64,000 bases of DNA. It comes from Marinilactibacillus piezotolerans (GTDB lineage: Bacteria > Bacillota > Bacilli > Lactobacillales > Carnobacteriaceae_A). A program made the position numbers and the translations under genes. The stretch is taken from assembly GCF_900169305.1 (NCBI RefSeq), contig NZ_FWDP01000003.1:351014-415013 (forward strand), read 5' to 3'. Below are positions 1-64,000 of this stretch, one piece after another (position 1 is the first letter of the stretch; each line of letters begins with the position of its first letter). The notes beneath the pieces were generated by a model that was given only the letters and a program-made list of their open reading frames with translations, did not search any database and was not told the DNA's origin.

Positions 1-306
1 AATATTATCTGAGGAATACCTAAATCCTTTGTGATGGATAACCGTGCACCCTTTTGGTAAGAGAAGAGAAGCTAGACCATAATCTTGAGTAATGATGAGA
101 TCTCCGGGCTTTGCCAGCTGCACGATTTTAAAATCAGCAGCGTCTGCACCCTGCTCAACGTAAACCGTCTGGACAAAATCGGGATAATCCTGCAGTGAAA
201 AATGAGCGATACTGGAGACTAAAACAACCGGTAGATCTTTTCCATCTGCTTCTTCAATGACAATATCTTTTACTGGACTTGCATCGGCGTCAATGAGGAT
301 CTGCAT
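1..306 (-). CDS. YaiI/YqxD family (UPF0178, DUF188) protein, partial
   Basis: The first 102 codons of a leftward gene are present; the C-terminus lies outside the window. The translation begins MQILIDADASPVKD and continues with conserved blocks around 'VVLVSSIAHFS', 'VEQGADAAD' and 'DLIITQDYGLA', which are typical of the PIN-like YaiI/YqxD family. The acidic residues of the DADA motif and of 'TQDYGLA' are the likely metal-site residues of the fold. An AAAGGA ribosome binding site precedes the ATG at a normal distance. The biochemical function of the family is not established; a nuclease-like role is only suggested by the PIN-like fold. The gene diverges from the HD hydrolase at 427. Confidence 0.85.
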   Translation of the reverse strand, partial: MQILIDADASPVKDIVIEEADGKDLPVVLVSSIAHFSLQDYPDFVQTVYVEQGADAADFKIVQLAKPGDLIITQDYGLASLLLPKGCTVIHHKGFRYSSDNI

Positions 307-426
307 AGTTTTTAATCCTTTCTTGGTACTTCAGCTTAACCAGCTGAAATAAGATAATGAGTAACCGTAGTTTATCATAAATGTATGATAAACTGAAAAG
401 AACGAAAAGGAAAGCAGGCGATAGCA

Positions 427-1074
427 GTGAATGAAGAAATCATTATGAGTACGGCCGAAATGGTCCGTTCAAAGTTGGCGGGAGAGGGATCTGGGCATGA
501 CTGGTTCCATATCGAGCGGGTCTGGAGAAACGCCATCAAAATCGGTCGCGCTGAAAAAGCAGATATGTTTATCGTCCAGCTTGCGGCCTTGCTGCATGAT
601 CTGGCAGACGATAAAGTGGTTCTGGATGAAGAGACCGGTCTTTCTGAAATCAATTACTGGCTTGAAGGAGAAGGTGTTCCGCCAAATGTCATTGAACCAG
701 TACTGGAGATTATTCAAACCATTTCCTTTAAAGGCGGAACAGGAAAGATATTAGGATCTTTAGAAGCCAAAGTCGTACAGGATGCAGACCGTTTGGATGC
801 AATTGGTGCGATCGGGATTGCCAGAGCTTTTACCTATGCGGGAAGTGTCGGGCAGCCGATTTTCGATCCGCAGTACGAAGTGAGAGAAAAAATGACAAAA
901 GAAGATTATCGCAATGGCAAAACCAGCTCTATCCATCACTTTTATGAAAAATTATTAAAACTAAAAGATTTGATGAACACGGAAACCGCCATCCAAATGG
1001 CTGAAGAACGCCATCAGTTTATGGAGCAGTTCTTAGAACAATTTTTCAAAGAATACACAGTAGACGAAGAATAA
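427..1074 (+). CDS. HD superfamily phosphohydrolase (YedJ-like)
   Basis: A 215-residue soluble protein with a metal-binding HD signature: an early His in 'GHDWFHIERV' (about residues 23-32), the His-Asp pair in 'ALLHDLADDK' (H57-D58) and a later Asp in 'VVQDADRLDAIGAIGIARAF'. This spacing matches the YedJ/YpgQ branch of HD phosphohydrolases, some of which hydrolyse nucleoside triphosphates or pyrophosphate-containing substrates; the substrate here cannot be told. The start is a GTG at 427 preceded by AAGGAAAG; an in-frame ATG at 445 is an alternative. The gene is monocistronic and ends in a bidirectional hairpin. Confidence 0.85.
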   Translation: MNEEIIMSTAEMVRSKLAGEGSGHDWFHIERVWRNAIKIGRAEKADMFIVQLAALLHDLADDKVVLDEETGLSEINYWLEGEGVPPNVIEPVLEIIQTISFKGGTGKILGSLEAKVVQDADRLDAIGAIGIARAFTYAGSVGQPIFDPQYEVREKMTKEDYRNGKTSSIHHFYEKLLKLKDLMNTETAIQMAEERHQFMEQFLEQFFKEYTVDEE

Positions 1075-1078
1075 AAAG

Positions 1079-1128
1079 ACCGGAAGCGGGCTGTTCCTTC
1101 TATAATAGAAGACGAGTCTGTTTCCGGT
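1079..1128. terminator. Bidirectional intrinsic terminator
   Basis: ACCGGAA at 1079-1085 pairs with TTCCGGT at 1122-1128, and an inner perfect hairpin (CTTCTA/TAGAAG) fills the loop. A run of A lies on the left and a T-rich stretch on the right, so it can serve both the HD hydrolase and the convergent CPBP protease gene. Confidence 0.65.
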
Positions 1129-1138
1129 TTAATTATTT

Positions 1139-2089
1139 TTAAAAATCGTCAAAGTCATCAAAATGCTGATCTTTTTGCTGAATTGTTTCATATGAAACGT
1201 CTGCCAAGTGACGCTTCTCCAGGTTATAACGGTAAGGTGCCTGCTCTTGACGGATGCCTTTCCCATAGCGAACCAGTCCGATCAGTAAGACAACCAGCAG
1301 AACGACGAATACTACAGTATATAGGGTGAAATCATCCAAGGTTGACTGTGAAGGGTAAACCATTTCTAAGATTTCACTCTCGCTGAGGTTGGGACTAAAC
1401 AGACTAGGTACTATGATCAGAAAATTGTATAAAATATGCGTAATAATCGGATAAATGATTTTCTTCGTTTTGATGTAGATAAGCGAACAGAGAAGTCCGA
1501 GCAGCAGTTGAGGAATCAGCAAAGATCCTAAATGAATCATCATAAAGACGATTGAACTGAAGATAATCCCTTTGACGTTTCCATATTTTGCTGCCCACTT
1601 ATTCAATAGGAATCCTCTGAAAGTCAATTCTTCTACAATCGGAGCTGCTATCACAGCGATAGGCAATAGATATAAAGAAGACGTTGCCGATTCATCAGCC
1701 AATCCAGGTATAAAACCAAAAAACAGTACCAGTTCATAATATAATGGTTGACTGAAATAAGCTAAACGCAAAACGACATAGAGAAACAGAGAGCCGCATA
1801 CGGCAGTGATCACGGTTAAGAGTAAAATAGGATACAGTGCTTTTTTATCCAGGTTCCCTCTATCGGTGATTGCCAGCAGAGAAAAGTTCTGTTTATGGAT
1901 TTGACTGATCGTAATCTTGTATATCAGAAAATAAAGAACCAGTGATCCGACCATATTCAAGAAGTCGAAATATTGGTACTGGAAGGCTACAAGCAGAATG
2001 CTGGTTACGATGACTATGCCGATTGAAGCAAGAATGACTCTCCAGAGAACGGACCAGATCTTGGCTTTAGAGAAGTGTTGTTCATACAT
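1139..2089 (-). CDS. CPBP family intramembrane metalloprotease
   Basis: A 316-residue polytopic membrane protein with the CPBP/Abi (CAAX protease) signature: motif 1 'EELTFRG' with E153, E154 and R158, motif 2 with H186 in 'MIHLGS', and motif 3 with H218 and N222 in 'THILYNF'. These Glu and His residues form the glutamate-type metal-independent or metal-dependent active site described for Rce1-like proteins. About eight hydrophobic segments are visible, and a short acidic cytoplasmic tail ends the protein. In Lactobacillales such proteins occur near bacteriocin immunity loci, but no bacteriocin gene is visible here, so the physiological substrate is unknown. Confidence 0.9.
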   Translation of the reverse strand: MYEQHFSKAKIWSVLWRVILASIGIVIVTSILLVAFQYQYFDFLNMVGSLVLYFLIYKITISQIHKQNFSLLAITDRGNLDKKALYPILLLTVITAVCGSLFLYVVLRLAYFSQPLYYELVLFFGFIPGLADESATSSLYLLPIAVIAAPIVEELTFRGFLLNKWAAKYGNVKGIIFSSIVFMMIHLGSLLIPQLLLGLLCSLIYIKTKKIIYPIITHILYNFLIIVPSLFSPNLSESEILEMVYPSQSTLDDFTLYTVVFVVLLVVLLIGLVRYGKGIRQEQAPYRYNLEKRHLADVSYETIQQKDQHFDDFDDF

Positions 2090-2268
2090 CTATATAAGGG
2101 CTCCTTTTTTGATTGAAGTGAGGGCGTTAAAAAGTTTATTTTATACTAATCAATGTACCATAGTTTGCAAAAGAACTGTATAAAAATGTATAGAGAGTTC
2201 AGAGAACTTTGTCGCTGAAGATCAGGTTGTGATAATATAGTCTTAGCCACAATAATGGAGGTACATAA

Positions 2269-3060
2269 ATGGAACCGATTTTAGAATTGCGCGAAGTTAG
2301 AAAGTCTTTTGGGGGAAATACTGTCTTAAAAGGAGTCAACTTTTCTGTTCATCCAGGGGAAATTATTGGATACATAGGTCCGAACGGTGCCGGAAAAAGT
2401 ACGACCGTCAAAATCATTTTAGGTATGCTGCAGCAGGATGCCGGAGAAATTCTGTTGTTTGGAAAGCCGATTACCAGCAGTGATGATACATATAAGGCGA
2501 AAATCGGCTATGTTCCGGAAAATGCAGAGCTGTATGAAACATTATCTGCAGAAGAATATTTGTTGTTTGTCGGCCGATTATACGGGCTGGAAGAAGAAGT
2601 TGTACGTCAGAAAAGCTTGGAAATGATGCGAATATTGGGGATCGAATCGGCTTTTAAAAACCGTCTGTCTTCTTTTTCAAAAGGAATGCGGCAAAAAGTA
2701 CTGATTATTTCCAGTTTATTGCACAATCCGGATATTCTTTTCTGGGATGAACCGCTGAATGGACTAGATGCCAATAGTGTGCAGATCATTAAAGAAATCC
2801 TGATTGCATTAAAAGAAGATGGAAAAACTATTTTTTACTCTTCTCATATTATGGATACAGTGGAAAAGCTGAGTGATCGAATCATGATCTTGAATGAGGG
2901 TACAGTCGTGGCGGATGGACCATTTGAGGCGCTTCAGCAAGAAGCGGACGGAACACTGGAGCAGTTGTTCAATCAACTGACGGGATTCAATGAGCACGCT
3001 GAATTAGCGCAATCCTTCATGTCAGCGCTGAAAGGAGGAACGACCGCTTATGATGCGTAA
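2269..3060 (+). CDS. ABC transporter ATP-binding protein
   Basis: A 263-residue nucleotide-binding subunit with Walker A GPNGAGKST at residues 37-45, a signature segment FSKGMRQK at about 136-143 (a degenerate LSGGQ), Walker B ending in WDEP (D160, E161) and the H-loop His193. Such degenerate signatures are common in Firmicute two-gene ABC exporters. GGAGG precedes the ATG at an ideal distance. The gene overlaps the following permease by 11 bp, so the two subunits are translationally coupled and form one exporter of unknown cargo. Confidence 0.92.
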   Translation: MEPILELREVRKSFGGNTVLKGVNFSVHPGEIIGYIGPNGAGKSTTVKIILGMLQQDAGEILLFGKPITSSDDTYKAKIGYVPENAELYETLSAEEYLLFVGRLYGLEEEVVRQKSLEMMRILGIESAFKNRLSSFSKGMRQKVLIISSLLHNPDILFWDEPLNGLDANSVQIIKEILIALKEDGKTIFYSSHIMDTVEKLSDRIMILNEGTVVADGPFEALQQEADGTLEQLFNQLTGFNEHAELAQSFMSALKGGTTAYDA

Positions 3061-4732
3061 CCTGTTTGGCTCTGATCAAAAAAAGCAGGAGTCTTTCTTC
3101 GGTAAAGCGTTGAATGTGTTAGAGCCGATGTATAGATTTTTTAGTGTCGACTTTCCGATTATGAAGCTGATCGTTGAGACTAAAATGACGATGGACAGTC
3201 GACAGGAGAATCCGATCGCTAATACTTGGAACAATAAAAAAAGGGATGAAGACAAGAATCCTTTCTTCCAGTCTCTTTGGGTATATGCTCTGATCAGTAT
3301 GCTCTTACTGTTTTTATTCTCAATCGATAATATTTTATTTCAATATACGGCGTTCTTTAGTTACGTTTTTATCATGCTGTTTTCAACGCTGATCGCAAAT
3401 TTTTCGAGTATTCTTCTGAATACCAAAGATCAGGTATTGATTGGAACAAAACCGGTCTCGTCTAGAACTTTGAGTGCCGCAAAAGCTACACACGTATTTA
3501 TTTATCTGATTTCATTTACTGTAGCGATTGCAGGACCTATGATTGCAGCGAGCTTTTTCTTTCATGGATTCATGATAGGGTTGATGGCCATTATTCTAAC
3601 AATTGTTGCTGCTGTGTGGTGCTTGCTGTTGACCATTATTACCTACGCGACTGTGCTGAAACGGTTCAATGGCGAACGTCTGAAAAATATTATTGCCTAC
3701 AGTCAGATTGGTATTTCGGTTTTTACCATTGTCGGTTATCAGATTATGAATCAAGTGATACAAGTGGTTGATCCGTCAACCTTAGCGATTGAATTAAATC
3801 TGCAGTGGTGGCATGCGATTGTTTTCCCGCTTTGGTTTGTAGCTCCTTTTGGTATTCTGCAACAAGGCTGGTCAGTGACCTATGGTGTCTATGTTGCGCT
3901 GCTGGTGATTGGAACGATCAGTATTGTGCTGCTTTACCGATTGAATAATGACAAAATCGAATTGAATCTGCAAAAAATGGAAAGTGGAGAGGCAGATGAA
4001 GATAAGCGCTCCTGGTATGAAACGGCGACAGGGAATCTGGTCTGCTGGAATGCTCAGGAAAAAGGGTACTACCATTTTGTCTGGCAGCTGACTAAGCATG
4101 AACGAGAGTTTAAGACGCGCCTATATCCCTCTCTAGCCAGTATTCTGGTGTTTCCCTTCGTATTCATGATCAGTTCCCTCAGATTGGCGGAAGCTGGACT
4201 TGAGTCGTCTGGGCTTTTAATTTACATGCCTTATTTTACAATGATGATTATTCCGATGCTGTCAACGACTTTGCGTTATTCCAAGAACTATAAAGGAAGA
4301 TGGGTTTTTGGGATCAGCTCTAATGCAGATGCACATTTCTTCTTTCAGGGAGTGATCAAAGCGATGACGATGAAGCTGATTTTTCCCCTTTACATGCTAT
4401 TGTCGATCATTGTTTTAGTGATAGCCGGCTGGGAGCTGGCTGTCCCTCTGCTCAATGGGTTTTTCTTGATTATCATTTTGTTCTGTATAGAAGTTAGGAG
4501 AACGTTAAAGACCTATCCATTTTCTAAACAATATGATGCTTCAGAAGCGAACCAGGGATGTATGGCTACGATGATTTTCTTTGCAATTATCATGATTGCA
4601 GCAATCATTATGTACCTAGTCCAAACATTTATTCCTTTTGGATCCATCGTAGCTTTGGTTATTTTGGTAACAGCTGCAGGCTGGTTTTTAACAAAAGGGT
4701 TTAAGTCAGTAATACTAACTCAACAATATTAA
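3050..4732 (+). CDS. ABC transporter permease (large, about 10-12 TM)
   Basis: A 560-residue integral membrane protein starting within the last codons of the ATPase gene. It has a hydrophilic N-terminal segment of about 70 residues followed by hydrophobic blocks interrupted by a charged central loop (about residues 300-360), then further transmembrane segments. This architecture is that of the large single-chain permeases partnered with one ATPase in Firmicutes. No solute-specific motif is recognised. AGGAGG lies 11 bases before two consecutive ATG codons (3050 and 3053), so either may be used. An intrinsic terminator follows directly. Confidence 0.85.
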   Translation: MMRNLFGSDQKKQESFFGKALNVLEPMYRFFSVDFPIMKLIVETKMTMDSRQENPIANTWNNKKRDEDKNPFFQSLWVYALISMLLLFLFSIDNILFQYTAFFSYVFIMLFSTLIANFSSILLNTKDQVLIGTKPVSSRTLSAAKATHVFIYLISFTVAIAGPMIAASFFFHGFMIGLMAIILTIVAAVWCLLLTIITYATVLKRFNGERLKNIIAYSQIGISVFTIVGYQIMNQVIQVVDPSTLAIELNLQWWHAIVFPLWFVAPFGILQQGWSVTYGVYVALLVIGTISIVLLYRLNNDKIELNLQKMESGEADEDKRSWYETATGNLVCWNAQEKGYYHFVWQLTKHEREFKTRLYPSLASILVFPFVFMISSLRLAEAGLESSGLLIYMPYFTMMIIPMLSTTLRYSKNYKGRWVFGISSNADAHFFFQGVIKAMTMKLIFPLYMLLSIIVLVIAGWELAVPLLNGFFLIIILFCIEVRRTLKTYPFSKQYDASEANQGCMATMIFFAIIMIAAIIMYLVQTFIPFGSIVALVILVTAAGWFLTKGFKSVILTQQY

Positions 4733-4743
4733 TTAAAAAAGAA

Positions 4744-4788
4744 GAACAGGGAGACTCGTCAAGAAGACCGAGTTTCTCTGTTCTTTTT
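4744..4788. terminator. Terminator between convergent ABC and TgpA-like genes
   Basis: A long imperfect hairpin (GAACAGGGAGACTCG with CGAGTTTCTCTGTTC) is followed by TTTTTT. The stop codon of the leftward transglutaminase-like gene lies in its loop, so the 3' end of that gene is part of the hairpin. Confidence 0.75.
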
Positions 4789-7158
4789 TAATCTATCAAA
4801 ATGACTAGCAGATAGGTGCTGCTGATAAATCTGCAATGTTGCAAGCAGTATTTCTTTTTGATGAGGAGCAGGAAGATGAGTATTCTTATTTCTTCCATAG
4901 AAGCATTCATCAGCCAATGCTCCAAAGCTCTCTAACGTACTTGATTGAGACGGCGAGTGAATGTTCCACTGCTGAAGATAGCTTTGGACCGTCTGATCGG
5001 CAGCTCTTTTTCTTTTGAATTCAAATAATCTTAAAATCCAGGATACAGCTCTTGTTAATGAAAGCTTGTTATACTGGAGCATTTTTTTAAGGATCCAACC
5101 AGCTGCATAGAGTGGAACTGAGAAAAAGACTAATGCGGCTATCAGCAAGATCAGTCCAGCTGCAAGCAGAATAGGAACTGAACGACCGGTTGTTTCTTCC
5201 GGAGAATCTGCTGAAGCAGACTTTTCTTGTGCTGCTGTCTCTTCTTGTGCTTCCGGTTCTTCGGGCTCCGGAGCTTCTTCTGTCTCTGGTTCTGGAGCTT
5301 CCGGTTCTGGAGGTGGCGCTTCTGCTTCTGCAGCATTCTGTGTATCCCGCTGTTCTGCAGCGAAGCGTTCGTCTTCCGGAGAGGCATCTTCCTCTGTTTG
5401 AGTCACTGGACTGGCAAAAGTCGGACTCGGCTCGAACGGGACCCAACCTGCGCTTGGGAAGTAGACTTCTACCCAAGAATGCGCATTTGAATTTGAAATT
5501 TGGTAATAAGATTCCCCCTGACTGTTCGTTTGCTGACTTCCGGGTGTGAATCCTTTTGCCCAACGCGCCGGGATACCTACAGAACGCAGCATCATAGTCA
5601 TGGCAGTTGAGAAATTATCACAGTATCCTACTAACGTATCGAATAAAAAATATTCGACATAATCTCTGCCAGGTGGTGTCTGAGCTGCATCTTCCATACT
5701 ATAGCGGTATCTGCCTTCTGACTTTAAATAAGACTCGATTGCACGGACCATTTCATATTCACTTTCCATCCCCGCTGTCAGTTCATTAGCAAGATCAACC
5801 ACTCTCTGCGGAAAATCATCCGGTCGTTGAAGCTCTTCCGGAATAAACTGTCTCAGTTGATCTTCAAGCGGGAGTTCAGGATTATAGGATTCACCTTCCT
5901 GGCTGCCGAACTGACCTAAAAATTCTTTTCGCCAGCCGTCATCTTGTTTAAGAAGTGCTTCGTCCAATCGCCCTGGATAAGACGAGTCATAGCTGACCGT
6001 ATATGTTGACAGATCAGCTGGGCTTTCAGTAAATAAATGATGTTCAGTATAACGATTGACGCTTAACGAATAATCGGTTAGGGAATCATCAATGTTCAGT
6101 TCACTCCATCCATAAGGTAATGCCAAGTACTCAAGAGGCGTCTCCCAAACCAGCGTTGCAGTCGCATTTTCTGCTTGAGGATCAGGAGAGGCATTATAAG
6201 CGGCAGACAGATAAGGAGAAAGCATCTCTTCATATTGACCAGGACTATCACTGTTCCAGCCAGTGCCTATATATATTCGACGATGGAGCACTTTCCAGTA
6301 ATGCGGTTCATCTGTATAAGCTTTGAATACACGGGTATAGTCATTTTGAAGCGGACCGCCCAATCGTTCATCGTTGGTACTCATACCGGTTCTTTTAAAC
6401 CTGGAACGGGGCGACTGATCATTGACCCAGTCAAAAAAACCTTCTCTATCCAAAGTTTGCTGATATCCGGAGGAAGTCGTTTCAATCCAGCTTTGAACAG
6501 GTTTCAGGCGCTCAAGACTGAAATAAGCAACCAGCACAACAGCAACCGTCAGCAACGTTGTCAGTATGCTGGACTTGAAAAAATGGCGATAGCCCATTTG
6601 CTCACTGACACGAGCCAATCCGATGAACAGCAGACCGAAGCCGATAGCAGATACGGTATACGGTAAAATAGCATAGCCTGTAAATGTATGAATCAGCAAT
6701 AAATAACCAAACACAATCAGAAAAGAAGGGGATGTTATTTTTTGGTAAAGACCGGAATAGGTGACTAAGATGATCAGCAGCAGCAGTGCCAAACTGATTA
6801 AATGGACAGGAATAGCAACCGTGGATCCAGCGACCAAGGAAGTCCATTCTTGCTGTCCTTCCTGAACAAAAGCATCGAACCATCCTGAAAGGTTATTTTG
6901 TATACGTAATGATGGAAAAGAAAAGTAATAAAAGATGAATAACGCTAATCCTTCAAATAAAAAGTACAGCCAACGTTTTTTTATAACGGCTGCAACAAGT
7001 TGTGTCACAACAAAGAATCCAGCAAATGAATAAAAACCGGGCAATTCGTTGATTTCAAGAAACAGATACAGGACAGGTAAAACCAGCAAGCTGTGGACGA
7101 TTCCTAGAAGAAGTGTCCGGCTGAAATTAAAAAAAGAACGATTGAGATTAAACTGCAT
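4759..7158 (-). CDS. TgpA-like membrane protein with transglutaminase domain
   Basis: A 799-residue protein with about seven N-terminal transmembrane segments (residues 13-215), an extracellular DUF3488-type region, and a transglutaminase-like core: C513 in 'LVGYCDNFSTAM', H560 in 'SNAHSWVEVYF' and E576 in 'WVPFEPSPTF' at the third catalytic position. A Pro/Glu-rich linker of about 70 residues (roughly 590-660) leads to a last transmembrane helix (about 670-690) and a cytoplasmic tail. It overlaps the DUF58 gene and is the third gene of a moxR-DUF58-tgpA operon. Such proteins are thought to act on cell-surface protein or peptide bonds; the exact reaction is unproven. Confidence 0.9.
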   Translation of the reverse strand: MQFNLNRSFFNFSRTLLLGIVHSLLVLPVLYLFLEINELPGFYSFAGFFVVTQLVAAVIKKRWLYFLFEGLALFIFYYFSFPSLRIQNNLSGWFDAFVQEGQQEWTSLVAGSTVAIPVHLISLALLLLIILVTYSGLYQKITSPSFLIVFGYLLLIHTFTGYAILPYTVSAIGFGLLFIGLARVSEQMGYRHFFKSSILTTLLTVAVVLVAYFSLERLKPVQSWIETTSSGYQQTLDREGFFDWVNDQSPRSRFKRTGMSTNDERLGGPLQNDYTRVFKAYTDEPHYWKVLHRRIYIGTGWNSDSPGQYEEMLSPYLSAAYNASPDPQAENATATLVWETPLEYLALPYGWSELNIDDSLTDYSLSVNRYTEHHLFTESPADLSTYTVSYDSSYPGRLDEALLKQDDGWRKEFLGQFGSQEGESYNPELPLEDQLRQFIPEELQRPDDFPQRVVDLANELTAGMESEYEMVRAIESYLKSEGRYRYSMEDAAQTPPGRDYVEYFLFDTLVGYCDNFSTAMTMMLRSVGIPARWAKGFTPGSQQTNSQGESYYQISNSNAHSWVEVYFPSAGWVPFEPSPTFASPVTQTEEDASPEDERFAAEQRDTQNAAEAEAPPPEPEAPEPETEEAPEPEEPEAQEETAAQEKSASADSPEETTGRSVPILLAAGLILLIAALVFFSVPLYAAGWILKKMLQYNKLSLTRAVSWILRLFEFKRKRAADQTVQSYLQQWNIHSPSQSSTLESFGALADECFYGRNKNTHLPAPHQKEILLATLQIYQQHLSASHFDRLKKNRETRSS

Positions 7159-8188
7159 AGGCCTTCTCTCCTTCGGCTGCAGGTAAATGGTCTTCTGTTA
7201 AAGGGATAATCGTAGTCGAGTTATTCAGCAGATCAGAAATAGCGTCGGTTTTTGGACAGATGATTAGAATCGTTTCTGAAGTCAGCAAACGACTATTGAT
7301 CTGTTCAGCTAACAAATGCTTTTCTGAACAAGGCTGAATTGATAAGAAATCCTGATGAGTTTGCTTCACCTTGATTTCGCCATTGAATGACCCGCATAAA
7401 TTCAAAGTGACAGGGTGGGTGGCGGACAACTCCTGATATAGACTATAAGCCAGACTCAGCAACGATTCAAAATTCGGTGAATCTATGCCGGCAAAATAAA
7501 GACTAAGCGGCTTTTGTTCTTCTTTCTCATACTCTTTGATCATCCAGTTATCGCGTTTTAAGCTTGATTTCCAATCGATGTGGCTAAGGGAATCTCTAGA
7601 TTGATATTTTCGAATTTCTTTGACCTGATACTCATGCTGAGTAGCGAACCGTCGATTGGTCAATCCCAGCTGTCTGTTGTGCATCAAGCCATGAATCGCA
7701 GATTTAGACAATCCTTTCGGATAAACATCTAAATCAACCGGCAGCGAATGCATTGATCGATGGTTAAAAATCCCCAGTAGTCCAGATCCTTTGAGTTCCA
7801 CTTTTAATTTATCGTGATGACCTCTAGGTAACTTCAAATCTGGATAGTGTACAGAGAGTTTACGCTTAAAGTATGCAGAAACTTGCTGACTATACGGCTC
7901 TCCTTCACTCAGTAAAGTGACTTGAATAACAGGAACCAGAAACAATAAACGAAAGCGGCGCACGACATTGAATAATAAAGAAATGGTACCGTCAGAATGC
8001 ATTTCTGTCTTGATTCGCTTAAAGACTGCATGAAAGCGGGCAGACAGAAAGGCTGCAGCCAGTACAAAAGTAAAGGCGTAAAAAGCAAACCAAGTGACTG
8101 TAGAAGGGAATGTGAGTGTATAGAGAACGACTAATGCATAAATCAGTAGAAAAGATACAGCATGTTTGTTGGGCAAATAAGCTCTCAT
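7148..8188 (-). CDS. DUF58 domain-containing protein
   Basis: A 346-residue protein with two N-terminal transmembrane helices and the hallmark DUF58 segment 'SLSHIDWKSSLKRDNWMIKE' around residues 200-220. The C-terminal part resembles a degenerate von Willebrand A-like fold. It overlaps both neighbours by a few bases (moxR upstream, TgpA-like downstream), indicating translational coupling. DUF58 proteins regularly accompany MoxR ATPases and transglutaminase-like membrane proteins; a scaffold role between the ATPase and the membrane enzyme is the usual inference. Confidence 0.9.
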   Translation of the reverse strand: MRAYLPNKHAVSFLLIYALVVLYTLTFPSTVTWFAFYAFTFVLAAAFLSARFHAVFKRIKTEMHSDGTISLLFNVVRRFRLLFLVPVIQVTLLSEGEPYSQQVSAYFKRKLSVHYPDLKLPRGHHDKLKVELKGSGLLGIFNHRSMHSLPVDLDVYPKGLSKSAIHGLMHNRQLGLTNRRFATQHEYQVKEIRKYQSRDSLSHIDWKSSLKRDNWMIKEYEKEEQKPLSLYFAGIDSPNFESLLSLAYSLYQELSATHPVTLNLCGSFNGEIKVKQTHQDFLSIQPCSEKHLLAEQINSRLLTSETILIICPKTDAISDLLNNSTTIIPLTEDHLPAAEGEKAYAV

Positions 8189-9150
8189 TGTGCACGTCCG
8201 CTTCTTACAGGTACAGGGACTTGGCTGATCAATTGATCAATAAAGGCATCTTTCTCTTTTGTACTTAAGCTGTTTTCCATCAGCAGGCGATGTCGATACA
8301 GCGGCTTGATAATCGACAAAATATCTTGAGGAGTAACGTAATCACGCCCATTTAAATAGGCTTGTGCACGAGCAGCTGATAAAGAGTACTGAACACCGCG
8401 CGGACTGATTCCTAATCGGACTTCAGGATGTTGACGTGTCCGGTCAGCCAGCAGGACGATATATTCTAATAAATCACGATTTACATGAATGCTTTGAACC
8501 ACAGCTTTTGCAGTTTTAAATTCGGCTAAGGACAAAACAGGTGTTAAAGAGTCGATGGCTTCTAATTGATCAGTTGATTCCAGCATACGAATTTCTTGTT
8601 CATTGTCTGGATAGCCAAGAGATAACTGAAATAAGAAACGGTCGAGTTGGGCTTCGGGTAAAGGATAGGTTCCTTCATAATCAATAGGATTTTGAGTCGC
8701 TAATACGAAAAAGGAATCAGGAAGCAAATGAGTCTTTCCGTCTAAAGTAACTTGGCGTTCGGACATGGCTTCCAGCATAGCTGCCTGCGTTCTGGGAGAA
8801 GTCCGATTGATTTCATCAGCAAGAATGATCTGGTTGAAAATAGGACCAGACCTAAATTCAAATTGATCATGATGCAGACTGGGTACAGAAAAACCGATAA
8901 TATCAGAGGGGATCAAGTCGGGTGTAAATTGAATACGAGAAAAGTCTGCTTTTAAGCTTTTAGCAATGGTCTTGATCAACATCGTTTTTCCAACTCCGGG
9001 AATATCTTCAAATAAGACATGACCGCCCGCCAGCATAGCAATCAGTGTCATTCTAGTTACCTCTTTTTTCCCAATAACGATCTGATCGACAGAATCAATT
9101 AAAGTGTGTAATTGTTGAATCGTCTGTTGTGTTTGTTCAGAAAAAGTCAC
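8185..9150 (-). CDS. MoxR family AAA+ ATPase
   Basis: A 321-residue cytoplasmic ATPase with Walker A GVGKT (residues 52-56), Walker B ending in ILADEINR (D112, E113), an arginine-finger region in 'LPEAQLDRF', and a C-terminal lid domain with 'RLGISPRGVQYSLSAARAQA'. This is the MRP branch of the MoxR family, a chaperone-like ATPase. The start is GTG at 9150, with AGGAGG about nine bases upstream. It is the promoter-proximal gene of the operon with DUF58 and TgpA-like genes and overlaps the next gene by 4 bp. Confidence 0.92.
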   Translation of the reverse strand: MTFSEQTQQTIQQLHTLIDSVDQIVIGKKEVTRMTLIAMLAGGHVLFEDIPGVGKTMLIKTIAKSLKADFSRIQFTPDLIPSDIIGFSVPSLHHDQFEFRSGPIFNQIILADEINRTSPRTQAAMLEAMSERQVTLDGKTHLLPDSFFVLATQNPIDYEGTYPLPEAQLDRFLFQLSLGYPDNEQEIRMLESTDQLEAIDSLTPVLSLAEFKTAKAVVQSIHVNRDLLEYIVLLADRTRQHPEVRLGISPRGVQYSLSAARAQAYLNGRDYVTPQDILSIIKPLYRHRLLMENSLSTKEKDAFIDQLISQVPVPVRSGRAQ

Positions 9151-9291
9151 TATCCGGTTCCTCCTGCAATCTGCAATTTATCTCTTTGATTAAATAAGTT
9201 TATATTATTGTAATCATAATGTTCACTGAATACAACGACATCAGTAAGGTTGTAGAAAAAATTACACGATTAATACACTTTTGAATGAAAA

Positions 9292-9328
9292 AAGAGGTAG
9301 AAACTCAACAGTGAGCGTTCTACCTCTT
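9292..9328 (-). terminator. Terminator of the glycosyltransferase operon
   Basis: On the minus strand an 11-bp stem (AAGAGGTAGAA paired with TTCTACCTCTT) is followed by TTTTTT. It lies directly after the stop of the leftward glycosyltransferase gene that ends at 9345. Confidence 0.8.
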
Positions 9329-9344
9329 ATCCAACTATTAACGG

Positions 9345-10361
9345 TTATAAATAGAATAATTGCTGATAAATCTTTGCCAGATCTAAACTGACGGCTTTTA
9401 AGTCAAGCGCTCGCGCTTCCTGCAGTCCTGCTTGAGTCAGAGAAGGAAGCTCTCCCTCTAAAATCATCGGCAGCTTGCGTTCAAAGTCGTCTTGCACTTT
9501 TGCCTTATAAACAGATTTTCCCTCTTTTAACCATTCTTGATAAATGGGAATATCCCTTACCAACACAGGTGTCTCGTTCGCTAGTGCTTCAAGCAAAACA
9601 ATGCCTTCTGTTTCTTCATAGGTCATGAACAAGAACAAGTCGCTGCCGGAATACGCATCTCGGAGTTCTTCGGCAGATATATAGCCGGGGAAATGCAAGT
9701 TATCAGAAGCTTGTGCAATAGCTTTTTGGACTGCCGGCGTCATTAAAGACTTGGGTGTGTGTCCAAACCAGAAAAAAGTATATTGAGGAAATATTTTTGC
9801 TAAATCGATAAAATCAGTAACGCCTTTTCGATCAATCAAATGACCTACAGACATCACGACTTTCTGATCTTGACTTAACGCATACTGTTCTCTGAATCGT
9901 TTTGCATAAGCTGCTTTTTTTGCAAAAAAAGTGGTGTCCACACCATTAGACAGCGAAACAATTGGCCGATTGATGGCATAACGTAAGAGAAGATTTTTAG
10001 AATAAGCAGTCGGTGTAATAATGATATCCCCTTGTCTATAACACAGCTCCAGCCACTTTTTGAATGCGGGAGCGACAAGGTTCGAACCGCGAAAAGAATT
10101 CCTGAAATCTTCCATAGTGGAATGACCGTAATAAATAACTTTTTTCCCTTTTGAACGGGCTTTTTTAGCCATCCAGAAAGAATCTGGCAACACGGTATTT
10201 AAGTGAACCACATCATAATCTTCGTTCGTATTTTCTGTGTAGGAAATCTCTAAAGCTTCCAGCATTTTTTTCTGATGCCGGATCGCTTCGCCGATGCCGC
10301 TTTTAGACAGCAGCTTTTCGGAGCCGGTGTACAGTAAAACTTTGATGTCATTGGTTTCCAA
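9345..10361 (-). CDS. GT4 glycosyltransferase, BgsA/LafB/CpoA-like
   Basis: A 338-residue GT-B glycosyltransferase. The C-terminal donor domain has the GT4 EX7E motif in 'EETEGIVLLEALANE', and 'VGHLIDRKGVTDFIDLA' marks the domain hinge. The N-terminal half ('YTGSEKLLSKSGIGEAIRHQ') resembles the second enzyme of the glycolipid pathway that adds a hexose to glucosyl-diacylglycerol (BgsA, LafB or CpoA in relatives). It is preceded 14 bp upstream by a second GT4 gene, the order seen for bgsB-bgsA and lafA-lafB. The start is TTG at 10361 behind GAGGA. Role in the lipoteichoic-acid anchor is inferred from pairing and similarity. Confidence 0.8.
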   Translation of the reverse strand: METNDIKVLLYTGSEKLLSKSGIGEAIRHQKKMLEALEISYTENTNEDYDVVHLNTVLPDSFWMAKKARSKGKKVIYYGHSTMEDFRNSFRGSNLVAPAFKKWLELCYRQGDIIITPTAYSKNLLLRYAINRPIVSLSNGVDTTFFAKKAAYAKRFREQYALSQDQKVVMSVGHLIDRKGVTDFIDLAKIFPQYTFFWFGHTPKSLMTPAVQKAIAQASDNLHFPGYISAEELRDAYSGSDLFLFMTYEETEGIVLLEALANETPVLVRDIPIYQEWLKEGKSVYKAKVQDDFERKLPMILEGELPSLTQAGLQEARALDLKAVSLDLAKIYQQLFYL

Positions 10362-10375
10362 TTAAATCCTCATTC

Positions 10376-11557
10376 CTAGATAGAGAAAACATGTTGATGA
10401 GAATAGTTTCGGACAGCATCCAAATAAACAGCCTCAACTTGCTTTCCGAACGCTTCGATAGAGTACGTTTCCTCTATTTTATTTTGTGCTGCTTTTTTCT
10501 GAGCTTCGTTGTATTTAAATTCAGAGAGCAGTGTATAAAGAGAAGTCTGGAACTCTTCAAAATTCGTATACTGAAATCCATTTTCACCATCTTGGATTAC
10601 ACCGATCAGACAGTCATCTTTCCTGCATAAGGCTAAGGTACCACTGGCTAGCGCTTCAATGTAAGACAATCCTTGTGTTTCACTCGTTGAAGCACTGACA
10701 AAGACGTCTCCCAGTTTATAATAGACAGGAATCTTAGAAGGTTCTACCATTCCCACAAAGTGAACATACTGACGCACACCCATTTTATCTACATATTCTT
10801 CCAGTGTAGATCGGTAAGGTCCGTCCCCGACGATCACTAAACGAAGGGAAGGGTCCTGCAAGCGACTCAAATAGTAGATGATTTCTTCTAAATTTTTCTC
10901 TTTAGCTACTCGTCCAACGCTGACCAGCACAGAACAATCATCCGGGATAGACAAGGAGCGTCTAAAAGCCTTGATTTCATCTTGTTCTACAATCTGACTG
11001 AATTTCACCAGGTCGAGTCCTGTGGGTATCACTTGAATTGGCTGAGAAACTTTGTACCCTTTCAGAAGCTGCTCTACCTTTTTCGTAGGTGCAATAACCG
11101 TTTCGGCGTGATTCAATACTTTCTTACTGAATAACCCGACTGCTTTTTTTCCCCATTTTTTATTGGGTGAAAAATAATGTGTATAATCTTCATAGACCGT
11201 ATGATATGTATGCACTAAAGGAACATTCAGAATCTCAGAAATTCTGCGTGCGATACGGAATGTACTGAATTCACATTGAGTATGGATAATATCCGGACTC
11301 CATTGCAGAATGTGAGATAAAACTTCTTCGTCCATTGTGAATGCAAAACGAGCTCCAGGGTAAATTTTTCCAATCCCATAAGAAGACATAGTGTATAAGC
11401 CTTGCTCATCGCAAACTTGTACATTCTCTTTATCAGATAGTGTCAGCACGCGAACTTCGTGTCCCATTTTCGTTAAGATCTCTTTTAGGTTGATAATAGA
11501 AGTGATTACACCGTTAACAGTTGGAGTATACCATTCTGTTGTAATTAATATCTTCAT
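10376..11557 (-). CDS. GT4 glycosyltransferase, BgsB/LafA-like diacylglycerol glucosyltransferase
   Basis: A 393-residue GT-B enzyme starting 'MKILITTEWYTPTVNGVITS', the N-terminal pattern of diacylglycerol glucosyltransferases of Firmicutes. It carries 'VSVGRVAKEKNLEEII' and the EX7E motif in 'SETQGLSYIEALASG'. The first enzyme of LTA glycolipid synthesis (transfer of glucose from UDP-glucose to diacylglycerol at the cytoplasmic face) is the best guess. A TTG twelve bases upstream also opens the frame, but GGAGG lies between it and the ATG at 11557, so the ATG is the real start. It forms an operon with the following GT4 gene. Confidence 0.82.
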   Translation of the reverse strand: MKILITTEWYTPTVNGVITSIINLKEILTKMGHEVRVLTLSDKENVQVCDEQGLYTMSSYGIGKIYPGARFAFTMDEEVLSHILQWSPDIIHTQCEFSTFRIARRISEILNVPLVHTYHTVYEDYTHYFSPNKKWGKKAVGLFSKKVLNHAETVIAPTKKVEQLLKGYKVSQPIQVIPTGLDLVKFSQIVEQDEIKAFRRSLSIPDDCSVLVSVGRVAKEKNLEEIIYYLSRLQDPSLRLVIVGDGPYRSTLEEYVDKMGVRQYVHFVGMVEPSKIPVYYKLGDVFVSASTSETQGLSYIEALASGTLALCRKDDCLIGVIQDGENGFQYTNFEEFQTSLYTLLSEFKYNEAQKKAAQNKIEETYSIEAFGKQVEAVYLDAVRNYSHQHVFSI

Positions 11558-11873
11558 ATCTTCCTCCAAAATTAATTGTATTCATTATACTCTAAATAAA
11601 GTGATAGGATGACCATATTTTAAAAATAATATCTAAAATTTACAAAAAATTTTAAAATATTCAATCATTATACATGTGGATGTCATTTTTTCTTCACATT
11701 ATTAGTGTACGCGGTTATCAGAATACATTCATCAGACTTAAGACTGGTTTTTTATCTTCAATCGGCATGAGCATTAAAACTTCGTCTAAAATCAATATCT
11801 GCGTTGTTTTAAAGGGTATAGATACGATACAATAAGTAGGAGAATAATTCAATGATTAAGGAGCACAAATCTA
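11558..11873. promoter_or_regulatory. Divergent intergenic region with trpS promoter
   Basis: About 300 bases separate the glycosyltransferase operon from trpS. A sigma-A type promoter for trpS is visible: TTGTTT at 11804-11809 and TACAAT at 11828-11833 with an 18-base spacer, about 40 bases before the start. No T-box (no TGGNACCGCG core) or Trp-rich leader peptide was found, which is notable because many Firmicute trpS genes are T-box controlled. Confidence 0.5.
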
Positions 11874-12884
11874 ATGAATAAAGTCATTTTAACTGGAGAC
11901 CGTCCTACGGGAAAACTCCATCTTGGGCATTACGTAGGCTCTTTACAGAATCGTGTAAAAATGCAGGAAGATCCGGATACCCATATATATGTGATGATTG
12001 CTGACCAGCAAGCATTGACGGACAATGCGAAAACACCGGAAAAAGTTCAACAGAACCTGCTGGAAGTGGCGCTGGACTATCTCGCGGTTGGTCTGGATCC
12101 TGAGCGTTCTACAATTCTGATCCAGTCACAAATTCCACAGCTGCCGGAATTGACGATGTACTATTTGAACTTGGTTACGATGGCCAGACTGAACCGAAAT
12201 CCTACTGTGAAGTCTGAAATTCAGGAAAAAGGGTTTAATGAGAGTATCCCTGCTGGATTTTTCATGTATCCAGTCAGCCAAGCAGCAGATATTACAGCTT
12301 TCAAAGCAACGCACGTACCGGTCGGGGAAGATCAGAGACCGATGCTGGAGCAGACTAGAGAAATTGCAAGAGATTTTAATCGAACGTATCATACCGAAGC
12401 TTTGGTCGAACCGGATATCATTCTGCCGCCAAAAGGGCATGGACGACTAGTCGGAATCGATGGAAAAGGCAAGATGAGCAAGTCTTTGAACAATGGGATT
12501 TACTTATCTGATTCTGCAGATGAAATCCAGAAAAAAGTGATGAGTATGTATACAGACCCAAACCATATTCGCGTAGAAGATCCGGGTCAGATTGAAGGCA
12601 ATGTTGTCTTTACTTACTTGGATGTTTTCGATGACGATAAAGAAAAAGTACAAGAGCTGAAAGACCATTACCAAAAAGGCGGATTAGGCGATGTGAAAAT
12701 CAAACGCTACTTGAATGAAGTTCTGCAGGCGAAATTGCAGCCGATCCGCGAACGCAGAGAAGAATTCGCAAAAGATCGTGAAGCTGTCCGTACCATGCTG
12801 AAAGCCGGCAGTGAAAAAGCAGAACGTGTCGCAGCGCAGACATTGGATGAAGTAAAAGCGGCAATGGGGATCAATTATTTTTAA
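11874..12884 (+). CDS. trpS: Tryptophanyl-tRNA synthetase
   Basis: A 336-residue class I aminoacyl-tRNA synthetase that charges tRNA-Trp. The HIGH-type motif is seen in '[13 protein letters not shown]' near the N-terminus and the KMSKS motif in '[11 protein letters not shown]' (about residues 200-210). The length and the 'DQQALTD' and 'YPVSQAADI' segments fit bacterial TrpRS. AAGGAG precedes the ATG. The gene is monocistronic, with its own promoter and a terminator at 12904. Confidence 0.97.
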
Positions 12885-12903
12885 ATTAGAATAAAAAAGA
12901 ATG

Positions 12904-12941
12904 GAGCGCAGGATGTGTTAACAGCATATTGTGCTCTTTTT
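12904..12941 (+). terminator. trpS terminator
   Basis: GAGCGCA at 12904-12910 pairs with TGTGCTC at 12930-12936 (one G-U) and is followed by TTTTT. Confidence 0.7.
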
Positions 12942-12969
12942 CTGCCATTAAATTTGAAAGGAAGCATAT

Positions 12970-13473
12970 ATGTTAGAGACAGAAAGACTAAAGTTGCGCG
13001 ATTATACAGAGGATGATTTTGAATTTTTATATTCGCTGACTTCAAATGAGAAAATCATGAAATATATTGGTAACGGACAGACTCGGGATCGAATAGAGAC
13101 AAAAGAATTTATGGATAAGATGCTCAAAATGTATGATGAAAGTATTCATTTAGGACTGAGAGTTATTGAACTTAAAAGTACTGGAGAAGCAATTGGGCAT
13201 GCTGGATTTATAGACTGGATAATAGAAGATAATGAGTATACTGAAATCGGATATTGGATTGCCGAGGACTACTGGAATCAAGGATATGCTACGGAGATTG
13301 CTATAGCACTGCGTACATTTGGTGAACAGATGCTTCAATTAGAAGAAATGATCTCTCTAGTACAAGTAGGAAATACCGGTTCTGAGAATGTAGCAGAAAA
13401 AAATGGAATGCAGGTATTGAAGCAAGTAGCGATGAAGGGAAAATCCGTTAATGTTTATTCAACGAAAGCTTGA
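12970..13473 (+). CDS. GNAT family N-acetyltransferase (RimJ/RimL type)
   Basis: A 167-residue acetyltransferase beginning 'MLETERLKLRDYTEDDFEFL', the typical strand-1/helix-1 pattern of the RimJ/RimL group. The acetyl-CoA-binding segment is in 'GYWIAEDYWNQGYATEIA', where the usual Q/RxxGxG/A loop appears as NQGYAT. The final part, which should continue strand 5, is short. Substrate unknown; ribosomal protein or small-molecule amine are both possible. GAAAGGA precedes the ATG. It may be cotranscribed with the ASCH protein 58 bases downstream. Confidence 0.85.
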   Translation: MLETERLKLRDYTEDDFEFLYSLTSNEKIMKYIGNGQTRDRIETKEFMDKMLKMYDESIHLGLRVIELKSTGEAIGHAGFIDWIIEDNEYTEIGYWIAEDYWNQGYATEIAIALRTFGEQMLQLEEMISLVQVGNTGSENVAEKNGMQVLKQVAMKGKSVNVYSTKA

Positions 13474-13531
13474 TAATGAGGAGATAACACTACTATAACT
13501 AGCAGGAATATAAAATTGAAGGAGCTTTGAA

Positions 13532-13891
13532 ATGGGAAACACCGATAAAATCCATCAAATGGGCTTATATGAAGAATATTTAGAAAGTATTAAGCAGCAG
13601 ACCAAATGGATAGAAGTACGATTGAATGATGAAAAAAGACAGAAAATCAAAATAGGAGATTTTATAGAGTTTACTAAAGTCCCACAACTGGACGAATCAA
13701 TCATTGTGAAAGTGACTGATTTGAAAAAGTATAAGAGTTTCAAAGATATGTATCTAGATAGTCCATTTGCAGCATTCGGTTGTGAAGGGTGGACACTAGA
13801 GGAATTGGTAAAAGGTACATACGAAATCTATTCAATTGATCAAGAAAGAGAATTTGGCGCTTTAGCTATCGGTGTTAAATATATTGATTAA
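13532..13891 (+). CDS. ASCH domain-containing protein
   Basis: A 119-residue protein with the ASCH (PUA-like) fold signature: 'KWIEVRLNDEKRQKIKIGDFIEF' near the N-terminus and a hydrophobic 'EFGALAIGVKYI' end. ASCH proteins bind RNA or nucleosides; some hydrolyse acetylcytidine, but the catalytic Lys-Thr-Glu arrangement cannot be confirmed from sequence reading alone. AGGAG lies just before the ATG. The gene follows a GNAT gene and converges on tyrA. Confidence 0.8.
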   Translation: MGNTDKIHQMGLYEEYLESIKQQTKWIEVRLNDEKRQKIKIGDFIEFTKVPQLDESIIVKVTDLKKYKSFKDMYLDSPFAAFGCEGWTLEELVKGTYEIYSIDQEREFGALAIGVKYID

Positions 13892-13902
13892 TGAACTAAA
13901 TG

Positions 13903-13937
13903 AAGCTGCCAAGAGAAATTAATTTTCTAGACAGCTT
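13903..13937. terminator. Hairpin between ASCH gene and tyrA
   Basis: AAGCTG/CAGCTT outer stem with an inner AGAAA/TTTCT stem. It lacks a long T-run on either strand, so terminator activity is uncertain, but it sits at the junction of two convergent genes. Confidence 0.4.
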
Positions 13938-13951
13938 AAAATGTGTTCGAT

Positions 13952-14788
13952 TCAGTACCAATGTCTTCTTTGAGTTGTTGCTTGTTTAAACAATTGTTTT
14001 AAAGTATGTTCATCATTTTCTATCAGTGATTGCTTTAAAGCATTCAATTCCACTTCGAATTGTTCAATAGAATCCAGCAGCGCTGTACGATTGTTCAAGA
14101 ATAATTCGCTCCATAACTCACCATTGATATCAGCGATCCGCGTCAACTCCTGAAAGCTATTGCCCGCAAACGTTAGTGTTTCATCCGAAGCTTGAATACT
14201 ATTGACGACTGCTACTGACAGTGCGTGCATCAACTGACTGACATAAGCGATCTGTTCATCGTGTTGTTCAGGGGATACACGTGTAAGTGTTGTAAAACCA
14301 AGGGCTTTATACAGCTTCTCAATCGTTTGTATATTTTCCTCCAGATTACTGTCGATAGGAGTAATCAGAGCATTCGCGTTTAAAAAGCGGGTATGATCAG
14401 CACCTGAAATGCCTTTCTTTTCACTCCCGCGCATCGGATGTGCAAAGATAAAGTCTGCTTTAGGAGGCAGTACAGCTCGTACTTGCTCGATAATCGTCGT
14501 CTTGACTCCCGTAACGTCTGTCAGAACCAGTCCTTGTTTAAAAAAAGGAGCATACTGTTCTACAAACGGGGCGATTTGGCTAGGATACAAAGATAAGATC
14601 AATACATCAAGTTCAGGTAGAAAATCCTTAATATTCGTTCCACCTTGCTTGATCATGCCTGATTCGAGGGCAATTCGAATCGTCTCTTCGTCGATATCTA
14701 TACCATAGACATCATCATACCCAGCTGTTCTTAATCCTGCCGCAAATGAGCCGCCGATCGCACCGAGACCAATAATTCCAATGTTCAT
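13952..14788 (-). CDS. tyrA: Prephenate dehydrogenase
   Basis: A 278-residue enzyme that oxidises prephenate to 4-hydroxyphenylpyruvate with NAD(P)+, the committed step to tyrosine. The dinucleotide-binding GLGAIGGS motif is at residues 7-14; 'FAHPMRGSEKKGISGA' holds the conserved catalytic His and substrate Arg region, and 'SPEQHDEQIAYVSQLMHAL' the helical dimer domain. No ACT domain is present, so feedback control by tyrosine would need another mechanism. It is the last gene of the leftward aroE-aroK-aroQ-tyrA operon. Confidence 0.95.
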   Translation of the reverse strand: MNIGIIGLGAIGGSFAAGLRTAGYDDVYGIDIDEETIRIALESGMIKQGGTNIKDFLPELDVLILSLYPSQIAPFVEQYAPFFKQGLVLTDVTGVKTTIIEQVRAVLPPKADFIFAHPMRGSEKKGISGADHTRFLNANALITPIDSNLEENIQTIEKLYKALGFTTLTRVSPEQHDEQIAYVSQLMHALSVAVVNSIQASDETLTFAGNSFQELTRIADINGELWSELFLNNRTALLDSIEQFEVELNALKQSLIENDEHTLKQLFKQATTQRRHWY

Positions 14789-14804
14789 AATCTACTCCTT
14801 TATG

Positions 14805-15233
14805 TTACTGTTCTTCCAATGCGTGAATAGCTAAAGTGTATCCTGTTGCGCCAAATCCGGAAATTTGTCCTATACAGGCTGATGCAACAACAGACTTATT
14901 ACGAAAAGCTTCCCGGGCGTGGATATTGCTTAAATGAACTTCTACAGTGGGGATTCCGACTGACTTGACCGCATCATGAATCGCATAACTATAGTGTGTG
15001 TAAGCAGCTGGATTCAAAATAATTCCGTCCGCCTGCTCGCTGTGGGCTTGCTGGATCCGATCAATCAGCGAACCTTCCGTATTACTTTGAAAAAAATCGC
15101 ATGTATGCCCGCGATCTTCAGCGTAAGCTTTGATCTTCTGCTCAAGATCTTCCAATGTTTCTTTTCCATAAACGTCTGGTTCCCGTATTCCTAGAAAATT
15201 TAAATTAGGACCATTGATAATCACTAAATCCAT
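14805..15233 (-). CDS. aroQ: 3-dehydroquinate dehydratase, type II
   Basis: A 142-residue dodecameric-type dehydroquinase. The N-terminal 'INGPNLNFLGIREPDVYG' carries the conserved Asn-Leu-Asn, Arg and Tyr of the flexible active-site lid, 'ILNPAAYTHYSYAIHDA' the substrate-binding Asn and Ser/Tyr region, and 'VEVHLSNIHAREAFR' the His-Leu-Ser-Asn catalytic segment. It converts 3-dehydroquinate to 3-dehydroshikimate. It lies between aroK and tyrA in the leftward aro operon. Confidence 0.96.
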   Translation of the reverse strand: MDLVIINGPNLNFLGIREPDVYGKETLEDLEQKIKAYAEDRGHTCDFFQSNTEGSLIDRIQQAHSEQADGIILNPAAYTHYSYAIHDAVKSVGIPTVEVHLSNIHAREAFRNKSVVASACIGQISGFGATGYTLAIHALEEQ

Positions 15234-15245
15234 CTGTCTTCTCCT

Positions 15246-15758
15246 TTACTTAGAAATTATAGAAGCAGGAAGCTGTTTCTCGATTTCGATTAATACCTGT
15301 TCCAAAGAAGAGGTGTTAGGTACAATGAAATCAGCTGCTGCCGTATAGAGATTCTTTCGCTCATGGTACAATTGGTATAGTCTTTCTATTCCTGACTTCA
15401 AAAGTGGACGATGTTCCGTCTGAATATCTTGAACAATCTGTTCAATTGGCCGGTCGATCAAAATAATCCACCCTGTTTTTCTCAATGCCTGAATATTGAG
15501 TTGATTTAAAACAACACCGCCGCCACAGGAGATAACTGTTCGTTGCTGCTGAGCGGCGAGATTTTGGCATGCAGCTGCTTCAATTTCTCTAAAATGCTCT
15601 TCGCTAACCGCAAAGAGTTCGGGGATTGTCTGCTTTTCTGTTTTTTCTATATAATGGTCGATGTCTATAAAAGACATTGAGAGCCTTGCGCTCAGCTGTT
15701 TGCCGATAGTCGTTTTGCCGCTGCCTGTCATCCCGATCAATACAATGTTGGATTTCAT
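15246..15758 (-). CDS. aroK: Shikimate kinase
   Basis: A 170-residue NMP-kinase-fold enzyme that phosphorylates shikimate at O3. Walker A GMTGSGKTTIG is at residues 9-19, the shikimate-binding 'DIDHYIE' follows, and 'VISCGGGVVLN' is the conserved GGG substrate loop. The 4-bp overlap with aroE indicates translational coupling. Confidence 0.96.
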   Translation of the reverse strand: MKSNIVLIGMTGSGKTTIGKQLSARLSMSFIDIDHYIEKTEKQTIPELFAVSEEHFREIEAAACQNLAAQQQRTVISCGGGVVLNQLNIQALRKTGWIILIDRPIEQIVQDIQTEHRPLLKSGIERLYQLYHERKNLYTAAADFIVPNTSSLEQVLIEIEKQLPASIISK

Positions 15759-16558
15759 CTTCTCTCACCAAATTCCTGAATCAATTCTTCAATGATGGAA
15801 GAATCGATTTCAATGTTTTCCCAAATCTCTACCGCTCTGACAGCTTGCCCGATCAGCATATCCAACCCGTTTGCCGTTTCTTTCGCATGCTTTCTTCCTA
15901 GCGATAAAAAAGTTGTTTCAAAAGGATTGTAGACTAAATCGATCAAAATACCGAACTGTTGAATCATCCCTTCAGAAACGGGCGAATCGGCTGTGTTTGG
16001 ATGCATGCCGACAGGGGTAGTGTTAATCAGAAAATCTCCTTGCAGCGTCGAAGCCGAAGTGTAATTGGTATAGGTGGTTTTGTCTGTAGATTCGAAACGT
16101 TCAGGAGATCTGGAAACAATGTTAATGTGCTGAATACCCTGATGCAGCAAATAAGCAATCACCATTTTTGCAGCTCCGCCGGTCCCCAATACAACTGCTG
16201 TTTTTCCAGCTGGAGACCATTTTCGACGTTCAAAAATCAATCCAAATCCCGCATAGTCCGTATTATATCCAATTAAATGACCAGCCTGATTTTTTATCGT
16301 ATTTACTGCCTGAAGCTGTCTTGCCAAGGGATCTAGTTCATCCAAAAATGGCAGAACCGTTTCCTTGTAAGGTATGGTTACATTCACCCCGCTGATGGTC
16401 AATGTACGAATGCTTGCTACCGCTTCAGACAACTCAGCCGGCGGGAAAGCAAATGTCTTGTATGAAGCTTGTAATCCAGTCTTTTGATAGATAGATCGAT
16501 GCAGAAGAGGAGATAAACTATGAGACAAATGCTCTCCAAATAAACCGTAAAAATGCAT
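15755..16558 (-). CDS. aroE: Shikimate dehydrogenase
   Basis: A 267-residue NADPH-dependent enzyme reducing 3-dehydroshikimate. 'GEHLSHSLSPLLHR' is the shikimate-binding loop, 'GVNVTIPYKE' holds the catalytic Lys, 'GYNTDYAGF' the catalytic Asp, and 'VVLGTGGAAKMVIAYL' the NADP-binding glycine loop. AAGGAG precedes the ATG. It is the first gene of the leftward aro operon, which is divergent from the rightward aro operon across a 1.1-kb regulatory region. Confidence 0.96.
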   Translation of the reverse strand: MHFYGLFGEHLSHSLSPLLHRSIYQKTGLQASYKTFAFPPAELSEAVASIRTLTISGVNVTIPYKETVLPFLDELDPLARQLQAVNTIKNQAGHLIGYNTDYAGFGLIFERRKWSPAGKTAVVLGTGGAAKMVIAYLLHQGIQHINIVSRSPERFESTDKTTYTNYTSASTLQGDFLINTTPVGMHPNTADSPVSEGMIQQFGILIDLVYNPFETTFLSLGRKHAKETANGLDMLIGQAVRAVEIWENIEIDSSIIEELIQEFGERR

Positions 16559-16593
16559 GAGCGACTCCTTTCATTCAAGTAAGTTTGGTTTGA

Positions 16594-16622
16594 AGTATAG
16601 ACAAAAGAAAAATGAATTACAA
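16594..16622 (-). promoter_or_regulatory. Promoter of the leftward aroE-aroK-aroQ-tyrA operon
   Basis: On the minus strand TTGTAA (16622-16617) and TATACT (16599-16594) are separated by 17 bases, about 35 bases before the aroE start. No attenuator or T-box is apparent on this side. Confidence 0.55.
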
Positions 16623-16759
16623 ATAGAATCTAAAAATTTATGAGAATTCATTAAATTTATTTGGTCTGAAAAAAGTGAGTAAATCCTATTGTTGAGCGGT
16701 TTTTTGAATGATGAAAACAAAAGATTAAAATAAAATTTGAAAAAATTTTGTGATTTCTG

Positions 16760-16788
16760 TTGACATTGAATTTTTTACTTGCTAGTAT
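16760..16788 (+). promoter_or_regulatory. Promoter of the aromatic leader / rightward aro operon
   Basis: Perfect -35 TTGACA at 16760-16765 and TAGTAT at 16783-16788 with a 17-base spacer. It lies 50 bases before the leader peptide ATG. No comparable promoter was seen in the 600 bases between the attenuator terminator and the first structural gene. Confidence 0.7.
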
Positions 16789-16839
16789 TGGGGCACAGTT
16801 GAACAACAGCTGATACCAATCAATTGAGGAGTTAGGAAC

Positions 16840-16941
16840 ATGATCAACCAACATCACATTCATAAAGCATCGACCTCACAATTGAATCGTTATTACTTTA
16901 GCTTCTTTAGGATCAAATCTATGGAGGCTAGAGAGCTTTAA
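16840..16941 (+). CDS. Aromatic amino-acid leader peptide (33 aa)
   Basis: A 33-codon frame behind a GAGGAG ribosome binding site. Residues 18-23 are Tyr-Tyr-Phe-Ser-Phe-Phe, five aromatic codons in six, encoded by TAT TAC TTT AGC TTC TTT at 16891-16908. It is immediately followed by overlapping RNA pairings and an intrinsic terminator, and precedes genes for Phe/Tyr synthesis. The peptide itself probably has no function; translation through the aromatic codons would sense charged tRNA-Phe and tRNA-Tyr. It has no similarity I recognise to a known leader peptide. Confidence 0.75.
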   Translation: MINQHHIHKASTSQLNRYYFSFFRIKSMEAREL

Positions 16942-17073
16942 GCTGCTGACAACAGCGTCCCATAGATTTCACAGAAATCGAATGGGGCGCACAAGTAAAA
17001 TACAACATTTTATGAGTGAATATAAACCAGAGCCGCATTCGATCTTCTAAAGAAGACAGAATGCGGCTTTTTG
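16915..17073 (+). promoter_or_regulatory. Ribosome-mediated attenuator of the aro operon
   Basis: Four pairings compete. 1:2 is AAATCTATGG (16915-16924) with CCATAGATTT (16960-16969). 2:3 is GCGTCCCAT (16955-16963) with ATGGGGCGC (16982-16990). 3:4 is ATCGAATG (16977-16984) with CATTCGAT (17036-17043), extended by GGC/GCC. 4:5 is the terminator, AGCCGCATTC (17031-17040) with GAATGCGGCT (17059-17068), followed by T5. Stalling at the aromatic codons leaves segment 1 free, so 1:2 and then 3:4 form and transcription proceeds. A ribosome reaching the stop at 16939 masks segment 1, so 2:3 and the terminator form. The logic is inferred from the pairings. Confidence 0.75.
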
Positions 17074-17260
17074 CTGCGTCCGTTTGAACAAAGTGAATTA
17101 CGGACGCAGTACTAGGCGAGCGCCAGCGAGCGTAGTCACATCTCCGCAAGGGACCGTTCGAGCGAAGCGAGTTACGGGCAAAGTACTAGGCGAGCGCTAG
17201 TGAGCGTAGTTACCCGTTCCGCCAGGAGGTCCGTTTGAACGCAGTAAATGACGAGAAAAG
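17074..17260. repeat. Two and a half copies of a 60-bp hairpin-rich repeat
   Basis: Copy 1 spans 17080-17139 and copy 2 17154-17213, with the start of a third at 17231. Both share a CCGTTYGARC start and a long conserved block (GTACTAGGCGAGCG...GAGCGTAGT). Copy 1 sits in a perfect 9-bp stem, CTGCGTCCG/CGGACGCAG (17074-17109). The GC-rich, palindromic, non-coding character suggests a dispersed intergenic repeat family rather than a gene. It lies just downstream of the attenuator terminator. Confidence 0.7.
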
Positions 17261-17298
17261 AATGAACCAGGTAATCACAAAAAGTTAAGCGCAATGTT

Positions 17299-17636
17299 TT
17301 ACGAAGTCAGAGAAAACAGAGGTTGAGTACAGAGAATAAGAGCGGAATTCTACGAAGTCAGAAGAAAAGAGAATGAGTAAGGAGAATAAGAGCAGAATTC
17401 TACGAAGTCAGAAAAGAAAAGGAAGTGAGTAAGAAGAATAAGAGCAGAGTTCTACGAAGTCAGAGAAGAAAAGAGAATGAGTAAGGAGAATAAGAGTAAA
17501 ATTCTACGAAGTCAGAGAAGAAAAGAGAATGAGTAAGGAGAATAAGAGCAAAATTCTATGAAGTCAGAGAAGAAAAGAGAGTGAGTAAGGAGAATAAGAG
17601 CAAAATTCTGCGAACTCAGAGGAAAAAGAAATTGAG
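17299..17636. repeat. Tandem repeat, period 50-52 bp, seven copies
   Basis: The block ACGAAGTCAG (with small variants) recurs at 17301, 17352, 17402, 17454, 17506, 17558 and 17610, that is at spacings of 51, 50, 52, 52, 52 and 52. Each unit also contains a GAGTAAGGAGAATAAGAG segment. The unit is purine-rich on the plus strand. The period is not a multiple of three and stops interrupt all frames, so it is not coding. There are no unique spacers, so it is not CRISPR. It lies in what should be the 5' untranslated region of the rightward aro operon. Confidence 0.85.
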
Positions 17637-17690
17637 TACCTAAAATTAGCGTGAAATATTCAGGCACTAAAAATAGTGGAGGTAGAAAAC

Positions 17691-18227
17691 ATGATTATCC
17701 ATACATTAGGTCCAAAAAGCACCGACAGTTATGCGGCTGCCAAATCGCTGCTTCAATCAGAGGAGGATGATATCGTTGAGTATCCGTCTTTTGACAGCCT
17801 GCTTCATAATCTAGAACAGTTAAAAGGTCAGCATGTACTATTTCCGGTAGCCTTTAAAAGCGCGCGACGAGATTATGGTTGGAAAGAATTCAATTATGAC
17901 TATTGGGATAAAATCGAACTGGTCAATGTGTTTCAAAGGAAGACGAAGCCAATGCTGCTTATCAAAAACCAGCAGCACACAGAAAACACGGCGATGATTC
18001 ATCCAGCCACCACTATTTTTCTGAAAAAGTATCTAGATACACAGTCCGAGCAAACGGTAGTCCGTTTTACAGACAGCAAGTACAAAGCCTGGAAAGCTTT
18101 CTGCAAAAAAAGTATGAAATATACGATTATCAGTGAAGATGTGTATGAAAAAGAGAAACAGCCTGAACACACAGTAGAAGAACGCTATGAGCCAGTTATG
18201 GTCTGGTGTCTTTACAAAATAAACTAA
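17691..18227 (+). CDS. Prephenate dehydratase-like / BacA-like protein
   Basis: A 178-residue soluble protein. The N-terminal 'HTLGPKSTDSYAAAKSLL' matches the start of the PDT fold shared by prephenate dehydratase and the bacilysin enzyme BacA (prephenate decarboxylase). The Thr-Arg-Phe motif of classical PheA dehydratases is not seen, and there is no C-terminal ACT domain, so in length and layout it is closer to BacA. No other prephenate dehydratase lies in the window, and the gene heads an operon that ends in chorismate mutase, so a dehydratase role in Phe synthesis is attractive but unproven. The ATG at 17691 is preferred over a GTG 15 bases upstream because GGAGGT lies between them. Confidence 0.7.
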   Translation: MIIHTLGPKSTDSYAAAKSLLQSEEDDIVEYPSFDSLLHNLEQLKGQHVLFPVAFKSARRDYGWKEFNYDYWDKIELVNVFQRKTKPMLLIKNQQHTENTAMIHPATTIFLKKYLDTQSEQTVVRFTDSKYKAWKAFCKKSMKYTIISEDVYEKEKQPEHTVEERYEPVMVWCLYKIN

Positions 18228-18251
18228 AACATAAAAAAGGGGATAATAATT

Positions 18252-19292
18252 ATGATTATTGTATTAAAACAAGGGGTAACTGCAGAAGCCGTTAAAGAAA
18301 TCACAGGTCGCTTAGAAACCAGAGGTGTAGCTGTCAGTCATTTTTCAGATATTAAAAGAGATTTTCTAGGATTGATCGGAGACACCAGCGGAATCGATAC
18401 CCACCAGCTGCAAGCACTGAAAGAGGTCGAACAAATTGTACGAGTAGAGGAACCATACAAACGTGCCAATAGAAAATTTCATCCAGAAAACTCTGTCATT
18501 CAAATAGGAAACGAAACAATTGGGGGAAGCCAGTTGGGTATCATAGCTGGTCCGTGTTCAGTTGAAAGCGAAGAACAGATTGTGCGTGTGGCCAAACAAA
18601 TCAAAGCTGCCGGCGCAAACTTCCTGCGAGGCGGAGCATTCAAGCCGAGAACCTCTCCTTACAGCTTCCAAGGATTGGAATTAGAAGGACTGCGCATGCT
18701 GCAAACAGCTAAACAGGAAACCGGCATGCCGATCGTGACAGAGTTGATGTCGACAAAATGGATCGATGAATTTGTGGATTCCGTAGATGTTATTCAAATT
18801 GGTGCCCGCAACATGCAGAACTTTGATTTGCTGAAAGAAGTTGGAAAGACCAATACACCAGTCTTGTTAAAACGCGGACTGTCTGCAACCTACAAAGAAT
18901 GGTTGATGTCAGCAGAATACATTATGTCAGAAGGAAATGAGAACGTCATTTTATGCGAACGCGGTATTCGCACATTCGAAACGGAAACACGAAATACGTT
19001 GGATGTTCAAGCGGTGCCGGTTATTAAAAAACTTTCGCATCTGCCAATTATTATTGATCCAAGTCATGCTGGCGGAATGGCGTACATGGTCGAAGCGGGT
19101 GCCAAAGCAGGCATCGCAGCAGGCGCTGACGGACTGATGATCGAAGTCCATAACGATCCTGCAAATGCATGGAGTGATGGAGAACAATGCCTGACACCGG
19201 ATGAATTTGCAGCGGTTATGGAAAAAGCCCGCAAACTGGCTGAAGTGGAAGACCGTTCGATCCAAGCAGCAGCAACTGTATTAGCAAAATAA
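18252..19292 (+). CDS. aroF: 3-deoxy-7-phosphoheptulonate synthase (DAHP synthase, type I-beta)
   Basis: A 346-residue enzyme condensing phosphoenolpyruvate and erythrose 4-phosphate, the entry step of the shikimate pathway. Residues 1-70 form the ferredoxin-like regulatory domain known from Thermotoga-type DAHPS that binds Tyr/Phe. The TIM barrel follows with 'GIIAGPCSVES' (catalytic Cys), 'FLRGGAFKPRTSPYSFQG' (PEP site), 'LLKRGLSAT' and 'IIDPSHAGG' (metal His). The regulatory domain suggests feedback inhibition in addition to attenuation. It lies 24 bp after the PDT-like gene. Confidence 0.96.
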   Translation: MIIVLKQGVTAEAVKEITGRLETRGVAVSHFSDIKRDFLGLIGDTSGIDTHQLQALKEVEQIVRVEEPYKRANRKFHPENSVIQIGNETIGGSQLGIIAGPCSVESEEQIVRVAKQIKAAGANFLRGGAFKPRTSPYSFQGLELEGLRMLQTAKQETGMPIVTELMSTKWIDEFVDSVDVIQIGARNMQNFDLLKEVGKTNTPVLLKRGLSATYKEWLMSAEYIMSEGNENVILCERGIRTFETETRNTLDVQAVPVIKKLSHLPIIIDPSHAGGMAYMVEAGAKAGIAAGADGLMIEVHNDPANAWSDGEQCLTPDEFAAVMEKARKLAEVEDRSIQAAATVLAK

Positions 19293-19311
19293 CTAAAAAG
19301 GAGGGAACCCG

Positions 19312-20400
19312 ATGCCTGAACTGACAGTAGAAATTCCAGAAAGCAAAACAAGCTATCCGCTGAAAATAGAAAAAGGATTGCTGAATCATATAGGGTCAGA
19401 ACTCTTGAAAGTGTTCAAAGGAACAAAAATAGCCGTAATAACAGACGAAACGGTGCATCAACACTATGGGAATAAAGCAGTGGAGGAGCTGGAGTCTGCA
19501 GGATACGCTGTTCAGTGCATCGTGTTGCCGCCTGGAGAACAAACGAAAGCCTTTCAGACCATGCCGGACATTTATAGCCGATTGATCGAATTTGGGCTAA
19601 CCAGAAGTGACTTGATCGTTGCACTCGGTGGCGGTGTGATTGGAGATATCGCCGGATTTGCAGCAGCTTCTTACTTGAGAGGCATCTCATTCATCCAAGT
19701 GCCCACTACATTGCTGGCACAAGTCGACAGCAGTGTCGGCGGGAAAGTGGGCGTTGATCTGCCCGAAGGAAAAAATCTGGTCGGTGCTTTTTATCATCCG
19801 AAACTTGTCTTAATCGACCCGCTGGTACTGGAAACTTTGACGGACGAAGCCTTCGCGGATGGTATGGCAGAAGTCATCAAGTACGGCTGCATAAAAGACC
19901 GAGAACTGTTTGATCGTCTGATGGACCTTTCTTCTAGAGAACAAGTTATGCAGCAGATTGAATGGGTTATCGAAACCTGTTGTACCCTTAAAAAACAAGT
20001 CGTTCAAACCGATGAAAAGGATACTGGTGAACGAATGCTGCTGAACTTTGGGCATACTTTAGGCCATGCAATCGAAGCGTATTATCACTATGAAGATTAT
20101 TCCCATGGTCAAGGGGTGGCGATTGGGATGGTTGAGCTGACTAGAATCGCAGAAGCTGAAAAGAAAACAGAAGCCGGCACGACAGAAGCGCTGATCTTCC
20201 TATTAAAACAACATCAGCTGCCTACAGAATTGAAAAAACCGGAAGACTATTCAGAAATACTGCCGTATATAAAAAAAGACAAGAAAAATTTAGAGGGTCA
20301 TTTGACGATCATTATTCTAGACAGTATTGGCAAAGCTAGAAGAGTGCATAGCGATCTAACCTTTTTCAAAAGCTTAACGACAGGAGGTACATCATCTTGA
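19312..20400 (+). CDS. aroB: 3-dehydroquinate synthase
   Basis: A 362-residue NAD- and metal-dependent enzyme that cyclises DAHP to 3-dehydroquinate. The NAD-binding 'LGGGVIGDIAGFAAASYLRG' and 'PTTLLAQVDSSVGGKVGVD' blocks are intact, as are the metal ligands in 'GMAEVIKYG' and the His residues of 'LLNFGHTLGHAIEA' and 'SHGQGVAIGM'. AGGAGG precedes the ATG. The stop overlaps the TTG start of aroA, indicating coupled translation. Confidence 0.97.
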   Translation: MPELTVEIPESKTSYPLKIEKGLLNHIGSELLKVFKGTKIAVITDETVHQHYGNKAVEELESAGYAVQCIVLPPGEQTKAFQTMPDIYSRLIEFGLTRSDLIVALGGGVIGDIAGFAAASYLRGISFIQVPTTLLAQVDSSVGGKVGVDLPEGKNLVGAFYHPKLVLIDPLVLETLTDEAFADGMAEVIKYGCIKDRELFDRLMDLSSREQVMQQIEWVIETCCTLKKQVVQTDEKDTGERMLLNFGHTLGHAIEAYYHYEDYSHGQGVAIGMVELTRIAEAEKKTEAGTTEALIFLLKQHQLPTELKKPEDYSEILPYIKKDKKNLEGHLTIIILDSIGKARRVHSDLTFFKSLTTGGTSS

Positions 20401-21644
20401 CGAATCTCAAACTCATACCAAAAACATTGAGTGGAACAGTCACTGTTCCTCCTTCTAAAAGTATGGCCCACCGAGCAGTGATTTGTGCCAGTTTGGCGGA
20501 AGGGCGCAGTGTTATCCATAATATTCAGTTATCTGAAGACATTCAAGCAACGATTGAAGGGATGCAGGCCTTTGGAGCCGTGATTTTACATGAAGAAAAT
20601 ACTTTAACAATTGACGGTATAGGGTCTGCTAGCGCTAGACGCAGCCATACAATTGACTGTAATGAATCAGGTTCAACACTGCGCTTTCTCGTACCGGTTG
20701 CTACTTTATTCGCTGGAGAAACCAGGTTTACTGGACGAGGGAAATTAGGACAGCGGCCAATGCATCCGTATCAAGAAATTTTTGCACAACAGTCAGTAAG
20801 CTACGAACCAGCAGATTCCAAACAACTGAATCTGACCATAGAAGGAAAACTGAAGCCGGGTACTTATAATATGCGGGGAGATATCAGCTCTCAGTTTATA
20901 ACAGGGATGCTGCTGACGTTGCCGCTGCTGGAAGGCGATTCGGTTCTAAACATTACGACACATTTAGAGTCAAAAGGATACATCGACTTAACGTTGTCTG
21001 TTCTGGAAACATTTGGGATCTCCATCATCAACGAGAACGATACAACCTTTAAAATAGCCGGCAATCAAAGCTATCAATCTCAACAGTATACAGTTGAAGG
21101 TGACTACTCCCAAGCGGCCTTCTGGTTAACGGCTGAGCAGTTGGGGAATCCGGTCATAGTGGATGGCTTGAAAGCAGACTCTCTGCAGGGAGACCAGGAA
21201 ATCATTCAAATTCTAAAGCAGCTTCAAGAGCCGAAGCAGCACGAGCGGGTCATTGATGGTGCACAAGTACCGGATATCATTCCGATTGCGGCTCTAGCGG
21301 CAGCATTAAGTGAAGGAAAGACGTCTTTTACAAACTTGGAGAGGTTAAAAATCAAAGAAAGCGATCGGTTGATGGCGACCCAGAAAGAACTGGCCGCGTT
21401 AGGAGCTCAGATTATAGCAGAAGGGAATACATTGCACATTACAGGACAGCCTTCGCTGAAAGGTGGGCAGGAAGTTTGGAGTCACAAAGATCACCGGATG
21501 GCTATGATGCTTGCGGTTGCTTCGACTGTCTGCAGAGAACCGATCTACATCAAAGATACAGAGTGTGTTCAAAAATCATATCCCGATTTCTGGGAAGTTT
21601 TTCAAAAAGCAGGAGGAGAAGTACATGAGTGGAATATGGGGTAA
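20397..21644 (+). CDS. aroA: 3-phosphoshikimate 1-carboxyvinyltransferase (EPSP synthase)
   Basis: A 415-residue enzyme adding enolpyruvate to shikimate 3-phosphate. The N-terminal 'VPPSKSMAHRAVICASLA' is the shikimate-phosphate-binding loop, 'CNESGSTLRFLVPVA' the PEP loop, and 'KESDRLMATQKEL' and 'KDHRMAMMLAVAS' the C-terminal domain signatures. In the PEP loop the residue after 'ESG' is Ser rather than the Gly-Thr of class I enzymes, which is typical of class II Gram-positive forms. The start is TTG at 20397 behind AGGAGG, overlapping the aroB stop. Confidence 0.96.
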   Translation: MTNLKLIPKTLSGTVTVPPSKSMAHRAVICASLAEGRSVIHNIQLSEDIQATIEGMQAFGAVILHEENTLTIDGIGSASARRSHTIDCNESGSTLRFLVPVATLFAGETRFTGRGKLGQRPMHPYQEIFAQQSVSYEPADSKQLNLTIEGKLKPGTYNMRGDISSQFITGMLLTLPLLEGDSVLNITTHLESKGYIDLTLSVLETFGISIINENDTTFKIAGNQSYQSQQYTVEGDYSQAAFWLTAEQLGNPVIVDGLKADSLQGDQEIIQILKQLQEPKQHERVIDGAQVPDIIPIAALAAALSEGKTSFTNLERLKIKESDRLMATQKELAALGAQIIAEGNTLHITGQPSLKGGQEVWSHKDHRMAMMLAVASTVCREPIYIKDTECVQKSYPDFWEVFQKAGGEVHEWNMG

Positions 21645-22719
21645 AAACCTTCAAATCTCTATTTTCGGAGAGTCGCATGGGATTGCAATTGGCGTAACCA
21701 TTAACGGATTACCGCCGGGGTTAACAGTAGATATGGAACGGGTATTATTTGAAATGGCCAGAAGAGCACCTGGCAGAAACGAGCTGACAACACCACGTAA
21801 AGAAAAGGATCAGCCGGAGATTCTCAGTGGATTTTTAGATGGGAAGACGACAGGTGCACCGCTGACCGCTATCATCTGGAATACAAATACACGGTCTAAA
21901 GATTACAGTCTTCTGAAGAATGTGATGCGGCCAGGACAAGCGGATTACCCAGGACGTGTACGTTATAAAGGACATAATGATCACCGAGGCAGCGGGCACT
22001 TCTCAGGCAGAATCACAGCTCCTCTGGTATTTGCTGGTGCAATCTGCAAACAGTGGCTGGAACAGAAAGGAGTCACGATTGGATCCCATATCAGTTCAAT
22101 CGGAACAATAGAAGACGAAGACTTCTCAGAACAGGGATCGGTCAGCTTAGAACAAGTAGAAGCCTTCAAACATCAGCAATTGCCGCTTTTTGATGCGTCA
22201 AAAGAAGCAGAAATGAAAGAGCTGATCGTGGAAGCAAAAGAAGATGGCGATTCAGTCGGCGGCGTAGTAGAGACATTTGTTTTAGGATTAGATGCTGGAT
22301 ACGGAAATCCGTTTTTCGATTCTGTAGAATCCCAACTGGCACACTTAGTTTTTGCAGTGCCAGCTATCAAAGGGATTGAATTCGGAACTGGATTTGAAAT
22401 TACAAAAATGCGCGGATCAGAAGCGAATGATGAGTACTACTACGATGAACAAGGAGACATCAAAACGCGGTCCAACAATAATGGAGGAATCATCGGCGGA
22501 ATCACATATGGTATGCCGGTCGTCTTCCGGGCAGCCGTTAAACCACCTGCTTCTATTAAGAAAAAACAGCAAACCATCAATGTAGAAGAAGGGAAAGCGG
22601 CAGAACTGGAAGTGGAAGGAAGACACGATCCTTGTATTGTTCCCCGAGTACTGCCAGTCTTAGAAGCTGTTACAGCACTTGGATTGATGGATCTGATGAT
22701 TGGAGGACACACCGTATGA
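21625..22719 (+). CDS. aroC: Chorismate synthase
   Basis: A 364-residue FMN-dependent lyase forming chorismate from EPSP. Signature segments 'GESHGIAIGVTINGLPPGL', 'RGSGHFSGRITAPLV' and a C-terminal 'RHDPCIVPRVLPVLEAV' are intact, with the His residues used in catalysis. An upstream in-frame ATG would add 38 residues, but AGGAGGAG sits just before the ATG at 21625 and family members start at this position. Its TGA overlaps the chorismate mutase ATG as ATGA. Confidence 0.96.
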   Translation: MSGIWGKNLQISIFGESHGIAIGVTINGLPPGLTVDMERVLFEMARRAPGRNELTTPRKEKDQPEILSGFLDGKTTGAPLTAIIWNTNTRSKDYSLLKNVMRPGQADYPGRVRYKGHNDHRGSGHFSGRITAPLVFAGAICKQWLEQKGVTIGSHISSIGTIEDEDFSEQGSVSLEQVEAFKHQQLPLFDASKEAEMKELIVEAKEDGDSVGGVVETFVLGLDAGYGNPFFDSVESQLAHLVFAVPAIKGIEFGTGFEITKMRGSEANDEYYYDEQGDIKTRSNNNGGIIGGITYGMPVVFRAAVKPPASIKKKQQTINVEEGKAAELEVEGRHDPCIVPRVLPVLEAVTALGLMDLMIGGHTV

Positions 22720-22985
22720 GTAAATTAGAAGAGTATCGTCAAGAAATTGATGCGATCGACCAAGAGTTGACACGGCTTTTTGAAGCTCGACTCAAAACCG
22801 TTTTGAAAGTCGGCGAATATAAAAAGCAGCATGATTTGCCTGTACTGGATGCCAGTCGTGAGCAGAAAGTCATCGCAAAAAATGTAAACCGTCTGGAAGA
22901 CAAGCGATTTGAAGAAGAACTGACCAAGTTCTTTCAGTCTATGATGAACATCACGAAAGAAACGCAGCAGAAGATGATGGAATAA
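22716..22985 (+). CDS. Chorismate mutase (AroQ class)
   Basis: An 89-residue all-helical chorismate mutase: 'RQEIDAIDQELTRLFEARL' supplies the first active-site helix with Arg and the Asp-Glu region, followed by 'VGEYKKQHDLPVLDASREQKVI' with the catalytic Lys and Arg, and a C-terminal helix. It converts chorismate to prephenate, feeding tyrA (in the divergent operon) and probably the PDT-like gene at the start of this operon. It is monofunctional, not fused to PDT or DAHP synthase. GGAGG lies within the end of aroC. Confidence 0.93.
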   Translation: MSKLEEYRQEIDAIDQELTRLFEARLKTVLKVGEYKKQHDLPVLDASREQKVIAKNVNRLEDKRFEEELTKFFQSMMNITKETQQKMME

Positions 22986-22987
22986 AT

Positions 22988-23035
22988 CGATTATCGTAAT
23001 AATAATTATCTAGGTAATCATTATTACGATAATCG
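22988..23035. terminator. Long AT-rich palindrome after the aro operon
   Basis: CGATTATCGTAATAAT (22988-23003) is the exact reverse complement of 23020-23035, giving a perfect 16-bp stem that extends imperfectly into the 16-base loop. No strong T-run follows, so it may act as a transcript-stabilising hairpin or a weak terminator. Confidence 0.55.
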
Positions 23036-23049
23036 TTTATAAAAGAAGA

Positions 23050-23083
23050 GCCTGTAAACAGATGCAGCAATCTGTTTACAGGC
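23050..23083 (-). terminator. proBA terminator
   Basis: GCCTGTAAACAGAT pairs perfectly with ATCTGTTTACAGGC (14 bp); on the minus strand it is followed by TCTTCTTTT. It lies just after the proA stop. Confidence 0.8.
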
Positions 23084-23092
23084 CTTCATTGC

Positions 23093-24337
23093 TTATCGAG
23101 TCTGACCTTCACCAAACACGATGTATTTAGTTGAGGTGAGTTCTGGCAGTCCCATTGGTCCTCTTGCGTGGAGTTTCTGGGTGCTGATTCCGATCTCAGC
23201 GCCAAATCCAAATTCAAATCCATCAGTGAAACGTGTAGAAGCATTGATGTATACGGCTGCCGAATCCACTTCTTTGTGGAACTGCTGTCCGGCAAAGTAA
23301 TCACTTGTTACGATAGCTTCTGAATGACCGGTACTGTAGTGATTGATGTGCTCGATAGCTCCATCGATCGAATCGACGACTTTTACCGCTAAAATATAAT
23401 CTAAATACTCTGTTTTCCAGTCTTCTTCCGTTGCAGGAACGGAAGAAGTTAAGCAGGCTGCAGCTCTTTTATCTGCGCGCAGTTCAACATTCCATTCGGA
23501 TACAGCTTTCTCAATGACTGGCAGATACGTTTCTGCCACATCTTTATGAATCAATAAGGTTTCTGCTGCGTTGCAGACGGAAGGACGAGACGTTTTAGCA
23601 TTGACGAGGATATCTGTGGCCATTTCCAGTTCAGCTGCCTTATCTATATAAATGTGACAGTTGCCGGTTCCAGTCTCGATCACCGGCACCGTCGCAGTCT
23701 CGACAACGGCTTTAATCAGATTTGCTCCTCCACGCGGGATGAGAACATCCAGATAACGATTCAGCTGCATCATCTCACGAGCTGTTTCTCTAGAAGTATC
23801 TTCCACAAGTTGAATCACTTCTTTAGGAAAAAACGTTGATGTCAGTCCGGATTGCAGAGCTTTTATAATGGCTATATTGGAATGAATGGCTTCTTTTCCG
23901 CCGCGTAAGATAACAGCATTTCCAGATTTAAAGCATAAACCGGCAGCATCAGAGGTGACGTTAGGGCGCGACTCAAAGATGATTCCGATCACGCCAAGCG
24001 GAACCGTCTGCTGGCCGATTTTCAATCCAGCATCATTTGTCCACATGCCTTTAACCAACCCGATTGGATCTGGCAAAGCTGCAACATCTCTCAGTCCATC
24101 TGCCATGGATTTGATTCTATCTTCTGTCAGTGTCAAGCGGTCCAGCATCGTTGCAGCAACACCATTCTGTTCTGCAGCTGCTGTGTCTTCGGCGTTTGCG
24201 GCTAAGATGGAAGAGGTATTTGTGAGCAGGGCATCTGCCATTTTGTTCAGTGCACTGTTTTTCTCTTGAGTGGAAGCTTGAGCAAGAATACGTGCAGTTT
24301 GTTTTGCTCGTTTTCCTAATTCAATTAATGTGGTCAT
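23093..24337 (-). CDS. proA: Glutamate-5-semialdehyde dehydrogenase (gamma-glutamyl phosphate reductase)
   Basis: A 414-residue aldehyde-dehydrogenase-fold enzyme, the second step of proline synthesis. The catalytic Cys lies in '[15 protein letters not shown]', '[25 protein letters not shown]' is the cofactor region, and '[20 protein letters not shown]' the C-terminal signature. It overlaps proB by 4 bp. Proline is a compatible solute, which fits the osmolyte transporter further on. Confidence 0.97.
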
Positions 24338-25176
24338 TTGAGTGCTCCATTCTGTTTTGGTGTAAATAAGGTTCCAATAGGCTCGCCTTTCAACAAGCGG
24401 AATAAAATCGTTGGATCCTCGCCGTTGGTCAAAAGCATTTGCTTCTGTTCTTCCAGTACTATCTGTGCTGCTGATAATTTAGTCGTCATGCCGCCTGTTC
24501 CAAATCGAGTTCCAGGATCGCTGGCTAATGCATACGTATCCTCAGTAATTTCATGTATCGTATCGAATAAAACGGCGTCAGTATGGATCATCGGGTTTTT
24601 ATCGTAGAAACCGTCGATGTCAGATAAAAGAATCAGAAGGTCTGCATCTGTAATTTCTAAAACGATTGCAGACAGTGTATCGTTATCACCGAATCGAGTC
24701 AGGTGGTCCAGTTCTTCTACAGAAACAGTGTCATTCTCATTAACGATGGGGATGACATTTTTAATGAGAAGTTGTTCAAAAGTATTCGCAGTATTTTCCC
24801 GGCTCACTGGAAAGTCGATTACATCCTTGGTCAGTAGAACTTGCCCGACTTGATGACCATAGTGATAGAAAAACTGACTGTACAAGTTCATCAGTTCTGT
24901 CTGACCAATTGCCGCAATCGCCTGTTGCTCTGGAATCGTTACAGGGCGTTCAGTTAAGTTCATACGAGCCAAGCCAACGCCGATTGCGCCGGAAGAAACG
25001 AGGATGACCTGTTTGCCCTGATTTTTCAAGTCACTTAAAACAAAAGCCAGTTTCTCCATTCGCTGCAGATTGATAGAACCATTCGGATACATGATCGTAC
25101 TGGTGCCGACTTTGATTACAATGCGGTTGCTTTGCGTCAATGATTGTCTGATAGAAGTTGTCATAGGGTCATCCAT
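24334..25176 (-). CDS. proB: Glutamate 5-kinase (without PUA domain)
   Basis: A 280-residue amino-acid-kinase-fold enzyme. '[11 protein letters not shown]', '[16 protein letters not shown]', '[25 protein letters not shown]' and '[17 protein letters not shown]' are the phosphate, substrate and nucleotide segments. It ends after the kinase domain and lacks the C-terminal PUA domain of the about 370-residue proteins, as in many lactic acid bacteria. Two starts are possible, ATG at 25176 and ATG at 25164; the sequence before each lacks a strong Shine-Dalgarno, with GGATGA eight bases before the second. First gene of proBA. Confidence 0.95.
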
Positions 25177-25267
25177 TCTAATAAAAAATGTTTAAGTAAG
25201 CTATTATTGATAGATATAATTTTCAACAGTATAACAATTTATATTGGCTAAATCTAGAGTGAATCAG

Positions 25268-26158
25268 CTAGATGGATTTTCTATAAGTATCGTATGACTT
25301 CAACGTCCCAAGTTCAATAAAAGAAAAAAGAGCAGAGGCATAGTGATCCGTCGTATCAATTTCTGCCTCAATGGAACGGATCCCTGTCTGGTTTAGCAAC
25401 TCCAGCTGTTTCTTAAAGAGCTGCTGCAATTCTAAGCGAGCAGTGGGTATTTCTGTTCGCAGTCCCATCCAAGCGATCTCCACACCTTCATTCTCAGGCG
25501 GAAAAATAGTGATGTAAGAAGAAACGGAACCATCTGTCAATCCTACCAAGCTTAAATTCCAGTCAGGTTGTTCGTCTAACAACAAAGACATCCATTCGGA
25601 TAGTGTCAGGTCAGCTGCTGGATTAACAAGATGAGTAGCTTCATAGTTCCTTTTCAATAAAGTAAAGAATTCATTTTTCAACTGAGGATCTTTCATCATT
25701 TCTCCATAAGTGAGTACAGAAGAATGAGCTGATGTCTCTATCTGGCTCAAACACTCTGCAACAGTCAGTGCCGGTTCACACGTGTTCCTGATTAATTCAT
25801 AACCGTTGGATTTCAGGGTTGAAAGCGTCTTTACTTGATCATTCATCAAAGAATAGATCAAACGATCAGCTGTAGAGGAGGGGTTTTTCTCTAAATGAGT
25901 AAGCAGCTGTCGTTGAACATCTGCTTGATCTTTCAAGTCCTCATCCAGATAAATACGCAGATATTCTGCAGATGGATGGAAAGGATTTTTCCAGCTCAGT
26001 CCTAACGCAACTATATGCTCATCGGAGTCAGCTTCAATGATCTGGCGGTAATCTCCTGCGTTGATTTTCGGCAGAATACTCTTTACTTGCTGCTGCAGAT
26101 TCTTAGTCATATCATCTTTCCGGATTTTTTTTGCTTCAGAAATCATATAAGGCATCAT
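25268..26158 (-). CDS. GNAT-like two-domain protein
   Basis: A 296-residue protein that looks like a tandem GNAT acetyltransferase. The second half carries 'LSLVGLTDGSVSSYITIFPPENEGVEIAWMGLRTE', like GNAT strands 4-5, followed by helices and a terminal 'SFIELGTLKSYDTYRK' that resembles the last GNAT strand. The first half (to about residue 130) is a degenerate copy. No acetyl-CoA RxxGxG/A loop is clear, so activity is uncertain. ATG at 26158 is chosen because GGAGG lies five bases before it; a frame-opening ATG upstream overlaps that site. Confidence 0.6.
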   Translation of the reverse strand: MMPYMISEAKKIRKDDMTKNLQQQVKSILPKINAGDYRQIIEADSDEHIVALGLSWKNPFHPSAEYLRIYLDEDLKDQADVQRQLLTHLEKNPSSTADRLIYSLMNDQVKTLSTLKSNGYELIRNTCEPALTVAECLSQIETSAHSSVLTYGEMMKDPQLKNEFFTLLKRNYEATHLVNPAADLTLSEWMSLLLDEQPDWNLSLVGLTDGSVSSYITIFPPENEGVEIAWMGLRTEIPTARLELQQLFKKQLELLNQTGIRSIEAEIDTTDHYASALFSFIELGTLKSYDTYRKSI

Positions 26159-26210
26159 TGTTTCCTCCATGAATCGTTGTTACTACTATCATACTAAAGC
26201 ACAACATAAA

Positions 26211-26243
26211 AAACGATCCTTTACTCAAGAGAAAGGATCGTTT
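26211..26243 (-). terminator. Terminator of the YtrA-type operon
   Basis: AAACGATCCTTT pairs with AAAGGATCGTTT over 12 bp and is followed on the minus strand by TTTTTT. It lies directly after the stop of the secreted protein gene at 26250. Confidence 0.85.
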
Positions 26244-26249
26244 GCTGAA

Positions 26250-27410
26250 TTATTCTGCTGCTTTTTGAATATCTATTAAAGACATATCAACTGGTTCTGA
26301 GTCTTCTCCAAGTATTTCTCCTTTATAGAGAAGATCTCCCGTATTGAGATCGTTAATTTGAATACTATAATTCAGAGCTACAGAATCATAGTGTTCTTCA
26401 TATGAATATAGTATATTGTCCGAAATAAACGCAGGTAAAATAGGTCCATTTTCTGAAGCTGGCAATTCAAAAATGGGTGATAATGCGGCTGGCTCTGCCG
26501 AAGTATCTACTTGATAAACAGTAAGTCCGTTTTCTGAAGGTGACGTAATATAAAGGTTTTCTCCATCCCTTAACAAGTTTGGCTGCTCTATGCCTTCCAA
26601 GCTCTGTGTTTCTAAAAGAGTGTCAGTCTCATAATCATAAATAGTAAAAGAATCCACGCTCATTTCGTATTCATTATAGTTGATTTCTGCCAGACCTAGA
26701 TAGCGGCTATTTGCTGATTCGGATAATGAACTATAGAGACTGTCCACGGTACTTAATTTAGAATCTATTTCTCTAACAAGCTGTAATTCTGGAGTTTCTT
26801 TAGACAAGTCAGCAGAATAGATTTTGTACAAACTACTATTATTCGACTCCGCCGTTAAAAGAGTAAAGTAAACCATCGGGTATTGAACATAAAAGTTTCT
26901 AACGGATTCTAATGAAGTTCCAGAAGAATCTTCAGGCAATGAAAATGTATAGTCGGAAATCTCATCATTCGCTTTATCCAGTAAAGAAACATTCAACTGA
27001 TTTGTAGAAGTCTCCTGCCAATATTGATCGGTATCAGAAGCTGCGTAGACAACTTTTTCATCCTCTACTTTGAACTGGGCGTAAGGAGACTTGCCGCGCA
27101 TAAAGGATTTATGTTCTTCCATTAGTTGGTCCGCAGTTAAATAGATTGAAGCATCTAAAATTTCGAAAAAAGATGATTCGTCTTTCAACTCAAATGCCCC
27201 ATCGGTATAATGAAATGTAGGAAGCAGGGTATTGGATTCTCCATAAATATATCCAGATAAATTGAAGGAATCCGCATAAGTATCATCGCCTTCAGTCGTT
27301 TCAATTTTTAGGTTAGTCGTCGTTTCAGCGGAGGTCTTTGCAATTCCGTAGATACAGAAGCTGACGATAGTGAATAACGTAATCCCGATTAATTTTGCAT
27401 ACTTTGACAT
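26250..27410 (-). CDS. Secreted/membrane-anchored protein of unknown function
   Basis: A 386-residue protein with an N-terminal hydrophobic segment (about residues 6-27) that is a signal peptide or anchor, then an acidic, Ser/Thr-rich extracytoplasmic domain with repeated beta-strand-like blocks, suggesting a beta-propeller-like fold. I recognise no family. It is the last gene of the GntR-ATPase-permease operon, so it may be an accessory of that transporter. ATG at 27410 is preferred over one nine bases upstream because AAAGGA directly abuts the upstream ATG. The low pI and abundance of Glu/Asp fit a salt-adapted surface protein. Confidence 0.7.
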   Translation of the reverse strand: MSKYAKLIGITLFTIVSFCIYGIAKTSAETTTNLKIETTEGDDTYADSFNLSGYIYGESNTLLPTFHYTDGAFELKDESSFFEILDASIYLTADQLMEEHKSFMRGKSPYAQFKVEDEKVVYAASDTDQYWQETSTNQLNVSLLDKANDEISDYTFSLPEDSSGTSLESVRNFYVQYPMVYFTLLTAESNNSSLYKIYSADLSKETPELQLVREIDSKLSTVDSLYSSLSESANSRYLGLAEINYNEYEMSVDSFTIYDYETDTLLETQSLEGIEQPNLLRDGENLYITSPSENGLTVYQVDTSAEPAALSPIFELPASENGPILPAFISDNILYSYEEHYDSVALNYSIQINDLNTGDLLYKGEILGEDSEPVDMSLIDIQKAAE

Positions 27411-27439
27411 ATGTTTCATTCCTTTCTAAACGGTATTTT

Positions 27440-28288
27440 TTAAACAGTGATTTTATGCTTCAATAAATAACGACTAAGCAATATAGAGATCATACCCACA
27501 ATCAACGAGAACCCGAAAATCAGTAAAATCAGTTCAGAATCAAAGAGAATGTGGTAATTTTTAAATACTGTAGGGATCAGATTTGGCGAGAGAACAAAGA
27601 ATAAGCAAGCTATCGCATAACCGATTCCCATGACTAGTCCTTTGATTCGAAAACTTCTTTCAAATAAAATAACCGTAAATAAGACCAGTACAGCAACAAA
27701 CCCAATGATGTATGAGCCTAAAAATACTTCCCCGATACTTGGAAAAATAATTTGGAAAATATAGTTCAACTGTAAGATTTGCGGCAGATTGTAAGACGTA
27801 TAAAATTCTCCTAAGACGATATTGGACACGATGATTTCACCGATCCACAATGACAAGAGCTGTAAAGCAAGCAAACTGAATACACCAATTACGATCATCA
27901 AAAATTTAGCGAAGAATATCTGCATTCTTGAAACTGGAATCATCAACAGTCTGTAGATAAAAGTATTTTTTCCAAACCATTCGCGGTACCAGATGAAAAC
28001 AGAATAAAATATAAAACCGATAATACCAAGAGCAATGGGGCCTAATACCCATAAAGAGATGGACACAGGGTACATTGAAAAAGGGTCATTGTTTTCAATA
28101 AACTGTGCGGTGGTCAAGGAGTCAATTCTCATTATTTCGCGAGCATTATTCATATATTCAAGAGGGAGCAGAATGTAACCAGCCAAGTTAGCGGCAATCA
28201 AGATCCCCATAACGGCAAATAAAAATTTATACATCCGTTCAAATTCAAAGTTCACTAAGCGGATAAAGTGTTTTAACGATTGTTTCAT
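27440..28288 (-). CDS. ABC transporter permease (YtrC/D-type operon)
   Basis: A 282-residue membrane protein with about six to seven hydrophobic segments and a short cytoplasmic N-terminus. It overlaps the ATPase gene by 4 bp. The general layout fits ABC-2 type permeases encoded behind a YtrA-like GntR regulator, systems that commonly respond to cell-envelope-active antibiotics. Substrate unknown. Confidence 0.85.
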   Translation of the reverse strand: MKQSLKHFIRLVNFEFERMYKFLFAVMGILIAANLAGYILLPLEYMNNAREIMRIDSLTTAQFIENNDPFSMYPVSISLWVLGPIALGIIGFIFYSVFIWYREWFGKNTFIYRLLMIPVSRMQIFFAKFLMIVIGVFSLLALQLLSLWIGEIIVSNIVLGEFYTSYNLPQILQLNYIFQIIFPSIGEVFLGSYIIGFVAVLVLFTVILFERSFRIKGLVMGIGYAIACLFFVLSPNLIPTVFKNYHILFDSELILLIFGFSLIVGMISILLSRYLLKHKITV

Positions 28289-28974
28289 CCTTCATATACC
28301 TCCCGTAATACATCTACAACTGACTTGCCTTCGTTTTCTCGCATAGCTTCAGCATAGAATTCTTTCATAATAACACCATCGTCCAGCAGCAGTACTTTAT
28401 CGATTAAATGCTCGATATCGCTGATTTCGTGAGTCGTAATGAGTACGCCGCGATCTTCTACTAATCGGCTGCTGAATACTTCAGTGATCTGTTCTCGGGT
28501 AAAAATATCGATCCCCGAAAAAGGTTCATCCATTAATATGTAGTCCACATCTAAGGATAGTCCCATTAGAAGGTTGACCTTGGCTACATTACCTTTGGAT
28601 AGGTCCTGAATCTTGTCGGATACTTTTAATTTGAAAAATCGAAGCAGGTCTTTTGCACGCTTTTCATTCCACACTGAATGATATTCTTTCATAAAATCCA
28701 TTGCTTGCTGGATTGTCATTCCAGGCAGCATAATAGCAGCATCCGGGATAAAGGTGATCTGATTATACATTTCAGGAGAATGCTGCTTTTCATCAATCAG
28801 AATCTCGCCTCTTTTAATCGGCGTCAAGTCCATAATGGCATTCAAAATCGTCGTCTTCCCAACACCGTTGATTCCGATCAGACAAGTGATTTCGCCTTTA
28901 TTAACTGTGAAAGAAACACCTTTTAATACTTTTTTTCTGCCGAAATTTTTGTGAATATCTTTTACTTCTATCAT
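28285..28974 (-). CDS. ABC transporter ATP-binding protein (YtrB-like)
   Basis: A 229-residue nucleotide-binding subunit. Walker A is GINGVGKTT in 'LIGINGVGKTTILNAI', the signature is degenerate ('LSKGNVAKVNLL'), Walker B is 'YILMDEPFSGID' and the H-loop is in 'LITTHEISD'. It lies two bases after the GntR gene and is coupled to the permease by overlap. Partner of the permease at 27440. Confidence 0.93.
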   Translation of the reverse strand: MIEVKDIHKNFGRKKVLKGVSFTVNKGEITCLIGINGVGKTTILNAIMDLTPIKRGEILIDEKQHSPEMYNQITFIPDAAIMLPGMTIQQAMDFMKEYHSVWNEKRAKDLLRFFKLKVSDKIQDLSKGNVAKVNLLMGLSLDVDYILMDEPFSGIDIFTREQITEVFSSRLVEDRGVLITTHEISDIEHLIDKVLLLDDGVIMKEFYAEAMRENEGKSVVDVLREVYEG

Positions 28975-28976
28975 GT

Positions 28977-29354
28977 TTATCCTCCGTTCTTATGGTGGTT
29001 CATTTCTGTTTTAATTAAATCTGTGACTTCATCGATGGTAATGTCTACTGTTTGAATGGCACTAACAAACTCTTTGACAGCCTGATTGACCCACTCGCTT
29101 TTCAGCTGACGCAATACGTTGGGGTCTTCAGTGACTTTGCTGGGTTTATTCGGTTCTGTATAAATCAATTGTTCTGCCTCCATTTCACTGTATGCACGCT
29201 GCACCGTATTAGGGTTGATCTTCAAATCGTTTGCCAGCTGCCTTCTAGAAAGAATCTCTTCACCGGGTTTTAAATGTCCCGCTACGATTTCTTTTTTTAA
29301 AAAGTGCATGACTTGCAGGTAGATCGGATCGCGCTTGTTTAATATCAGATTCAT
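28977..29354 (-). CDS. GntR-family transcriptional regulator (YtrA subfamily)
   Basis: A 125-residue repressor. The winged helix-turn-helix spans about residues 10-75 ('IYLQVMHFLKKEIVAGHLKPG', 'SRRQLANDLKINPNTVQRAYSEME'), followed by a short dimerisation tail, the YtrA layout rather than FadR or HutC. It heads an operon with its own ABC transporter. Two exact GTATTA-N6-TAATAC inverted repeats in its leader (29459-29476 and 29503-29520) are candidate autoregulatory operators. Confidence 0.92.
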   Translation of the reverse strand: MNLILNKRDPIYLQVMHFLKKEIVAGHLKPGEEILSRRQLANDLKINPNTVQRAYSEMEAEQLIYTEPNKPSKVTEDPNVLRQLKSEWVNQAVKEFVSAIQTVDITIDEVTDLIKTEMNHHKNGG

Positions 29355-29458
29355 ATTCAGTACTCCTTTCTAATTAAGCTAAGTAACTGAGAATGATCGA
29401 TTTCTTCATTGTTTCACGGGAAACATTTTGAGGAATGACGTATCATCTGTTTTTTTCT

Positions 29459-29476
29459 GTATTACGCGTTTAATAC
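29459..29476. promoter_or_regulatory. GntR (YtrA-type) operator, distal
   Basis: Exact inverted repeat GTATTA-N6-TAATAC, 18 bp, in the leader of the GntR operon. Identical arms to the site at 29503, with centres 44 bp apart (about four helical turns). Confidence 0.65.
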
Positions 29477-29502
29477 ACTAGTGGTAAAAAAAGTTGCTGA
29501 AT

Positions 29503-29520
29503 GTATTAAGCAAGTAATAC
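29503..29520. promoter_or_regulatory. GntR (YtrA-type) operator, promoter-proximal
   Basis: Exact inverted repeat GTATTA-N6-TAATAC just downstream of the predicted transcription start. A weaker related repeat, GTGTAT-N10-ATACAC, overlaps the -10 box at 29530-29551. Confidence 0.65.
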
Positions 29521-29533
29521 ATTCGCTAGGTGT

Positions 29534-29563
29534 ATTATATAGTGCATACACTTTGGAAGTCAA
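29534..29563 (-). promoter_or_regulatory. Promoter of the GntR/ABC operon
   Basis: On the minus strand TTGACT (29563-29558) and a perfect TATAAT (29539-29534) with an 18-base spacer. The leader to the GntR start is about 170 bases and holds two operators. Confidence 0.7.
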
Positions 29564-29636
29564 CACTTATTTGAACGATTTGTTATACTATATAAAACAA
29601 CCCAATATAACGAGCCAAATAGTCAGGAGAATCTAA

Positions 29637-30068
29637 GTGGAGAGAACAGTTTTTACTAATATGGTCATGATTGAAGATGGTAAAGGAGATGTGCTGGTCC
29701 AGCATCGTTTAAAAAGCTGGAAGGGCATTGCGTTCCCTGGAGGGAAAGTAGAAGCGGGTGAATCATTTATAGAAGCAGCTGTGCGAGAAGTCAAAGAAGA
29801 GACGGGACTGAGAGTCTCAAATCTTTCGTTATGCGGGATTAAACAGTTTCAGATAGAATCTAACGCTCGCTACATCGTTTTTTTATATCGTACCTGTACA
29901 TACGAAGGAGAAATCCAGTCTTCTGAAGAGGGAGAAGTAAAGTGGATGCCGCTGACGGAATTGAAAGAAGCAGAAACCGTTGAGGACTTTGAGCAGATGC
30001 TGGAAGTGTTTTTGAATGGGGATAAGAGTGAGCTGTATTATACTGGCAATAGTGGTACAGTTTTATAA
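29637..30068 (+). CDS. Nudix hydrolase (MutT/8-oxo-dGTPase-like)
   Basis: A 143-residue Nudix protein with a perfect Nudix box, GX5EX7REUXEEXGU, in 'GKVEAGESFIEAAVREVKEE' and the following TGL (about residues 39-61). The preceding 'VLVQHRLKSWKGIAFPGG' resembles MutT/YtkD-type 8-oxo-dGTP or nucleotide hydrolases. Start is GTG at 29637 with CAGGAGA eight bases upstream. It lies 24 bp before an alpha/beta hydrolase gene and is probably cotranscribed with it. Confidence 0.92.
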   Translation: MERTVFTNMVMIEDGKGDVLVQHRLKSWKGIAFPGGKVEAGESFIEAAVREVKEETGLRVSNLSLCGIKQFQIESNARYIVFLYRTCTYEGEIQSSEEGEVKWMPLTELKEAETVEDFEQMLEVFLNGDKSELYYTGNSGTVL

Positions 30069-30092
30069 GCAAAAAGATGGGAGAAATGACGG

Positions 30093-30905
30093 ATGCGATT
30101 AGAAAGGTTTAAACCCTTTCCTACTTCAGATGGAGCTTTATTGCACTACTTTGATATTGGAGAAGGAAAACCGCTGGTATTGCTGGCCGGCGCTCAGACG
30201 AGTGTGCAGACTTTCAGGTATGTGGCTAGAGAACTGAAGCAAGACTATCGTGTCATCGGTCTGGAGCGAAGGTACGAAGGCGCAACGATAGCGGACTTTA
30301 ACGATATGTCGGTAGCCAGACAAGGAAAAGATGTTAAAGAATTCCTAGCATTTATGAGGCTGGAAGATCCTGTTTTGATCGGCCATTCTTTAGGATCTAC
30401 AGTAATGATGAGTTACTTGGAACAATTTGGGGATGAAAAAATTGCCTCGGCAATCTTTATTGATCAGACTCCTAAGATGTTAAACGACGCTGCGTGGAAT
30501 CTGGGTATCCCGGGAATCAGTGAAGAATCGATTGGAGAAGTTTTGAAGTCGCCGATTTTGCCTCTACATAGACTCCCTAAGACCAGCGTGTTATGGTCTT
30601 TATTCAATACAATGGTTTTAAAAGAAAAGAAGATTGCTTCTGTAAAAGAAAAAGCACCTTTATATAGGGATTATCTGAAAGGAGATTGGCGTAAAAGCCT
30701 GCAGAAGATAAAGAAACCTGTTTTGTTTATCGGTGCGGAATACAGTCCATTCTGGCCGTCCAGACACGCAGAAGTATGCGCTGGTCTTGCACAAAAGGGC
30801 AAGTCAGTGATCATGAAGAATGTTAGCCACGGGGCGCATATGGAAGATACTGACCAGTTTGCAGCTATCGCCAGAGAATGGCTTTCACAGTTTAATGGTA
30901 AATAA
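30093..30905 (+). CDS. Alpha/beta fold hydrolase
   Basis: A 270-residue soluble hydrolase. The nucleophile elbow GHSLGS is in 'PVLIGHSLGSTVMMSYLEQF', the oxyanion region in 'PLVLLAGAQTSVQTFRY', and the catalytic His in 'NVSHGAHMEDTDQFA' near the C-terminus. The acid is probably in the segment before 'VLFIGAEYSPFWPSRH'. Esterase, lipase or lactonase activity cannot be distinguished. It follows the Nudix gene and ends in a strong bidirectional terminator. Confidence 0.9.
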   Translation: MRLERFKPFPTSDGALLHYFDIGEGKPLVLLAGAQTSVQTFRYVARELKQDYRVIGLERRYEGATIADFNDMSVARQGKDVKEFLAFMRLEDPVLIGHSLGSTVMMSYLEQFGDEKIASAIFIDQTPKMLNDAAWNLGIPGISEESIGEVLKSPILPLHRLPKTSVLWSLFNTMVLKEKKIASVKEKAPLYRDYLKGDWRKSLQKIKKPVLFIGAEYSPFWPSRHAEVCAGLAQKGKSVIMKNVSHGAHMEDTDQFAAIAREWLSQFNGK

Positions 30906-30911
30906 AAAAGA

Positions 30912-30953
30912 AAAGCCTCCTGATTTTTCTCATGAGAGAAATCAGGAGGCTTT
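30912..30953. terminator. Bidirectional terminator
   Basis: AAAGCCTCCTGATTT pairs perfectly with AAATCAGGAGGCTTT (15 bp), with A- and T-rich flanks, between the convergent hydrolase and MATE genes. Confidence 0.9.
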
Positions 30954-30965
30954 AAAATTAGAATC

Positions 30966-32339
30966 TTAACGGATTAAGCTAGCTAATCTTGGCAATAGTT
31001 TTGGACGTTCTGTTCCATCCAATTGACGTTTCAGGCTGTAGTAAGAGAAAGTCAATGGAACAAGCGCAGCTAACCAAGCAAGCGGGTTAGAAAGTGTCAC
31101 ACCTGCGAATCCTAAAGAGTTTGAAAGCAGTAATGCAGCGCCGACTCTAGAAAATAACTCCATGATTCCAGCCATTGTAGGCGCAGTACTTTTTCCAAGT
31201 CCTTGAAGTGTATAGCGGTAAATAAATAACATAGCAAGCAAGAAGTAGAAAGGTGCGTTTGTTGCAAAGTATAAATGAGACAAGCCTAAGATTTCAGTGT
31301 TTCCTGATCCTACGAATAATGCAGCAAGCGGACGACCGAAGAAGACTAATACTAAACCGATAACAGCACTGTAAGTCAATACAACTTTTAATGTAGTACG
31401 GACACCTTGCCATACACGGTCAACTTGTCCAGCACCGTAGTTTTGAGCAGCAAAAGTCGCCATTGTAATACCAAAAGAAACAAGAGGTAAAGTAGCGATA
31501 CCATCGATTTTTTGAGCAGCTGTTGTTGCTGCAACAGCTTCAGGTCCTAAGCTGTTCAAAGTCATTTGGATAGCGATAGATCCAATTGCGATAATAGAGC
31601 TTTGGAAGCCCATTGGGAAAGCAATCGCTGAATGTTCTTTGATTTGTTTGAATCCAGCAGCCCAGTCTTCTTTATGAATACGAAGAATTGGCACATTTTT
31701 CTTAATATAAACTAATCCGATAACACTTGAAACAAATTGAGAAATGACAGTTGCCAAAGCTGCACCGGCAACGCCCATATCAAATAGAAGAATAAACGCT
31801 AAGTCTAATGCGATATTTAAAATAGAAGTAATAATCAAAAATACTAGTGGTGCACGGCTGTTTCCGATTGAGCGCAAGATGTTTGAGATCAAGTTGAACA
31901 TTACTGCTGTACCGATACCAGAGAATAGTACAATCAAGTAGCTGTGTGCATGTTCGATCAGTTCAGCCGGTGTGTTCATGAATTCTAAAATTTGACGAGT
32001 GAATAATACTGCGACAACAGTCAAGATCACGCTCATTGTACCAGAGATGATGACACTTGCTGCCAAGTTTTGTCTGATTTTTGTTTCGTCTTTTGTTCCG
32101 AAGCGTTGTGCAGTCAGAACAGATAAGCCGGCAGTTAATCCGATTGCCAGACCTAAGATTAATCCATTGATACTGCCTGTAGCACCGACAGCTGCGAAAG
32201 CTTCAACACCGATCGTTTTACTAACGATGAAGGTATCAGCCATTTGGTACATTTGTTGGAATAAGTTTCCTAAGATCAGCGGGATTGAAAACATTACGAT
32301 TAATTTAAGCGGGTTGCCTTTAGTCATGTCTTTGTACAA
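30966..32339 (-). CDS. MATE family efflux transporter (1)
   Basis: A 457-residue polytopic membrane protein with about 12 transmembrane helices in two homologous halves. The start 'DMTKGNPLKLIVMFSIPLILGNLFQQMYQMADTF' and the cytoplasmic 'AAQNYGAGQVDRVWQG' loop are typical of the MATE (NorM/DinF-like) Firmicute cluster, exporting cationic compounds with Na+ or H+. TTG at 32339 is preferred as the start: GGAGG lies eight bases upstream and the resulting N-terminus aligns with its paralogue. Tandem paralogue of the gene at 32791. Confidence 0.92.
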   Translation of the reverse strand: MYKDMTKGNPLKLIVMFSIPLILGNLFQQMYQMADTFIVSKTIGVEAFAAVGATGSINGLILGLAIGLTAGLSVLTAQRFGTKDETKIRQNLAASVIISGTMSVILTVVAVLFTRQILEFMNTPAELIEHAHSYLIVLFSGIGTAVMFNLISNILRSIGNSRAPLVFLIITSILNIALDLAFILLFDMGVAGAALATVISQFVSSVIGLVYIKKNVPILRIHKEDWAAGFKQIKEHSAIAFPMGFQSSIIAIGSIAIQMTLNSLGPEAVAATTAAQKIDGIATLPLVSFGITMATFAAQNYGAGQVDRVWQGVRTTLKVVLTYSAVIGLVLVFFGRPLAALFVGSGNTEILGLSHLYFATNAPFYFLLAMLFIYRYTLQGLGKSTAPTMAGIMELFSRVGAALLLSNSLGFAGVTLSNPLAWLAALVPLTFSYYSLKRQLDGTERPKLLPRLASLIR

Positions 32340-32740
32340 TATGATAACCTCCATGGTTGAGTTGTTTATCTATCCGATATCGGATGATAGTGAATAAGCG
32401 TCAAGGTGCATTTAATTTGTTAAAATAAATGAATCATTTCAAGATCTGACCATTTATGAAAGCACGTCAGATCAGTGTTTTATAACTAACACTTTTGACA
32501 AGTATAGATACTTTTAAATAGAATACAAGCCCCTTTGAAAGATTCTTTGTGAAAGGAATGTGAACAAAATCAACACATGGTTTTGTTAGTCGTTTTCATT
32601 ACTTTCATGTAGGCAATCGTTGATATATATAGGCGTTTTTGAAAATGCGACAGAATTTTGAACAGGGAAGATAGACAAATTTTGTTCAAGGATTTCACAA
32701 AGAACAATCCGGCTAATTTCTAAAAGTGGTCTATACAAAA
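32340..32740. other. Intergenic region between MATE genes
   Basis: About 400 bases of AT-rich sequence. A leftward promoter for the downstream MATE gene is expected near 32360-32440, but I see no convincing -35/-10 pair. No gene, RNA or repeat is recognisable. Confidence 0.4.
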
Positions 32741-32777
32741 AAAGCCATCCTCCAGTTTTAAACTGAAAGATGGCTTT
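32741..32777 (-). terminator. Terminator of MATE gene 2
   Basis: AAAGCCATC pairs with GATGGCTTT, with an inner CCAGTTT/AAACTG stem, followed on the minus strand by TTTTTTT. It separates transcription of the two MATE paralogues. Confidence 0.8.
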
Positions 32778-32790
32778 AATGGATTGAAGG

Positions 32791-34188
32791 TTATTTGACT
32801 TTTTGAAGTTCCAGTTCTGGTACAACCTCTTCAATTGTTTCTGGAGAGAAGGAAACACGTCCTGAAAGACTTCTTCGAGTAGAATAATAAGCAATGGATA
32901 ATGGAACGAACGCCGCTATCCAAGCTAGTGGATTGGATAAAGCCGCACCTAGGAAGCCGAATGGAATCGACAATACGATCGCAGCAATCGCACGCGCTGC
33001 TAATTCTCCAATGCCTGCTACGGTAGGGGCCAAACTATTGCCCAGTCCTTGCAGGGTATGACGATAAATGAACAGCAGCGACAGAATCACATAAAGCGTC
33101 GCATTCGTTACAAAAAACTGCTGAATCATACTGATCACTTCAGGAGAAGCATCAGTTCCAACGAACAACAAGGCTAACTGTCTGCCCCAGAGCAATAAGA
33201 TAACGCCGATGATTACACTATAGGCTACACTTAACTTGATCGCCTGATTAACGCCGTACCAGATTCGGTTCAGCTTGCGGGCGCCATAATTTTGTGCAGC
33301 GTAAGTAGACATTGTTACCCCAAAAGACTGCAGGGGCAGCATAGCTACAGTATCGACTTTTTGAGCGGCAGTGAACGCAGCAACTGCGCTGGCACCTAAA
33401 CGGTTCAGTGTCACGGTAATGGCAACAGAACCGATCGCAATGATTGAATACTGGAATCCATAAGGTAAACCGATACGTAAATGTTCTCTGATTTCTGCCC
33501 AGTCGATCGCCCAATCTTCTTTATGAATTCTAAGCAGGGGCACTTTCTTCCATATAAAGAAGAGACAAAGCAGGCTAGAAACAATCTGCGAAATAACGGT
33601 CGCTGTGGAAGCCCCTCTAATTCCCATATCAAGGGAAAGAATAAAGACATAATCTAATACAATATTTAATACGGAAGTTAAAATCAGGAAATAGAGCGGT
33701 GTTTTGCTGTCACCTAGTGCTCGCAGCAAGTTCGCCAGCAAGTTGAACATCAAGGTTGCACCGATTCCCCAGAATATTACATTTAAGTAATCGTAAGCAT
33801 ACTGGAATGTCTCTTCCGGCGTCTGCATCAGTGTCAGGATCTCTTCTGTAAAGGTCGTCGTCAGCAAGGTCAATACGACTCCGATGACAATACTAATGAT
33901 TAAGCTGGCAGCGAGATTCTTTCGCAAAGCAGCTTCATCTTTTCTACCGAAACGCTGTGCTGTGATAACGGCTAGCCCGGCTGTTAATCCAATCGCTAAT
34001 CCAATAATCAGAAACTGCAGACTGGTTGTCGAACCGATTGCTGAGAATGCCTCTACCCCTACTGTCTGACTTACAATGTAAGAGTCGGCCATATTATAAA
34101 ACTGCTGGAACAAATTCCCAATCAACAATGGCACCGTAAAACTCAGTATCAGTTTCATCGGACTGCCTTGTGTCATGTCTTTCTTCAT
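32791..34188 (-). CDS. MATE family efflux transporter (2)
   Basis: A 465-residue, roughly 12-TM MATE transporter starting 'MKKDMTQGSPMKLILSFTVPLLIGNLFQQ'-like in pattern to its neighbour, with 'YAAQNYGARKLNRIWYG' in the central loop and a charged C-terminal tail. The two proteins are clearly paralogous along their length, so a tandem duplication is likely. AGGAGG lies about ten bases before the ATG. Substrate unknown. Confidence 0.93.
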   Translation of the reverse strand: MKKDMTQGSPMKLILSFTVPLLIGNLFQQFYNMADSYIVSQTVGVEAFSAIGSTTSLQFLIIGLAIGLTAGLAVITAQRFGRKDEAALRKNLAASLIISIVIGVVLTLLTTTFTEEILTLMQTPEETFQYAYDYLNVIFWGIGATLMFNLLANLLRALGDSKTPLYFLILTSVLNIVLDYVFILSLDMGIRGASTATVISQIVSSLLCLFFIWKKVPLLRIHKEDWAIDWAEIREHLRIGLPYGFQYSIIAIGSVAITVTLNRLGASAVAAFTAAQKVDTVAMLPLQSFGVTMSTYAAQNYGARKLNRIWYGVNQAIKLSVAYSVIIGVILLLWGRQLALLFVGTDASPEVISMIQQFFVTNATLYVILSLLFIYRHTLQGLGNSLAPTVAGIGELAARAIAAIVLSIPFGFLGAALSNPLAWIAAFVPLSIAYYSTRRSLSGRVSFSPETIEEVVPELELQKVK

Positions 34189-34380
34189 ATAATGATATCC
34201 TCCTATCCTTTAACGGCTAAAAAACATTTAAACAAGTCCTAAATTCATCTTATAGAATGTATGATACCTAGTTATTATAGCGGGCATTGAAACAAAAGCA
34301 ATAGAATCTCTTCAATTATATGTAAAATTCAGGTATAGGCTGTATGTACTTAATTAAATAAAGTTGAACAAATTGTGTTC

Positions 34381-34438
34381 TGTTTGACTGTTTATGATTA
34401 TTTATGATTGATTTTGATTGTATGAGATGGTATATTAT
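34381..34438 (+). promoter_or_regulatory. fru operon promoter with 10-bp phased direct repeats
   Basis: Four consecutive decamers share the core TTGA/ATGATT: TGTTTGACTG, TTTATGATTA, TTTATGATTG and ATTTTGATTG, at exactly 10-bp steps from 34381 to 34420. They overlap a -35 (TTGATT, 34408-34413) that is 17 bases from TATATT (34431-34436). Direct repeats phased on one helical face are typical of DeoR-family operators, here presumably for the FruR encoded immediately downstream. Confidence 0.55.
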
Positions 34439-34457
34439 AGAATGAGAGGTGAAGTAA

Positions 34458-35210
34458 GTGCTTACAGACGAACGACATGCTTATATCCTTAGACAAATCA
34501 ACCAAAAGAATACAGTGACGGTTCAAGAACTCGTCGACACACTCGGTCATTCTGAATCGACCATTCGCAGAGATTTAAGTCAACTGGAGTCTGTTGGGAA
34601 GCTGATCCGTATTCATGGCGGAGCGAAGCGGCGTGTGGCCGTAGCGACCGAAGATACAATGGAAGAGAAAACGGTCAAAAACGTTCATGAAAAACAAGCC
34701 ATTGCAAAAAGAGCAGCAAGTATTATCCAAGAGCATGAAGTGATCTATCTAGATGCAGGAACGACGACGTATGAAATGATTCCTTTTTTTAAAAATAAAG
34801 AAATCACAGTCGTAACCAACGGTGTTCCCCATGCCTCTTTGCTGACAGATTTGAAAATCGAGACCATTTTATTAGGCGGCAAGATCAAACAGAATACGAA
34901 AGCAATCATTGGAACACTGGCGCAGGAACAGATGAAGAATTATCGGTTCAGCAGAGCTTTCTTAGGGATGAATTCTATCGATAAAGAAGTCGGTTATACA
35001 ACGCCGGATCTAGAAGAAGCTTCTATGAAGAGAGTCGCCATCATGCAGACAGATGAAGCATACGTGTTAGCTGATGCATCCAAGTTTAATAAGGTGAGTT
35101 TTGTCAAAGTAAGTGATATTGAAGATTGTACAATCGTGACAACTCAATTATCGGAAGAAAATCGAGAACTTGTGTCCATGACACGAGTCGTAGAGGAGTG
35201 CAGCAAGTGA
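34458..35210 (+). CDS. fruR: DeoR-family transcriptional regulator of fructose utilisation
   Basis: A 250-residue regulator. The N-terminal HTH 'RHAYILRQINQKNTVTVQELVDTLGHSESTIRRDLSQLE' is typical of the DeoR/GlpR family, and the sugar-phosphate-binding domain carries 'IYLDAGTTTYEMIPFF' and 'VLADASKFNKVSF'. Heading the fruK-fruA operon, it most likely represses it and responds to fructose 1-phosphate. The start is GTG at 34458 behind AGAGGTGA. The end overlaps fruK as GTGA, indicating coupling. Confidence 0.92.
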   Translation: MLTDERHAYILRQINQKNTVTVQELVDTLGHSESTIRRDLSQLESVGKLIRIHGGAKRRVAVATEDTMEEKTVKNVHEKQAIAKRAASIIQEHEVIYLDAGTTTYEMIPFFKNKEITVVTNGVPHASLLTDLKIETILLGGKIKQNTKAIIGTLAQEQMKNYRFSRAFLGMNSIDKEVGYTTPDLEEASMKRVAIMQTDEAYVLADASKFNKVSFVKVSDIEDCTIVTTQLSEENRELVSMTRVVEECSK

Positions 35211-36130
35211 TTTATACAGTAACGTTAAACCCATCGATTGATTATGTTGTGTATATGAAGGATGAGGTTAAGCCAGGCGGTGTCAACCGAATCCAGAAAG
35301 ATCGTAAGTTTCCGGGTGGCAAAGGGATCAATGTCTCCAGAATTTTAACGCAGTTAGACATTGAAAATAAAGCACTGGGCTTTATCGGCGGCTTCACTGG
35401 AAACTTTATTGAAGAAGCTTTAAAACAAGAACAGATCAATACAGGTTTCGTTCAAGTAGAAGAAGACACCCGTATCAATGTAAAAGTAAAGAGCAGCAAT
35501 GAAACAGAAATCAACGGTCCCGGACCCCATATTTCTGAAGCAAAAGCAAAAGAGCTGCTGGATGGATTTTCTCAACTGACCGATCAGGATGTCGTCATTC
35601 TTTCCGGGAGCAAGTCAGCTGGACTGCCGTCTGATTATTATCAGCAAGTCATCCAGACACTAAAACAGACTGGTGCACAATTTGTTTTGGATACAACCGG
35701 AAAAGAATTGCAGGACGCATTGGCTTCCGGTCCGTTATTGATCAAACCCAACAATCATGAACTGGAAGAGTTGTTCAATGTAACACTGGAAACTGAAGAT
35801 GATCTGGTTTTCTATGGTAAAAAGCTGGTAGATGCAGGTGCGCAGAACGTCATTATCTCAATGGCAGAAAAAGGTGCCATGCTGTTTACGGAAAAAGGTG
35901 TCTACCATGGGAAAGCACCTAAAGGACAATTGAAAAATTCAGTCGGTGCTGGAGACTCAATGGTCGCCGGATTCACAGGTGTCTTTACAAAAACGAACGA
36001 TCCGTTAGAAGCATTCAAATATGGGATCGCTTCAGGAAGTGCCACAGCATTTGAAGAAGATTTGGCTACACGAGATAAAATCGAAGCACTGCTTCCGCAA
36101 ATAGACATTCAAGCAATGGAGGAAAACTAA
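35207..36130 (+). CDS. fruK: 1-phosphofructokinase
   Basis: A 307-residue PfkB-family kinase phosphorylating fructose 1-phosphate to fructose 1,6-bisphosphate. 'KFPGGKGINVSRILTQL' is the N-terminal PfkB signature and 'NSVGAGDSMVAGF' holds the catalytic Asp and anion hole. The start is GTG at 35207, overlapping the fruR stop; the frame extends 27 codons further upstream inside fruR but GAGGAG supports the GTG. The fruA start abuts its stop codon. Confidence 0.95.
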   Translation: MIYTVTLNPSIDYVVYMKDEVKPGGVNRIQKDRKFPGGKGINVSRILTQLDIENKALGFIGGFTGNFIEEALKQEQINTGFVQVEEDTRINVKVKSSNETEINGPGPHISEAKAKELLDGFSQLTDQDVVILSGSKSAGLPSDYYQQVIQTLKQTGAQFVLDTTGKELQDALASGPLLIKPNNHELEELFNVTLETEDDLVFYGKKLVDAGAQNVIISMAEKGAMLFTEKGVYHGKAPKGQLKNSVGAGDSMVAGFTGVFTKTNDPLEAFKYGIASGSATAFEEDLATRDKIEALLPQIDIQAMEEN

Positions 36131-38038
36131 ATGCAAATCAATGACTTATTGAGAAAAGATCTGATGATCTTAGACTTAAAAGCAACAGAAAAAGAAGCTG
36201 TAATTGATGAAATGATTGCACGTTTGGCAGAAAAAAATGTCATCTCTGATGCAGCAACTTATAAAGAAGGCATCATGAACCGCGAAGCGCAGACGTCAAC
36301 TGGATTAGGGGACGGAATCGCAATGCCGCACTCAAAAAACAAAGCGGTACAAGAACCGGCCGTTTTATTTGCAAAATCAGAAGCAGGAGTCGACTATGAA
36401 TCTTTAGACGGTCAACCAACTCACTTCTTGTTTATGATCGCTGCTCCAGAAGGCGGAAACGACCTTCACTTGCAAGTGCTGGCTTCCCTATCTCGTAAAT
36501 TGGTTAACCCGGAAGTGCTGGAACACTTAAGACAAGCGGAAACGCCGGAAGATGTTCAAGCTGTCTTCGCTGATGACGAACAAGAAACCAACGAAGTTAA
36601 ACCTGATACACAAAACGTCTCAGGAAAAGAAAAATTTGTTGTAGCTGTTACAGCTTGCCCGACAGGAATTGCGCACACATACATGGCTGAAGATGCATTG
36701 AAACGCAAAGCCAATGAAATGGGTGTAACGATCCGTGTAGAAACAAATGGTTCAGACGGAGCAAAAAATGTACTGACTGAAGACGAGATTCGCCGTGCTG
36801 ATGGTGTTATCATTGCAGCAAGCAAAAAAGTAGAACTAGCTCGCTTCAACGGGAAACACGTTTTACAACGTCCAGTTGCTGAAGGAATCAACAAATCTGA
36901 AGAGCTGATTACTAAAGCAATGAATCAGCAGGCACCCATCTTACATGTAGATGGTGATACAACAAGCAGCGACAATGCTTCTTCTGATGATGAAGGCGGA
37001 AGCGTATGGAACACATTGTACAAAGATTTGATGAACGGGATTTCTCACATGCTGCCATTTGTTGTTGGTGGCGGGATTCTTCTAGCCATTTCTTTTGCGC
37101 TCGAACCTTTTGTAGGAAACGAGAGTGTCTTCTTTACATCATTCAACAGTATCGGTAGCGCAGCATTCCAGTTCCTAATTCCAATTTTAGCTGGTTATAT
37201 TGCCTACAGTATTGCAGATCGTCCCGGTTTGCTACCTGGTATGGCTGCCGGATATATGGCTGTCCAAAGCAATGCGGGATTCTTAGGAGGATTAATTGGC
37301 GGGTTCCTTGCCGGTTATGCGATGAACTTCGTTAAAAAAGGACTGAAAGGTGTACCTCAATCATTCGCTGGACTTAAAACCATTCTTCTATATCCTGTTG
37401 TAGGCCTACTGGTTGCAGGAATGATCATGATTTTGATTATGCCGATCTTTACAACGATCAATAATGCTATGATCAGCTTCTTGAACAACTTAGGTACAGG
37501 TAATGCTGTATTATTAGGAGCTGTTTTAGGTGGTATGATGGCGATTGATATGGGTGGACCTTTCAACAAAGCGGCTTATGCATTCTCAATCGGTATCTTT
37601 ACTGATACTGGCGACGGCAGCTTGATGGCAGCTGTTATGATGGGTGGTATGATTCCGCCGCTTGCAATCGGACTGGCAACACTTATATTTAGAAACAAAT
37701 TTACTGAAACAGAAAAAAGCTCTGGACTATCTAACTTTATCTTAGGACTTTCTTTTATTACTGAAGGTGCCATCCCATTTGCGGCAGCAGATCCACTTCG
37801 TGTTATTGGATCATCTGTAATTGGAGCGGCAATCGGTGGTGGATTGAGCCAATTATGGGCTACTACAGTTCCAGCACCCCACGGTGGAGCAATCGTTGCC
37901 TTACTATTAGGTGATAATCCATTCATGTTCTTCCTAGCTTTAATTATTGGTACTGCAGTTTCAACAGTGATTCTAGGACTGTGGAAACCAAAAGTACAAG
38001 ATGAAACAAAACACGTTACTTCTAGCGATGTAGCATAA
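36131..38038 (+). CDS. fruA: PTS fructose transporter subunit IIABC
   Basis: A 635-residue fusion that imports fructose as fructose 1-phosphate. IIA occupies about residues 1-147 with the phosphorylated H67 in 'GIAMPHSKN'; IIB about 165-265 with C176 in 'VTACPTGIAHTYMAEDAL'; IIC about 290-630 with eight to nine transmembrane segments and the 'ITEGAIPFAAADP' signature. The order A-B-C is the standard Firmicute form. It begins directly after the fruK stop and closes the operon with a terminator. Confidence 0.97.
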   Translation: MQINDLLRKDLMILDLKATEKEAVIDEMIARLAEKNVISDAATYKEGIMNREAQTSTGLGDGIAMPHSKNKAVQEPAVLFAKSEAGVDYESLDGQPTHFLFMIAAPEGGNDLHLQVLASLSRKLVNPEVLEHLRQAETPEDVQAVFADDEQETNEVKPDTQNVSGKEKFVVAVTACPTGIAHTYMAEDALKRKANEMGVTIRVETNGSDGAKNVLTEDEIRRADGVIIAASKKVELARFNGKHVLQRPVAEGINKSEELITKAMNQQAPILHVDGDTTSSDNASSDDEGGSVWNTLYKDLMNGISHMLPFVVGGGILLAISFALEPFVGNESVFFTSFNSIGSAAFQFLIPILAGYIAYSIADRPGLLPGMAAGYMAVQSNAGFLGGLIGGFLAGYAMNFVKKGLKGVPQSFAGLKTILLYPVVGLLVAGMIMILIMPIFTTINNAMISFLNNLGTGNAVLLGAVLGGMMAIDMGGPFNKAAYAFSIGIFTDTGDGSLMAAVMMGGMIPPLAIGLATLIFRNKFTETEKSSGLSNFILGLSFITEGAIPFAAADPLRVIGSSVIGAAIGGGLSQLWATTVPAPHGGAIVALLLGDNPFMFFLALIIGTAVSTVILGLWKPKVQDETKHVTSSDVA

Positions 38039-38052
38039 TCGTTTAATATCAG

Positions 38053-38079
38053 CTCGTCTTTCTATAATGGAAAGGCGAG
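38053..38079 (+). terminator. fru operon terminator
   Basis: CTCGTCTTTC pairs with GAAAGGCGAG (one G-U) and is followed by seven T. Confidence 0.9.
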
Positions 38080-38177
38080 TTTTTTTATGCCTTGACTTTT
38101 CCCTTCAATCTAGTAACGTAATCTTAAATGAAAGAAAACAATCTATCACAACTTTTTAACTAACAAGGAGCATGATG

Positions 38178-39527
38178 ATGAAAGATTATATAACAGCTGC
38201 AATAAAACAAGAAAGTTTAGCAGCCTTAAAAAGACTTGTAGATATCCCCTCGGTCAATCAAGAAAAAGAAGGAACGGTATACCCGCCTTTTGGAGAAGAA
38301 ATCGATCAGGTTTTAAAAGAAGCATTGAAATTGTGCGAAGAACTGGGAATGACCACTTATTATGACCCGGAAGGCTACTATGGCTATGCAGATTATGGTA
38401 ATGGAAAAGAGATGGTGGGTGTCCTTTGCCACCTGGATGTTGTACCAGAAGGGGATCAGTCTAAATGGCATACAGATCCATTCTCTGCAACGGAAAAAGA
38501 CGGTGTGATTTACGGTCGCGGGACACAAGATGATAAAGGACCGACGATCGCTGCTTTGTACGCTTTTAAAGCATTAGTAGATGCGGGAGAAACGTTTGAC
38601 CATACTGTTCGTTTTGTATTTGGAACGGATGAAGAAAGCTTGTGGCGCTGTATGGATCGCTACACAGCGCAAGAGCGTTTGCCGGATAGAGGATTTGTTC
38701 CAGATGGGGCATTCCCACTGACGTATGCTGAAAAAGGCCTTTTGCAGCTGAAGCTGGTCGGACCGGGTTCTGATGAGCTGAAAATAGATTGTCCGGGCGC
38801 ACCGAATGTAGTCCCAGCTACAGCAGTATATCAAGGTGGAAAAGTTGCTGCGATAGCAGAAGCATTGGATGCTGCAGATACTGAATATGCTCTCAGCGGA
38901 CAGACGCTGACGGTTTACGGAAAAGCAGTCCATGCCAGTACAGCATATTTAGGGAAAAATGCTATTACAGCTTTAGCGGGTGGATTGGCTGCGGTATATG
39001 ATCATCCTGCGCTTTCATTTTTAACGGAAAAAGTCGGTAAAGAAACAAATGGAAGCAGCTTGTTTGGGAAAGTCAAAGATGAGATTACAGGAGAATTGAC
39101 CTTTAATGCGGCTGCTTTAAAAATCGATGCTCAACAGTCAGAAATCATGATTGATATGCGAATCCCTGTCTCTTATACTCAAGAAGAACTGGCAGAACAG
39201 CTGCAAACAACAGCTGCAGCTTATCAATTAGAGTATCAGCAGTATGATGCGCTGCCGTCTTTGCATGTTCCAAAAGACAGTGAATTGGTGAAAACATTGA
39301 TGTCTATTTATAGAGAAAAGACAGGAGACCATCAAGAACCCATGACATCAGGTGGTGCAACATATGCACGCTCCATGCCGAATATGGTTGCGTTCGGAGC
39401 ACACTTTCCGGGAAGTCCAAGCCTGGCTCACCAGGAAAATGAAGGAATCAAACTGGAAGAGTTTTACCGAGCAATGGATATCTATGCAGAGACACTTTAT
39501 CAGCTGTGCTGCCAAGCAGGAGAGTAG
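38178..39527 (+). CDS. pepV: Dipeptidase PepV (M20 family, Xaa-His dipeptidase)
   Basis: A 449-residue zinc dipeptidase cleaving unusual and beta-Ala-His dipeptides in the cytoplasm. Zinc-ligand segments are 'VLCHLDVVPEGDQSKWHTDPF', 'GRGTQDDKGPTIAALYAF', 'FGTDEESLWRCMDRY' and 'SLAHQENEGIKLEE'; the lid domain lies between. Three consecutive ATG codons follow AAGGAG; the third (38178) has the best spacing. Family length is about 465, so it is nearly full size. Monocistronic by position. Confidence 0.94.
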   Translation: MKDYITAAIKQESLAALKRLVDIPSVNQEKEGTVYPPFGEEIDQVLKEALKLCEELGMTTYYDPEGYYGYADYGNGKEMVGVLCHLDVVPEGDQSKWHTDPFSATEKDGVIYGRGTQDDKGPTIAALYAFKALVDAGETFDHTVRFVFGTDEESLWRCMDRYTAQERLPDRGFVPDGAFPLTYAEKGLLQLKLVGPGSDELKIDCPGAPNVVPATAVYQGGKVAAIAEALDAADTEYALSGQTLTVYGKAVHASTAYLGKNAITALAGGLAAVYDHPALSFLTEKVGKETNGSSLFGKVKDEITGELTFNAAALKIDAQQSEIMIDMRIPVSYTQEELAEQLQTTAAAYQLEYQQYDALPSLHVPKDSELVKTLMSIYREKTGDHQEPMTSGGATYARSMPNMVAFGAHFPGSPSLAHQENEGIKLEEFYRAMDIYAETLYQLCCQAGE

Positions 39528-39711
39528 AAAAATCAGCGACACAAAAGTTGCGTATACGGTCAGCAAAAAGAGGCTGCTTCTACAAAAACTATACAATTTG
39601 ATGTATAATAAACGAACGTGTACAGATTCAAATTAGATGAAAAATCAATCATACGAGAGTTGTACGCACTTCGATTAAATAAACGACTCAATCAACATTT
39701 ACAAGGAAGAG

Positions 39712-40920
39712 ATGGGAAGATACATGACAGTCCAAAATAAAGCCGTCGTATTAGGCGCAAATTACTATATCGGATTAAGTATTATCCGTTGTCTCGGCCG
39801 TACCGGAGTTCCCGTTGTTGCCGTAGAATACCAGAAAGAGGGCGCCTATGGTCTGCACTCAAAATACTTATCAGAGCAGCTGATCGGTCCGAATTATAAA
39901 AAAGAACCAGAAGCATTAAAAGATTTCTTGATTGAATATGCTAAAAAACAAGAAGCCAAACCTGTACTGTATCCCACAGCGGATCCTTATGTAGAATTTA
40001 TCGATGCTTACTTGGATGAATTAAGTGAGTACTTCTTGATTACACAAAAAGAAAAAGGATTATGGACACGTCTGATTGATAAGGATGATTTATATGTGCT
40101 GGCAGAACAGCATGGCGTCAGAGTGCCGAAAACCATTCAGACAACACGACAAAACCTGATTGAAACGGTTGAATCAGAATTGGGCTATCCCTGTTTAGTA
40201 AAACCGGCTGATTCTACTAAATTTGTTGCGAAATTCCGCAGAAAACTATTCAAAGCCCAGAACCGCCAAGAACTGGAGGAAAGCTTGAAAAAAGCAAAAG
40301 ATGCTGACATTGAGGTTGTTGTACAGCAGCTAGTTCAAGGGTTCGATGACCACATGTATACATTCGATGCTTATTTGAATCAGGAATCTAAAGTCACCCA
40401 TTGGATGACCGCTCAGAAGCATCGTCAGTATCCCATTCATTTTGGGGCATCTGTCTACACTATGCAGCGTTATGTTCCGGAATTGCATGCTATCGGAGCA
40501 CCGTTCCTGGAAAAAATCGGATATAAAGGCTTTGCGGAGATCGAGTTCAAAAAAGATGCTCAGACGGGTGAATATTACCTGATCGAAATCAATGTTCGAA
40601 CAACAAACTTCAATCAGATGATTGCGGATGTAGGATTAAATATGCCGCTGATTGCTTATAAAGAACTAACTGGACAGCCGATCGGTTCCAGAGTGATCAA
40701 AGAAGACACCGGACAAGTCTTCCACTATATGTATGAAGATCTGCATGCTTCCAGAGCTTATGTGAAAGCCGGGGATCTGACCTGGGGACAAATCCTCAAG
40801 TCCTATAAAGCAAGCAAGACTGGTGCTGTATGGGCAGCAGACGATCCAAAGCCGGGCATACAGTTTATCGGAAAATTCATGAAACGAATGGCCGGCAGAG
40901 TCACAGGCAGAAATCGTTAA
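39712..40920 (+). CDS. D-aspartate ligase-like ATP-grasp enzyme (Aslfm family)
   Basis: A 402-residue ATP-grasp ligase: an N-terminal preATP-grasp fold ('KAVVLGANYYIGLSIIRCLGRTG'), a central ATP-grasp with 'YPCLVKPADSTKF', 'VVVQQLVQGFDDHMYTFDAYL' and the metal-binding 'FAEIEFKKDAQTGEYYLIEINVRTTNF'. In Enterococcus faecium and Lactococcus the homologous enzyme adds D-Asp to the Lys side chain of UDP-MurNAc-pentapeptide. A MurE-like ligase and an aspartate racemase follow, which supports this. The start could be ATG 39712 or ATG 39724. First gene of a three-gene cassette. Confidence 0.85.
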   Translation: MGRYMTVQNKAVVLGANYYIGLSIIRCLGRTGVPVVAVEYQKEGAYGLHSKYLSEQLIGPNYKKEPEALKDFLIEYAKKQEAKPVLYPTADPYVEFIDAYLDELSEYFLITQKEKGLWTRLIDKDDLYVLAEQHGVRVPKTIQTTRQNLIETVESELGYPCLVKPADSTKFVAKFRRKLFKAQNRQELEESLKKAKDADIEVVVQQLVQGFDDHMYTFDAYLNQESKVTHWMTAQKHRQYPIHFGASVYTMQRYVPELHAIGAPFLEKIGYKGFAEIEFKKDAQTGEYYLIEINVRTTNFNQMIADVGLNMPLIAYKELTGQPIGSRVIKEDTGQVFHYMYEDLHASRAYVKAGDLTWGQILKSYKASKTGAVWAADDPKPGIQFIGKFMKRMAGRVTGRNR

Positions 40921-40942
40921 ATTAAAAAAGGAGAATCGACAG

Positions 40943-42520
40943 ATGATTCAATTATCTACCTTACTGGATGCAATCGAGGTAAAAGAGTCTAAAAACCATC
41001 AGGATCAGAAGATTTCTGAAGTAGCCTATCATTCGGAGGCAGTAAAAAAAGACACATTGTTTGTCTGTATTAGAGGGTATAAAACAGATGGACATCAATT
41101 CGCACCACAAGCCGTTGAAAGTGGAGCTTCAGCATTGATTGTCGAAGAATTCCTTCCTGAGCTGAGCGTCGCACAGTATGTAGTTGAAGATACTCGACAA
41201 GCGCTAGCAGCTTTGGGAGATCAATACTATGGCCACCCTTCGAAAGAGTTGAATGTCATCGGCATTACAGCAACGAACGGAAAAACCTCTACTTCCTTTA
41301 TGACAAATGCGATTTTAGAAGAGAATCAATGGAGAACCGGCTTGATGGGAACCGTTATGGTCAAGTTTGGAGACACCTTAATTCCGAGTGTGTTAACGAC
41401 ACCGGAATCGCTGGATTTACATGCTTATTTTGCACAGATGCGTGATCAGCAAATCTCTCATGTCACAATGGAAGTTTCTTCTTCTGCACTAGATTTAAAA
41501 AGAGTCGGCAATGTGGATTTCAATATCGTTGCACTGAATAACATCAGTCGTGAGCATATTGATTTGCATGGTTCGTTTGAAGAGTATTATAACGCGAAAG
41601 CTAGCCTGATCAGAGAAGCAACCGAGGACGAGTTCGCGGTATTGAATCTGGATGATGAGTATTCGGCTTCACTTGTCAATGAAACGAAAGCTGCAACTGT
41701 AACTTACGGTATCGATAGTGAAGAAGGGCATTTACACTGTACGGATATTGACTTATCTACTGGCCGAGGCAACTTTACGGTAGAAATCAAACGTCCAATC
41801 AAAACCGTGGAGGGACAGACGATTGAACCGACATCATTTGATGTATCTCTATCCGTTGCGGGATACCATTCTGTCTACAATGCGATGACAGCCATAGCGA
41901 TAGGTTTGATCAGCGGTGTTTCAATCTCAACAATTCAGACAGGAATCAAAAACTTCAAAGGTGTAGAAAGACGTTTCCAGTTTATCTATGAAGATGACTT
42001 TAAAATTGTCGACGATCACTTTGCAAATGCCGGAAATATTGATGTTACTCTCGAAACGCTGACAAAAATGGATTACAATAACCTGCACTTAGTATATGCC
42101 ATTCGCGGAAGCCGCGGGGTAACGACCAATCTGGAAAATGCTGAAGCTCTGGCGAAGTGGATTCCGGAACTAGGGCTGAAAAAGGTCATTGTTTCATTGA
42201 GTGAATCCCATGTAACGGAAAAAGATATCGTTACACCGGAAGAGCTGGATGCGTTCAACAAGACAATGGAAAAAGCCGGCGTGGAAGTAGAACTGCACCA
42301 TGAAATGCCAGATGCGCTGCAGTCCAGTTTGAATCAAGCGGAAGAAAACGATGTGATCGTCATTGGTGGTGCGCAGGGTATGGACTTTGGAGCAAAGTAT
42401 ATCTTGAATCAATTAGTGGAAATGAAACCGGAATTAGATGCTAAAGAAGTGTTAGCACCACTAGAAGAACGCGTAGCCGGCATTGACGAGTCTTTCTTAA
42501 ATAAGGATGATGCAAAGTGA
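40943..42520 (+). CDS. MurE-like Mur ligase of the D-Asp cassette
   Basis: A 525-residue Mur ligase (UDP-MurNAc-L-Ala-D-Glu type). The N-terminal UDP-binding domain is followed by the P-loop 'VIGITATNGKTSTSFM' and 'VTMEVSSSALDLKRVGNVDFNIVALNNISREHIDLHG'-type central region with carbamylated-Lys 'YNAKASLI'. In the C-terminal domain the usual 'DYAHTPD' is 'DDHFANAGN', 'GCGGDRD' is 'YAIRGSRG', and the DNPR/DDP amino-acid-specificity motif is absent ('SLSESHVTEKD'). The substrate is therefore uncertain; L-Lys or L-Orn addition, or a tailored side reaction, are possible. Coupled to the racemase. Confidence 0.8.
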   Translation: MIQLSTLLDAIEVKESKNHQDQKISEVAYHSEAVKKDTLFVCIRGYKTDGHQFAPQAVESGASALIVEEFLPELSVAQYVVEDTRQALAALGDQYYGHPSKELNVIGITATNGKTSTSFMTNAILEENQWRTGLMGTVMVKFGDTLIPSVLTTPESLDLHAYFAQMRDQQISHVTMEVSSSALDLKRVGNVDFNIVALNNISREHIDLHGSFEEYYNAKASLIREATEDEFAVLNLDDEYSASLVNETKAATVTYGIDSEEGHLHCTDIDLSTGRGNFTVEIKRPIKTVEGQTIEPTSFDVSLSVAGYHSVYNAMTAIAIGLISGVSISTIQTGIKNFKGVERRFQFIYEDDFKIVDDHFANAGNIDVTLETLTKMDYNNLHLVYAIRGSRGVTTNLENAEALAKWIPELGLKKVIVSLSESHVTEKDIVTPEELDAFNKTMEKAGVEVELHHEMPDALQSSLNQAEENDVIVIGGAQGMDFGAKYILNQLVEMKPELDAKEVLAPLEERVAGIDESFLNKDDAK

Positions 42521-43218
42521 GTGATCATGAAAAAGTCATCGGTGTAGTAGGCGGTATGGGACCGGAAGCGACAGCTAGCTTTTTCAGCAAGCTGATCCAT
42601 ACAACCAAAGTACAAAAAGATCAAGATCATTTCAGAATCTTCATTGATAATAATCCTAAAATTCCTGATAGAACCAAAGCGATTTTAGGAGAAGGAGAGA
42701 GTCCTCTGCCGGCACTGATCCAGACAGCTAAAAATGTGGAACAAGCAGGGGCCGACGTAATTGCAGTTCCATGCATTACGTCCAATTATTTTTTAGAAGA
42801 CGTACAAAAAGAACTCTCTATCCCGATTGCTGATGTTTTTGAAGCAGTAGATGCTCACTTGAAGCAGCTTGAGGGCAGTGTTCGTAAAGTGGGTGTGTTA
42901 TGCACGACAGGTACGCGCAAAATGGAATTGTTTCAGCGAAAATTAACAGACTTTGAGATTCAGTATCCCAGCGATATCACTCAAAAAAATAAAGTGATGG
43001 AAGCAATTTACGGTGCAGAAGGTATCAAGCAAGGGAATACCGGTCTTATTCCTAAGCAATTGCTGCAAGAAGCTGCAGATGAACTGATTGCTGCTGGAGT
43101 AGAGGTCATTATTTCTGGATGTACAGAGATTGAGCTGGCTTTGAAACAAGAAGATGTGTCAGTCCCGCTGATTGATCCGATGCAAGTATTAGCAGAAAGT
43201 CTAACAAAAACAACATAA
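42517..43218 (+). CDS. racD: Aspartate racemase
   Basis: A 233-residue cofactor-independent Asp/Glu racemase. The two catalytic cysteines are C86 in 'VIAVPCITSNYF' and C202 in 'IISGCTEIEL'. 'VIGVVGGMGPEATASFF' is the N-terminal substrate loop characteristic of aspartate racemases rather than MurI. It would supply D-Asp to the ligase encoded two genes upstream. Start is GTG at 42517, overlapping the stop of the MurE-like gene. A terminator follows. Confidence 0.9.
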   Translation: MSDHEKVIGVVGGMGPEATASFFSKLIHTTKVQKDQDHFRIFIDNNPKIPDRTKAILGEGESPLPALIQTAKNVEQAGADVIAVPCITSNYFLEDVQKELSIPIADVFEAVDAHLKQLEGSVRKVGVLCTTGTRKMELFQRKLTDFEIQYPSDITQKNKVMEAIYGAEGIKQGNTGLIPKQLLQEAADELIAAGVEVIISGCTEIELALKQEDVSVPLIDPMQVLAESLTKTT

Positions 43219-43245
43219 AAAGTGTAATACAATTACAGTGAACCA

Positions 43246-43281
43246 AAAAGTTGCAGGACAATTAAATCCTGCAGCTTTTTT
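43246..43281 (+). terminator. Terminator of the D-Asp cassette
   Basis: AGTTGCAGGA pairs with TCCTGCAGCT and is followed by TTTTT. Confidence 0.85.
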
Positions 43282-43485
43282 ATTCGGAAAAGTGAAAAAC
43301 GATCTAAACATTTCAATTTCATCACAAAAAAGCATAGGGCATAGATTGAGATGATAAACCGTAGTATGATGAGAGAGTTAGAAAGCAAAATGAATAAAAG
43401 GAAAATTTACTAAGCTTTTTATGAATAAATATAATACTTTAAATCCAATTCCTTTATAAAAAACTGTTCAGTAGAGGTGCCTATC

Positions 43486-44205
43486 TTGAAAAATATTAGA
43501 CAACTAGATTTATCGAACAATGGAATCAACGCTAATGTACTTAAAATTGTTGCAGTAGCAGCAATGTTTTTCGATCATGCTACAAATGTTTTCGTCCCGG
43601 ATGGTACCCCTATGAGATGGGGCATTCATCTTTTTGGACGATTAGCTGCACCGCTGATTTGTTATTTGATTGCAGAAGGTCATCACTATACATCTAATAA
43701 AAAGGCTTATACGATACGCTTATTTTTATTTGCACTGATTTCTCACTTTCCTTATGTTATTTATTTCGATCTAAGTTTATGGAAGGCAACTAGTGTAATG
43801 TGGTCTCTCATGTTAGGACTGATTGCATTAACGGCAGCTAAGCATCAAACCATGAATGTTTTTCAGAAATCACTTGTGATACTGCTCTGTTGCTTAGCCG
43901 CGTATCCGGCCAATTGGCATTACCTGGCTGTATTGTGGATTGTAGGATTTGGTGTTTTCAGGGAACAGTTTACCAAAAAAATGCTTTTTTATGTTGCCGT
44001 TGGAGGTCTGCTCTATGTGCTTCCAGGATTGCTGCAATATGGACCATTTGTTACGTACCGATTCGGATTTTTATTGGCCATACCCTTCTTTTACTACTAC
44101 AATCGTCAACCGGGGAAAAGAAGCTGGTTCTCTAAATGGGCATTTTACTGGTTCTATCCGTTGCATTTAACCTTTTTTATCCTACTAAGCTGGCTTATTA
44201 TGTGA
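43486..44205 (+). CDS. TraX family membrane protein
   Basis: A 239-residue protein with about seven transmembrane helices, starting 'NANVLKIVAVAAMFFDHATNVF' with the conserved early Asp-His pair of TraX-like acetyltransferase-fold membrane proteins. 'FGRLAAPLICYLIAEGHHYT' and a C-terminal 'WFYPLHLTFFILLSWLI' fit the family. E. coli TraX acetylates pilin, but chromosomal Firmicute homologues have no assigned substrate. TTG at 43486 is the better start: AGAGGTG lies just before it, whereas the GTG at 43477 overlaps that site. Confidence 0.85.
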   Translation: MKNIRQLDLSNNGINANVLKIVAVAAMFFDHATNVFVPDGTPMRWGIHLFGRLAAPLICYLIAEGHHYTSNKKAYTIRLFLFALISHFPYVIYFDLSLWKATSVMWSLMLGLIALTAAKHQTMNVFQKSLVILLCCLAAYPANWHYLAVLWIVGFGVFREQFTKKMLFYVAVGGLLYVLPGLLQYGPFVTYRFGFLLAIPFFYYYNRQPGKRSWFSKWAFYWFYPLHLTFFILLSWLIM

Positions 44206-44270
44206 TAAAATAAAGTTTAAGTGAAAAATAACGAACGTCACTTAAATAAAAAGATAAAGGAGCTATCGAG

Positions 44271-45506
44271 TTGAGAGATAAAAGACCAGCCATTATTGCA
44301 GTACTCAGTATTATTCTGATCGGTTTGATCATTTATATTATTCAAGACCTGCAGACTGACTCTCCCGATGGCACTGCAGAAGCGCCAACAGAACAGCCGA
44401 CACAAACAGATCAACCTTCAGAAGAGACTTCTGAAGAACCAGAAGAACCTGTAAATATAAAAGAACCCGTTCCACCTGAATTTCCGATTTGGTATGAAGA
44501 AGGACCTTTCGAGTTGCCGCTTATCGGTGCAGGGGGGTATACGTCGGTGGAGCAAAAACTTTTTGCTGAACCGGATACTCAAGCAGATGTACTTGTAACG
44601 CTGAAAGCTGGAGCACCTTTTGTAATTGAGCAAGAAATTGGTGAATGGTGGAGAGTGAAAGGAGACTCAGGGACAGACGGATGGATTCAACATAAAACAG
44701 CTATGATAAACTTGCCGGATGTCATTCCTTCTATTATCTATGATCATACAAACAGCTACAATGCTCAATTTCGATCCTCTTTTGTAGATATCCCAGAACT
44801 GACAGGAGAATCACTGTACGATATGAGAGCTTACAGTGACCGATTAGGTGAAGATAGCTATATCATGCCTATCTTGTATCAGACTGCTAAAAAAGTACAG
44901 GCTGCTCAACAGATTGCCTTGCAGAATGGAGAAGCGCTTAAGGTTTACGAAACTTTTCGCCCTCGAGATATTCAGCTTCTAGTAAATGAAGCGTTAAGTA
45001 AGCTGGCGAAGAACAACTCTGTAGTCAAAACGGGAATTACAGAAAAACCTTGGAGTTTGACTTGGTTTATTAATACGAGTGTTTCTAATCATCAAAAAGG
45101 GTTAGCGATTGATTTAACCTTAGTAAAAATTGAAGAACTGACAGAAAGAATCGTTGGCGATTACCATGTGCCTAAAATATTAGAATACACTGAATATGAA
45201 ATGCAGACGCCTTTTCATGAATTGAGTACGAACTCGGCAATGTTTACTAAACCGATTGCGTCCAGTGACCAGGAAGGCTGGAAAAACATGACGCTCAATA
45301 GTGCAGTAACAGAACCTGCGTTAAGACTGCAAGGATATATGACAGCCGCTGGGTTCACGCCTCTTGCTTCCGAGTGGTGGCATTTTAATGATGTTGATGC
45401 GCTGAATCAGTTGAAAGAAACAGCAGGAACCGGAGAATACCGAATAACTGAGTTGATCAATCGACCGCCTAGGTGGGAAGAGCTTCAGGAGTTCATGACA
45501 AATTAG
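44271..45506 (+). CDS. M15 family D,D-dipeptidase/carboxypeptidase (VanX/VanY-like) with SH3-like domain
   Basis: A 411-residue membrane-anchored protein: one N-terminal TM helix (residues 7-24), a Glu/Pro/Thr-rich linker (30-65), an SH3b-like domain (about 85-145) and an M15 peptidase domain. Catalytic features are R230 or R232 in 'YETFRPRD', zinc ligands H274 and D281 in 'SNHQKGLAIDLTL', general base E368 and ligand H371 in 'SEWWHF'. The compact RPRD/NHQKGLAID pattern is closest to VanX-like dipeptidases. It may trim D-Ala-D-Ala from wall precursors outside the cell. TTG start behind AAAGGAG. Confidence 0.85.
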   Translation: MRDKRPAIIAVLSIILIGLIIYIIQDLQTDSPDGTAEAPTEQPTQTDQPSEETSEEPEEPVNIKEPVPPEFPIWYEEGPFELPLIGAGGYTSVEQKLFAEPDTQADVLVTLKAGAPFVIEQEIGEWWRVKGDSGTDGWIQHKTAMINLPDVIPSIIYDHTNSYNAQFRSSFVDIPELTGESLYDMRAYSDRLGEDSYIMPILYQTAKKVQAAQQIALQNGEALKVYETFRPRDIQLLVNEALSKLAKNNSVVKTGITEKPWSLTWFINTSVSNHQKGLAIDLTLVKIEELTERIVGDYHVPKILEYTEYEMQTPFHELSTNSAMFTKPIASSDQEGWKNMTLNSAVTEPALRLQGYMTAAGFTPLASEWWHFNDVDALNQLKETAGTGEYRITELINRPPRWEELQEFMTN

Positions 45507-45514
45507 AATGATCA

Positions 45515-45560
45515 AGCCAAAAACAGAGCAAAAAGCTGCTCAAGTTTTTGGCTTTTTTTG
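45515..45560 (+). terminator. Terminator after the M15 peptidase gene
   Basis: AGCCAAAAAC pairs with GTTTTTGGCT, with an inner GAGCA/TGCTC stem, followed by TTTTTT. Confidence 0.85.
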
Positions 45561-45577
45561 ATATCAGGAATAGAGAC

Positions 45578-45606
45578 TTGACTAATATTGTTTACAGATG
45601 TAAACT
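45578..45606 (+). promoter_or_regulatory. copYZ promoter with cop box
   Basis: TTGACT (45578-45583) and TAAACT (45601-45606) with a 17-base spacer. The cop box TTTACAGATGTAAA (45591-45604), a perfect TACANNTGTA palindrome, overlaps the -10. A second, degenerate TACANNCGTA site lies about 22 bases downstream. This is the canonical CopY operator. Confidence 0.85.
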
Positions 45607-45652
45607 AAATGTAGTAGGAAAGATTACACACGTAGTCAAAAGGAGGACGTAT

Positions 45653-46090
45653 ATGCAAGAGAGTCAGATTACTTCTTCTGAATGGGAAGTGATGCGCGTA
45701 GTTTGGGCCAATCAGCCGACTACAAGTAAATATATCAGTGAAATACTAACGCAAAAAATGGATTGGAAGCCTGCAACAACCAAAACACTAATTGGGCGCC
45801 TGGTAAAGAAAAACAAGCTGAACACGCTTGAAGAAGGCAGAAAATACCTCTATTCAGCAAATGTTTCTGAACAAGAAAGTATACAAGAAAATAGTAAAGA
45901 AGTATTGCAACAGGTTTGTACTAAAAAAAGAGGAGCAGTTCTCTATCAAATGATTGAAGACACGACATTGAGTATAGAAGACATTGAGCGACTGGAAGAA
46001 CTGCTGCAGACTAAAAAAAAGACGGCGCCAAAAGTAGTAGCTTGTCAGTGTGTACCGGGACAATGTAATTGTCAGCAAGAATGCCATTGA
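45653..46090 (+). CDS. copY: Copper-responsive repressor CopY
   Basis: A 145-residue BlaI/MecI-type winged-helix repressor ('SEWEVMRVVWANQPTTSKYISEIL'), with a C-terminal CXCX4CXC copper/zinc thiolate motif in 'CQCVPGQCNC'. Zn(II)-CopY binds the cop box and Cu(I) transferred from CopZ releases it. The frame extends upstream, but AGGAGG just before ATG 45653 fixes the start. The cop box lies 50 bases upstream. Next gene is copZ. Confidence 0.95.
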   Translation: MQESQITSSEWEVMRVVWANQPTTSKYISEILTQKMDWKPATTKTLIGRLVKKNKLNTLEEGRKYLYSANVSEQESIQENSKEVLQQVCTKKRGAVLYQMIEDTTLSIEDIERLEELLQTKKKTAPKVVACQCVPGQCNCQQECH

Positions 46091-46130
46091 TGAATGATTA
46101 CTCTAAAGTAAATTTGAGGGAGAGATTAAA

Positions 46131-46340
46131 GTGGAACAAGTGATGACGGTGAACGGTATGAAGTGTGAAGGATGCGCTAATACAGTCAAAGATAAACTAT
46201 CTGCAATAGAAACAGTAGCATCAGTAAAAATAGATTTAGAAAACAAAACTGCGACTGTTGAAAGTGCAAGAGGAATTAGCGAAGAAACAGCTGATAGCAG
46301 CCTGAAAGATACTCATTATTCTATTGAAAAACGTCAATAG
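46131..46340 (+). CDS. copZ: Copper chaperone CopZ
   Basis: A 69-residue ferredoxin-like metallochaperone with the MXCXXC motif in 'GMKCEGCANTVKD' (Cys at residues 12 and 15). It carries Cu(I) to CopY and to copper ATPases. Start GTG at 46131, with GGGAGAG seven bases before it; ATG 46143 is an alternative. It follows copY by 40 bp. A copper-exporting P-type ATPase, usual in copYZAB operons, does not follow; a terminator closes the operon. Confidence 0.92.
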   Translation: MEQVMTVNGMKCEGCANTVKDKLSAIETVASVKIDLENKTATVESARGISEETADSSLKDTHYSIEKRQ

Positions 46341-46358
46341 ATGGTCATATATCTATCA

Positions 46359-46396
46359 AAAAAGCCGACGACCTTTTAGGTTGTCGGCTTTTTGAC
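46359..46396. terminator. Bidirectional terminator of copYZ and opuA
   Basis: AAAAAGCCGACGACC pairs with GGTTGTCGGCTTTTT (one G-U) between two convergent operons. Confidence 0.9.
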
Positions 46397-46421
46397 GAAT
46401 CTTTTGTTAGTAAAAACAGTA

Positions 46422-47315
46422 TTATTCTGCTCCTACGCCTTCAGTCCACTCAGCAACTTTTTCTGGATTTTCATCAACCCAAGTACGAGCAGCGTCTTCA
46501 GGATCTGTTCCTTCTTGAATATCAAGCATAACTGATTCCATGTCTTCCGTAGACCATTGGAAGTTATCTAAGATTTGGTATGCTTCAGGCATATCTTCAG
46601 CTAATCCTTCACGAGCAAACGTATCAATTGTTTCAGCTTCGCCGAAAGAACCTTCAGGATCTTCTAAATATTTAAGATCATAAGTTTGGAACATCCAGTG
46701 TGGAGACCATCCAGTAATCACAATATCTTCTTCGTTCTGTATTGCTGTGTTTAATTGAGTAGTCATCGCACCAGATGAAGAAGTCTGAACAGACCAGTCT
46801 GAAAGATTCTCGTAGTCTTCAAGTGCTTGTTCAGCCGCTCCGACAACTCCAGCTCCAGCTTCGATACCTGTAATAGATTGACCGGCTTCGTCACTTAAGT
46901 CTGCAATAGAGTCTACATCCATATATGAAGGAACTACTAATCCGATTTTAGCTCCTTCAAGGTTTGTGCCTAAGTGATCCAATTGATCTCCGTATTGTTC
47001 AAACTGTTCGCCGTGTGTACCAGGCAGCCATCCAGCAACCATAGCATCAGCTTCACCGCTTGCCACAGATTCCCACATGATAGCATTATCTAATTGAGTT
47101 GTTTCTGCATCATAACCATAGTCACTTAGAACAGTAGCAATAACGTTTGTAGAAGCAATTTCAGTATCCCAGGCAACGTAAGCTAGATTGACTTCTCCAG
47201 ATACGCCGTTATCTTCGCCTGAATCTGCAGAATCAGAATCATTTCCGCAAGCTCCTAAAAGTAATACTGAAGCTGAAGCAGCAGTTAATCCAAATTTTTT
47301 CCATGTCATTGTCAA
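46422..47315 (-). CDS. opuAC: Glycine betaine ABC transporter substrate-binding lipoprotein
   Basis: A 297-residue lipoprotein with a lipobox 'LLLGACG' (lipidated Cys23) and a strongly acidic mature chain. 'LAYVAWDTEIASTNVIATVLSDYGY' and 'WLPGTHGEQFEQYGDQLDHLG' are typical of OpuAC/ProX-like quaternary-amine-binding proteins, whose Trp residues form an aromatic cage. Third gene of the opuA operon. TTG at 47315 is favoured as start because AGGAGAG lies seven bases away; the next ATG is six bases later. Confidence 0.93.
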   Translation of the reverse strand: MTMTWKKFGLTAASASVLLLGACGNDSDSADSGEDNGVSGEVNLAYVAWDTEIASTNVIATVLSDYGYDAETTQLDNAIMWESVASGEADAMVAGWLPGTHGEQFEQYGDQLDHLGTNLEGAKIGLVVPSYMDVDSIADLSDEAGQSITGIEAGAGVVGAAEQALEDYENLSDWSVQTSSSGAMTTQLNTAIQNEEDIVITGWSPHWMFQTYDLKYLEDPEGSFGEAETIDTFAREGLAEDMPEAYQILDNFQWSTEDMESVMLDIQEGTDPEDAARTWVDENPEKVAEWTEGVGAE

Positions 47316-47405
47316 AATAAATCTCTCCTCGAAAGTATTATTTATTCTTTTTTAAAACAAGTATTGAATATTGGTAAGACATTTCAATTACTCCATGTCT
47401 TATAG

Positions 47406-48254
47406 TTATCTTTTATTGAACCCTTGCATAATTCTGTCTAGAATAATCGCTAGTACTACAAGTGATAGACCTGAAACGAATCCTGGTCCTACTTGTGCAC
47501 GCTGCAAGGCACTGATAACTTCTTCACCAAGACCAGGTGCACCGATCATTGATGCGATAACTACCATTGATAGTGCAAGCAATACTGTCTGGTTGATACC
47601 AGCCATCATAGTTGCTTTAGCTAATGGCAATTCTACTTTGAATAATTTTTGTGATCCAGTACTACCGAATGAATCCGCAGCTTCGACCATTTCTTCAGAC
47701 ACTTGGCGAATCCCTAAGTTCGTAAAACGAACAGTAGGCGGTAATGCGAAGATAACAGCTGAGAATACCCCTGGAACCATACCGATTCCAAAGAAAGCTA
47801 CAGCGGGAATCAAGTAAACAAAAGCCGGCATAGTCTGCATGAAGTCCAATATAGGGCTTAAGATAGTATTAGCTATCTTGCTTTTAGCCATTAATATTCC
47901 GGCAGGCACTCCAATGATGATGGATACCAGACTGGCTACGATAACCAGCGTGAAGGTATACATTAAGGATTCCCAAAGTCCTTGGTTTTGAATATATAGT
48001 AATCCAACAAGTGTAAAAATGGGTAATCCAAATTTCTTTTTCGCTGCAAAGAATGCCAATGCAACCATGATAATGATGAATACGAAATCTGGAATCAATA
48101 ATAACAGATCCGTCATTGTATCCATTAACCAATCGCCGGCATCTTGAATGGCACCAAATAACCATGCAAGATTATTTGTCAACCAATCGACAGTAGCTGA
48201 AATCCATTCTGATACGGGGACACGAGGGATTACATCTAAAAAACTATTCTCCAT
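47406..48254 (-). CDS. opuAB: Glycine betaine ABC transporter permease
   Basis: A 282-residue membrane protein with about seven helices and the EAA loop region '[39 protein letters not shown]'-like segment before the last helices. It is the single-domain OpuAB type, unlike the permease-binding-protein fusion of Lactococcus OpuA. It begins inside the 3' end of opuAA, showing coupling, and is followed by opuAC after about 90 bases. Confidence 0.93.
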
Positions 48255-49452
48255 TAGTTGCTTCCTCCTCTTCTTCTTTCGCTAATGCACCGATGACTAA
48301 TCCACGAACAACGATACCTAGCAGTCGGTCATTTTCATTCACTACAGCTACTGGTGTTGTTGCTTCATGAATAATACCATACAGTTCATTGATCAGAGTA
48401 TGTCTGTCAACTTTTGGAATATCCGTACGAATAATAGACTCTAATGAAGTAACGTTTTCTTTAACTAGTCTTGCAGCATCATCAGCTACTACATAACCCA
48501 ATAGTTTTTGATTTTCTCCAACAACCAGTAAGCTTGAAAGACTTTCTGTTCTCATACGGTTCAATGCAACTCTTGGTCCGCTTTGTCCTAAACGAACGGT
48601 TTGCGGGCGAACCATAATGTTTTCAGCAGTCAAGACTTTAGAACGGTCGACGTCTTCTACGAAACGCTCAACATAATCGTTAGCTGGATTAGTCAAGATT
48701 TCTTCACCAGTTCCGACTTGAACAACTTCTCCATCTTTCATAATTGCGATACGGTCACCAATTCTTAGCGACTCGTTCAGATCATGGGTAATGAAGATGA
48801 TGGTTTTGCGCATCGTTTCCTGCATATCCAGCAGTTCGTCTTGCATATCACGACGAATCAGCGGGTCTAATGCTGAAAATGCCTCATCCATCAATAGTAT
48901 TTCTGGATCATTTGCTAACGCACGAGCCAGCCCGACACGTTGCTGCATCCCACCAGATAACTGGCTTGGAAGCTGATCTTTATAAGGAAGAAGTCCAGCG
49001 TTATCTAAGGCCTTTTCTGCTTTTTTCTGACGCTCTTCTTTATCAACGCCTTGCACTTCTAGCCCATATTCAGTGTTTTCTAGAATTGTACGGTGCGGGA
49101 ATAACCCAAAATTCTGGAAAACCATAGAGACTTTCTCACGTCTCACCTTACGTAATTCTTCCTTTTCCATTTTGGAGATGTTGTCACCATCAATCAAAAC
49201 GTTTCCTTCTGATGGTTCGATCAAGCGATTCAACATACGAACCAAAGTAGACTTTCCACTTCCCGAAAGTCCCATAATAACGAATATTTCGCCTTCTTGA
49301 ATTTCGAAACTTGCTTGGTTTACCCCAACAGTTGCTCCGGTTTTTTGTAGAATCTCAGCCTTTCCCTTGCCTTGGTGCAGCAGTTCAAGAGCTTGCTGTT
49401 CTTTTTTACCGAAGATCTTAACTAAATTTTGTACTTCTACTTTTGTACCCAA
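48244..49452 (-). CDS. opuAA: Glycine betaine ABC transporter ATP-binding protein with CBS domains
   Basis: A 402-residue ATPase: Walker [10 protein letters not shown], signature [16 protein letters not shown], Walker [13 protein letters not shown], and a C-terminal pair of CBS domains (about residues 285-390) that sense ionic strength or cyclic-di-AMP in this family. The N-terminal extension '[18 protein letters not shown]' is typical of OpuAA. Start is TTG at 49452 with AGGAGG ten bases upstream; an ATG between them is out of frame. First gene of opuAA-AB-AC, an importer of the osmoprotectant glycine betaine. Confidence 0.95.
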
Positions 49453-50073
49453 GAAATCATTACCTCCTCAAAAATAATGTTTTATTTTTTTTAGTGAAAA
49501 AAGTTATTCACCTATTCCTTAAAACAAAAGGGTTTGTTTACATAACTTCTGTCTAAGTGCGGCATTTTGCACAATCATAATCGTAACAAACCAAATACGC
49601 ACTGTAAAACAAATTGCTTAGCTTTCACAATCGAGTTGCCGATGTTACCGTTTTAAAACATTGATTTGAAGCTTTTCTAATAATATGATTAGAATTTGAT
49701 GTGTCATAGGTTTTGTGTAACCTTATTGTAACTCAATCTATTGTTTAACGCACTTAATATATCTCTGATAAAAATGATAGCTAGGCTTTTTTTGAACATA
49801 CTAACATTCCAAAATGGCTTTATTTAATAAGCATTTGGTTGGAGTTCAATAAAAATATAAGAAATTCTAATACGTTAGGTATACTTTGAATCTCTTCATT
49901 AGTAAGAGTATGAATGTTAAAAATATTACATCGTTATTATTAGTTATGATTATGAGAATTGTTTAGGCTGTTTTTCGCAAAAAATGAAGGAAGTATTTTA
50001 CCATTTTAAGCGATTGACAAAGGAGGTGGAGTCGTCGACAATAAAGAAAACGTTAAATGAAAGGCGGAAGAGC
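49453..50073. other. Intergenic region upstream of opuA, possible operator
   Basis: About 600 AT-rich bases between divergent genes. An inverted repeat GTGAA-N8-TTCAC lies at 49494-49511, about 42 bases before opuAA, in the position where BusR-type regulators bind in other lactic acid bacteria. The leftward promoter could not be assigned with confidence. On the right side a strong AAAGGAGG (about 50019-50026) is not followed by a start codon at normal spacing. Confidence 0.35.
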
Positions 50074-50592
50074 ATGAATGAACAACTATATTCAATTAGA
50101 AACCACCAATTAGGCGATATGGGATGGATTACTTACCGTCATGCAATGACAGTAGCCAGTACATACGGATGGGGAGAAGCATTCGAGGCTGTCGTAGGAG
50201 AAATCACATCACAATTTATCAAAACCTATGACCCGGAAAAAGAGCGGTGCTTTATAGCGGAAAAAGACGGGCAGATGATCGGTTGTGTCTTTGTCGTAAA
50301 TGCAGGAAACCAGACAGCGAAGCTTAGACTGCTTTTTGTTGAACCAAACGCACGCGGAATGGGACTGGCGACAAGGCTGGTAGAAGAAGTCATACAATTT
50401 TCTAGAACAGCCGGTTACGACAGTGTTCAATTATGGACGATGAAACAGTTAGATACGGCTAGGCATATTTACAAAAAAGTAGGTTTCCGGGTTACGCATG
50501 AAGAAGAGAATCAGGAATTTGGGGAAAACCTGATTTCAGAAACCTGGACTTTGAAATTAACTTATAATGAAGAAACTGGAAAAAATCATTAA
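50074..50592 (+). CDS. GNAT acetyltransferase (domain usually fused to MarR)
   Basis: A 172-residue acetyltransferase. 'IRNHQLGDMGWITYRHAMTVASTYGWGEAFEA' and 'RCFIAEKDGQMIGCVFVV' match the GNAT half of MarR-GNAT fusion regulators found in many bacteria. The acetyl-CoA loop is 'VEPNARGMGLATRLVEEVI', and the end 'HIYKKVGFRVTHEE' is canonical. ATG 50074 has a modest GGAAGAG site. The frame stays open for 30 more codons to 49984, so a longer start or a remnant of a lost N-terminal domain is possible. Substrate unknown. Confidence 0.85.
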   Translation: MNEQLYSIRNHQLGDMGWITYRHAMTVASTYGWGEAFEAVVGEITSQFIKTYDPEKERCFIAEKDGQMIGCVFVVNAGNQTAKLRLLFVEPNARGMGLATRLVEEVIQFSRTAGYDSVQLWTMKQLDTARHIYKKVGFRVTHEEENQEFGENLISETWTLKLTYNEETGKNH

Positions 50593-50601
50593 GAAAGAAG
50601 C

Positions 50602-51174
50602 GTGCTTAAAATGGGGAAACGGTGCGAATGGGTAACTGAAGATCCTTTGTATATAGCCTATCATGACAAGGAATGGGGTCAGCCGTTATATGATGATCAG
50701 CGACTGTTCGAGCTTTTATGCTTAGAAGGGGCTCAGGCTGGATTAAGCTGGTGGACCATACTGCAGAGAAGAGAAAGCTACCGTGAAGCGTTTGACGGGT
50801 TTGATCCTTATCAGATCGCTGACTATGATGAAAAGAAAATTGCTGAATTGCTGCAGAATGAAAATATTATACGAAACCGTCTAAAGATCCGTAGTGTTGT
50901 TACCAATGCCAAAGCTTATATAAAAATCGTTGAGGGTGGACAGTCTTTTTCTGAATATATCTGGCAGTTTGTGGGCGGAAAACCAGTGATCAATTACTGG
51001 GAACACCAAGCAGAGGTGCCTGCAGTGACTGAGATCAGTACGCAGATGAGCAAACAATTGAAAAAAGATGGGTTCAAGTTTGTCGGTCCTACGATTTGCT
51101 ATGCTTATATGCAAGCAGCGGGCATGGTGAATGATCATCTGGTTTCATGCATGTACCGTCAAGCGGCAGACTGA
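50602..51174 (+). CDS. tag: DNA-3-methyladenine glycosylase I
   Basis: A 190-residue HhH-superfamily glycosylase removing 3-methyladenine from DNA. Zinc ligands are visible: Cys in 'RCEWVTEDPLYIAYHDKEWG' with its His, and His-Cys in 'DHLVSCMYR' near the C-terminus. 'ELLCLEGAQAGLSWWTILQRRESYREAF' forms the lesion-binding pocket. The start is GTG at 50602 or ATG at 50611; family members usually begin only a few residues before the Cys, which suits the ATG. It lies nine bases after the GNAT gene. Confidence 0.93.
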   Translation: MLKMGKRCEWVTEDPLYIAYHDKEWGQPLYDDQRLFELLCLEGAQAGLSWWTILQRRESYREAFDGFDPYQIADYDEKKIAELLQNENIIRNRLKIRSVVTNAKAYIKIVEGGQSFSEYIWQFVGGKPVINYWEHQAEVPAVTEISTQMSKQLKKDGFKFVGPTICYAYMQAAGMVNDHLVSCMYRQAAD

Positions 51175-51203
51175 TCAAGGATGTTGATAAAAATCTAATG
51201 CGC

Positions 51204-51234
51204 AACGCTTACCGAAAAAAGGTAGGCGTTTTTT
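51204..51234 (+). terminator. tag terminator
   Basis: AACGCTTACC pairs with GGTAGGCGTT and is followed by TTTTT. Confidence 0.85.
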
Positions 51235-51338
51235 AATATCAAGGTAACACATTTTTACTGTCGTTCGTTATTAAGGGTGTAAGGCGTGATCACAACTTAC
51301 CAAAATAGTAAACGAAAACAAAACAGGAGGAATGTTCT

Positions 51339-51542
51339 ATGCAAAAAGAATGGGCAGAAAGCAGAGTGGAAGTATATTTTGAGGATGTGGCGAATGAGCG
51401 ACTTGTACGACGCAGCTTCAACGGAGCGCTTCATTCACCGACAAATGAACAAATTACAGCTTTTACACAAGCGATTGATACGGTCAGTGAATTGCCGGTA
51501 TCAGAAACTGTGCTGGTAGAAGAATACCGTTACTCACTGTAA
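51339..51542 (+). CDS. DUF1659 domain-containing small protein
   Basis: A 67-residue protein, 'SRVEVYFEDVANERLVRRSF' followed by a helix 'NEQITAFTQAIDTVSELPVSE' and a final 'VEEYRYSL', the DUF1659 pattern. AGGAGG precedes the ATG. It is 68 bases upstream of a DUF2922 gene, a pairing seen repeatedly in Firmicutes. Function unknown. Confidence 0.8.
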   Translation: MQKEWAESRVEVYFEDVANERLVRRSFNGALHSPTNEQITAFTQAIDTVSELPVSETVLVEEYRYSL

Positions 51543-51610
51543 TCAGGTGTGTCAAAAATTAAGCAGCTTTACCAAAAAACAATGATCACATTTTAATAGG
51601 AGGAATGAAT

Positions 51611-51835
51611 ATGTCAACAAAATTAGAATTACGTTTTAAAACAGGAGAAGGAAAAAGCAAAACCATTGGTATAAATCAACCAGTCTTAGATATTGATCAG
51701 GAGACGGTAGAAGCAGCTATGCAGAAAATCATCGACCAGAATCTCTTTGAAAAAGAGGGCGTTAACTTGTTTGCTTCTGTCAGAGGTGCACGTTACGTTA
51801 CAAGAACAGTAGCCGATGTTTTTGAAACAGAATAA
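51611..51835 (+). CDS. DUF2922 domain-containing small protein
   Basis: A 74-residue protein, 'KLELRFKTGEGKSKTIGINQP' and 'VEAAMQKIIDQNLF', ending 'GARYVTRTVADVFETE', which fits DUF2922. ATG at 51611 is chosen because AGGAGG lies seven bases upstream; an ATG six bases earlier is too close to it. Partner of the DUF1659 gene; function unknown. Confidence 0.82.
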   Translation: MSTKLELRFKTGEGKSKTIGINQPVLDIDQETVEAAMQKIIDQNLFEKEGVNLFASVRGARYVTRTVADVFETE

Positions 51836-51849
51836 GAAATAAAAATGAA

Positions 51850-51880
51850 GAAGTGCCTGTATATGGGCGCTTCTTTTTTT
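51850..51880 (+). terminator. Terminator of the DUF1659/DUF2922 pair
   Basis: GAAGTGCC pairs with GGGCGCTTC (one G-U) and is followed by seven T. Confidence 0.85.
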
Positions 51881-51933
51881 GCAGTGATTTGGTATAATAA
51901 GAGCTATTAAGAAAGCCGAAGGAGAAGGTCAAT

Positions 51934-52722
51934 TTGAAAAAATTACTGTTAGCGGCAGTAAAGGGCTACCAGAGAATGATTTCTCCTTTATTCCCGCCAA
52001 CATGCAGATATTATCCATCTTGTTCCAATTACACGGTGCAGGCGATAGAAATGCACGGTGCTTTTAAAGGAAGTTTGATGGCGGTCGCTAGGATTATTCG
52101 CTGCAACCCATTTGTTGAGGGTGGGGTGGATAAAGTCCCGGAACAGTTTATGCTGAAGCGCAACCCAAAGACGAAAGATCATATATATTTAGGAAATGGT
52201 ATAACAATGACAGATGATGGTCCCGAAGAGAGGCAGGAAAGTATTGAAGCCATGCTGGACCAATATGAAGGGCAACTGGTTATCCGTGAAGAAGAGCAAG
52301 ACGCCGTATCGTTTTTGAACAGGTGGCTGACGGTGGAAGAATTCAGTGTGGCTCAGCTGCCCGATGCTTATTTGAAAGATATTAAAGCTGCTTTGTTGAA
52401 AGAAGGCTTTTATCATTCGAAAGCAGAACTGGAAGAAAATCTTTCTCTTCATTTTTTCAAGATCAGTAAAACAGCTGAAAGCCAGTCTTACTATCGACAT
52501 GTGCATCCAAGCCCCATTCGCTCAGAATTTCAGAATGGTAAGGAGATATTTTGTCTTTTAGATGAAGAAATCGGTGTGCTGGACTCTAATAGTCCCGGTC
52601 TGCAGGAAGCTTTTACTTTAAAAAGGGGTATAACTCAAAAAGATATAGAGCATAAAACAGTCCGACTGTTTGAATATTTACTTGCTTTGAATGGGCAATA
52701 TTATCATCAGGATCATGCATAA
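51934..52722 (+). CDS. YidD family protein with long C-terminal extension
   Basis: A 262-residue protein. Residues 1-72 are a complete YidD (membrane protein insertion efficiency factor) domain with the cysteines of '[17 protein letters not shown]' (C24, C30) and 'IRCNPF' (C57), which helps YidC-dependent membrane insertion. YidD proteins are normally 70-100 residues; here about 190 extra, acidic and probably helical residues follow, with no family I recognise. There is no frameshift or stop at the junction. TTG start at 51934 behind AAGGAGAAGG. Confidence 0.85.
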
Positions 52723-52734
52723 AATTTATGATTT

Positions 52735-52771
52735 AAAAGAATAAAAGAATAAAAGAATAAAAGAATAAAAA
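52735..52771. repeat. Octanucleotide repeat AAAAGAAT x4
   Basis: Four perfect copies of AAAAGAAT (52735-52766) plus a partial fifth lie between the YidD-like stop and the next ribosome binding site. Such short tandem repeats can change copy number by slippage and thereby alter spacing upstream of the gene at 52794. Confidence 0.8.
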
Positions 52772-52793
52772 GACAAAAAGCAGAGGTGACAGA

Positions 52794-53120
52794 ATGAAAG
52801 TGTTGGATCAACCGATCCAATCGGTCGAAGCGTATAGAACACCTGAATTCAAGTGGATAGAATTATTGAAAGCCGTTTTGACATTAGGATTCGCCAAACA
52901 AAAAAGAGTATCTGATCCGGCTATGCTCTATGTGTTTGAAGTGGAAACAGCTGAAAAGGTTATTATCTTTTCTGAAGAAATGTCAGGGAGACGAGAAACC
53001 GTTGATGAATTGATCATCTCTAAACAGGCATTCCAAACAGCAGTCATGGAACAGCGTACATTAGTGCATAACCGGTATGTGTATCATTTTGATATAGATA
53101 CAGTCACTTTTCAGTCGTGA
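52794..53120 (+). CDS. Hypothetical protein
   Basis: A 108-residue soluble protein of unknown family. It has an amphipathic helix 'FKWIELLKAVLTLGFAKQK' near the N-terminus, followed by alternating hydrophobic strands ('AMLYVFEVETAEKVIIFS') and a final beta strand 'YVYHFDIDTVTF'. AGAGGTGACAG precedes the ATG. It lies between the YidD-like gene and a RocB-like peptidase. I cannot assign a function. Confidence 0.7.
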   Translation: MKVLDQPIQSVEAYRTPEFKWIELLKAVLTLGFAKQKRVSDPAMLYVFEVETAEKVIIFSEEMSGRRETVDELIISKQAFQTAVMEQRTLVHNRYVYHFDIDTVTFQS

Positions 53121-53188
53121 GGATTTAAACGGAAAGATAAAGAAGTCGTGTTTGAAGAGTTAGATTTTTAATGTGGGGGATAGCAAAT

Positions 53189-54853
53189 ATGAACATAGAA
53201 ATTAATCCAGAACGTATCGAAGAACTTGCAATCATGTTGACGAGACAAAGAAGTATAACGGAGACAGTGGAAGAACAACTGGTAACTGAAAAAGTAACCC
53301 ACTTTTTCAAAGACATGAAATATTATAAAGAACATCCAGAAGATTTGATTACTGTACCGGTGCCTAATGATCCTTGGGGACGAAAAAGTGTCATCTCCGT
53401 TCTGCGCGGCAAAAAAGCAGCGGAGCATAAAAAAACGGTCATATTGATAGGGCACACGGATACAGTGGGGATTTCAGACTACGGTGATTTGAAAGAACTT
53501 GCGCATCTTCCGTATGAACTGACAGCGAAACTGACAGAAAGAAAAGAGCAGTTACCGCTGGACGTCCAAGCGGATATCGAAACGGGTCAATACTTGTTTG
53601 GAAGAGGGATTTTCGATATGAAAGCCGGTAATGCGATCATCATGAGTATGATGGAAGAGATCGAGAAAAATCTTGATGAATTTGCCGGCAATATCATTTA
53701 TTGTGCGGTATGTGATGAAGAAGCGAATTCTGCTGGAATGCGCTCTTGCGTACCGAAACTGGTCGAATTAAGAGAAAAGAATCAGTTTGACTATACTGCG
53801 CTGATCAATACAGATTATATGACGTCTGAATACCCAGGTGACCAGTATAAATATGTTTATGTTGGAACCGTCGGAAAACTGATGCCTTCTTTTTATGTAG
53901 TCGGCAAAGAAACGCATGTCGGTGAAGCATTCAAAGGGTTAGATCCTAATCAGCTGGTTGCTGAGCTGACCAGACGTATCAACTTAAATACAGATTTATG
54001 TGATATCGTTGAAGGTGAAGTAACGTTGCCGCCGATGAGTTTGAAACAGCAAGATTTGAAACCGGAGTATTCAGTGCAAACAGCTAAAACGGCGCATGCC
54101 TTCTATAACTTTGCTACTCACTATTCTACACCGGATAAAGTGCTGGAAAAGATGCAGGGAATCGCTATGGAGGCTTTTGAAGCCGTACTTGAAGCTGTCA
54201 ATGAACAGTATAAAAAGTATAGTGAGTTGAATGGAAGAACCATCGAAACACTCCCTTTTGCAGCGAAAGTGATGACGTATCGAGAGCTGTACGACGCTGT
54301 CCGATCAGAGAATGGTCCAGAATTGGATGAACAGCTGGAACTGTTGCGGCAGAGATGGCTGCTGGATGAAACGATCGATGATCGAGACTATGCGTTGAAA
54401 GAAGTAGAGTGGCTGCAAATGATGTGGACGAATCAAGCGCCTGTCATCATCACGTATTTTACGCCGCCGTATTATCCGCATATCTATGTAGAAGGGAAAT
54501 CTCAGCAGGAACAGAAACTCTTGAAGGCGGTAGAAGATGCTGTTAATACAACTGAAACAGACTACCAGCTTGTTTACAAAAAGTTTTTCCCATATATTTC
54601 TGACTTAAGCTATGCAGCGGCTCCTAAAGAGATGGATGCTGTTGATGCGCTGAAGCAGAATATGCCGGGCTTCGGCGTAAAGTATTCCTTGCCGCTGGAA
54701 GACATGCAGCAATTGCAGTTGCCGGTAGTGGATATTGGTCCTTTCGGTAAAGACTCTCATAAGTTTACTGAACGACTAGAAAAAAACTACAGCTTTAATG
54801 TAGCGCCAGTGCTTGTGCAAAAGACCGTAATGAATTTACTAGGGGATTTATAG
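53189..54853 (+). CDS. RocB-like M20 family peptidase
   Basis: A 554-residue protein of the M20/ArgE/RocB group. Zinc-site segments are 'VILIGHTDTVG', 'FGRGIFDMKAGNAIIMSM' and 'IIYCAVCDEEANSAGM'; the C-terminal domain is longer than in ordinary M20 peptidases, as in RocB. B. subtilis RocB is linked to arginine use, but its reaction is not settled. ATG 53189 follows GGGGGAT; an ATG six codons upstream overlaps that site. A terminator follows. Confidence 0.88.
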   Translation: MNIEINPERIEELAIMLTRQRSITETVEEQLVTEKVTHFFKDMKYYKEHPEDLITVPVPNDPWGRKSVISVLRGKKAAEHKKTVILIGHTDTVGISDYGDLKELAHLPYELTAKLTERKEQLPLDVQADIETGQYLFGRGIFDMKAGNAIIMSMMEEIEKNLDEFAGNIIYCAVCDEEANSAGMRSCVPKLVELREKNQFDYTALINTDYMTSEYPGDQYKYVYVGTVGKLMPSFYVVGKETHVGEAFKGLDPNQLVAELTRRINLNTDLCDIVEGEVTLPPMSLKQQDLKPEYSVQTAKTAHAFYNFATHYSTPDKVLEKMQGIAMEAFEAVLEAVNEQYKKYSELNGRTIETLPFAAKVMTYRELYDAVRSENGPELDEQLELLRQRWLLDETIDDRDYALKEVEWLQMMWTNQAPVIITYFTPPYYPHIYVEGKSQQEQKLLKAVEDAVNTTETDYQLVYKKFFPYISDLSYAAAPKEMDAVDALKQNMPGFGVKYSLPLEDMQQLQLPVVDIGPFGKDSHKFTERLEKNYSFNVAPVLVQKTVMNLLGDL

Positions 54854-54875
54854 TACAAGTTAATCAATAGATAAG

Positions 54876-54909
54876 AAAAGGCTCTTTTTAAGTTAAAAAG
54901 AGCCTTTTT
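54876..54909 (+). terminator. Terminator after the RocB-like gene
   Basis: AAAAAGGCTCTTTTT-type stem (54876-54890) with AAAAAGAGCCTTTTT at 54895-54909, ending in a T-run. Confidence 0.9.
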
Positions 54910-54993
54910 GGTGTATTTTTAAGGAAAAGTTTACGTTTAAGAGGGGGTCTGCATGCTAAAATGAAACAGAATAGAATCAGAGGAGGCTAAAAA

Positions 54994-55695
54994 ATGCGCG
55001 TATTAATAGCAGATGATGACAAAGAGATTTGTGACCTTCTGGAAATTTATATCAAAAATGAAGGTTTTGAAGTGGAGAAAGCACATAATGGTCAAGAAAC
55101 GCTGGAAAAATTGTATGATCAGGAGATCGATTGTTTAATTTTGGATGTAATGATGCCGAAGAAAACTGGACTGGAAGTTGTAAAAGAAGTCAGAGAAGAA
55201 TCACAACTGCCGATTTTAATGCTGAGCGCTAAAACGGCAGATGTCGATAAGATCAGAGGACTAGCTAATGGTGCAGACGATTATGTTGTCAAACCATTCA
55301 ATCCACTGGAGGTAGTAGCTCGTGTAAAATCGCTGATGCGCAGAAGTGCTTATACGAGCCGAGAAGCAGAAGCTGGCGAGCTGGAAATCGGGCCGCTGAT
55401 TATTCGTAAAGAGCAGCATCTGGTTGAGACCGTTGATGGAACGATCATCCAACTGACTGCCTTGGAGTTTGGGATTTTATATCTTCTGGCAAGCAATCCT
55501 AACCGAGTATTCAGTGCGGATGAGATTTTTGAAAGAGTCTGGAAACAAGAAAGTCTTGTTCCGGCGAAAACGGTTATGGTCCATGTTAGTCATTTAAGAG
55601 ATAAAATTGAAAAAGCCACTGGCGGAGAGAATGTTGTCAAAACGGTCTGGGGTGTTGGGTACAAGATTGAAGAAAAGCAGAGTTTTGATCAATAA
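54994..55695 (+). CDS. OmpR/VanR-family response regulator
   Basis: A 233-residue regulator. The receiver domain has the acidic triad 'IADDDKE', the phosphorylated D51 in 'CLILDVMMPKKTGL' and K100 in 'DDYVVKPF'; the C-terminal winged helix has 'LTALEFGILYLLASNPNRVFSADEIFERVW'. The closest pattern I recognise is VanR-like. AGGAGG precedes the ATG, and an extended -10 TGCTAAAAT lies at 54954-54962. It is followed by its sensor kinase and then dacA, suggesting control of cell-wall D,D-carboxypeptidation. Confidence 0.93.
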   Translation: MRVLIADDDKEICDLLEIYIKNEGFEVEKAHNGQETLEKLYDQEIDCLILDVMMPKKTGLEVVKEVREESQLPILMLSAKTADVDKIRGLANGADDYVVKPFNPLEVVARVKSLMRRSAYTSREAEAGELEIGPLIIRKEQHLVETVDGTIIQLTALEFGILYLLASNPNRVFSADEIFERVWKQESLVPAKTVMVHVSHLRDKIEKATGGENVVKTVWGVGYKIEEKQSFDQ

Positions 55696-55741
55696 ATAGG
55701 GCTGTATAAGAAATGGTTAGAGAAACAGAGGACGTGAATAG

Positions 55742-56866
55742 ATGAAACTAACAGTAAGAGAACGGTTCAGGTTGCTGATCGAGGGGTTTATTACAGCGGG
55801 AATCATTCTATTATGCTATTTTGCAGCATATGAAATCTTGGGCTGGTTTGTAGAAGGGTTCCCGGGAGTTTTTAATCACATCAGTTTCTTTGAAGACGTC
55901 TACTTACAAGAACAGCGTCAAGACTTCTGGGGAATCACGCCTTTTGTGCTGTTCTTGCTGATCGTAGTAGCTCTGGCGGCGATTTACTGGCGTTTAAAGA
56001 GACGGTATCGTCAGTATGAATTAAGACATATCATTGATGAATTGCACTATATCGCCCAAGGCAACTACACCCATCAAATTCGCGGGAAGTACAGCGGTGA
56101 CATTGGAAGAGTTGTGGATAGTATTCACGTTTTAGTCGACTCGACAGTAGAAGCGATGGAAGAGGAGCGACGGATCGAACAGTCAAAAGATGAACTGATC
56201 ACCAATGTCAGTCACGATATCCGGACTCCCCTGACTTCTATCATAGGATATCTGGGGTTGATCGAGGAAGGGCGATTTCAATCTGCGGATGAAGTGCAAA
56301 GATACGTTCATACCGCTTACCAGAAAGCAAAACAGATGAAAGTGCTGGTAGATGACTTGTTTGAATATACAAAAGTAAGACAGACGACTACTCCGCTCCA
56401 GAGTGTGTCGTTTGACATGATTCAATTGATCGAACAGCTTGCTATAGATTTCGAACTGGAAGCTCAGCGGAAAGGGATGGAAATCGTCGTTCAGTCTCCG
56501 CTTGAGAGGCTGATGATGGTGGCCGATACAGAAAAACTAGTACGCGTGTTCAATAATTTGATTTCTAATGCGCTTAAATACGGTAAGGGCGGAAAGTTGA
56601 TCAAGATAGAGATAGACAAACTGGATGAACAAGCGGTGATTTCTGTTAAGAATGATGGCGAACAGCTGCCGAAAGAAGCGATGGAACAAATCTTTGAACG
56701 CTTCTATCGAGCGGAAACATCTAGATCGCAGGAAACTGCCGGAACAGGACTCGGACTGGCGATCGCACAAAGCATTATTGAACTGCACGGCGGTACAATC
56801 ACGGCACAGACCAGTAAAGATTGGACTAGTTTTGATATTTTGCTTCCGCTGGAGCAGACGGTCTGA
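55742..56866 (+). CDS. VanS-like sensor histidine kinase
   Basis: A 374-residue kinase with two transmembrane helices (about 13-36 and 66-83) flanking a very short extracytoplasmic loop of about 30 residues, a HAMP-like linker, the H-box 'NVSHDIRTPLTSIIGYLG' (H158), N-box 'RVFNNLISNALKYG', and G boxes 'ERFYRAETSRSQETAGTGLGL'. The tiny sensor loop resembles VanS/BceS-type kinases that sense envelope stress within the membrane. It lies 46 bp after its response regulator. Confidence 0.93.
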   Translation: MKLTVRERFRLLIEGFITAGIILLCYFAAYEILGWFVEGFPGVFNHISFFEDVYLQEQRQDFWGITPFVLFLLIVVALAAIYWRLKRRYRQYELRHIIDELHYIAQGNYTHQIRGKYSGDIGRVVDSIHVLVDSTVEAMEEERRIEQSKDELITNVSHDIRTPLTSIIGYLGLIEEGRFQSADEVQRYVHTAYQKAKQMKVLVDDLFEYTKVRQTTTPLQSVSFDMIQLIEQLAIDFELEAQRKGMEIVVQSPLERLMMVADTEKLVRVFNNLISNALKYGKGGKLIKIEIDKLDEQAVISVKNDGEQLPKEAMEQIFERFYRAETSRSQETAGTGLGLAIAQSIIELHGGTITAQTSKDWTSFDILLPLEQTV

Positions 56867-57168
56867 GAAGTATCTTTTGAATAGTGATAGACGACCCATT
56901 TCAGTCATTGGAGTGGGTTTTTTCATAGTTGTTTTGCAGCAATCGTAAAAAGGGACTGAAACACTTTATGAAGATACTGTGCAGAGTGGTGTCTAATTTT
57001 TGAAAACTCTTCGAAACAGGTTGTTTTTTCAATGATGACAGAGTACCATAAAAGAGGTTGAGCTCAGCTTGCTTATCAGATATTCAGCTTACCAGGATAA
57101 ATCAGCGGCCAGCCTCAAAAAATCGATGCAGATTATTGGATGCATCTACTTAGGAGAACTAACTAATT
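56867..57168. promoter_or_regulatory. Terminator of the two-component operon and likely dacA promoter
   Basis: ACCCATT/AGTGGGT at about 56894-56918 followed by TTTTTT is a terminator. A candidate dacA promoter is TTGTTT (57021-57026) and TACCAT (57044-57049) with a 17-base spacer. No gene is recognisable here. Confidence 0.5.
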
Positions 57169-58488
57169 ATGAAAACTTTAAAAAAAATAATCGTTTCCGG
57201 ACTATCTGCCAGCCTGCTGGTACCCGCTATCGCAAAACCAAATTTGACAGCTGCAGCTGCACAAGCACCAGAAGTCGAAGCGGAATCTGCATTGGTTGTA
57301 GATTTTGAAACCAATCAAATTTTGTTAGATCAAAATGCAGAAGAACAAAGAGGGATTGCCTCTATGACAAAAATGCTGGTAGAGTATATTTTATTCCAGG
57401 AAATTGAAGCTGGAAATATCACTTGGGACACAGAGGTAACCATCAGCGATTACGCCTACCAAATCAGCCAAAACTATGAGCTGTCCAATGTTCCGCTTAG
57501 ACAAGGCGAAACCTATAAATTAAAAGAATTATATCAAGCGCTGGCAATTTATTCTGCTAACGGTGCAACTGTAGCGATTGCCGAGCAACTTGCAGGATCA
57601 GAACCAGCCATGGTCGATAAAATGCGTGAACTGGTCGAGTCATGGGGAGTTACAGAGTACCAATTATATAACGTGACGGGTTTAAGCAATGCTTCTTTAA
57701 ATGGGAACATCTATCCCGGAAGTACAGAAGAAAATGAGAATGTAATGTCGGCTAAAGGAATTGCAACCGTTGCTTCTCATCTATTAAAAGATTATCCAGA
57801 AGTTTTGGAAACCTCAAGCATTCCAAGTTTAGTATTCCAAGAAGGAACTTCTGATGCGATCCAAATGAAAAACTGGAACTGGATGCTGGAAGGTTTGCTT
57901 CATGAACGTCCGGGCGTAGATGGATTGAAAACAGGAACGACGCCATTTGCGGGCGCAACATTTACAGGAACCGCTGTAGAAGACGGACGCAGAATCATTA
58001 CTGTTGTCATGGGAGCAGGAGACGGTGTAACAAACCGTTCGCAACGATTTAATGCAACAGACGAACTAATGGACTATGGATTCAATGAATGGGATCCGGC
58101 AGTTGTCATGGAAGAAAATACAGTGCTTGAAGAAACAGATCCGCTTACAGTTCATAATGGAAAATCAGATTCAGTTGAAATCATGTCTGCTGAAACCGCG
58201 GAATTTTTATTGCCTAGCGGTGTCGGGGCTGAAGATGTGACTTGGACATTTACACCCGATGAAGAAGTGTTGAATGAAGAAGGAGAGCTGGAAGCGCCGA
58301 TTGAAAAAGGACAAGAGGTTGGTACAATCACTTACTCGTTTGAAGGGCAAGATCTAGGTTATTTGGATGAGAGCAGTCACAACACTGTTGCAGCTGTAAC
58401 GTCGGAATCTGTCGAACGAGCAGGCTTCTTTTCTATTATCGGTACTTGGTTTGGAGATTTCTTCGGCGGCCTAATCGATCGTTTCTAA
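57169..58488 (+). CDS. dacA: D-alanyl-D-alanine carboxypeptidase (PBP5/DacA type)
   Basis: A 439-residue secreted penicillin-binding protein: signal peptide to about residue 30 ending Ala-Ala-Ala, catalytic SMTK (S65, K68), SXN motif S129-A-N131 in 'YSANGATVA', KTG (K254-G256) in 'GLKTGTTPF', a PBP5 C-terminal domain and an amphipathic C-terminal helix 'FFSIIGTWFGDFFGGLIDRF' for membrane attachment. It removes the terminal D-Ala from pentapeptide stems. AGGAGA precedes the ATG by 11-12 bases. It follows a VanRS-like system that may control it. Confidence 0.95.
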   Translation: MKTLKKIIVSGLSASLLVPAIAKPNLTAAAAQAPEVEAESALVVDFETNQILLDQNAEEQRGIASMTKMLVEYILFQEIEAGNITWDTEVTISDYAYQISQNYELSNVPLRQGETYKLKELYQALAIYSANGATVAIAEQLAGSEPAMVDKMRELVESWGVTEYQLYNVTGLSNASLNGNIYPGSTEENENVMSAKGIATVASHLLKDYPEVLETSSIPSLVFQEGTSDAIQMKNWNWMLEGLLHERPGVDGLKTGTTPFAGATFTGTAVEDGRRIITVVMGAGDGVTNRSQRFNATDELMDYGFNEWDPAVVMEENTVLEETDPLTVHNGKSDSVEIMSAETAEFLLPSGVGAEDVTWTFTPDEEVLNEEGELEAPIEKGQEVGTITYSFEGQDLGYLDESSHNTVAAVTSESVERAGFFSIIGTWFGDFFGGLIDRF

Positions 58489-58544
58489 AAGCTGGTTGAA
58501 AAGCAGTTGCTTTAACAAAGAGAGTACAGTACAATAAACGCATA

Positions 58545-58800
58545 TAATAAGTGAACGTTAAGCGAGAAGCAGTAAGGGGACTAAAGTTCAAGAGAGTCAG
58601 TGGCTGGTGAGAACTGATCCTTTATAACCTGAATCCATCCCGCAAGTAGACAGTGAAACGACTAATCGTGTAAATTGTCTCGGTAGAGCCCGTTAATACT
58701 CATAGAGAGCAGGGAAGTGTTTCTTCCTTGAATCAGGGTGGCACCGCGAAAAGCAGTCTTTCGTCCCTTCGTAACAGGAGGGGTGAGAGACTGCTTTTTT
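58545..58800 (+). promoter_or_regulatory. T-box leader (serine) upstream of serS
   Basis: The T-box core AGGGTGGCACCGCG is at 58735-58748. The bases UGGC in its bulge would pair with the GCCA end of uncharged tRNA-Ser (discriminator G). In the 3' side of stem I, GAATCCATCC contains a UCC serine specifier codon (58634-58636). A strong terminator, AGCAGTCT (58751-58758) with AGACTGCT (58788-58795) and TTTTTT, lies just after the core. Uncharged tRNA-Ser would stabilise the antiterminator and allow serS expression. Confidence 0.92.
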
Positions 58801-58854
58801 CGTTCCTTCAACACTTAAATAATCACAGAAAATATAAGGAAAAGAGGCGTTAAT

Positions 58855-60135
58855 ATGTTAGATATCAAACTTATCCGCACTGAATTTGATCAAGTGAAAG
58901 AAAAACTGGTAACACGAGGCGTAGATCCTAATGAACTGACTGCACTAAAAGAATTGGATGAAAAAAGAAGAGCGCTAATCCAAGAATCAGAACGCTTGAA
59001 GAAAACGCGTAATGAAGTTTCAGATGAGATTGCAACGAAAAAGAGAAACAAAGAAAACGCTGATGAAGCCATTGAAGCAATGAAAAAAGTCGGCGCAGAC
59101 ATTAAAAGGATCGACCAGGAATTAGAAGAAGTTGAAACGAAATTCCAAGATATCGCTGACGGTCTGCCAAATCTTCCGCATGAATCTCTGCCGGTCGGAG
59201 AAGATGAAGAGTCAAATCTGGAAGTGCGCAATTGGGGCAATGGAAATAATGACCAGTATGACTTTGAACCGAAACCGCACTGGGAAATCGGCGCAGATTT
59301 AGATATTCTTGACTTTGAAAGAGGCGCTAAAGTGGCGAAAAGCCGTTTCCTTTATTACAAGGGCTTAGGGGCGCGCTTAGAACGTGCTTTATACAATTTT
59401 ATGCTGGATGTACACACTGAAGAACATGGATATTATGAAATGATCCCGCCGTATCTGGTAAATGAAGATTCCTTATATGGAACAGGACAATTCCCTAAAT
59501 TCAAGGAAGATGTTTTCCAAATTCAAGATACTGCTTTAACCTTGATCCCGACAGCGGAAGTACCATTAACTAATTACTACCGAGATGAAATCTTAGAAGA
59601 AGCAGACCTTCCGAAATATTTCACGGCACTATCTCCGTCATTCCGTTCAGAAGCTGGAAGCGCTGGTCGTGACACTCGCGGGTTAATCAGGTTGCACCAA
59701 TTCAATAAAGTAGAAATGATCAAGTTTGCCAAACCTGAAGAATCATATGATGAACTAGAAAAAATGACAGCAAATGCCGAAGCAATTCTGCAGAAGCTGG
59801 AACTTCCTTATAGAGTAGTTTTATTGTCTACAGGAGATACTGGGTTTGCGGCAGCTAAAACATATGATTTAGAAGTATGGATTCCTGCACAAAACACATA
59901 CAGAGAAATCAGCTCATGCTCAAATACCGAAGCATTCCAGGCAAGAAGGGCTAAGATACGTTATAGAAGAGAAGAAGATGGGAAAATCGATTTCGTTCAT
60001 ACACTGAATGGTTCAGGATTGGCGATCGGACGTACTGTGGCAGCGATTTTGGAAAATTATCAGCAAGCAGACGGAACTGTAAAAGTACCGGAAGTACTGG
60101 TTCCTTATATGGGCGGCGTTACAGAAATTGGATAG
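58855..60135 (+). CDS. serS: Seryl-tRNA synthetase
   Basis: A 426-residue class II synthetase with an N-terminal antiparallel coiled-coil tRNA-binding arm (about residues 30-100, Lys/Glu-rich) and the motif 1-3 core: '[20 protein letters not shown]', '[29 protein letters not shown]' and '[20 protein letters not shown]'. Regulated by the upstream T-box. Short spacing after the terminator hairpin fits T-box layouts. Confidence 0.97.
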
Positions 60136-60220
60136 AATCCTGTTTTTTAAGTTTTTTGAGTAAACAAATCGGCAAAATGATGATATACTATTTAGTACCG
60201 AGTTAATAGGAGGGATAAGA

Positions 60221-60763
60221 ATGACTGAAGAAAAATTCGAGACAGCCATTTTTGCTGGCGGATGTTTCTGGTGTATGGTTAAACCGTTCGACTCATTACC
60301 AGGAATCGAAAAAGTTATCTCAGGCTATACTGGCGGTACAGTAGAAAACCCGACTTACAGACAAGTAACTACAGGTACAACAGGACATACAGAAGCAGTA
60401 GAAATCACATATGATCCTTCTAAGATATCTTATGAGGAACTTGTGGAAATCTATTGGAGACAAACAGATCCCACTGATGCAGGCGGACAATTTGCCGATC
60501 GCGGTGACTCTTATCGTCCCGTTATTTTTTATAAAAACGATGAACAAAAAGAAACAGCAGAAAAATCTAAACAGGCATTAGAAAACAGCGGCAGATTCAA
60601 TGATCCGATCGTTACAAAAATTGAACCTGCACACCCTTTTTATGAAGCAGAAGACTATCATCAAGACTTTTATAAAAAGGAATCAGCTCATTATAAACGC
60701 TACAGCAAAGGATCTGGTCGAGTCGATTTTATCGAAAGAAACTGGGATAATCAGCAAGCGTAA
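60221..60763 (+). CDS. msrA: Peptide methionine (S)-S-oxide reductase
   Basis: A 180-residue MsrA with the catalytic GCFWC motif (C15, C18) and the '[18 protein letters not shown]' substrate loop; it repairs methionine-S-sulfoxide in proteins. The C-terminal resolving Cys of some MsrA proteins is absent, and C18 may play that part. AGGAGG precedes the ATG. Monocistronic; a terminator separates it from the stable-RNA operon. Confidence 0.96.
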
Positions 60764-60786
60764 TGCAGCCGTTGTGAACGAGATAA

Positions 60787-60811
60787 AATGCCGAGAAGTA
60801 TTCTCGGCATT
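60787..60811 (+). terminator. msrA terminator
   Basis: AATGCCGAGAA pairs perfectly with TTCTCGGCATT (11 bp) across a three-base loop, followed by a T-rich stretch. Confidence 0.8.
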
Positions 60812-60839
60812 ATTATTTTAAAAAAAGTGGAAAAAGTAA

Positions 60840-60868
60840 TTGACAATAATATAATCCCGTTGTATTAT
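60840..60868 (+). promoter_or_regulatory. Promoter of the 5S rRNA-tRNA operon
   Basis: Perfect TTGACA (60840-60845), 17-base spacer and TATTAT (60863-60868), followed by AAGAGTTGCTGCTAA. The same GTTGCTG motif follows both rRNA promoters at the right end of the window. Confidence 0.8.
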
Positions 60869-60915
60869 ATAAGAGTTGCTGCTAAACAATTATTTCTTTT
60901 AGCGACACACAACAT

Positions 60916-61034
60916 TGTATAGCGATTATGGCGAGAAGGATCCACCTGTTTCCATTTCGAACACAGAAGTTAAGCTTCTCAGCGCCGAGGATAGTGAAGG
61001 GTTTCTCTTTGTGAAAGCAGGACGTCGTTATGCA
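60916..61034 (+). rRNA. rrf: 5S ribosomal RNA
   Basis: Contains the universal 5S core 'AGAAGGATCCACCTGTTTCC' and 'CGAACACAGAAGTTAAGCTT', with a nine-pair terminal stem between TGTATAGCG and CGTTATGCA. No 16S or 23S gene precedes it; msrA does. It is thus a stand-alone 5S at the head of a tRNA operon. Confidence 0.93.
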
Positions 61035-61057
61035 AATACTTATTCTCAAGTATTATC

Positions 61058-61130
61058 GGAGGTTTAGCTCAGTTGGGAGAGCATCTGCCTTACAAGCAGA
61101 GGGTCAGCGGTTCGAGCCCGTTAACCTCCA
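61058..61130 (+). tRNA. tRNA-Val (TAC)
   Basis: 73 nt cloverleaf, acceptor GGAGGTT/AACCTCC, anticodon loop CTTACAA. CCA not encoded. Confidence 0.95.
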
Positions 61131-61139
61131 TAGTCTTCT

Positions 61140-61212
61140 GAGACATTAGCTCAGTCGGTAGAGCATCTGACTTTTAATCAGAGGGTCGCAGGTTCGAACC
61201 CTGCATGTCTCA
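61140..61212 (+). tRNA. tRNA-Lys (TTT)
   Basis: 73 nt cloverleaf, acceptor GAGACAT/ATGTCTC, anticodon loop CTTTTAA. CCA not encoded. Confidence 0.95.
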
Positions 61213-61243
61213 TGTACACTGAATAGTGTAAAGAAATCAACAC

Positions 61244-61325
61244 GCGGATGTGGCGGAATTGGCAGACGCACTAGATTTAGGATCTAGCGCTTCACGGCGT
61301 GGGGGTTCAAGTCCCTCCATCCGCA
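61244..61325 (+). tRNA. tRNA-Leu (TAG)
   Basis: 82 nt class II tRNA with long variable arm, acceptor GCGGATG/CATCCGC, anticodon TAG. Confidence 0.95.
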
Positions 61326-61362
61326 TAGTATGTTTATGAAAACGTACTGTGTTTAATATTCA

Positions 61363-61435
61363 GCCGGCTTAGCTCAGTTGGTAGAGCAACTGATTTGTAA
61401 TCAGTAGGTCGAGGGTTCGACTCCTTTAGCCGGCA
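61363..61435 (+). tRNA. tRNA-Thr (TGT)
   Basis: 73 nt cloverleaf, acceptor GCCGGCT/AGCCGGC, anticodon loop TTTGTAA. Confidence 0.95.
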
Positions 61436-61445
61436 TTTTGTTTTT

Positions 61446-61517
61446 GCGGAAGTAGTTCAGTGGTAGAACATCACCTTGCCAAGGTGGGGGTCGCGGGTTC
61501 GAATCCCGTCTTCCGCT
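61446..61517 (+). tRNA. tRNA-Gly (GCC)
   Basis: 72 nt cloverleaf, acceptor GCGGAAG/CTTCCGC, anticodon loop TTGCCAA, discriminator T. Confidence 0.95.
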
Positions 61518-61577
61518 TGGTACTTAGAGTACAAGCGTAAAACAATGAGATCTACGAAGTTTAATTACCCTGTATGA

Positions 61578-61663
61578 GCCGGGGTGGCGGAATTGGTAGA
61601 CGCACAGGACTTAAAATCCTGCGGTGAGTTTTCACCGTGCCGGTTCGACTCCGGCCCTCGGCA
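61578..61663 (+). tRNA. tRNA-Leu (TAA)
   Basis: 86 nt class II tRNA, acceptor GCCGGGG/CCTCGGC (one G-U), anticodon TAA, long variable arm. Confidence 0.94.
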
Positions 61664-61675
61664 TTCACTTTATAC

Positions 61676-61749
61676 GCACCCTTAGCTCAATTGGATAGAG
61701 TACCTGACTACGAATCAGGCGGTTAGAGGTTCGACTCCTCTAGGGTGCA
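61676..61749 (+). tRNA. tRNA-Arg (ACG)
   Basis: 74 nt cloverleaf, acceptor GCACCCT/AGGGTGC, anticodon loop CTACGAA; the A34 is presumably edited to inosine. Confidence 0.95.
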
Positions 61750-61775
61750 TCTTTCTAAAGAAAGAAACGATAAAA

Positions 61776-61849
61776 CGGGAAGTAGCTCAGCTTGGTAGAG
61801 CACTTGGTTTGGGACCAAGGGGTCGCAGGTTCGAATCCTGTCTTCCCGA
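61776..61849 (+). tRNA. tRNA-Pro (TGG)
   Basis: 74 nt cloverleaf, acceptor CGGGAAG/CTTCCCG, anticodon loop TTTGGGA. Confidence 0.95.
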
Positions 61850-61885
61850 TTTGGATAAATATAAAAGCAATGCTTTTATTATAAT

Positions 61886-61959
61886 GGCGGTGTAGCTCAG
61901 CTGGCTAGAGCGTACGGTTCATACCCGTGAGGTCGTGGGTTCGACTCCCTCCGCCGCTA
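61886..61959 (+). tRNA. tRNA-Met (CAT), probably elongator
   Basis: 74 nt cloverleaf with a G1-U72 pair, anticodon loop TTCATAC. It lacks the three G-C pairs of an initiator. Elongator Met is likely; assignment against the lysidine tRNA-Ile is by resemblance to Bacillus arrays. Confidence 0.85.
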
Positions 61960-61978
61960 TCAGTTTTAACAGGAAATC

Positions 61979-62052
61979 GGACCTTTAGCTCAGTTGGTTA
62001 GAGCAGACGGCTCATAACCGTCCGGTCGCAGGTTCGAGTCCTGCAAGGTCCA
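61979..62052 (+). tRNA. tRNA with CAT anticodon, probable tRNA-Ile2 (lysidine) or elongator Met
   Basis: 74 nt cloverleaf, acceptor GGACCTT/AAGGTCC, anticodon loop CTCATAA. Its sequence and position after the other CAT tRNA resemble Ile2 of Bacillus-type arrays, whose C34 is modified by TilS. Confidence 0.75.
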
Positions 62053-62077
62053 TTTCACTTTTATCCTTTTATATTAT

Positions 62078-62150
62078 CGCGGGGTAGAGCAGCTGGCAGC
62101 TCGTCGGGCTCATAACCCGGAGGTCGTAGGTTCGAATCCTGCCCCCGCAA
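62078..62150 (+). tRNA. tRNA-fMet initiator (CAT), copy 1
   Basis: 73 nt; C1-A72 mismatch and three consecutive G-C pairs (GGG/CCC) in the anticodon stem mark the initiator. Nearly identical to copy 2 at 62787. Confidence 0.95.
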
Positions 62151-62240
62151 TTACCGTGCTTGTAGTTGCTTCAGCAATTTGCAAACATGATCCACTTGGG
62201 CAAACCACTTGGTATTGTCTAAGCTGTTTCAAAATTAAAA

Positions 62241-62313
62241 GGTCCCGTAGTGTAGCGGTTATCACGCCTGCCTGTCACGCAGGAGATCGCGGGTTCGATT
62301 CCCGTCGGGACCG
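62241..62313 (+). tRNA. tRNA-Asp (GTC), copy 1
   Basis: 73 nt cloverleaf, acceptor GGTCCCG/CGGGACC, anticodon loop CTGTCAC, discriminator G. Same sequence as copy 2. Confidence 0.95.
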
Positions 62314-62323
62314 TTAAACACAT

Positions 62324-62394
62324 GCGGGTGTAGTTTAGTGGTAAAACCACAGCCTTCCAAGCTGTTGTCGCGAGTTCGATTCTCGTCACCCGCT
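62324..62394 (+). tRNA. tRNA-Gly (TCC)
   Basis: 71 nt cloverleaf, acceptor GCGGGTG/CACCCGC, anticodon loop CTTCCAA, discriminator T. Confidence 0.95.
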
Positions 62395-62402
62395 TTTGTT
62401 TA

Positions 62403-62476
<74 letters not shown>

Positions 62477-62498
62477 TTAGCACCATTAATATAATATT

Positions 62499-62570
62499 GG
62501 CCCCTTGGTCAAGCGGTTAAGACACCGCCCTTTCACGGCGGTAACACGGGTTCGAATCCCGTAGGGGTCA
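62499..62570 (+). tRNA. tRNA-Glu (TTC)
   Basis: 72 nt cloverleaf, anticodon loop CTTTCAC, acceptor GGCCCCT/AGGGGTC with one G-U. Confidence 0.95.
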
Positions 62571-62604
62571 TCAGCAGATTTCTGTTGAATGATAAGTTAG
62601 TTAC

Positions 62605-62694
62605 GGAGGATTACCCAAGTCCGGCTTAAGGGAACGGTCTTGAAAACCGTCAGGCGTGTAAAAGCGCGCGTGGGTTCGAATCCCACATCCTCCT
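62605..62694 (+). tRNA. tRNA-Ser (TGA)
   Basis: 90 nt class II tRNA with a long variable arm, acceptor GGAGGAT/ATCCTCC, anticodon loop CTTGAAA. The discriminator position reads T, not the G usual for tRNA-Ser. Confidence 0.94.
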
Positions 62695-62786
62695 TTATCA
62701 TATTTATTGTCAAAAACTTATGAATATGATTTGCTGGACTAAAGTCCACAGTGGTTATGATTATGCCGTTGGTGTAATCACATTAT

Positions 62787-62859
62787 CGCGGGGTAGAGCA
62801 GCTGGCAGCTCGTCGGGCTCATAACCCGGAGGTCGCAGGTTCGAATCCTGCCCCCGCAA
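62787..62859 (+). tRNA. tRNA-fMet initiator (CAT), copy 2
   Basis: 73 nt, initiator features as in copy 1 and differing from it at only one or two positions in the T arm. Confidence 0.95.
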
Positions 62860-62942
62860 TTGCCATGCTTGTAGTTCCTTTAGCAACGTACAGCCATGGT
62901 ACATTCGAGCGAAAGCTCGCAGTGTTTCAACTGAAAATTTCA

Positions 62943-63015
62943 GGTCCCGTAGTGTAGCGGTTATCACGCCTGCCTGTCACGCAGGAGATCGCGGGTTCGA
63001 TTCCCGTCGGGACCG
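62943..63015 (+). tRNA. tRNA-Asp (GTC), copy 2
   Basis: 73 nt, same sequence as copy 1; follows fMet copy 2 with a spacer related to that of the first pair. Confidence 0.95.
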
Positions 63016-63031
63016 TAGCAACATTTTCCAA

Positions 63032-63104
63032 GGCGCAGTAGCTCAGTTGGTAGAGCAACGGATTGAAGCTCCGTGTGTCGGCAGTTCGACTCTGTCCTGC
63101 GCCA
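63032..63104 (+). tRNA. tRNA-Phe (GAA)
   Basis: 73 nt cloverleaf, acceptor GGCGCAG/CTGCGCC, anticodon loop TTGAAGC. A relevant sensor tRNA for the aro attenuator. Confidence 0.94.
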
Positions 63105-63106
63105 TT

Positions 63107-63187
63107 GGAGGGATAGCGAAGTGGCTAAACGCGGCGGACTGTAAATCCGCTCCTTCGGGTTCGTAGGTTCGAATCCTACTCCCTCCA
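63107..63187 (+). tRNA. tRNA-Tyr (GTA)
   Basis: 81 nt class II tRNA, acceptor GGAGGGA/TCCCTCC, anticodon loop CTGTAAA. Confidence 0.95.
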
Positions 63188-63191
63188 TTAT

Positions 63192-63262
63192 AGGGGTATA
63201 GTTTAATGGTAAAACTATGGTCTCCAAAACCATCGATGTGGGTTCGATTCCTACTACCCCTG
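63192..63262 (+). tRNA. tRNA-Trp (CCA)
   Basis: 71 nt cloverleaf, acceptor AGGGGTA/TACCCCT, anticodon loop CTCCAAA, discriminator G. Confidence 0.95.
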
Positions 63263-63302
63263 TTAGACATATTAATAAACCATATGTTCTAAGAAGAATT
63301 AT

Positions 63303-63376
63303 GGCGACTGTGGCGAAGTGGTTAACGCACCGGGTTGTGGTCTCGGCATGCGTGGGTTCGAACCCCATCAGTCGCC
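63303..63376 (+). tRNA. tRNA-His (GTG)
   Basis: 74 nt including the extra G-1 paired with C73, eight-pair acceptor, anticodon loop TTGTGGT. Confidence 0.95.
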
Positions 63377-63386
63377 TTTGTAACAT

Positions 63387-63459
63387 TGGGCTATAGCCAA
63401 GCGGTAAGGCAGCGGGTTTTGATCCCGTCATTCCCCAGGTTCGAATCCTGGTAGCCCAG
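63387..63459 (+). tRNA. tRNA-Gln (TTG)
   Basis: 73 nt cloverleaf, acceptor TGGGCTA/TAGCCCA, anticodon loop TTTTGAT, discriminator G. Confidence 0.94.
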
Positions 63460-63484
63460 TTTCATTTCAAATGAATACATTTAT

Positions 63485-63555
<71 letters not shown>

Positions 63556-63585
63556 TGTCTTAGAAATTAAATAATCTTTTAACAG

Positions 63586-63669
63586 GCCGGCGTGGCGGAA
63601 TTGGTAGACGCGCTGGACTCAAAATCCAGTGCCCGTTAGGGCGTGCCGGTTCGACTCCGGCCGCCGGTA
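63586..63669 (+). tRNA. tRNA-Leu (CAA)
   Basis: 84 nt class II tRNA with G1-U72, anticodon loop CTCAAAA, long variable arm. Last tRNA of the array. Confidence 0.94.
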
Positions 63670-63670
63670 T

Positions 63671-63694
63671 TCAAAAATGATCTATCATTTTTGA
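63671..63694. terminator. Hairpin at the end of the tRNA array
   Basis: TCAAAAATGA pairs perfectly with TCATTTTTGA across a four-base loop. There is no separate T-run, so termination here is uncertain; transcription may continue into the rRNA leader. Confidence 0.45.
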
Positions 63695-63703
63695 AAAATG
63701 TTA

Positions 63704-63732
63704 TTGACTGCAAAGTCATAGCGTGATATGAT
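63704..63732 (+). promoter_or_regulatory. rRNA operon promoter P1
   Basis: TTGACT (63704-63709), 17-base spacer, TATGAT (63727-63732), followed by GTATAGGTTGCTGACAA. Confidence 0.8.
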
Positions 63733-63791
63733 GTATAGGTTGCTGACAAAACGCTAACGAATTTATAGATAAACATTTCTTTAAAAAGTAG

Positions 63792-63820
63792 TTGACGTTG
63801 AATCGACAAAATGGTATGAT
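63792..63820 (+). promoter_or_regulatory. rRNA operon promoter P2
   Basis: TTGACG (63792-63797), 17-base spacer, TATGAT (63815-63820), followed by ATAAAAGTTGCTGATAA. Tandem P1/P2 spaced 88 bp are typical of Firmicute rrn operons. Confidence 0.8.
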
Positions 63821-64000
63821 ATAAAAGTTGCTGATAACGAGGCAACGAACATTGAAACACCATGAATACAGTAGATCTTTGAAAACTGAACAAAGTAAAA
63901 CAACCAAATGTGCAGGGGTCTTCGATTCTTTATGGATCAAGACAACTATCGAATGAACAAGGTTCATTCACAATCAATACAATTGAGCTTTTCAAACTTA
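63821..64000 (+). other. Leader of an rRNA operon, 16S beyond the window
   Basis: Contains CTTTGAAAACTGAACAAAG (63877-63895), the conserved stretch found in pre-rRNA leaders and spacers of Firmicutes. The 16S start (GAGAGTTTGATCCTGG) is not reached, so the rRNA gene must begin to the right. Confidence 0.7.

Follow-up and report, generated by a model that had tools for sequence, protein, structure and literature searches.

An aro operon of Marinilactibacillus piezotolerans, preceded by a short reading frame rich in Phe and Tyr codons and by a terminator, raises the question of how this pathway is controlled in the lactic-acid bacteria's group, which is usually thought to rely on T-boxes for its amino-acid genes. 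The operon lies in a stretch of 64,000 nucleotides (the window; positions 351,014 to 415,013 of contig NZ_FWDP01000003.1) for which a first-pass annotation, made from the sequence alone, had proposed a Phe/Tyr leader-peptide attenuator. Our analysis leads to the same core reading: the leader is very probably a trp-type ribosome-mediated attenuator, predicted to end transcription ahead of the aro operon except when ribosomes stall at the Phe/Tyr codons of the leader. If this is true, classical attenuation governs both aromatic synthesis and aromatic uptake in the lactic-acid bacteria's group.

A Phe/Tyr reading frame precedes the aro operon

The leader occupies positions 16760–17072 of the window on the + strand. 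Its putative promoter (TTGACA-17-TAGTAT with TG, 16760–16788) has 10/12 matches and is the best of three promoter-like sites found when both strands of 16560–17700 were scanned, a count at the chance level (2.2 in shuffles, s.d. 1.5); TTGAC...TTGCTAGTATTG stands upstream of all five leaders of the genus. A ribosome binding site (GAGGAG, 16826–16831) lies 8 nt 5′ of the ATG at 16840, which opens a frame of 33 codons plus UAA (16840–16941) that translates to MINQHHIHKASTSQLNRYYFSFFRIKSMEAREL* (asterisk, stop). The leader, its frame and the peptide motif are kept in 5/5 Marinilactibacillus genomes. At 16891–16908 the frame carries Tyr-Tyr-Phe-Ser-Phe-Phe (YYFSFF), five Phe/Tyr codons within a row of six, and Phe/Tyr codons are found in the same register in loci of the Rfam family RF02863. 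A short frame that has its own start codon and ribosome binding site, and a cluster of end-product codons within it, are both marks of an attenuator.

Genes of the same pathway (aroF and a chorismate mutase gene) lie downstream, which is a further such mark. The first gene of the operon (17691–18227, + strand) encodes a 178-residue protein with a weakly prephenate-dehydratase-like start (Pfam PDT, 15.2 bits, under the cut-off of 25.2, with a sub-threshold LHH match) and no NCBIfam match. It is followed by aroF (18252–19292, +), assigned by family search to a DAHP synthase with an FXD domain, and by the rest of the operon (19312–22985, +), which comprises aroB, aroA and aroC, named from their translations, and the chorismate mutase gene, whose product has a Pfam CM_2 match. 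On the other side of the leader, family search identified aroE on the − strand (15755–16558), and behind it lie aroK, aroQ and tyrA, named from translations alone.

Right behind the terminator, an inverted, repeated stretch at 17074–17260 (CGTTCGAA...TTACGG, CTAGGCGAGCG), with short matches elsewhere in the window's genome and in its relatives, looks like an interspersed repeat. A tandem array of period 52 and 6.9 copies (17286–17638) takes up a large part of the 600 nt that separate the terminator from the first gene; in Carnobacterium jeotgali the two lie only some tens of bases apart.

A scan for T-boxes (RF00230, gathering threshold of 93 bits) gave no match in the leader region, and a T-box identity was rejected; a known riboswitch identity was rejected as well, there being no Rfam riboswitch match at the leader. 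The same scan located a T-box at 58549–58771, ahead of a gene (58855–60135) that encodes seryl-tRNA synthetase judging from its translation, and the organism therefore also uses T-boxes.

Six segments form a chain of exclusive pairings

Six segments of the leader can form five pairings. Segment 1 (16896–16905) lies inside the control codons, spanning TAC TTT AGC TTC, and pairs with 16924–16933 over 10/10 pairs (1:2). The control codons sit in the 5′ arm of this first stem (16896–16905 within 16891–16908), which is the placement expected of an attenuator. Segment 2 (16915–16933) can also pair through 16915–16924 with 16960–16969 of segment 3 (2:3), a hairpin that holds the stop codon (16939–16941) in its loop. 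Segment 3 (16955–16969) can pair through 16955–16963 with 16982–16990 of segment 4 (3:4), and segment 4 (16977–16990) through 16977–16984 with 17036–17043 of segment 5, which forms the antiterminator (4:5). Segment 5 (17029–17043) provides at 17029–17040 the 5′ arm of the terminator (5:6), and segment 6 (17059–17072) provides its 3′ arm (17059–17070) and the U run (17068–17072).

Neighbouring pairings are mutually exclusive, which sets 1:2, 3:4 and the terminator 5:6 against 2:3 and the antiterminator 4:5. The mutual exclusion of antiterminator and intrinsic terminator is likewise typical of attenuators. Everything that the first-pass annotation listed, from promoter and ribosome binding site through the 33-codon YYFSFF frame and the exclusive pairings to the terminator, is present at the positions given there; the four pairings that it had named, terminator included, are fully paired, its run of five T corresponds to 17068–17072, and the stop codon does lie within a hairpin loop. 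A pattern scanner listed no terminator at the leader, despite 17029–17040:17059–17070, probably because an inner stem lengthens the terminator loop beyond the scanner's limit of 8.

Folding predicts a classical switch with an added relay

We computed partition functions for the RNA 3′ of a masked region, the polymerase being placed just past segment 5. The mask that represents the ribosome reaches 14 nt downstream, counted from the first nucleotide of the codon in the A site, a footprint figure that comes from E. coli work. With the A site at 16891, 16894 or 16897, 2:3 reaches a probability of 0.92–0.93 and 4:5 a probability of 0.96; at 16903 the values are 0.70 and 0.92, and at the last Phe codon (16906) the antiterminator is not predicted. 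Without a ribosome, 3:4 stands at 0.72 and 4:5 at 0.07, and with the ribosome at the stop codon these values become 0.98 and 0.00. Folding predicts both outcomes that had been put forward in the first-pass annotation, namely antitermination when the ribosome stalls and termination when it is at the stop codon. Once segment 6 is transcribed, no other state is as stable as the terminator, with or without a ribosome, and therefore the switch must be kinetic.

The predicted course of events is as follows. If charged tRNA for Phe or Tyr runs short, a ribosome would stall at 16891–16905 and cover segment 1, on which 2:3 would form, 3:4 would be blocked, the antiterminator 4:5 would form and the polymerase would read through. 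When Phe and Tyr are plentiful, the ribosome would reach the stop codon and cover segment 2, so that 3:4 could form, leaving segment 5 free for the terminator 5:6. Without translation, 1:2 would protect segment 2, and termination would again result.

The sense of the modelled switch is classical, with one added relay step (3:4, 4:5) before the terminator. The first-pass annotation had described it as an inversion of the trp logic, which does not hold: the stalled ribosome is predicted to block 1:2 and free 2:3, as in trp. The inversion arose because the segments had been counted from 16915, omitting segment 1, and the missed pairing 16896–16905:16924–16933 restores the classical sense.

Enterobacterial trp, pheA and pheST are leader-peptide attenuators, with which the leader in the window shares a short frame, tandem control codons in segment 1, the protector 1:2, an antiterminator, an intrinsic terminator and pathway genes downstream. 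The window differs from them in having five chained pairings rather than three, with 2:3 acting through the relay 3:4 and 4:5.

Conservation among close relatives

A search for DAHP synthase at 1e-60 was positive in 14/27 genomes of the family. A Phe/Tyr leader was found upstream in five Marinilactibacillus genomes, in five of the genus of Alkalibacterium pelagium and A. sp. AK22, in one of genus g8 and in C. jeotgali; the leader pattern was unmatched at the other positive loci (those of G012, G018 and G014, and the second copy in each of G008 and G011), of which some lie at contig ends. In Alkalibacterium-type leaders the stop codon falls in or after segment 2. At one and the same place the pairing partners are AAAUCUAUAG and CUAUAGAUUU in C. 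jeotgali, against AAAUCUAUGG and CCAUAGAUUU in Marinilactibacillus. A DNA search for a second copy in the genome of the window returned only this leader and one short repeat match.

Across the 12 aligned compact leaders the five pairings hold 92 to 100% of cells paired (1:2, 120/120; 2:3, 117/120; 3:4, 94/102; 4:5, 93/96; 5:6, 136/141). Covariation beyond shuffles is seen in the terminator only, where 11 double-change cells are reached by 0/500 shuffles. The one double change in 2:3 is reached by 42/500 shuffles and that in 3:4 by 219/500, and 1:2 and 4:5 show no double changes, solely wobbles or lost pairs. The compensatory changes by which the first-pass annotation would have its stems judged are thus seen among these leaders for the terminator, and not beyond shuffles for 2:3, 3:4 and 4:5. 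A strong helix of similar score, 16902–16912:17045–17055, was rejected as functional, with 84/131 cells paired and 3 double-change cells in the 12 leaders.

The leader in the window scores 19.8 bits against RF02863, below the gathering threshold of 61, and a search of the window's genome with this family gave no further copy; the leaders of C. jeotgali (L139) and genus g8 (L042) are also under the threshold. It is probably a relative of RF02863 that works like it, filed outside the membership of that family. Both have the peptide motif (QLN in 63/90 RF02863 loci, then xYFS[YF][FY]R) and the same pairing order, whereas the leader in the window is compact, has a longer frame and lacks the hairpin A:A′ described below.

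Probable relatives in the published record

RNA elements that resemble this leader are already in print. One study (PMC4448216) describes two gbs elements of S. agalactiae, of 195 and 270 nt, which precede two paralogous ABC-transporter operons and for which RNA-seq shows two transcripts, one short and one long, that share a start site; the elements are conserved in Lactobacillales, and that of gbs2033 also occurs before E. faecium aroFBC-tyrA. According to another study (PMC5593968), sRNA_2410 of E. faecium is a 195-nt RNA with two transcripts on Northern blots. Judging from gene context, gbs2033 is probably RF02863 (sRNA_2410) and gbs1262 is probably RF04312 (the trpB motif).

A Phe/Tyr leader-peptide reading of the sRNA_2410/gbs2033 elements was not found in the open-licence literature. 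The first-pass annotation had presented the locus as its best candidate for an undescribed system, and this stands in part: the RNA of probable relatives has been published, and the leader-peptide reading is absent from the passages of those papers that were available. Two other papers describe leader-peptide attenuation in Firmicutes, one of them for His (PMC2965389) and the other for branched-chain amino acids (PMC6123439); these leaders resemble that in the window as ribosome-mediated attenuation in Gram-positives and differ in amino acids and genes. uORFC-13-1 of Acholeplasma (PMC8632094) is a Phe-coding upstream frame with a terminator before aroF, in other organisms.

Codon conservation in the wider family

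At E ≤ 0.1, RF02863 has matches in 227/395 genomes of Lactobacillales (99 above the cut-off) and in 0/14 controls; at 0.01, matches occur in 34/398 genomes sampled from the class, of which five do not belong to the order. We read 90 loci, namely the 30 best matches and 60 chosen from the listed matches for family spread, counting one (L084) with a corrected register. All 90 have an in-frame ATG, and 82/90 have a Shine-Dalgarno match of at least 4 nt, with the start picked for best match.

Codons −1, 0, +2 and +3 specify Phe or Tyr in 90/90 of these loci. Over five positions, aromatic residues (F, Y or W) fill 428/450 places in frame 0 versus 41/450 and 60/450 in the other frames. TTT, TTC, TAT and TAC interchange at the aromatic positions; at +2, for example, TAT occurs 51 times, TAC 30, TTC 7 and TTT 2, and at −1 TAC occurs 81 times, TTC 6, TAT 2 and TTT 1.

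This pattern bears on whether the RNA might instead be a riboswitch with free aromatic amino acids or a precursor as its ligand, the short frame being incidental. New riboswitch families of this kind were proposed for gbs2033/gbs1262 by the authors of PMC4448216, and the trpB motif was classed as a strong riboswitch candidate in PMC11109978, whose authors also allow for a classic attenuator. UUUAGC and GGCUAAAG are indeed very highly conserved. However, the conservation is codon-like, with Phe and Tyr codons swapping, four positions aromatic throughout and the pattern confined to one frame. Even L084, which has MKNTNQAFHFVGTFFHYYYGYYR with the motif HYYYGYYR, keeps the frame while substituting Gly for Ser. 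The conserved bases are largely accounted for by codons and alternative pairings, and a sister element, presented below, has Trp codons before Trp-transporter genes. We regard a riboswitch as quite unlikely.

TnaC and SecM are nascent-chain arrest peptides, and the peptide YFSYFR might itself stall the ribosome on a small molecule, rather than through hungry codons. Ser and Arg are each kept in 89/90 loci, and the aromatic block often stands at the frame end, as such a peptide might require. The Ser and Arg codons, however, fall within the pairing of segment 1 with a segment B (1:B) and may be kept for that pairing, Phe and Tyr interchange at every aromatic position, and the peptide end is variable (R*, RYGL, RSCL or RIKSMEAREL), as is the Ser itself in L084. 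Arrest by the nascent chain is on these grounds very unlikely, and stalling at Phe/Tyr codons remains our preferred reading. If true, it provides a codon-level mechanism for RNA elements widespread in Lactobacillales that have hitherto been sRNA or riboswitch candidates without a proven ligand.

Genes downstream were grouped by BLAST clusters, with one member named per cluster and two of the first; L103, at a contig end, had no readable downstream gene, and the protein of L098 was searched by its first 404 residues. Among the 89 readable loci the gene behind the RNA encodes a TrpX-like transporter binding protein in 65, and it is aroE in 19, aroF in 2 and aroC in 1; one of the remaining two encodes prephenate dehydratase and the other a family-3 (amino-acid-type) ABC binding protein. 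A same-strand aro, pheA or TrpX-like gene follows in 88/89.

A stop-codon hairpin and a covarying antiterminator

For the RNA alignment, 88 sequences, L103 and L083 being left out, were reduced to 63 on the basis of shared words, and the ends of L098, L116 and L126 were set by hand. A terminator was found in 88/89 loci, L083 being the exception. The 63 sequences form the chain 1:B, A:A′, A′:B, B:C, C:D, D:E (antiterminator) and E:F (terminator). In this wider family the frame mostly ends just after segment 1, and the hairpin A:A′ then follows. A (GUUUGUAUUC) lies directly behind the stop codon and recurs in B (GUUUGUAUC), and therefore A′ (GGAUACAAAC) can pair with A or B; in L118, L129 and L138, A, A′ and B are all altered together. 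This extra hairpin just behind the stop, and the Firmicute hosts, set the wider family apart from the enterobacterial leaders.

Double changes occur in 6/8 pairs of the antiterminator D:E (61 cells, against a shuffle mean of 19 and maximum of 29, and 4 to 8 for slid versions) and in 11/11 pairs of the terminator E:F (135 cells). They are also seen in 9/12 pairs of A:A′ (22 cells), 4/9 pairs of A′:B (7 cells), 2/5 of C:D-a, 2/7 of 1:B and 1/6 of B:C-a. For each of these seven, the number of double-change cells was reached by 0/500 shuffles, kinship being uncorrected; B:C-b, 1b:B and C:D-b showed no double change in the 63 sequences. When C:D-a was slid by +3 it gave 13 double-change cells versus 8 for the real pairing, though merely 42% of cells were then paired. 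Antiterminator and terminator both covary in the wider family.

In masked folding, the mean probability of D:E is 0.53 with the ribosome stalled at codon 0, 0.24 at the stop codon and 0.13 without a ribosome, and A′:B at the stop reaches a mean of 0.87. The D:E value at the stall exceeds that at the stop by more than 0.1 in 35/63 sequences and falls below it in 3/63, with no difference above 0.1 in 25/63; compared with no ribosome it is higher in 40/63 and lower in 1/63. These results suggest that a stalled ribosome would mask segment 1 and let A:A′ form, leaving B free for B:C, after which D:E would form and permit read-through. A ribosome at the stop would mask A, so that A′:B and then C:D and E:F would form, resulting in termination. 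Without translation, 1:B and A:A′ would form, then C:D and E:F, and termination would again follow. In the window's genus, which lacks A:A′, the frame runs through segment 2, and the terminating ribosome would cover segment 2 itself. The comparable leaders of many other lactic-acid bacteria probably operate by the same principle.

A trans-acting small RNA that leaves the gene behind it uncontrolled, in keeping with the Rfam type of RF02863 ('Gene; sRNA') and with the 195-nt RNA and two transcripts of E. faecium (PMC5593968), is hardly credible, considering the same-strand genes at 88/89 loci and an antiterminator that covaries along with the terminator, and a short RNA is to be expected in any case, because the terminated leader is itself one. 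Besides its control in cis, the RNA may still have a trans role.

A Trp form of the leader before TrpX genes

The TrpX family model NF041285 was applied to 23 genomes, namely that of the window and 22 picked for having RF02863 matches, and listed 20 loci that pass the cut-off and 27 that fall short of it. In 7/20 of the passing loci the leader at the same place contains two Trp codons (L228, L229, L230, L232, L234, L243 and L244); that of L228 reads MKQLNNSWQNWRR, and QLNNSWQNWRR exemplifies the end of this form. A T-box was found at three others (L231, L233 and L235), and 10/20 had neither Trp leader nor T-box by the patterns used, one of these (L251) being a second gene directly behind that of L232. 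Below the cut-off, 9/10 of the fetched loci (27 listed) carry a Phe/Tyr leader, a rate biased by the choice of genomes; L247, 2 bits below the cut-off, has none.

The Rfam trpB motif (RF04312) matched 4/16 loci scanned (L228, L232, L243 and L244). It has the same layout as the leader in the window, but its control codons specify Trp (SWQNWRR*) and TrpX genes follow; it also differs in that segment B stands directly opposite the terminator arm, with no C:D relay. GUUGUAU...AUACAAC...GUAUCUAUG is laid out alike in Trp and Phe/Tyr forms, and QLN precedes the Trp codons in 3/7 leaders (L228, L243 and L244), as it does the Phe/Tyr codons in 63/90. These likenesses in sequence suggest common descent of the two forms. 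Folding of the seven Trp leaders had a mixed outcome: in L229, L234 and L244 (the last at one of two stall positions) the stall turns B to its downstream pairing, in L232 the stall differs from the stop state only, L230 gives an ambiguous result, and L228 and L243 do not switch.

One of these Trp loci (L243) belongs to the window's own genome, outside the window (contig C2, about 36.8–38.2 kb), where the leader LNMNWQSWRRSL* and a match to the trpB motif lie upstream of a TrpX transporter gene.

We consider it fairly probable that sRNA_2410/gbs2033 and the trpB motif/gbs1262 belong to a single kind of leader-peptide attenuator, whose target changes between Phe/Tyr and Trp when the codons are swapped. 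The same account includes A:A′ as a stop-codon sensor, in which A is masked and A′ captures the antiterminator segment, and has the window's genus losing this hairpin and extending the frame through segment 2 instead. If this reading holds, the wide family would account for two RNA families that have so far been poorly understood (RF02863 and RF04312). TrpX-like transporters behind the Phe/Tyr form would then be predicted to serve Phe or Tyr, not Trp, and the TrpX paralogues below the cut-off, annotated as transporters of Trp, may have been assigned the wrong substrate.

Other leaders upstream of aroF

Two aroF regions of Salinicoccus (Staphylococcaceae) exceed the RF02863 cut-off (L161, 73.6; L178, 66.0) and show the wider-family layout before aroF (L161, 3781–3946; L178, 3785–3972), with the leader MLLTRQQQHNRFYFSYF*. 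A scan of 80 aroF loci, from which two with less than 300 nt of upstream sequence were left out, found a short frame with at least 6 aromatic residues in 12, about 180–390 nt upstream, at 43/78 loci (L143–L215, mostly Clostridia), compared with 4/78 for an opposite-strand control. These frames, exemplified by MKNLIRKGITREYYFYFSNWGFYFSAGYSSC in L152, apparently represent a different, widespread aroF leader peptide.
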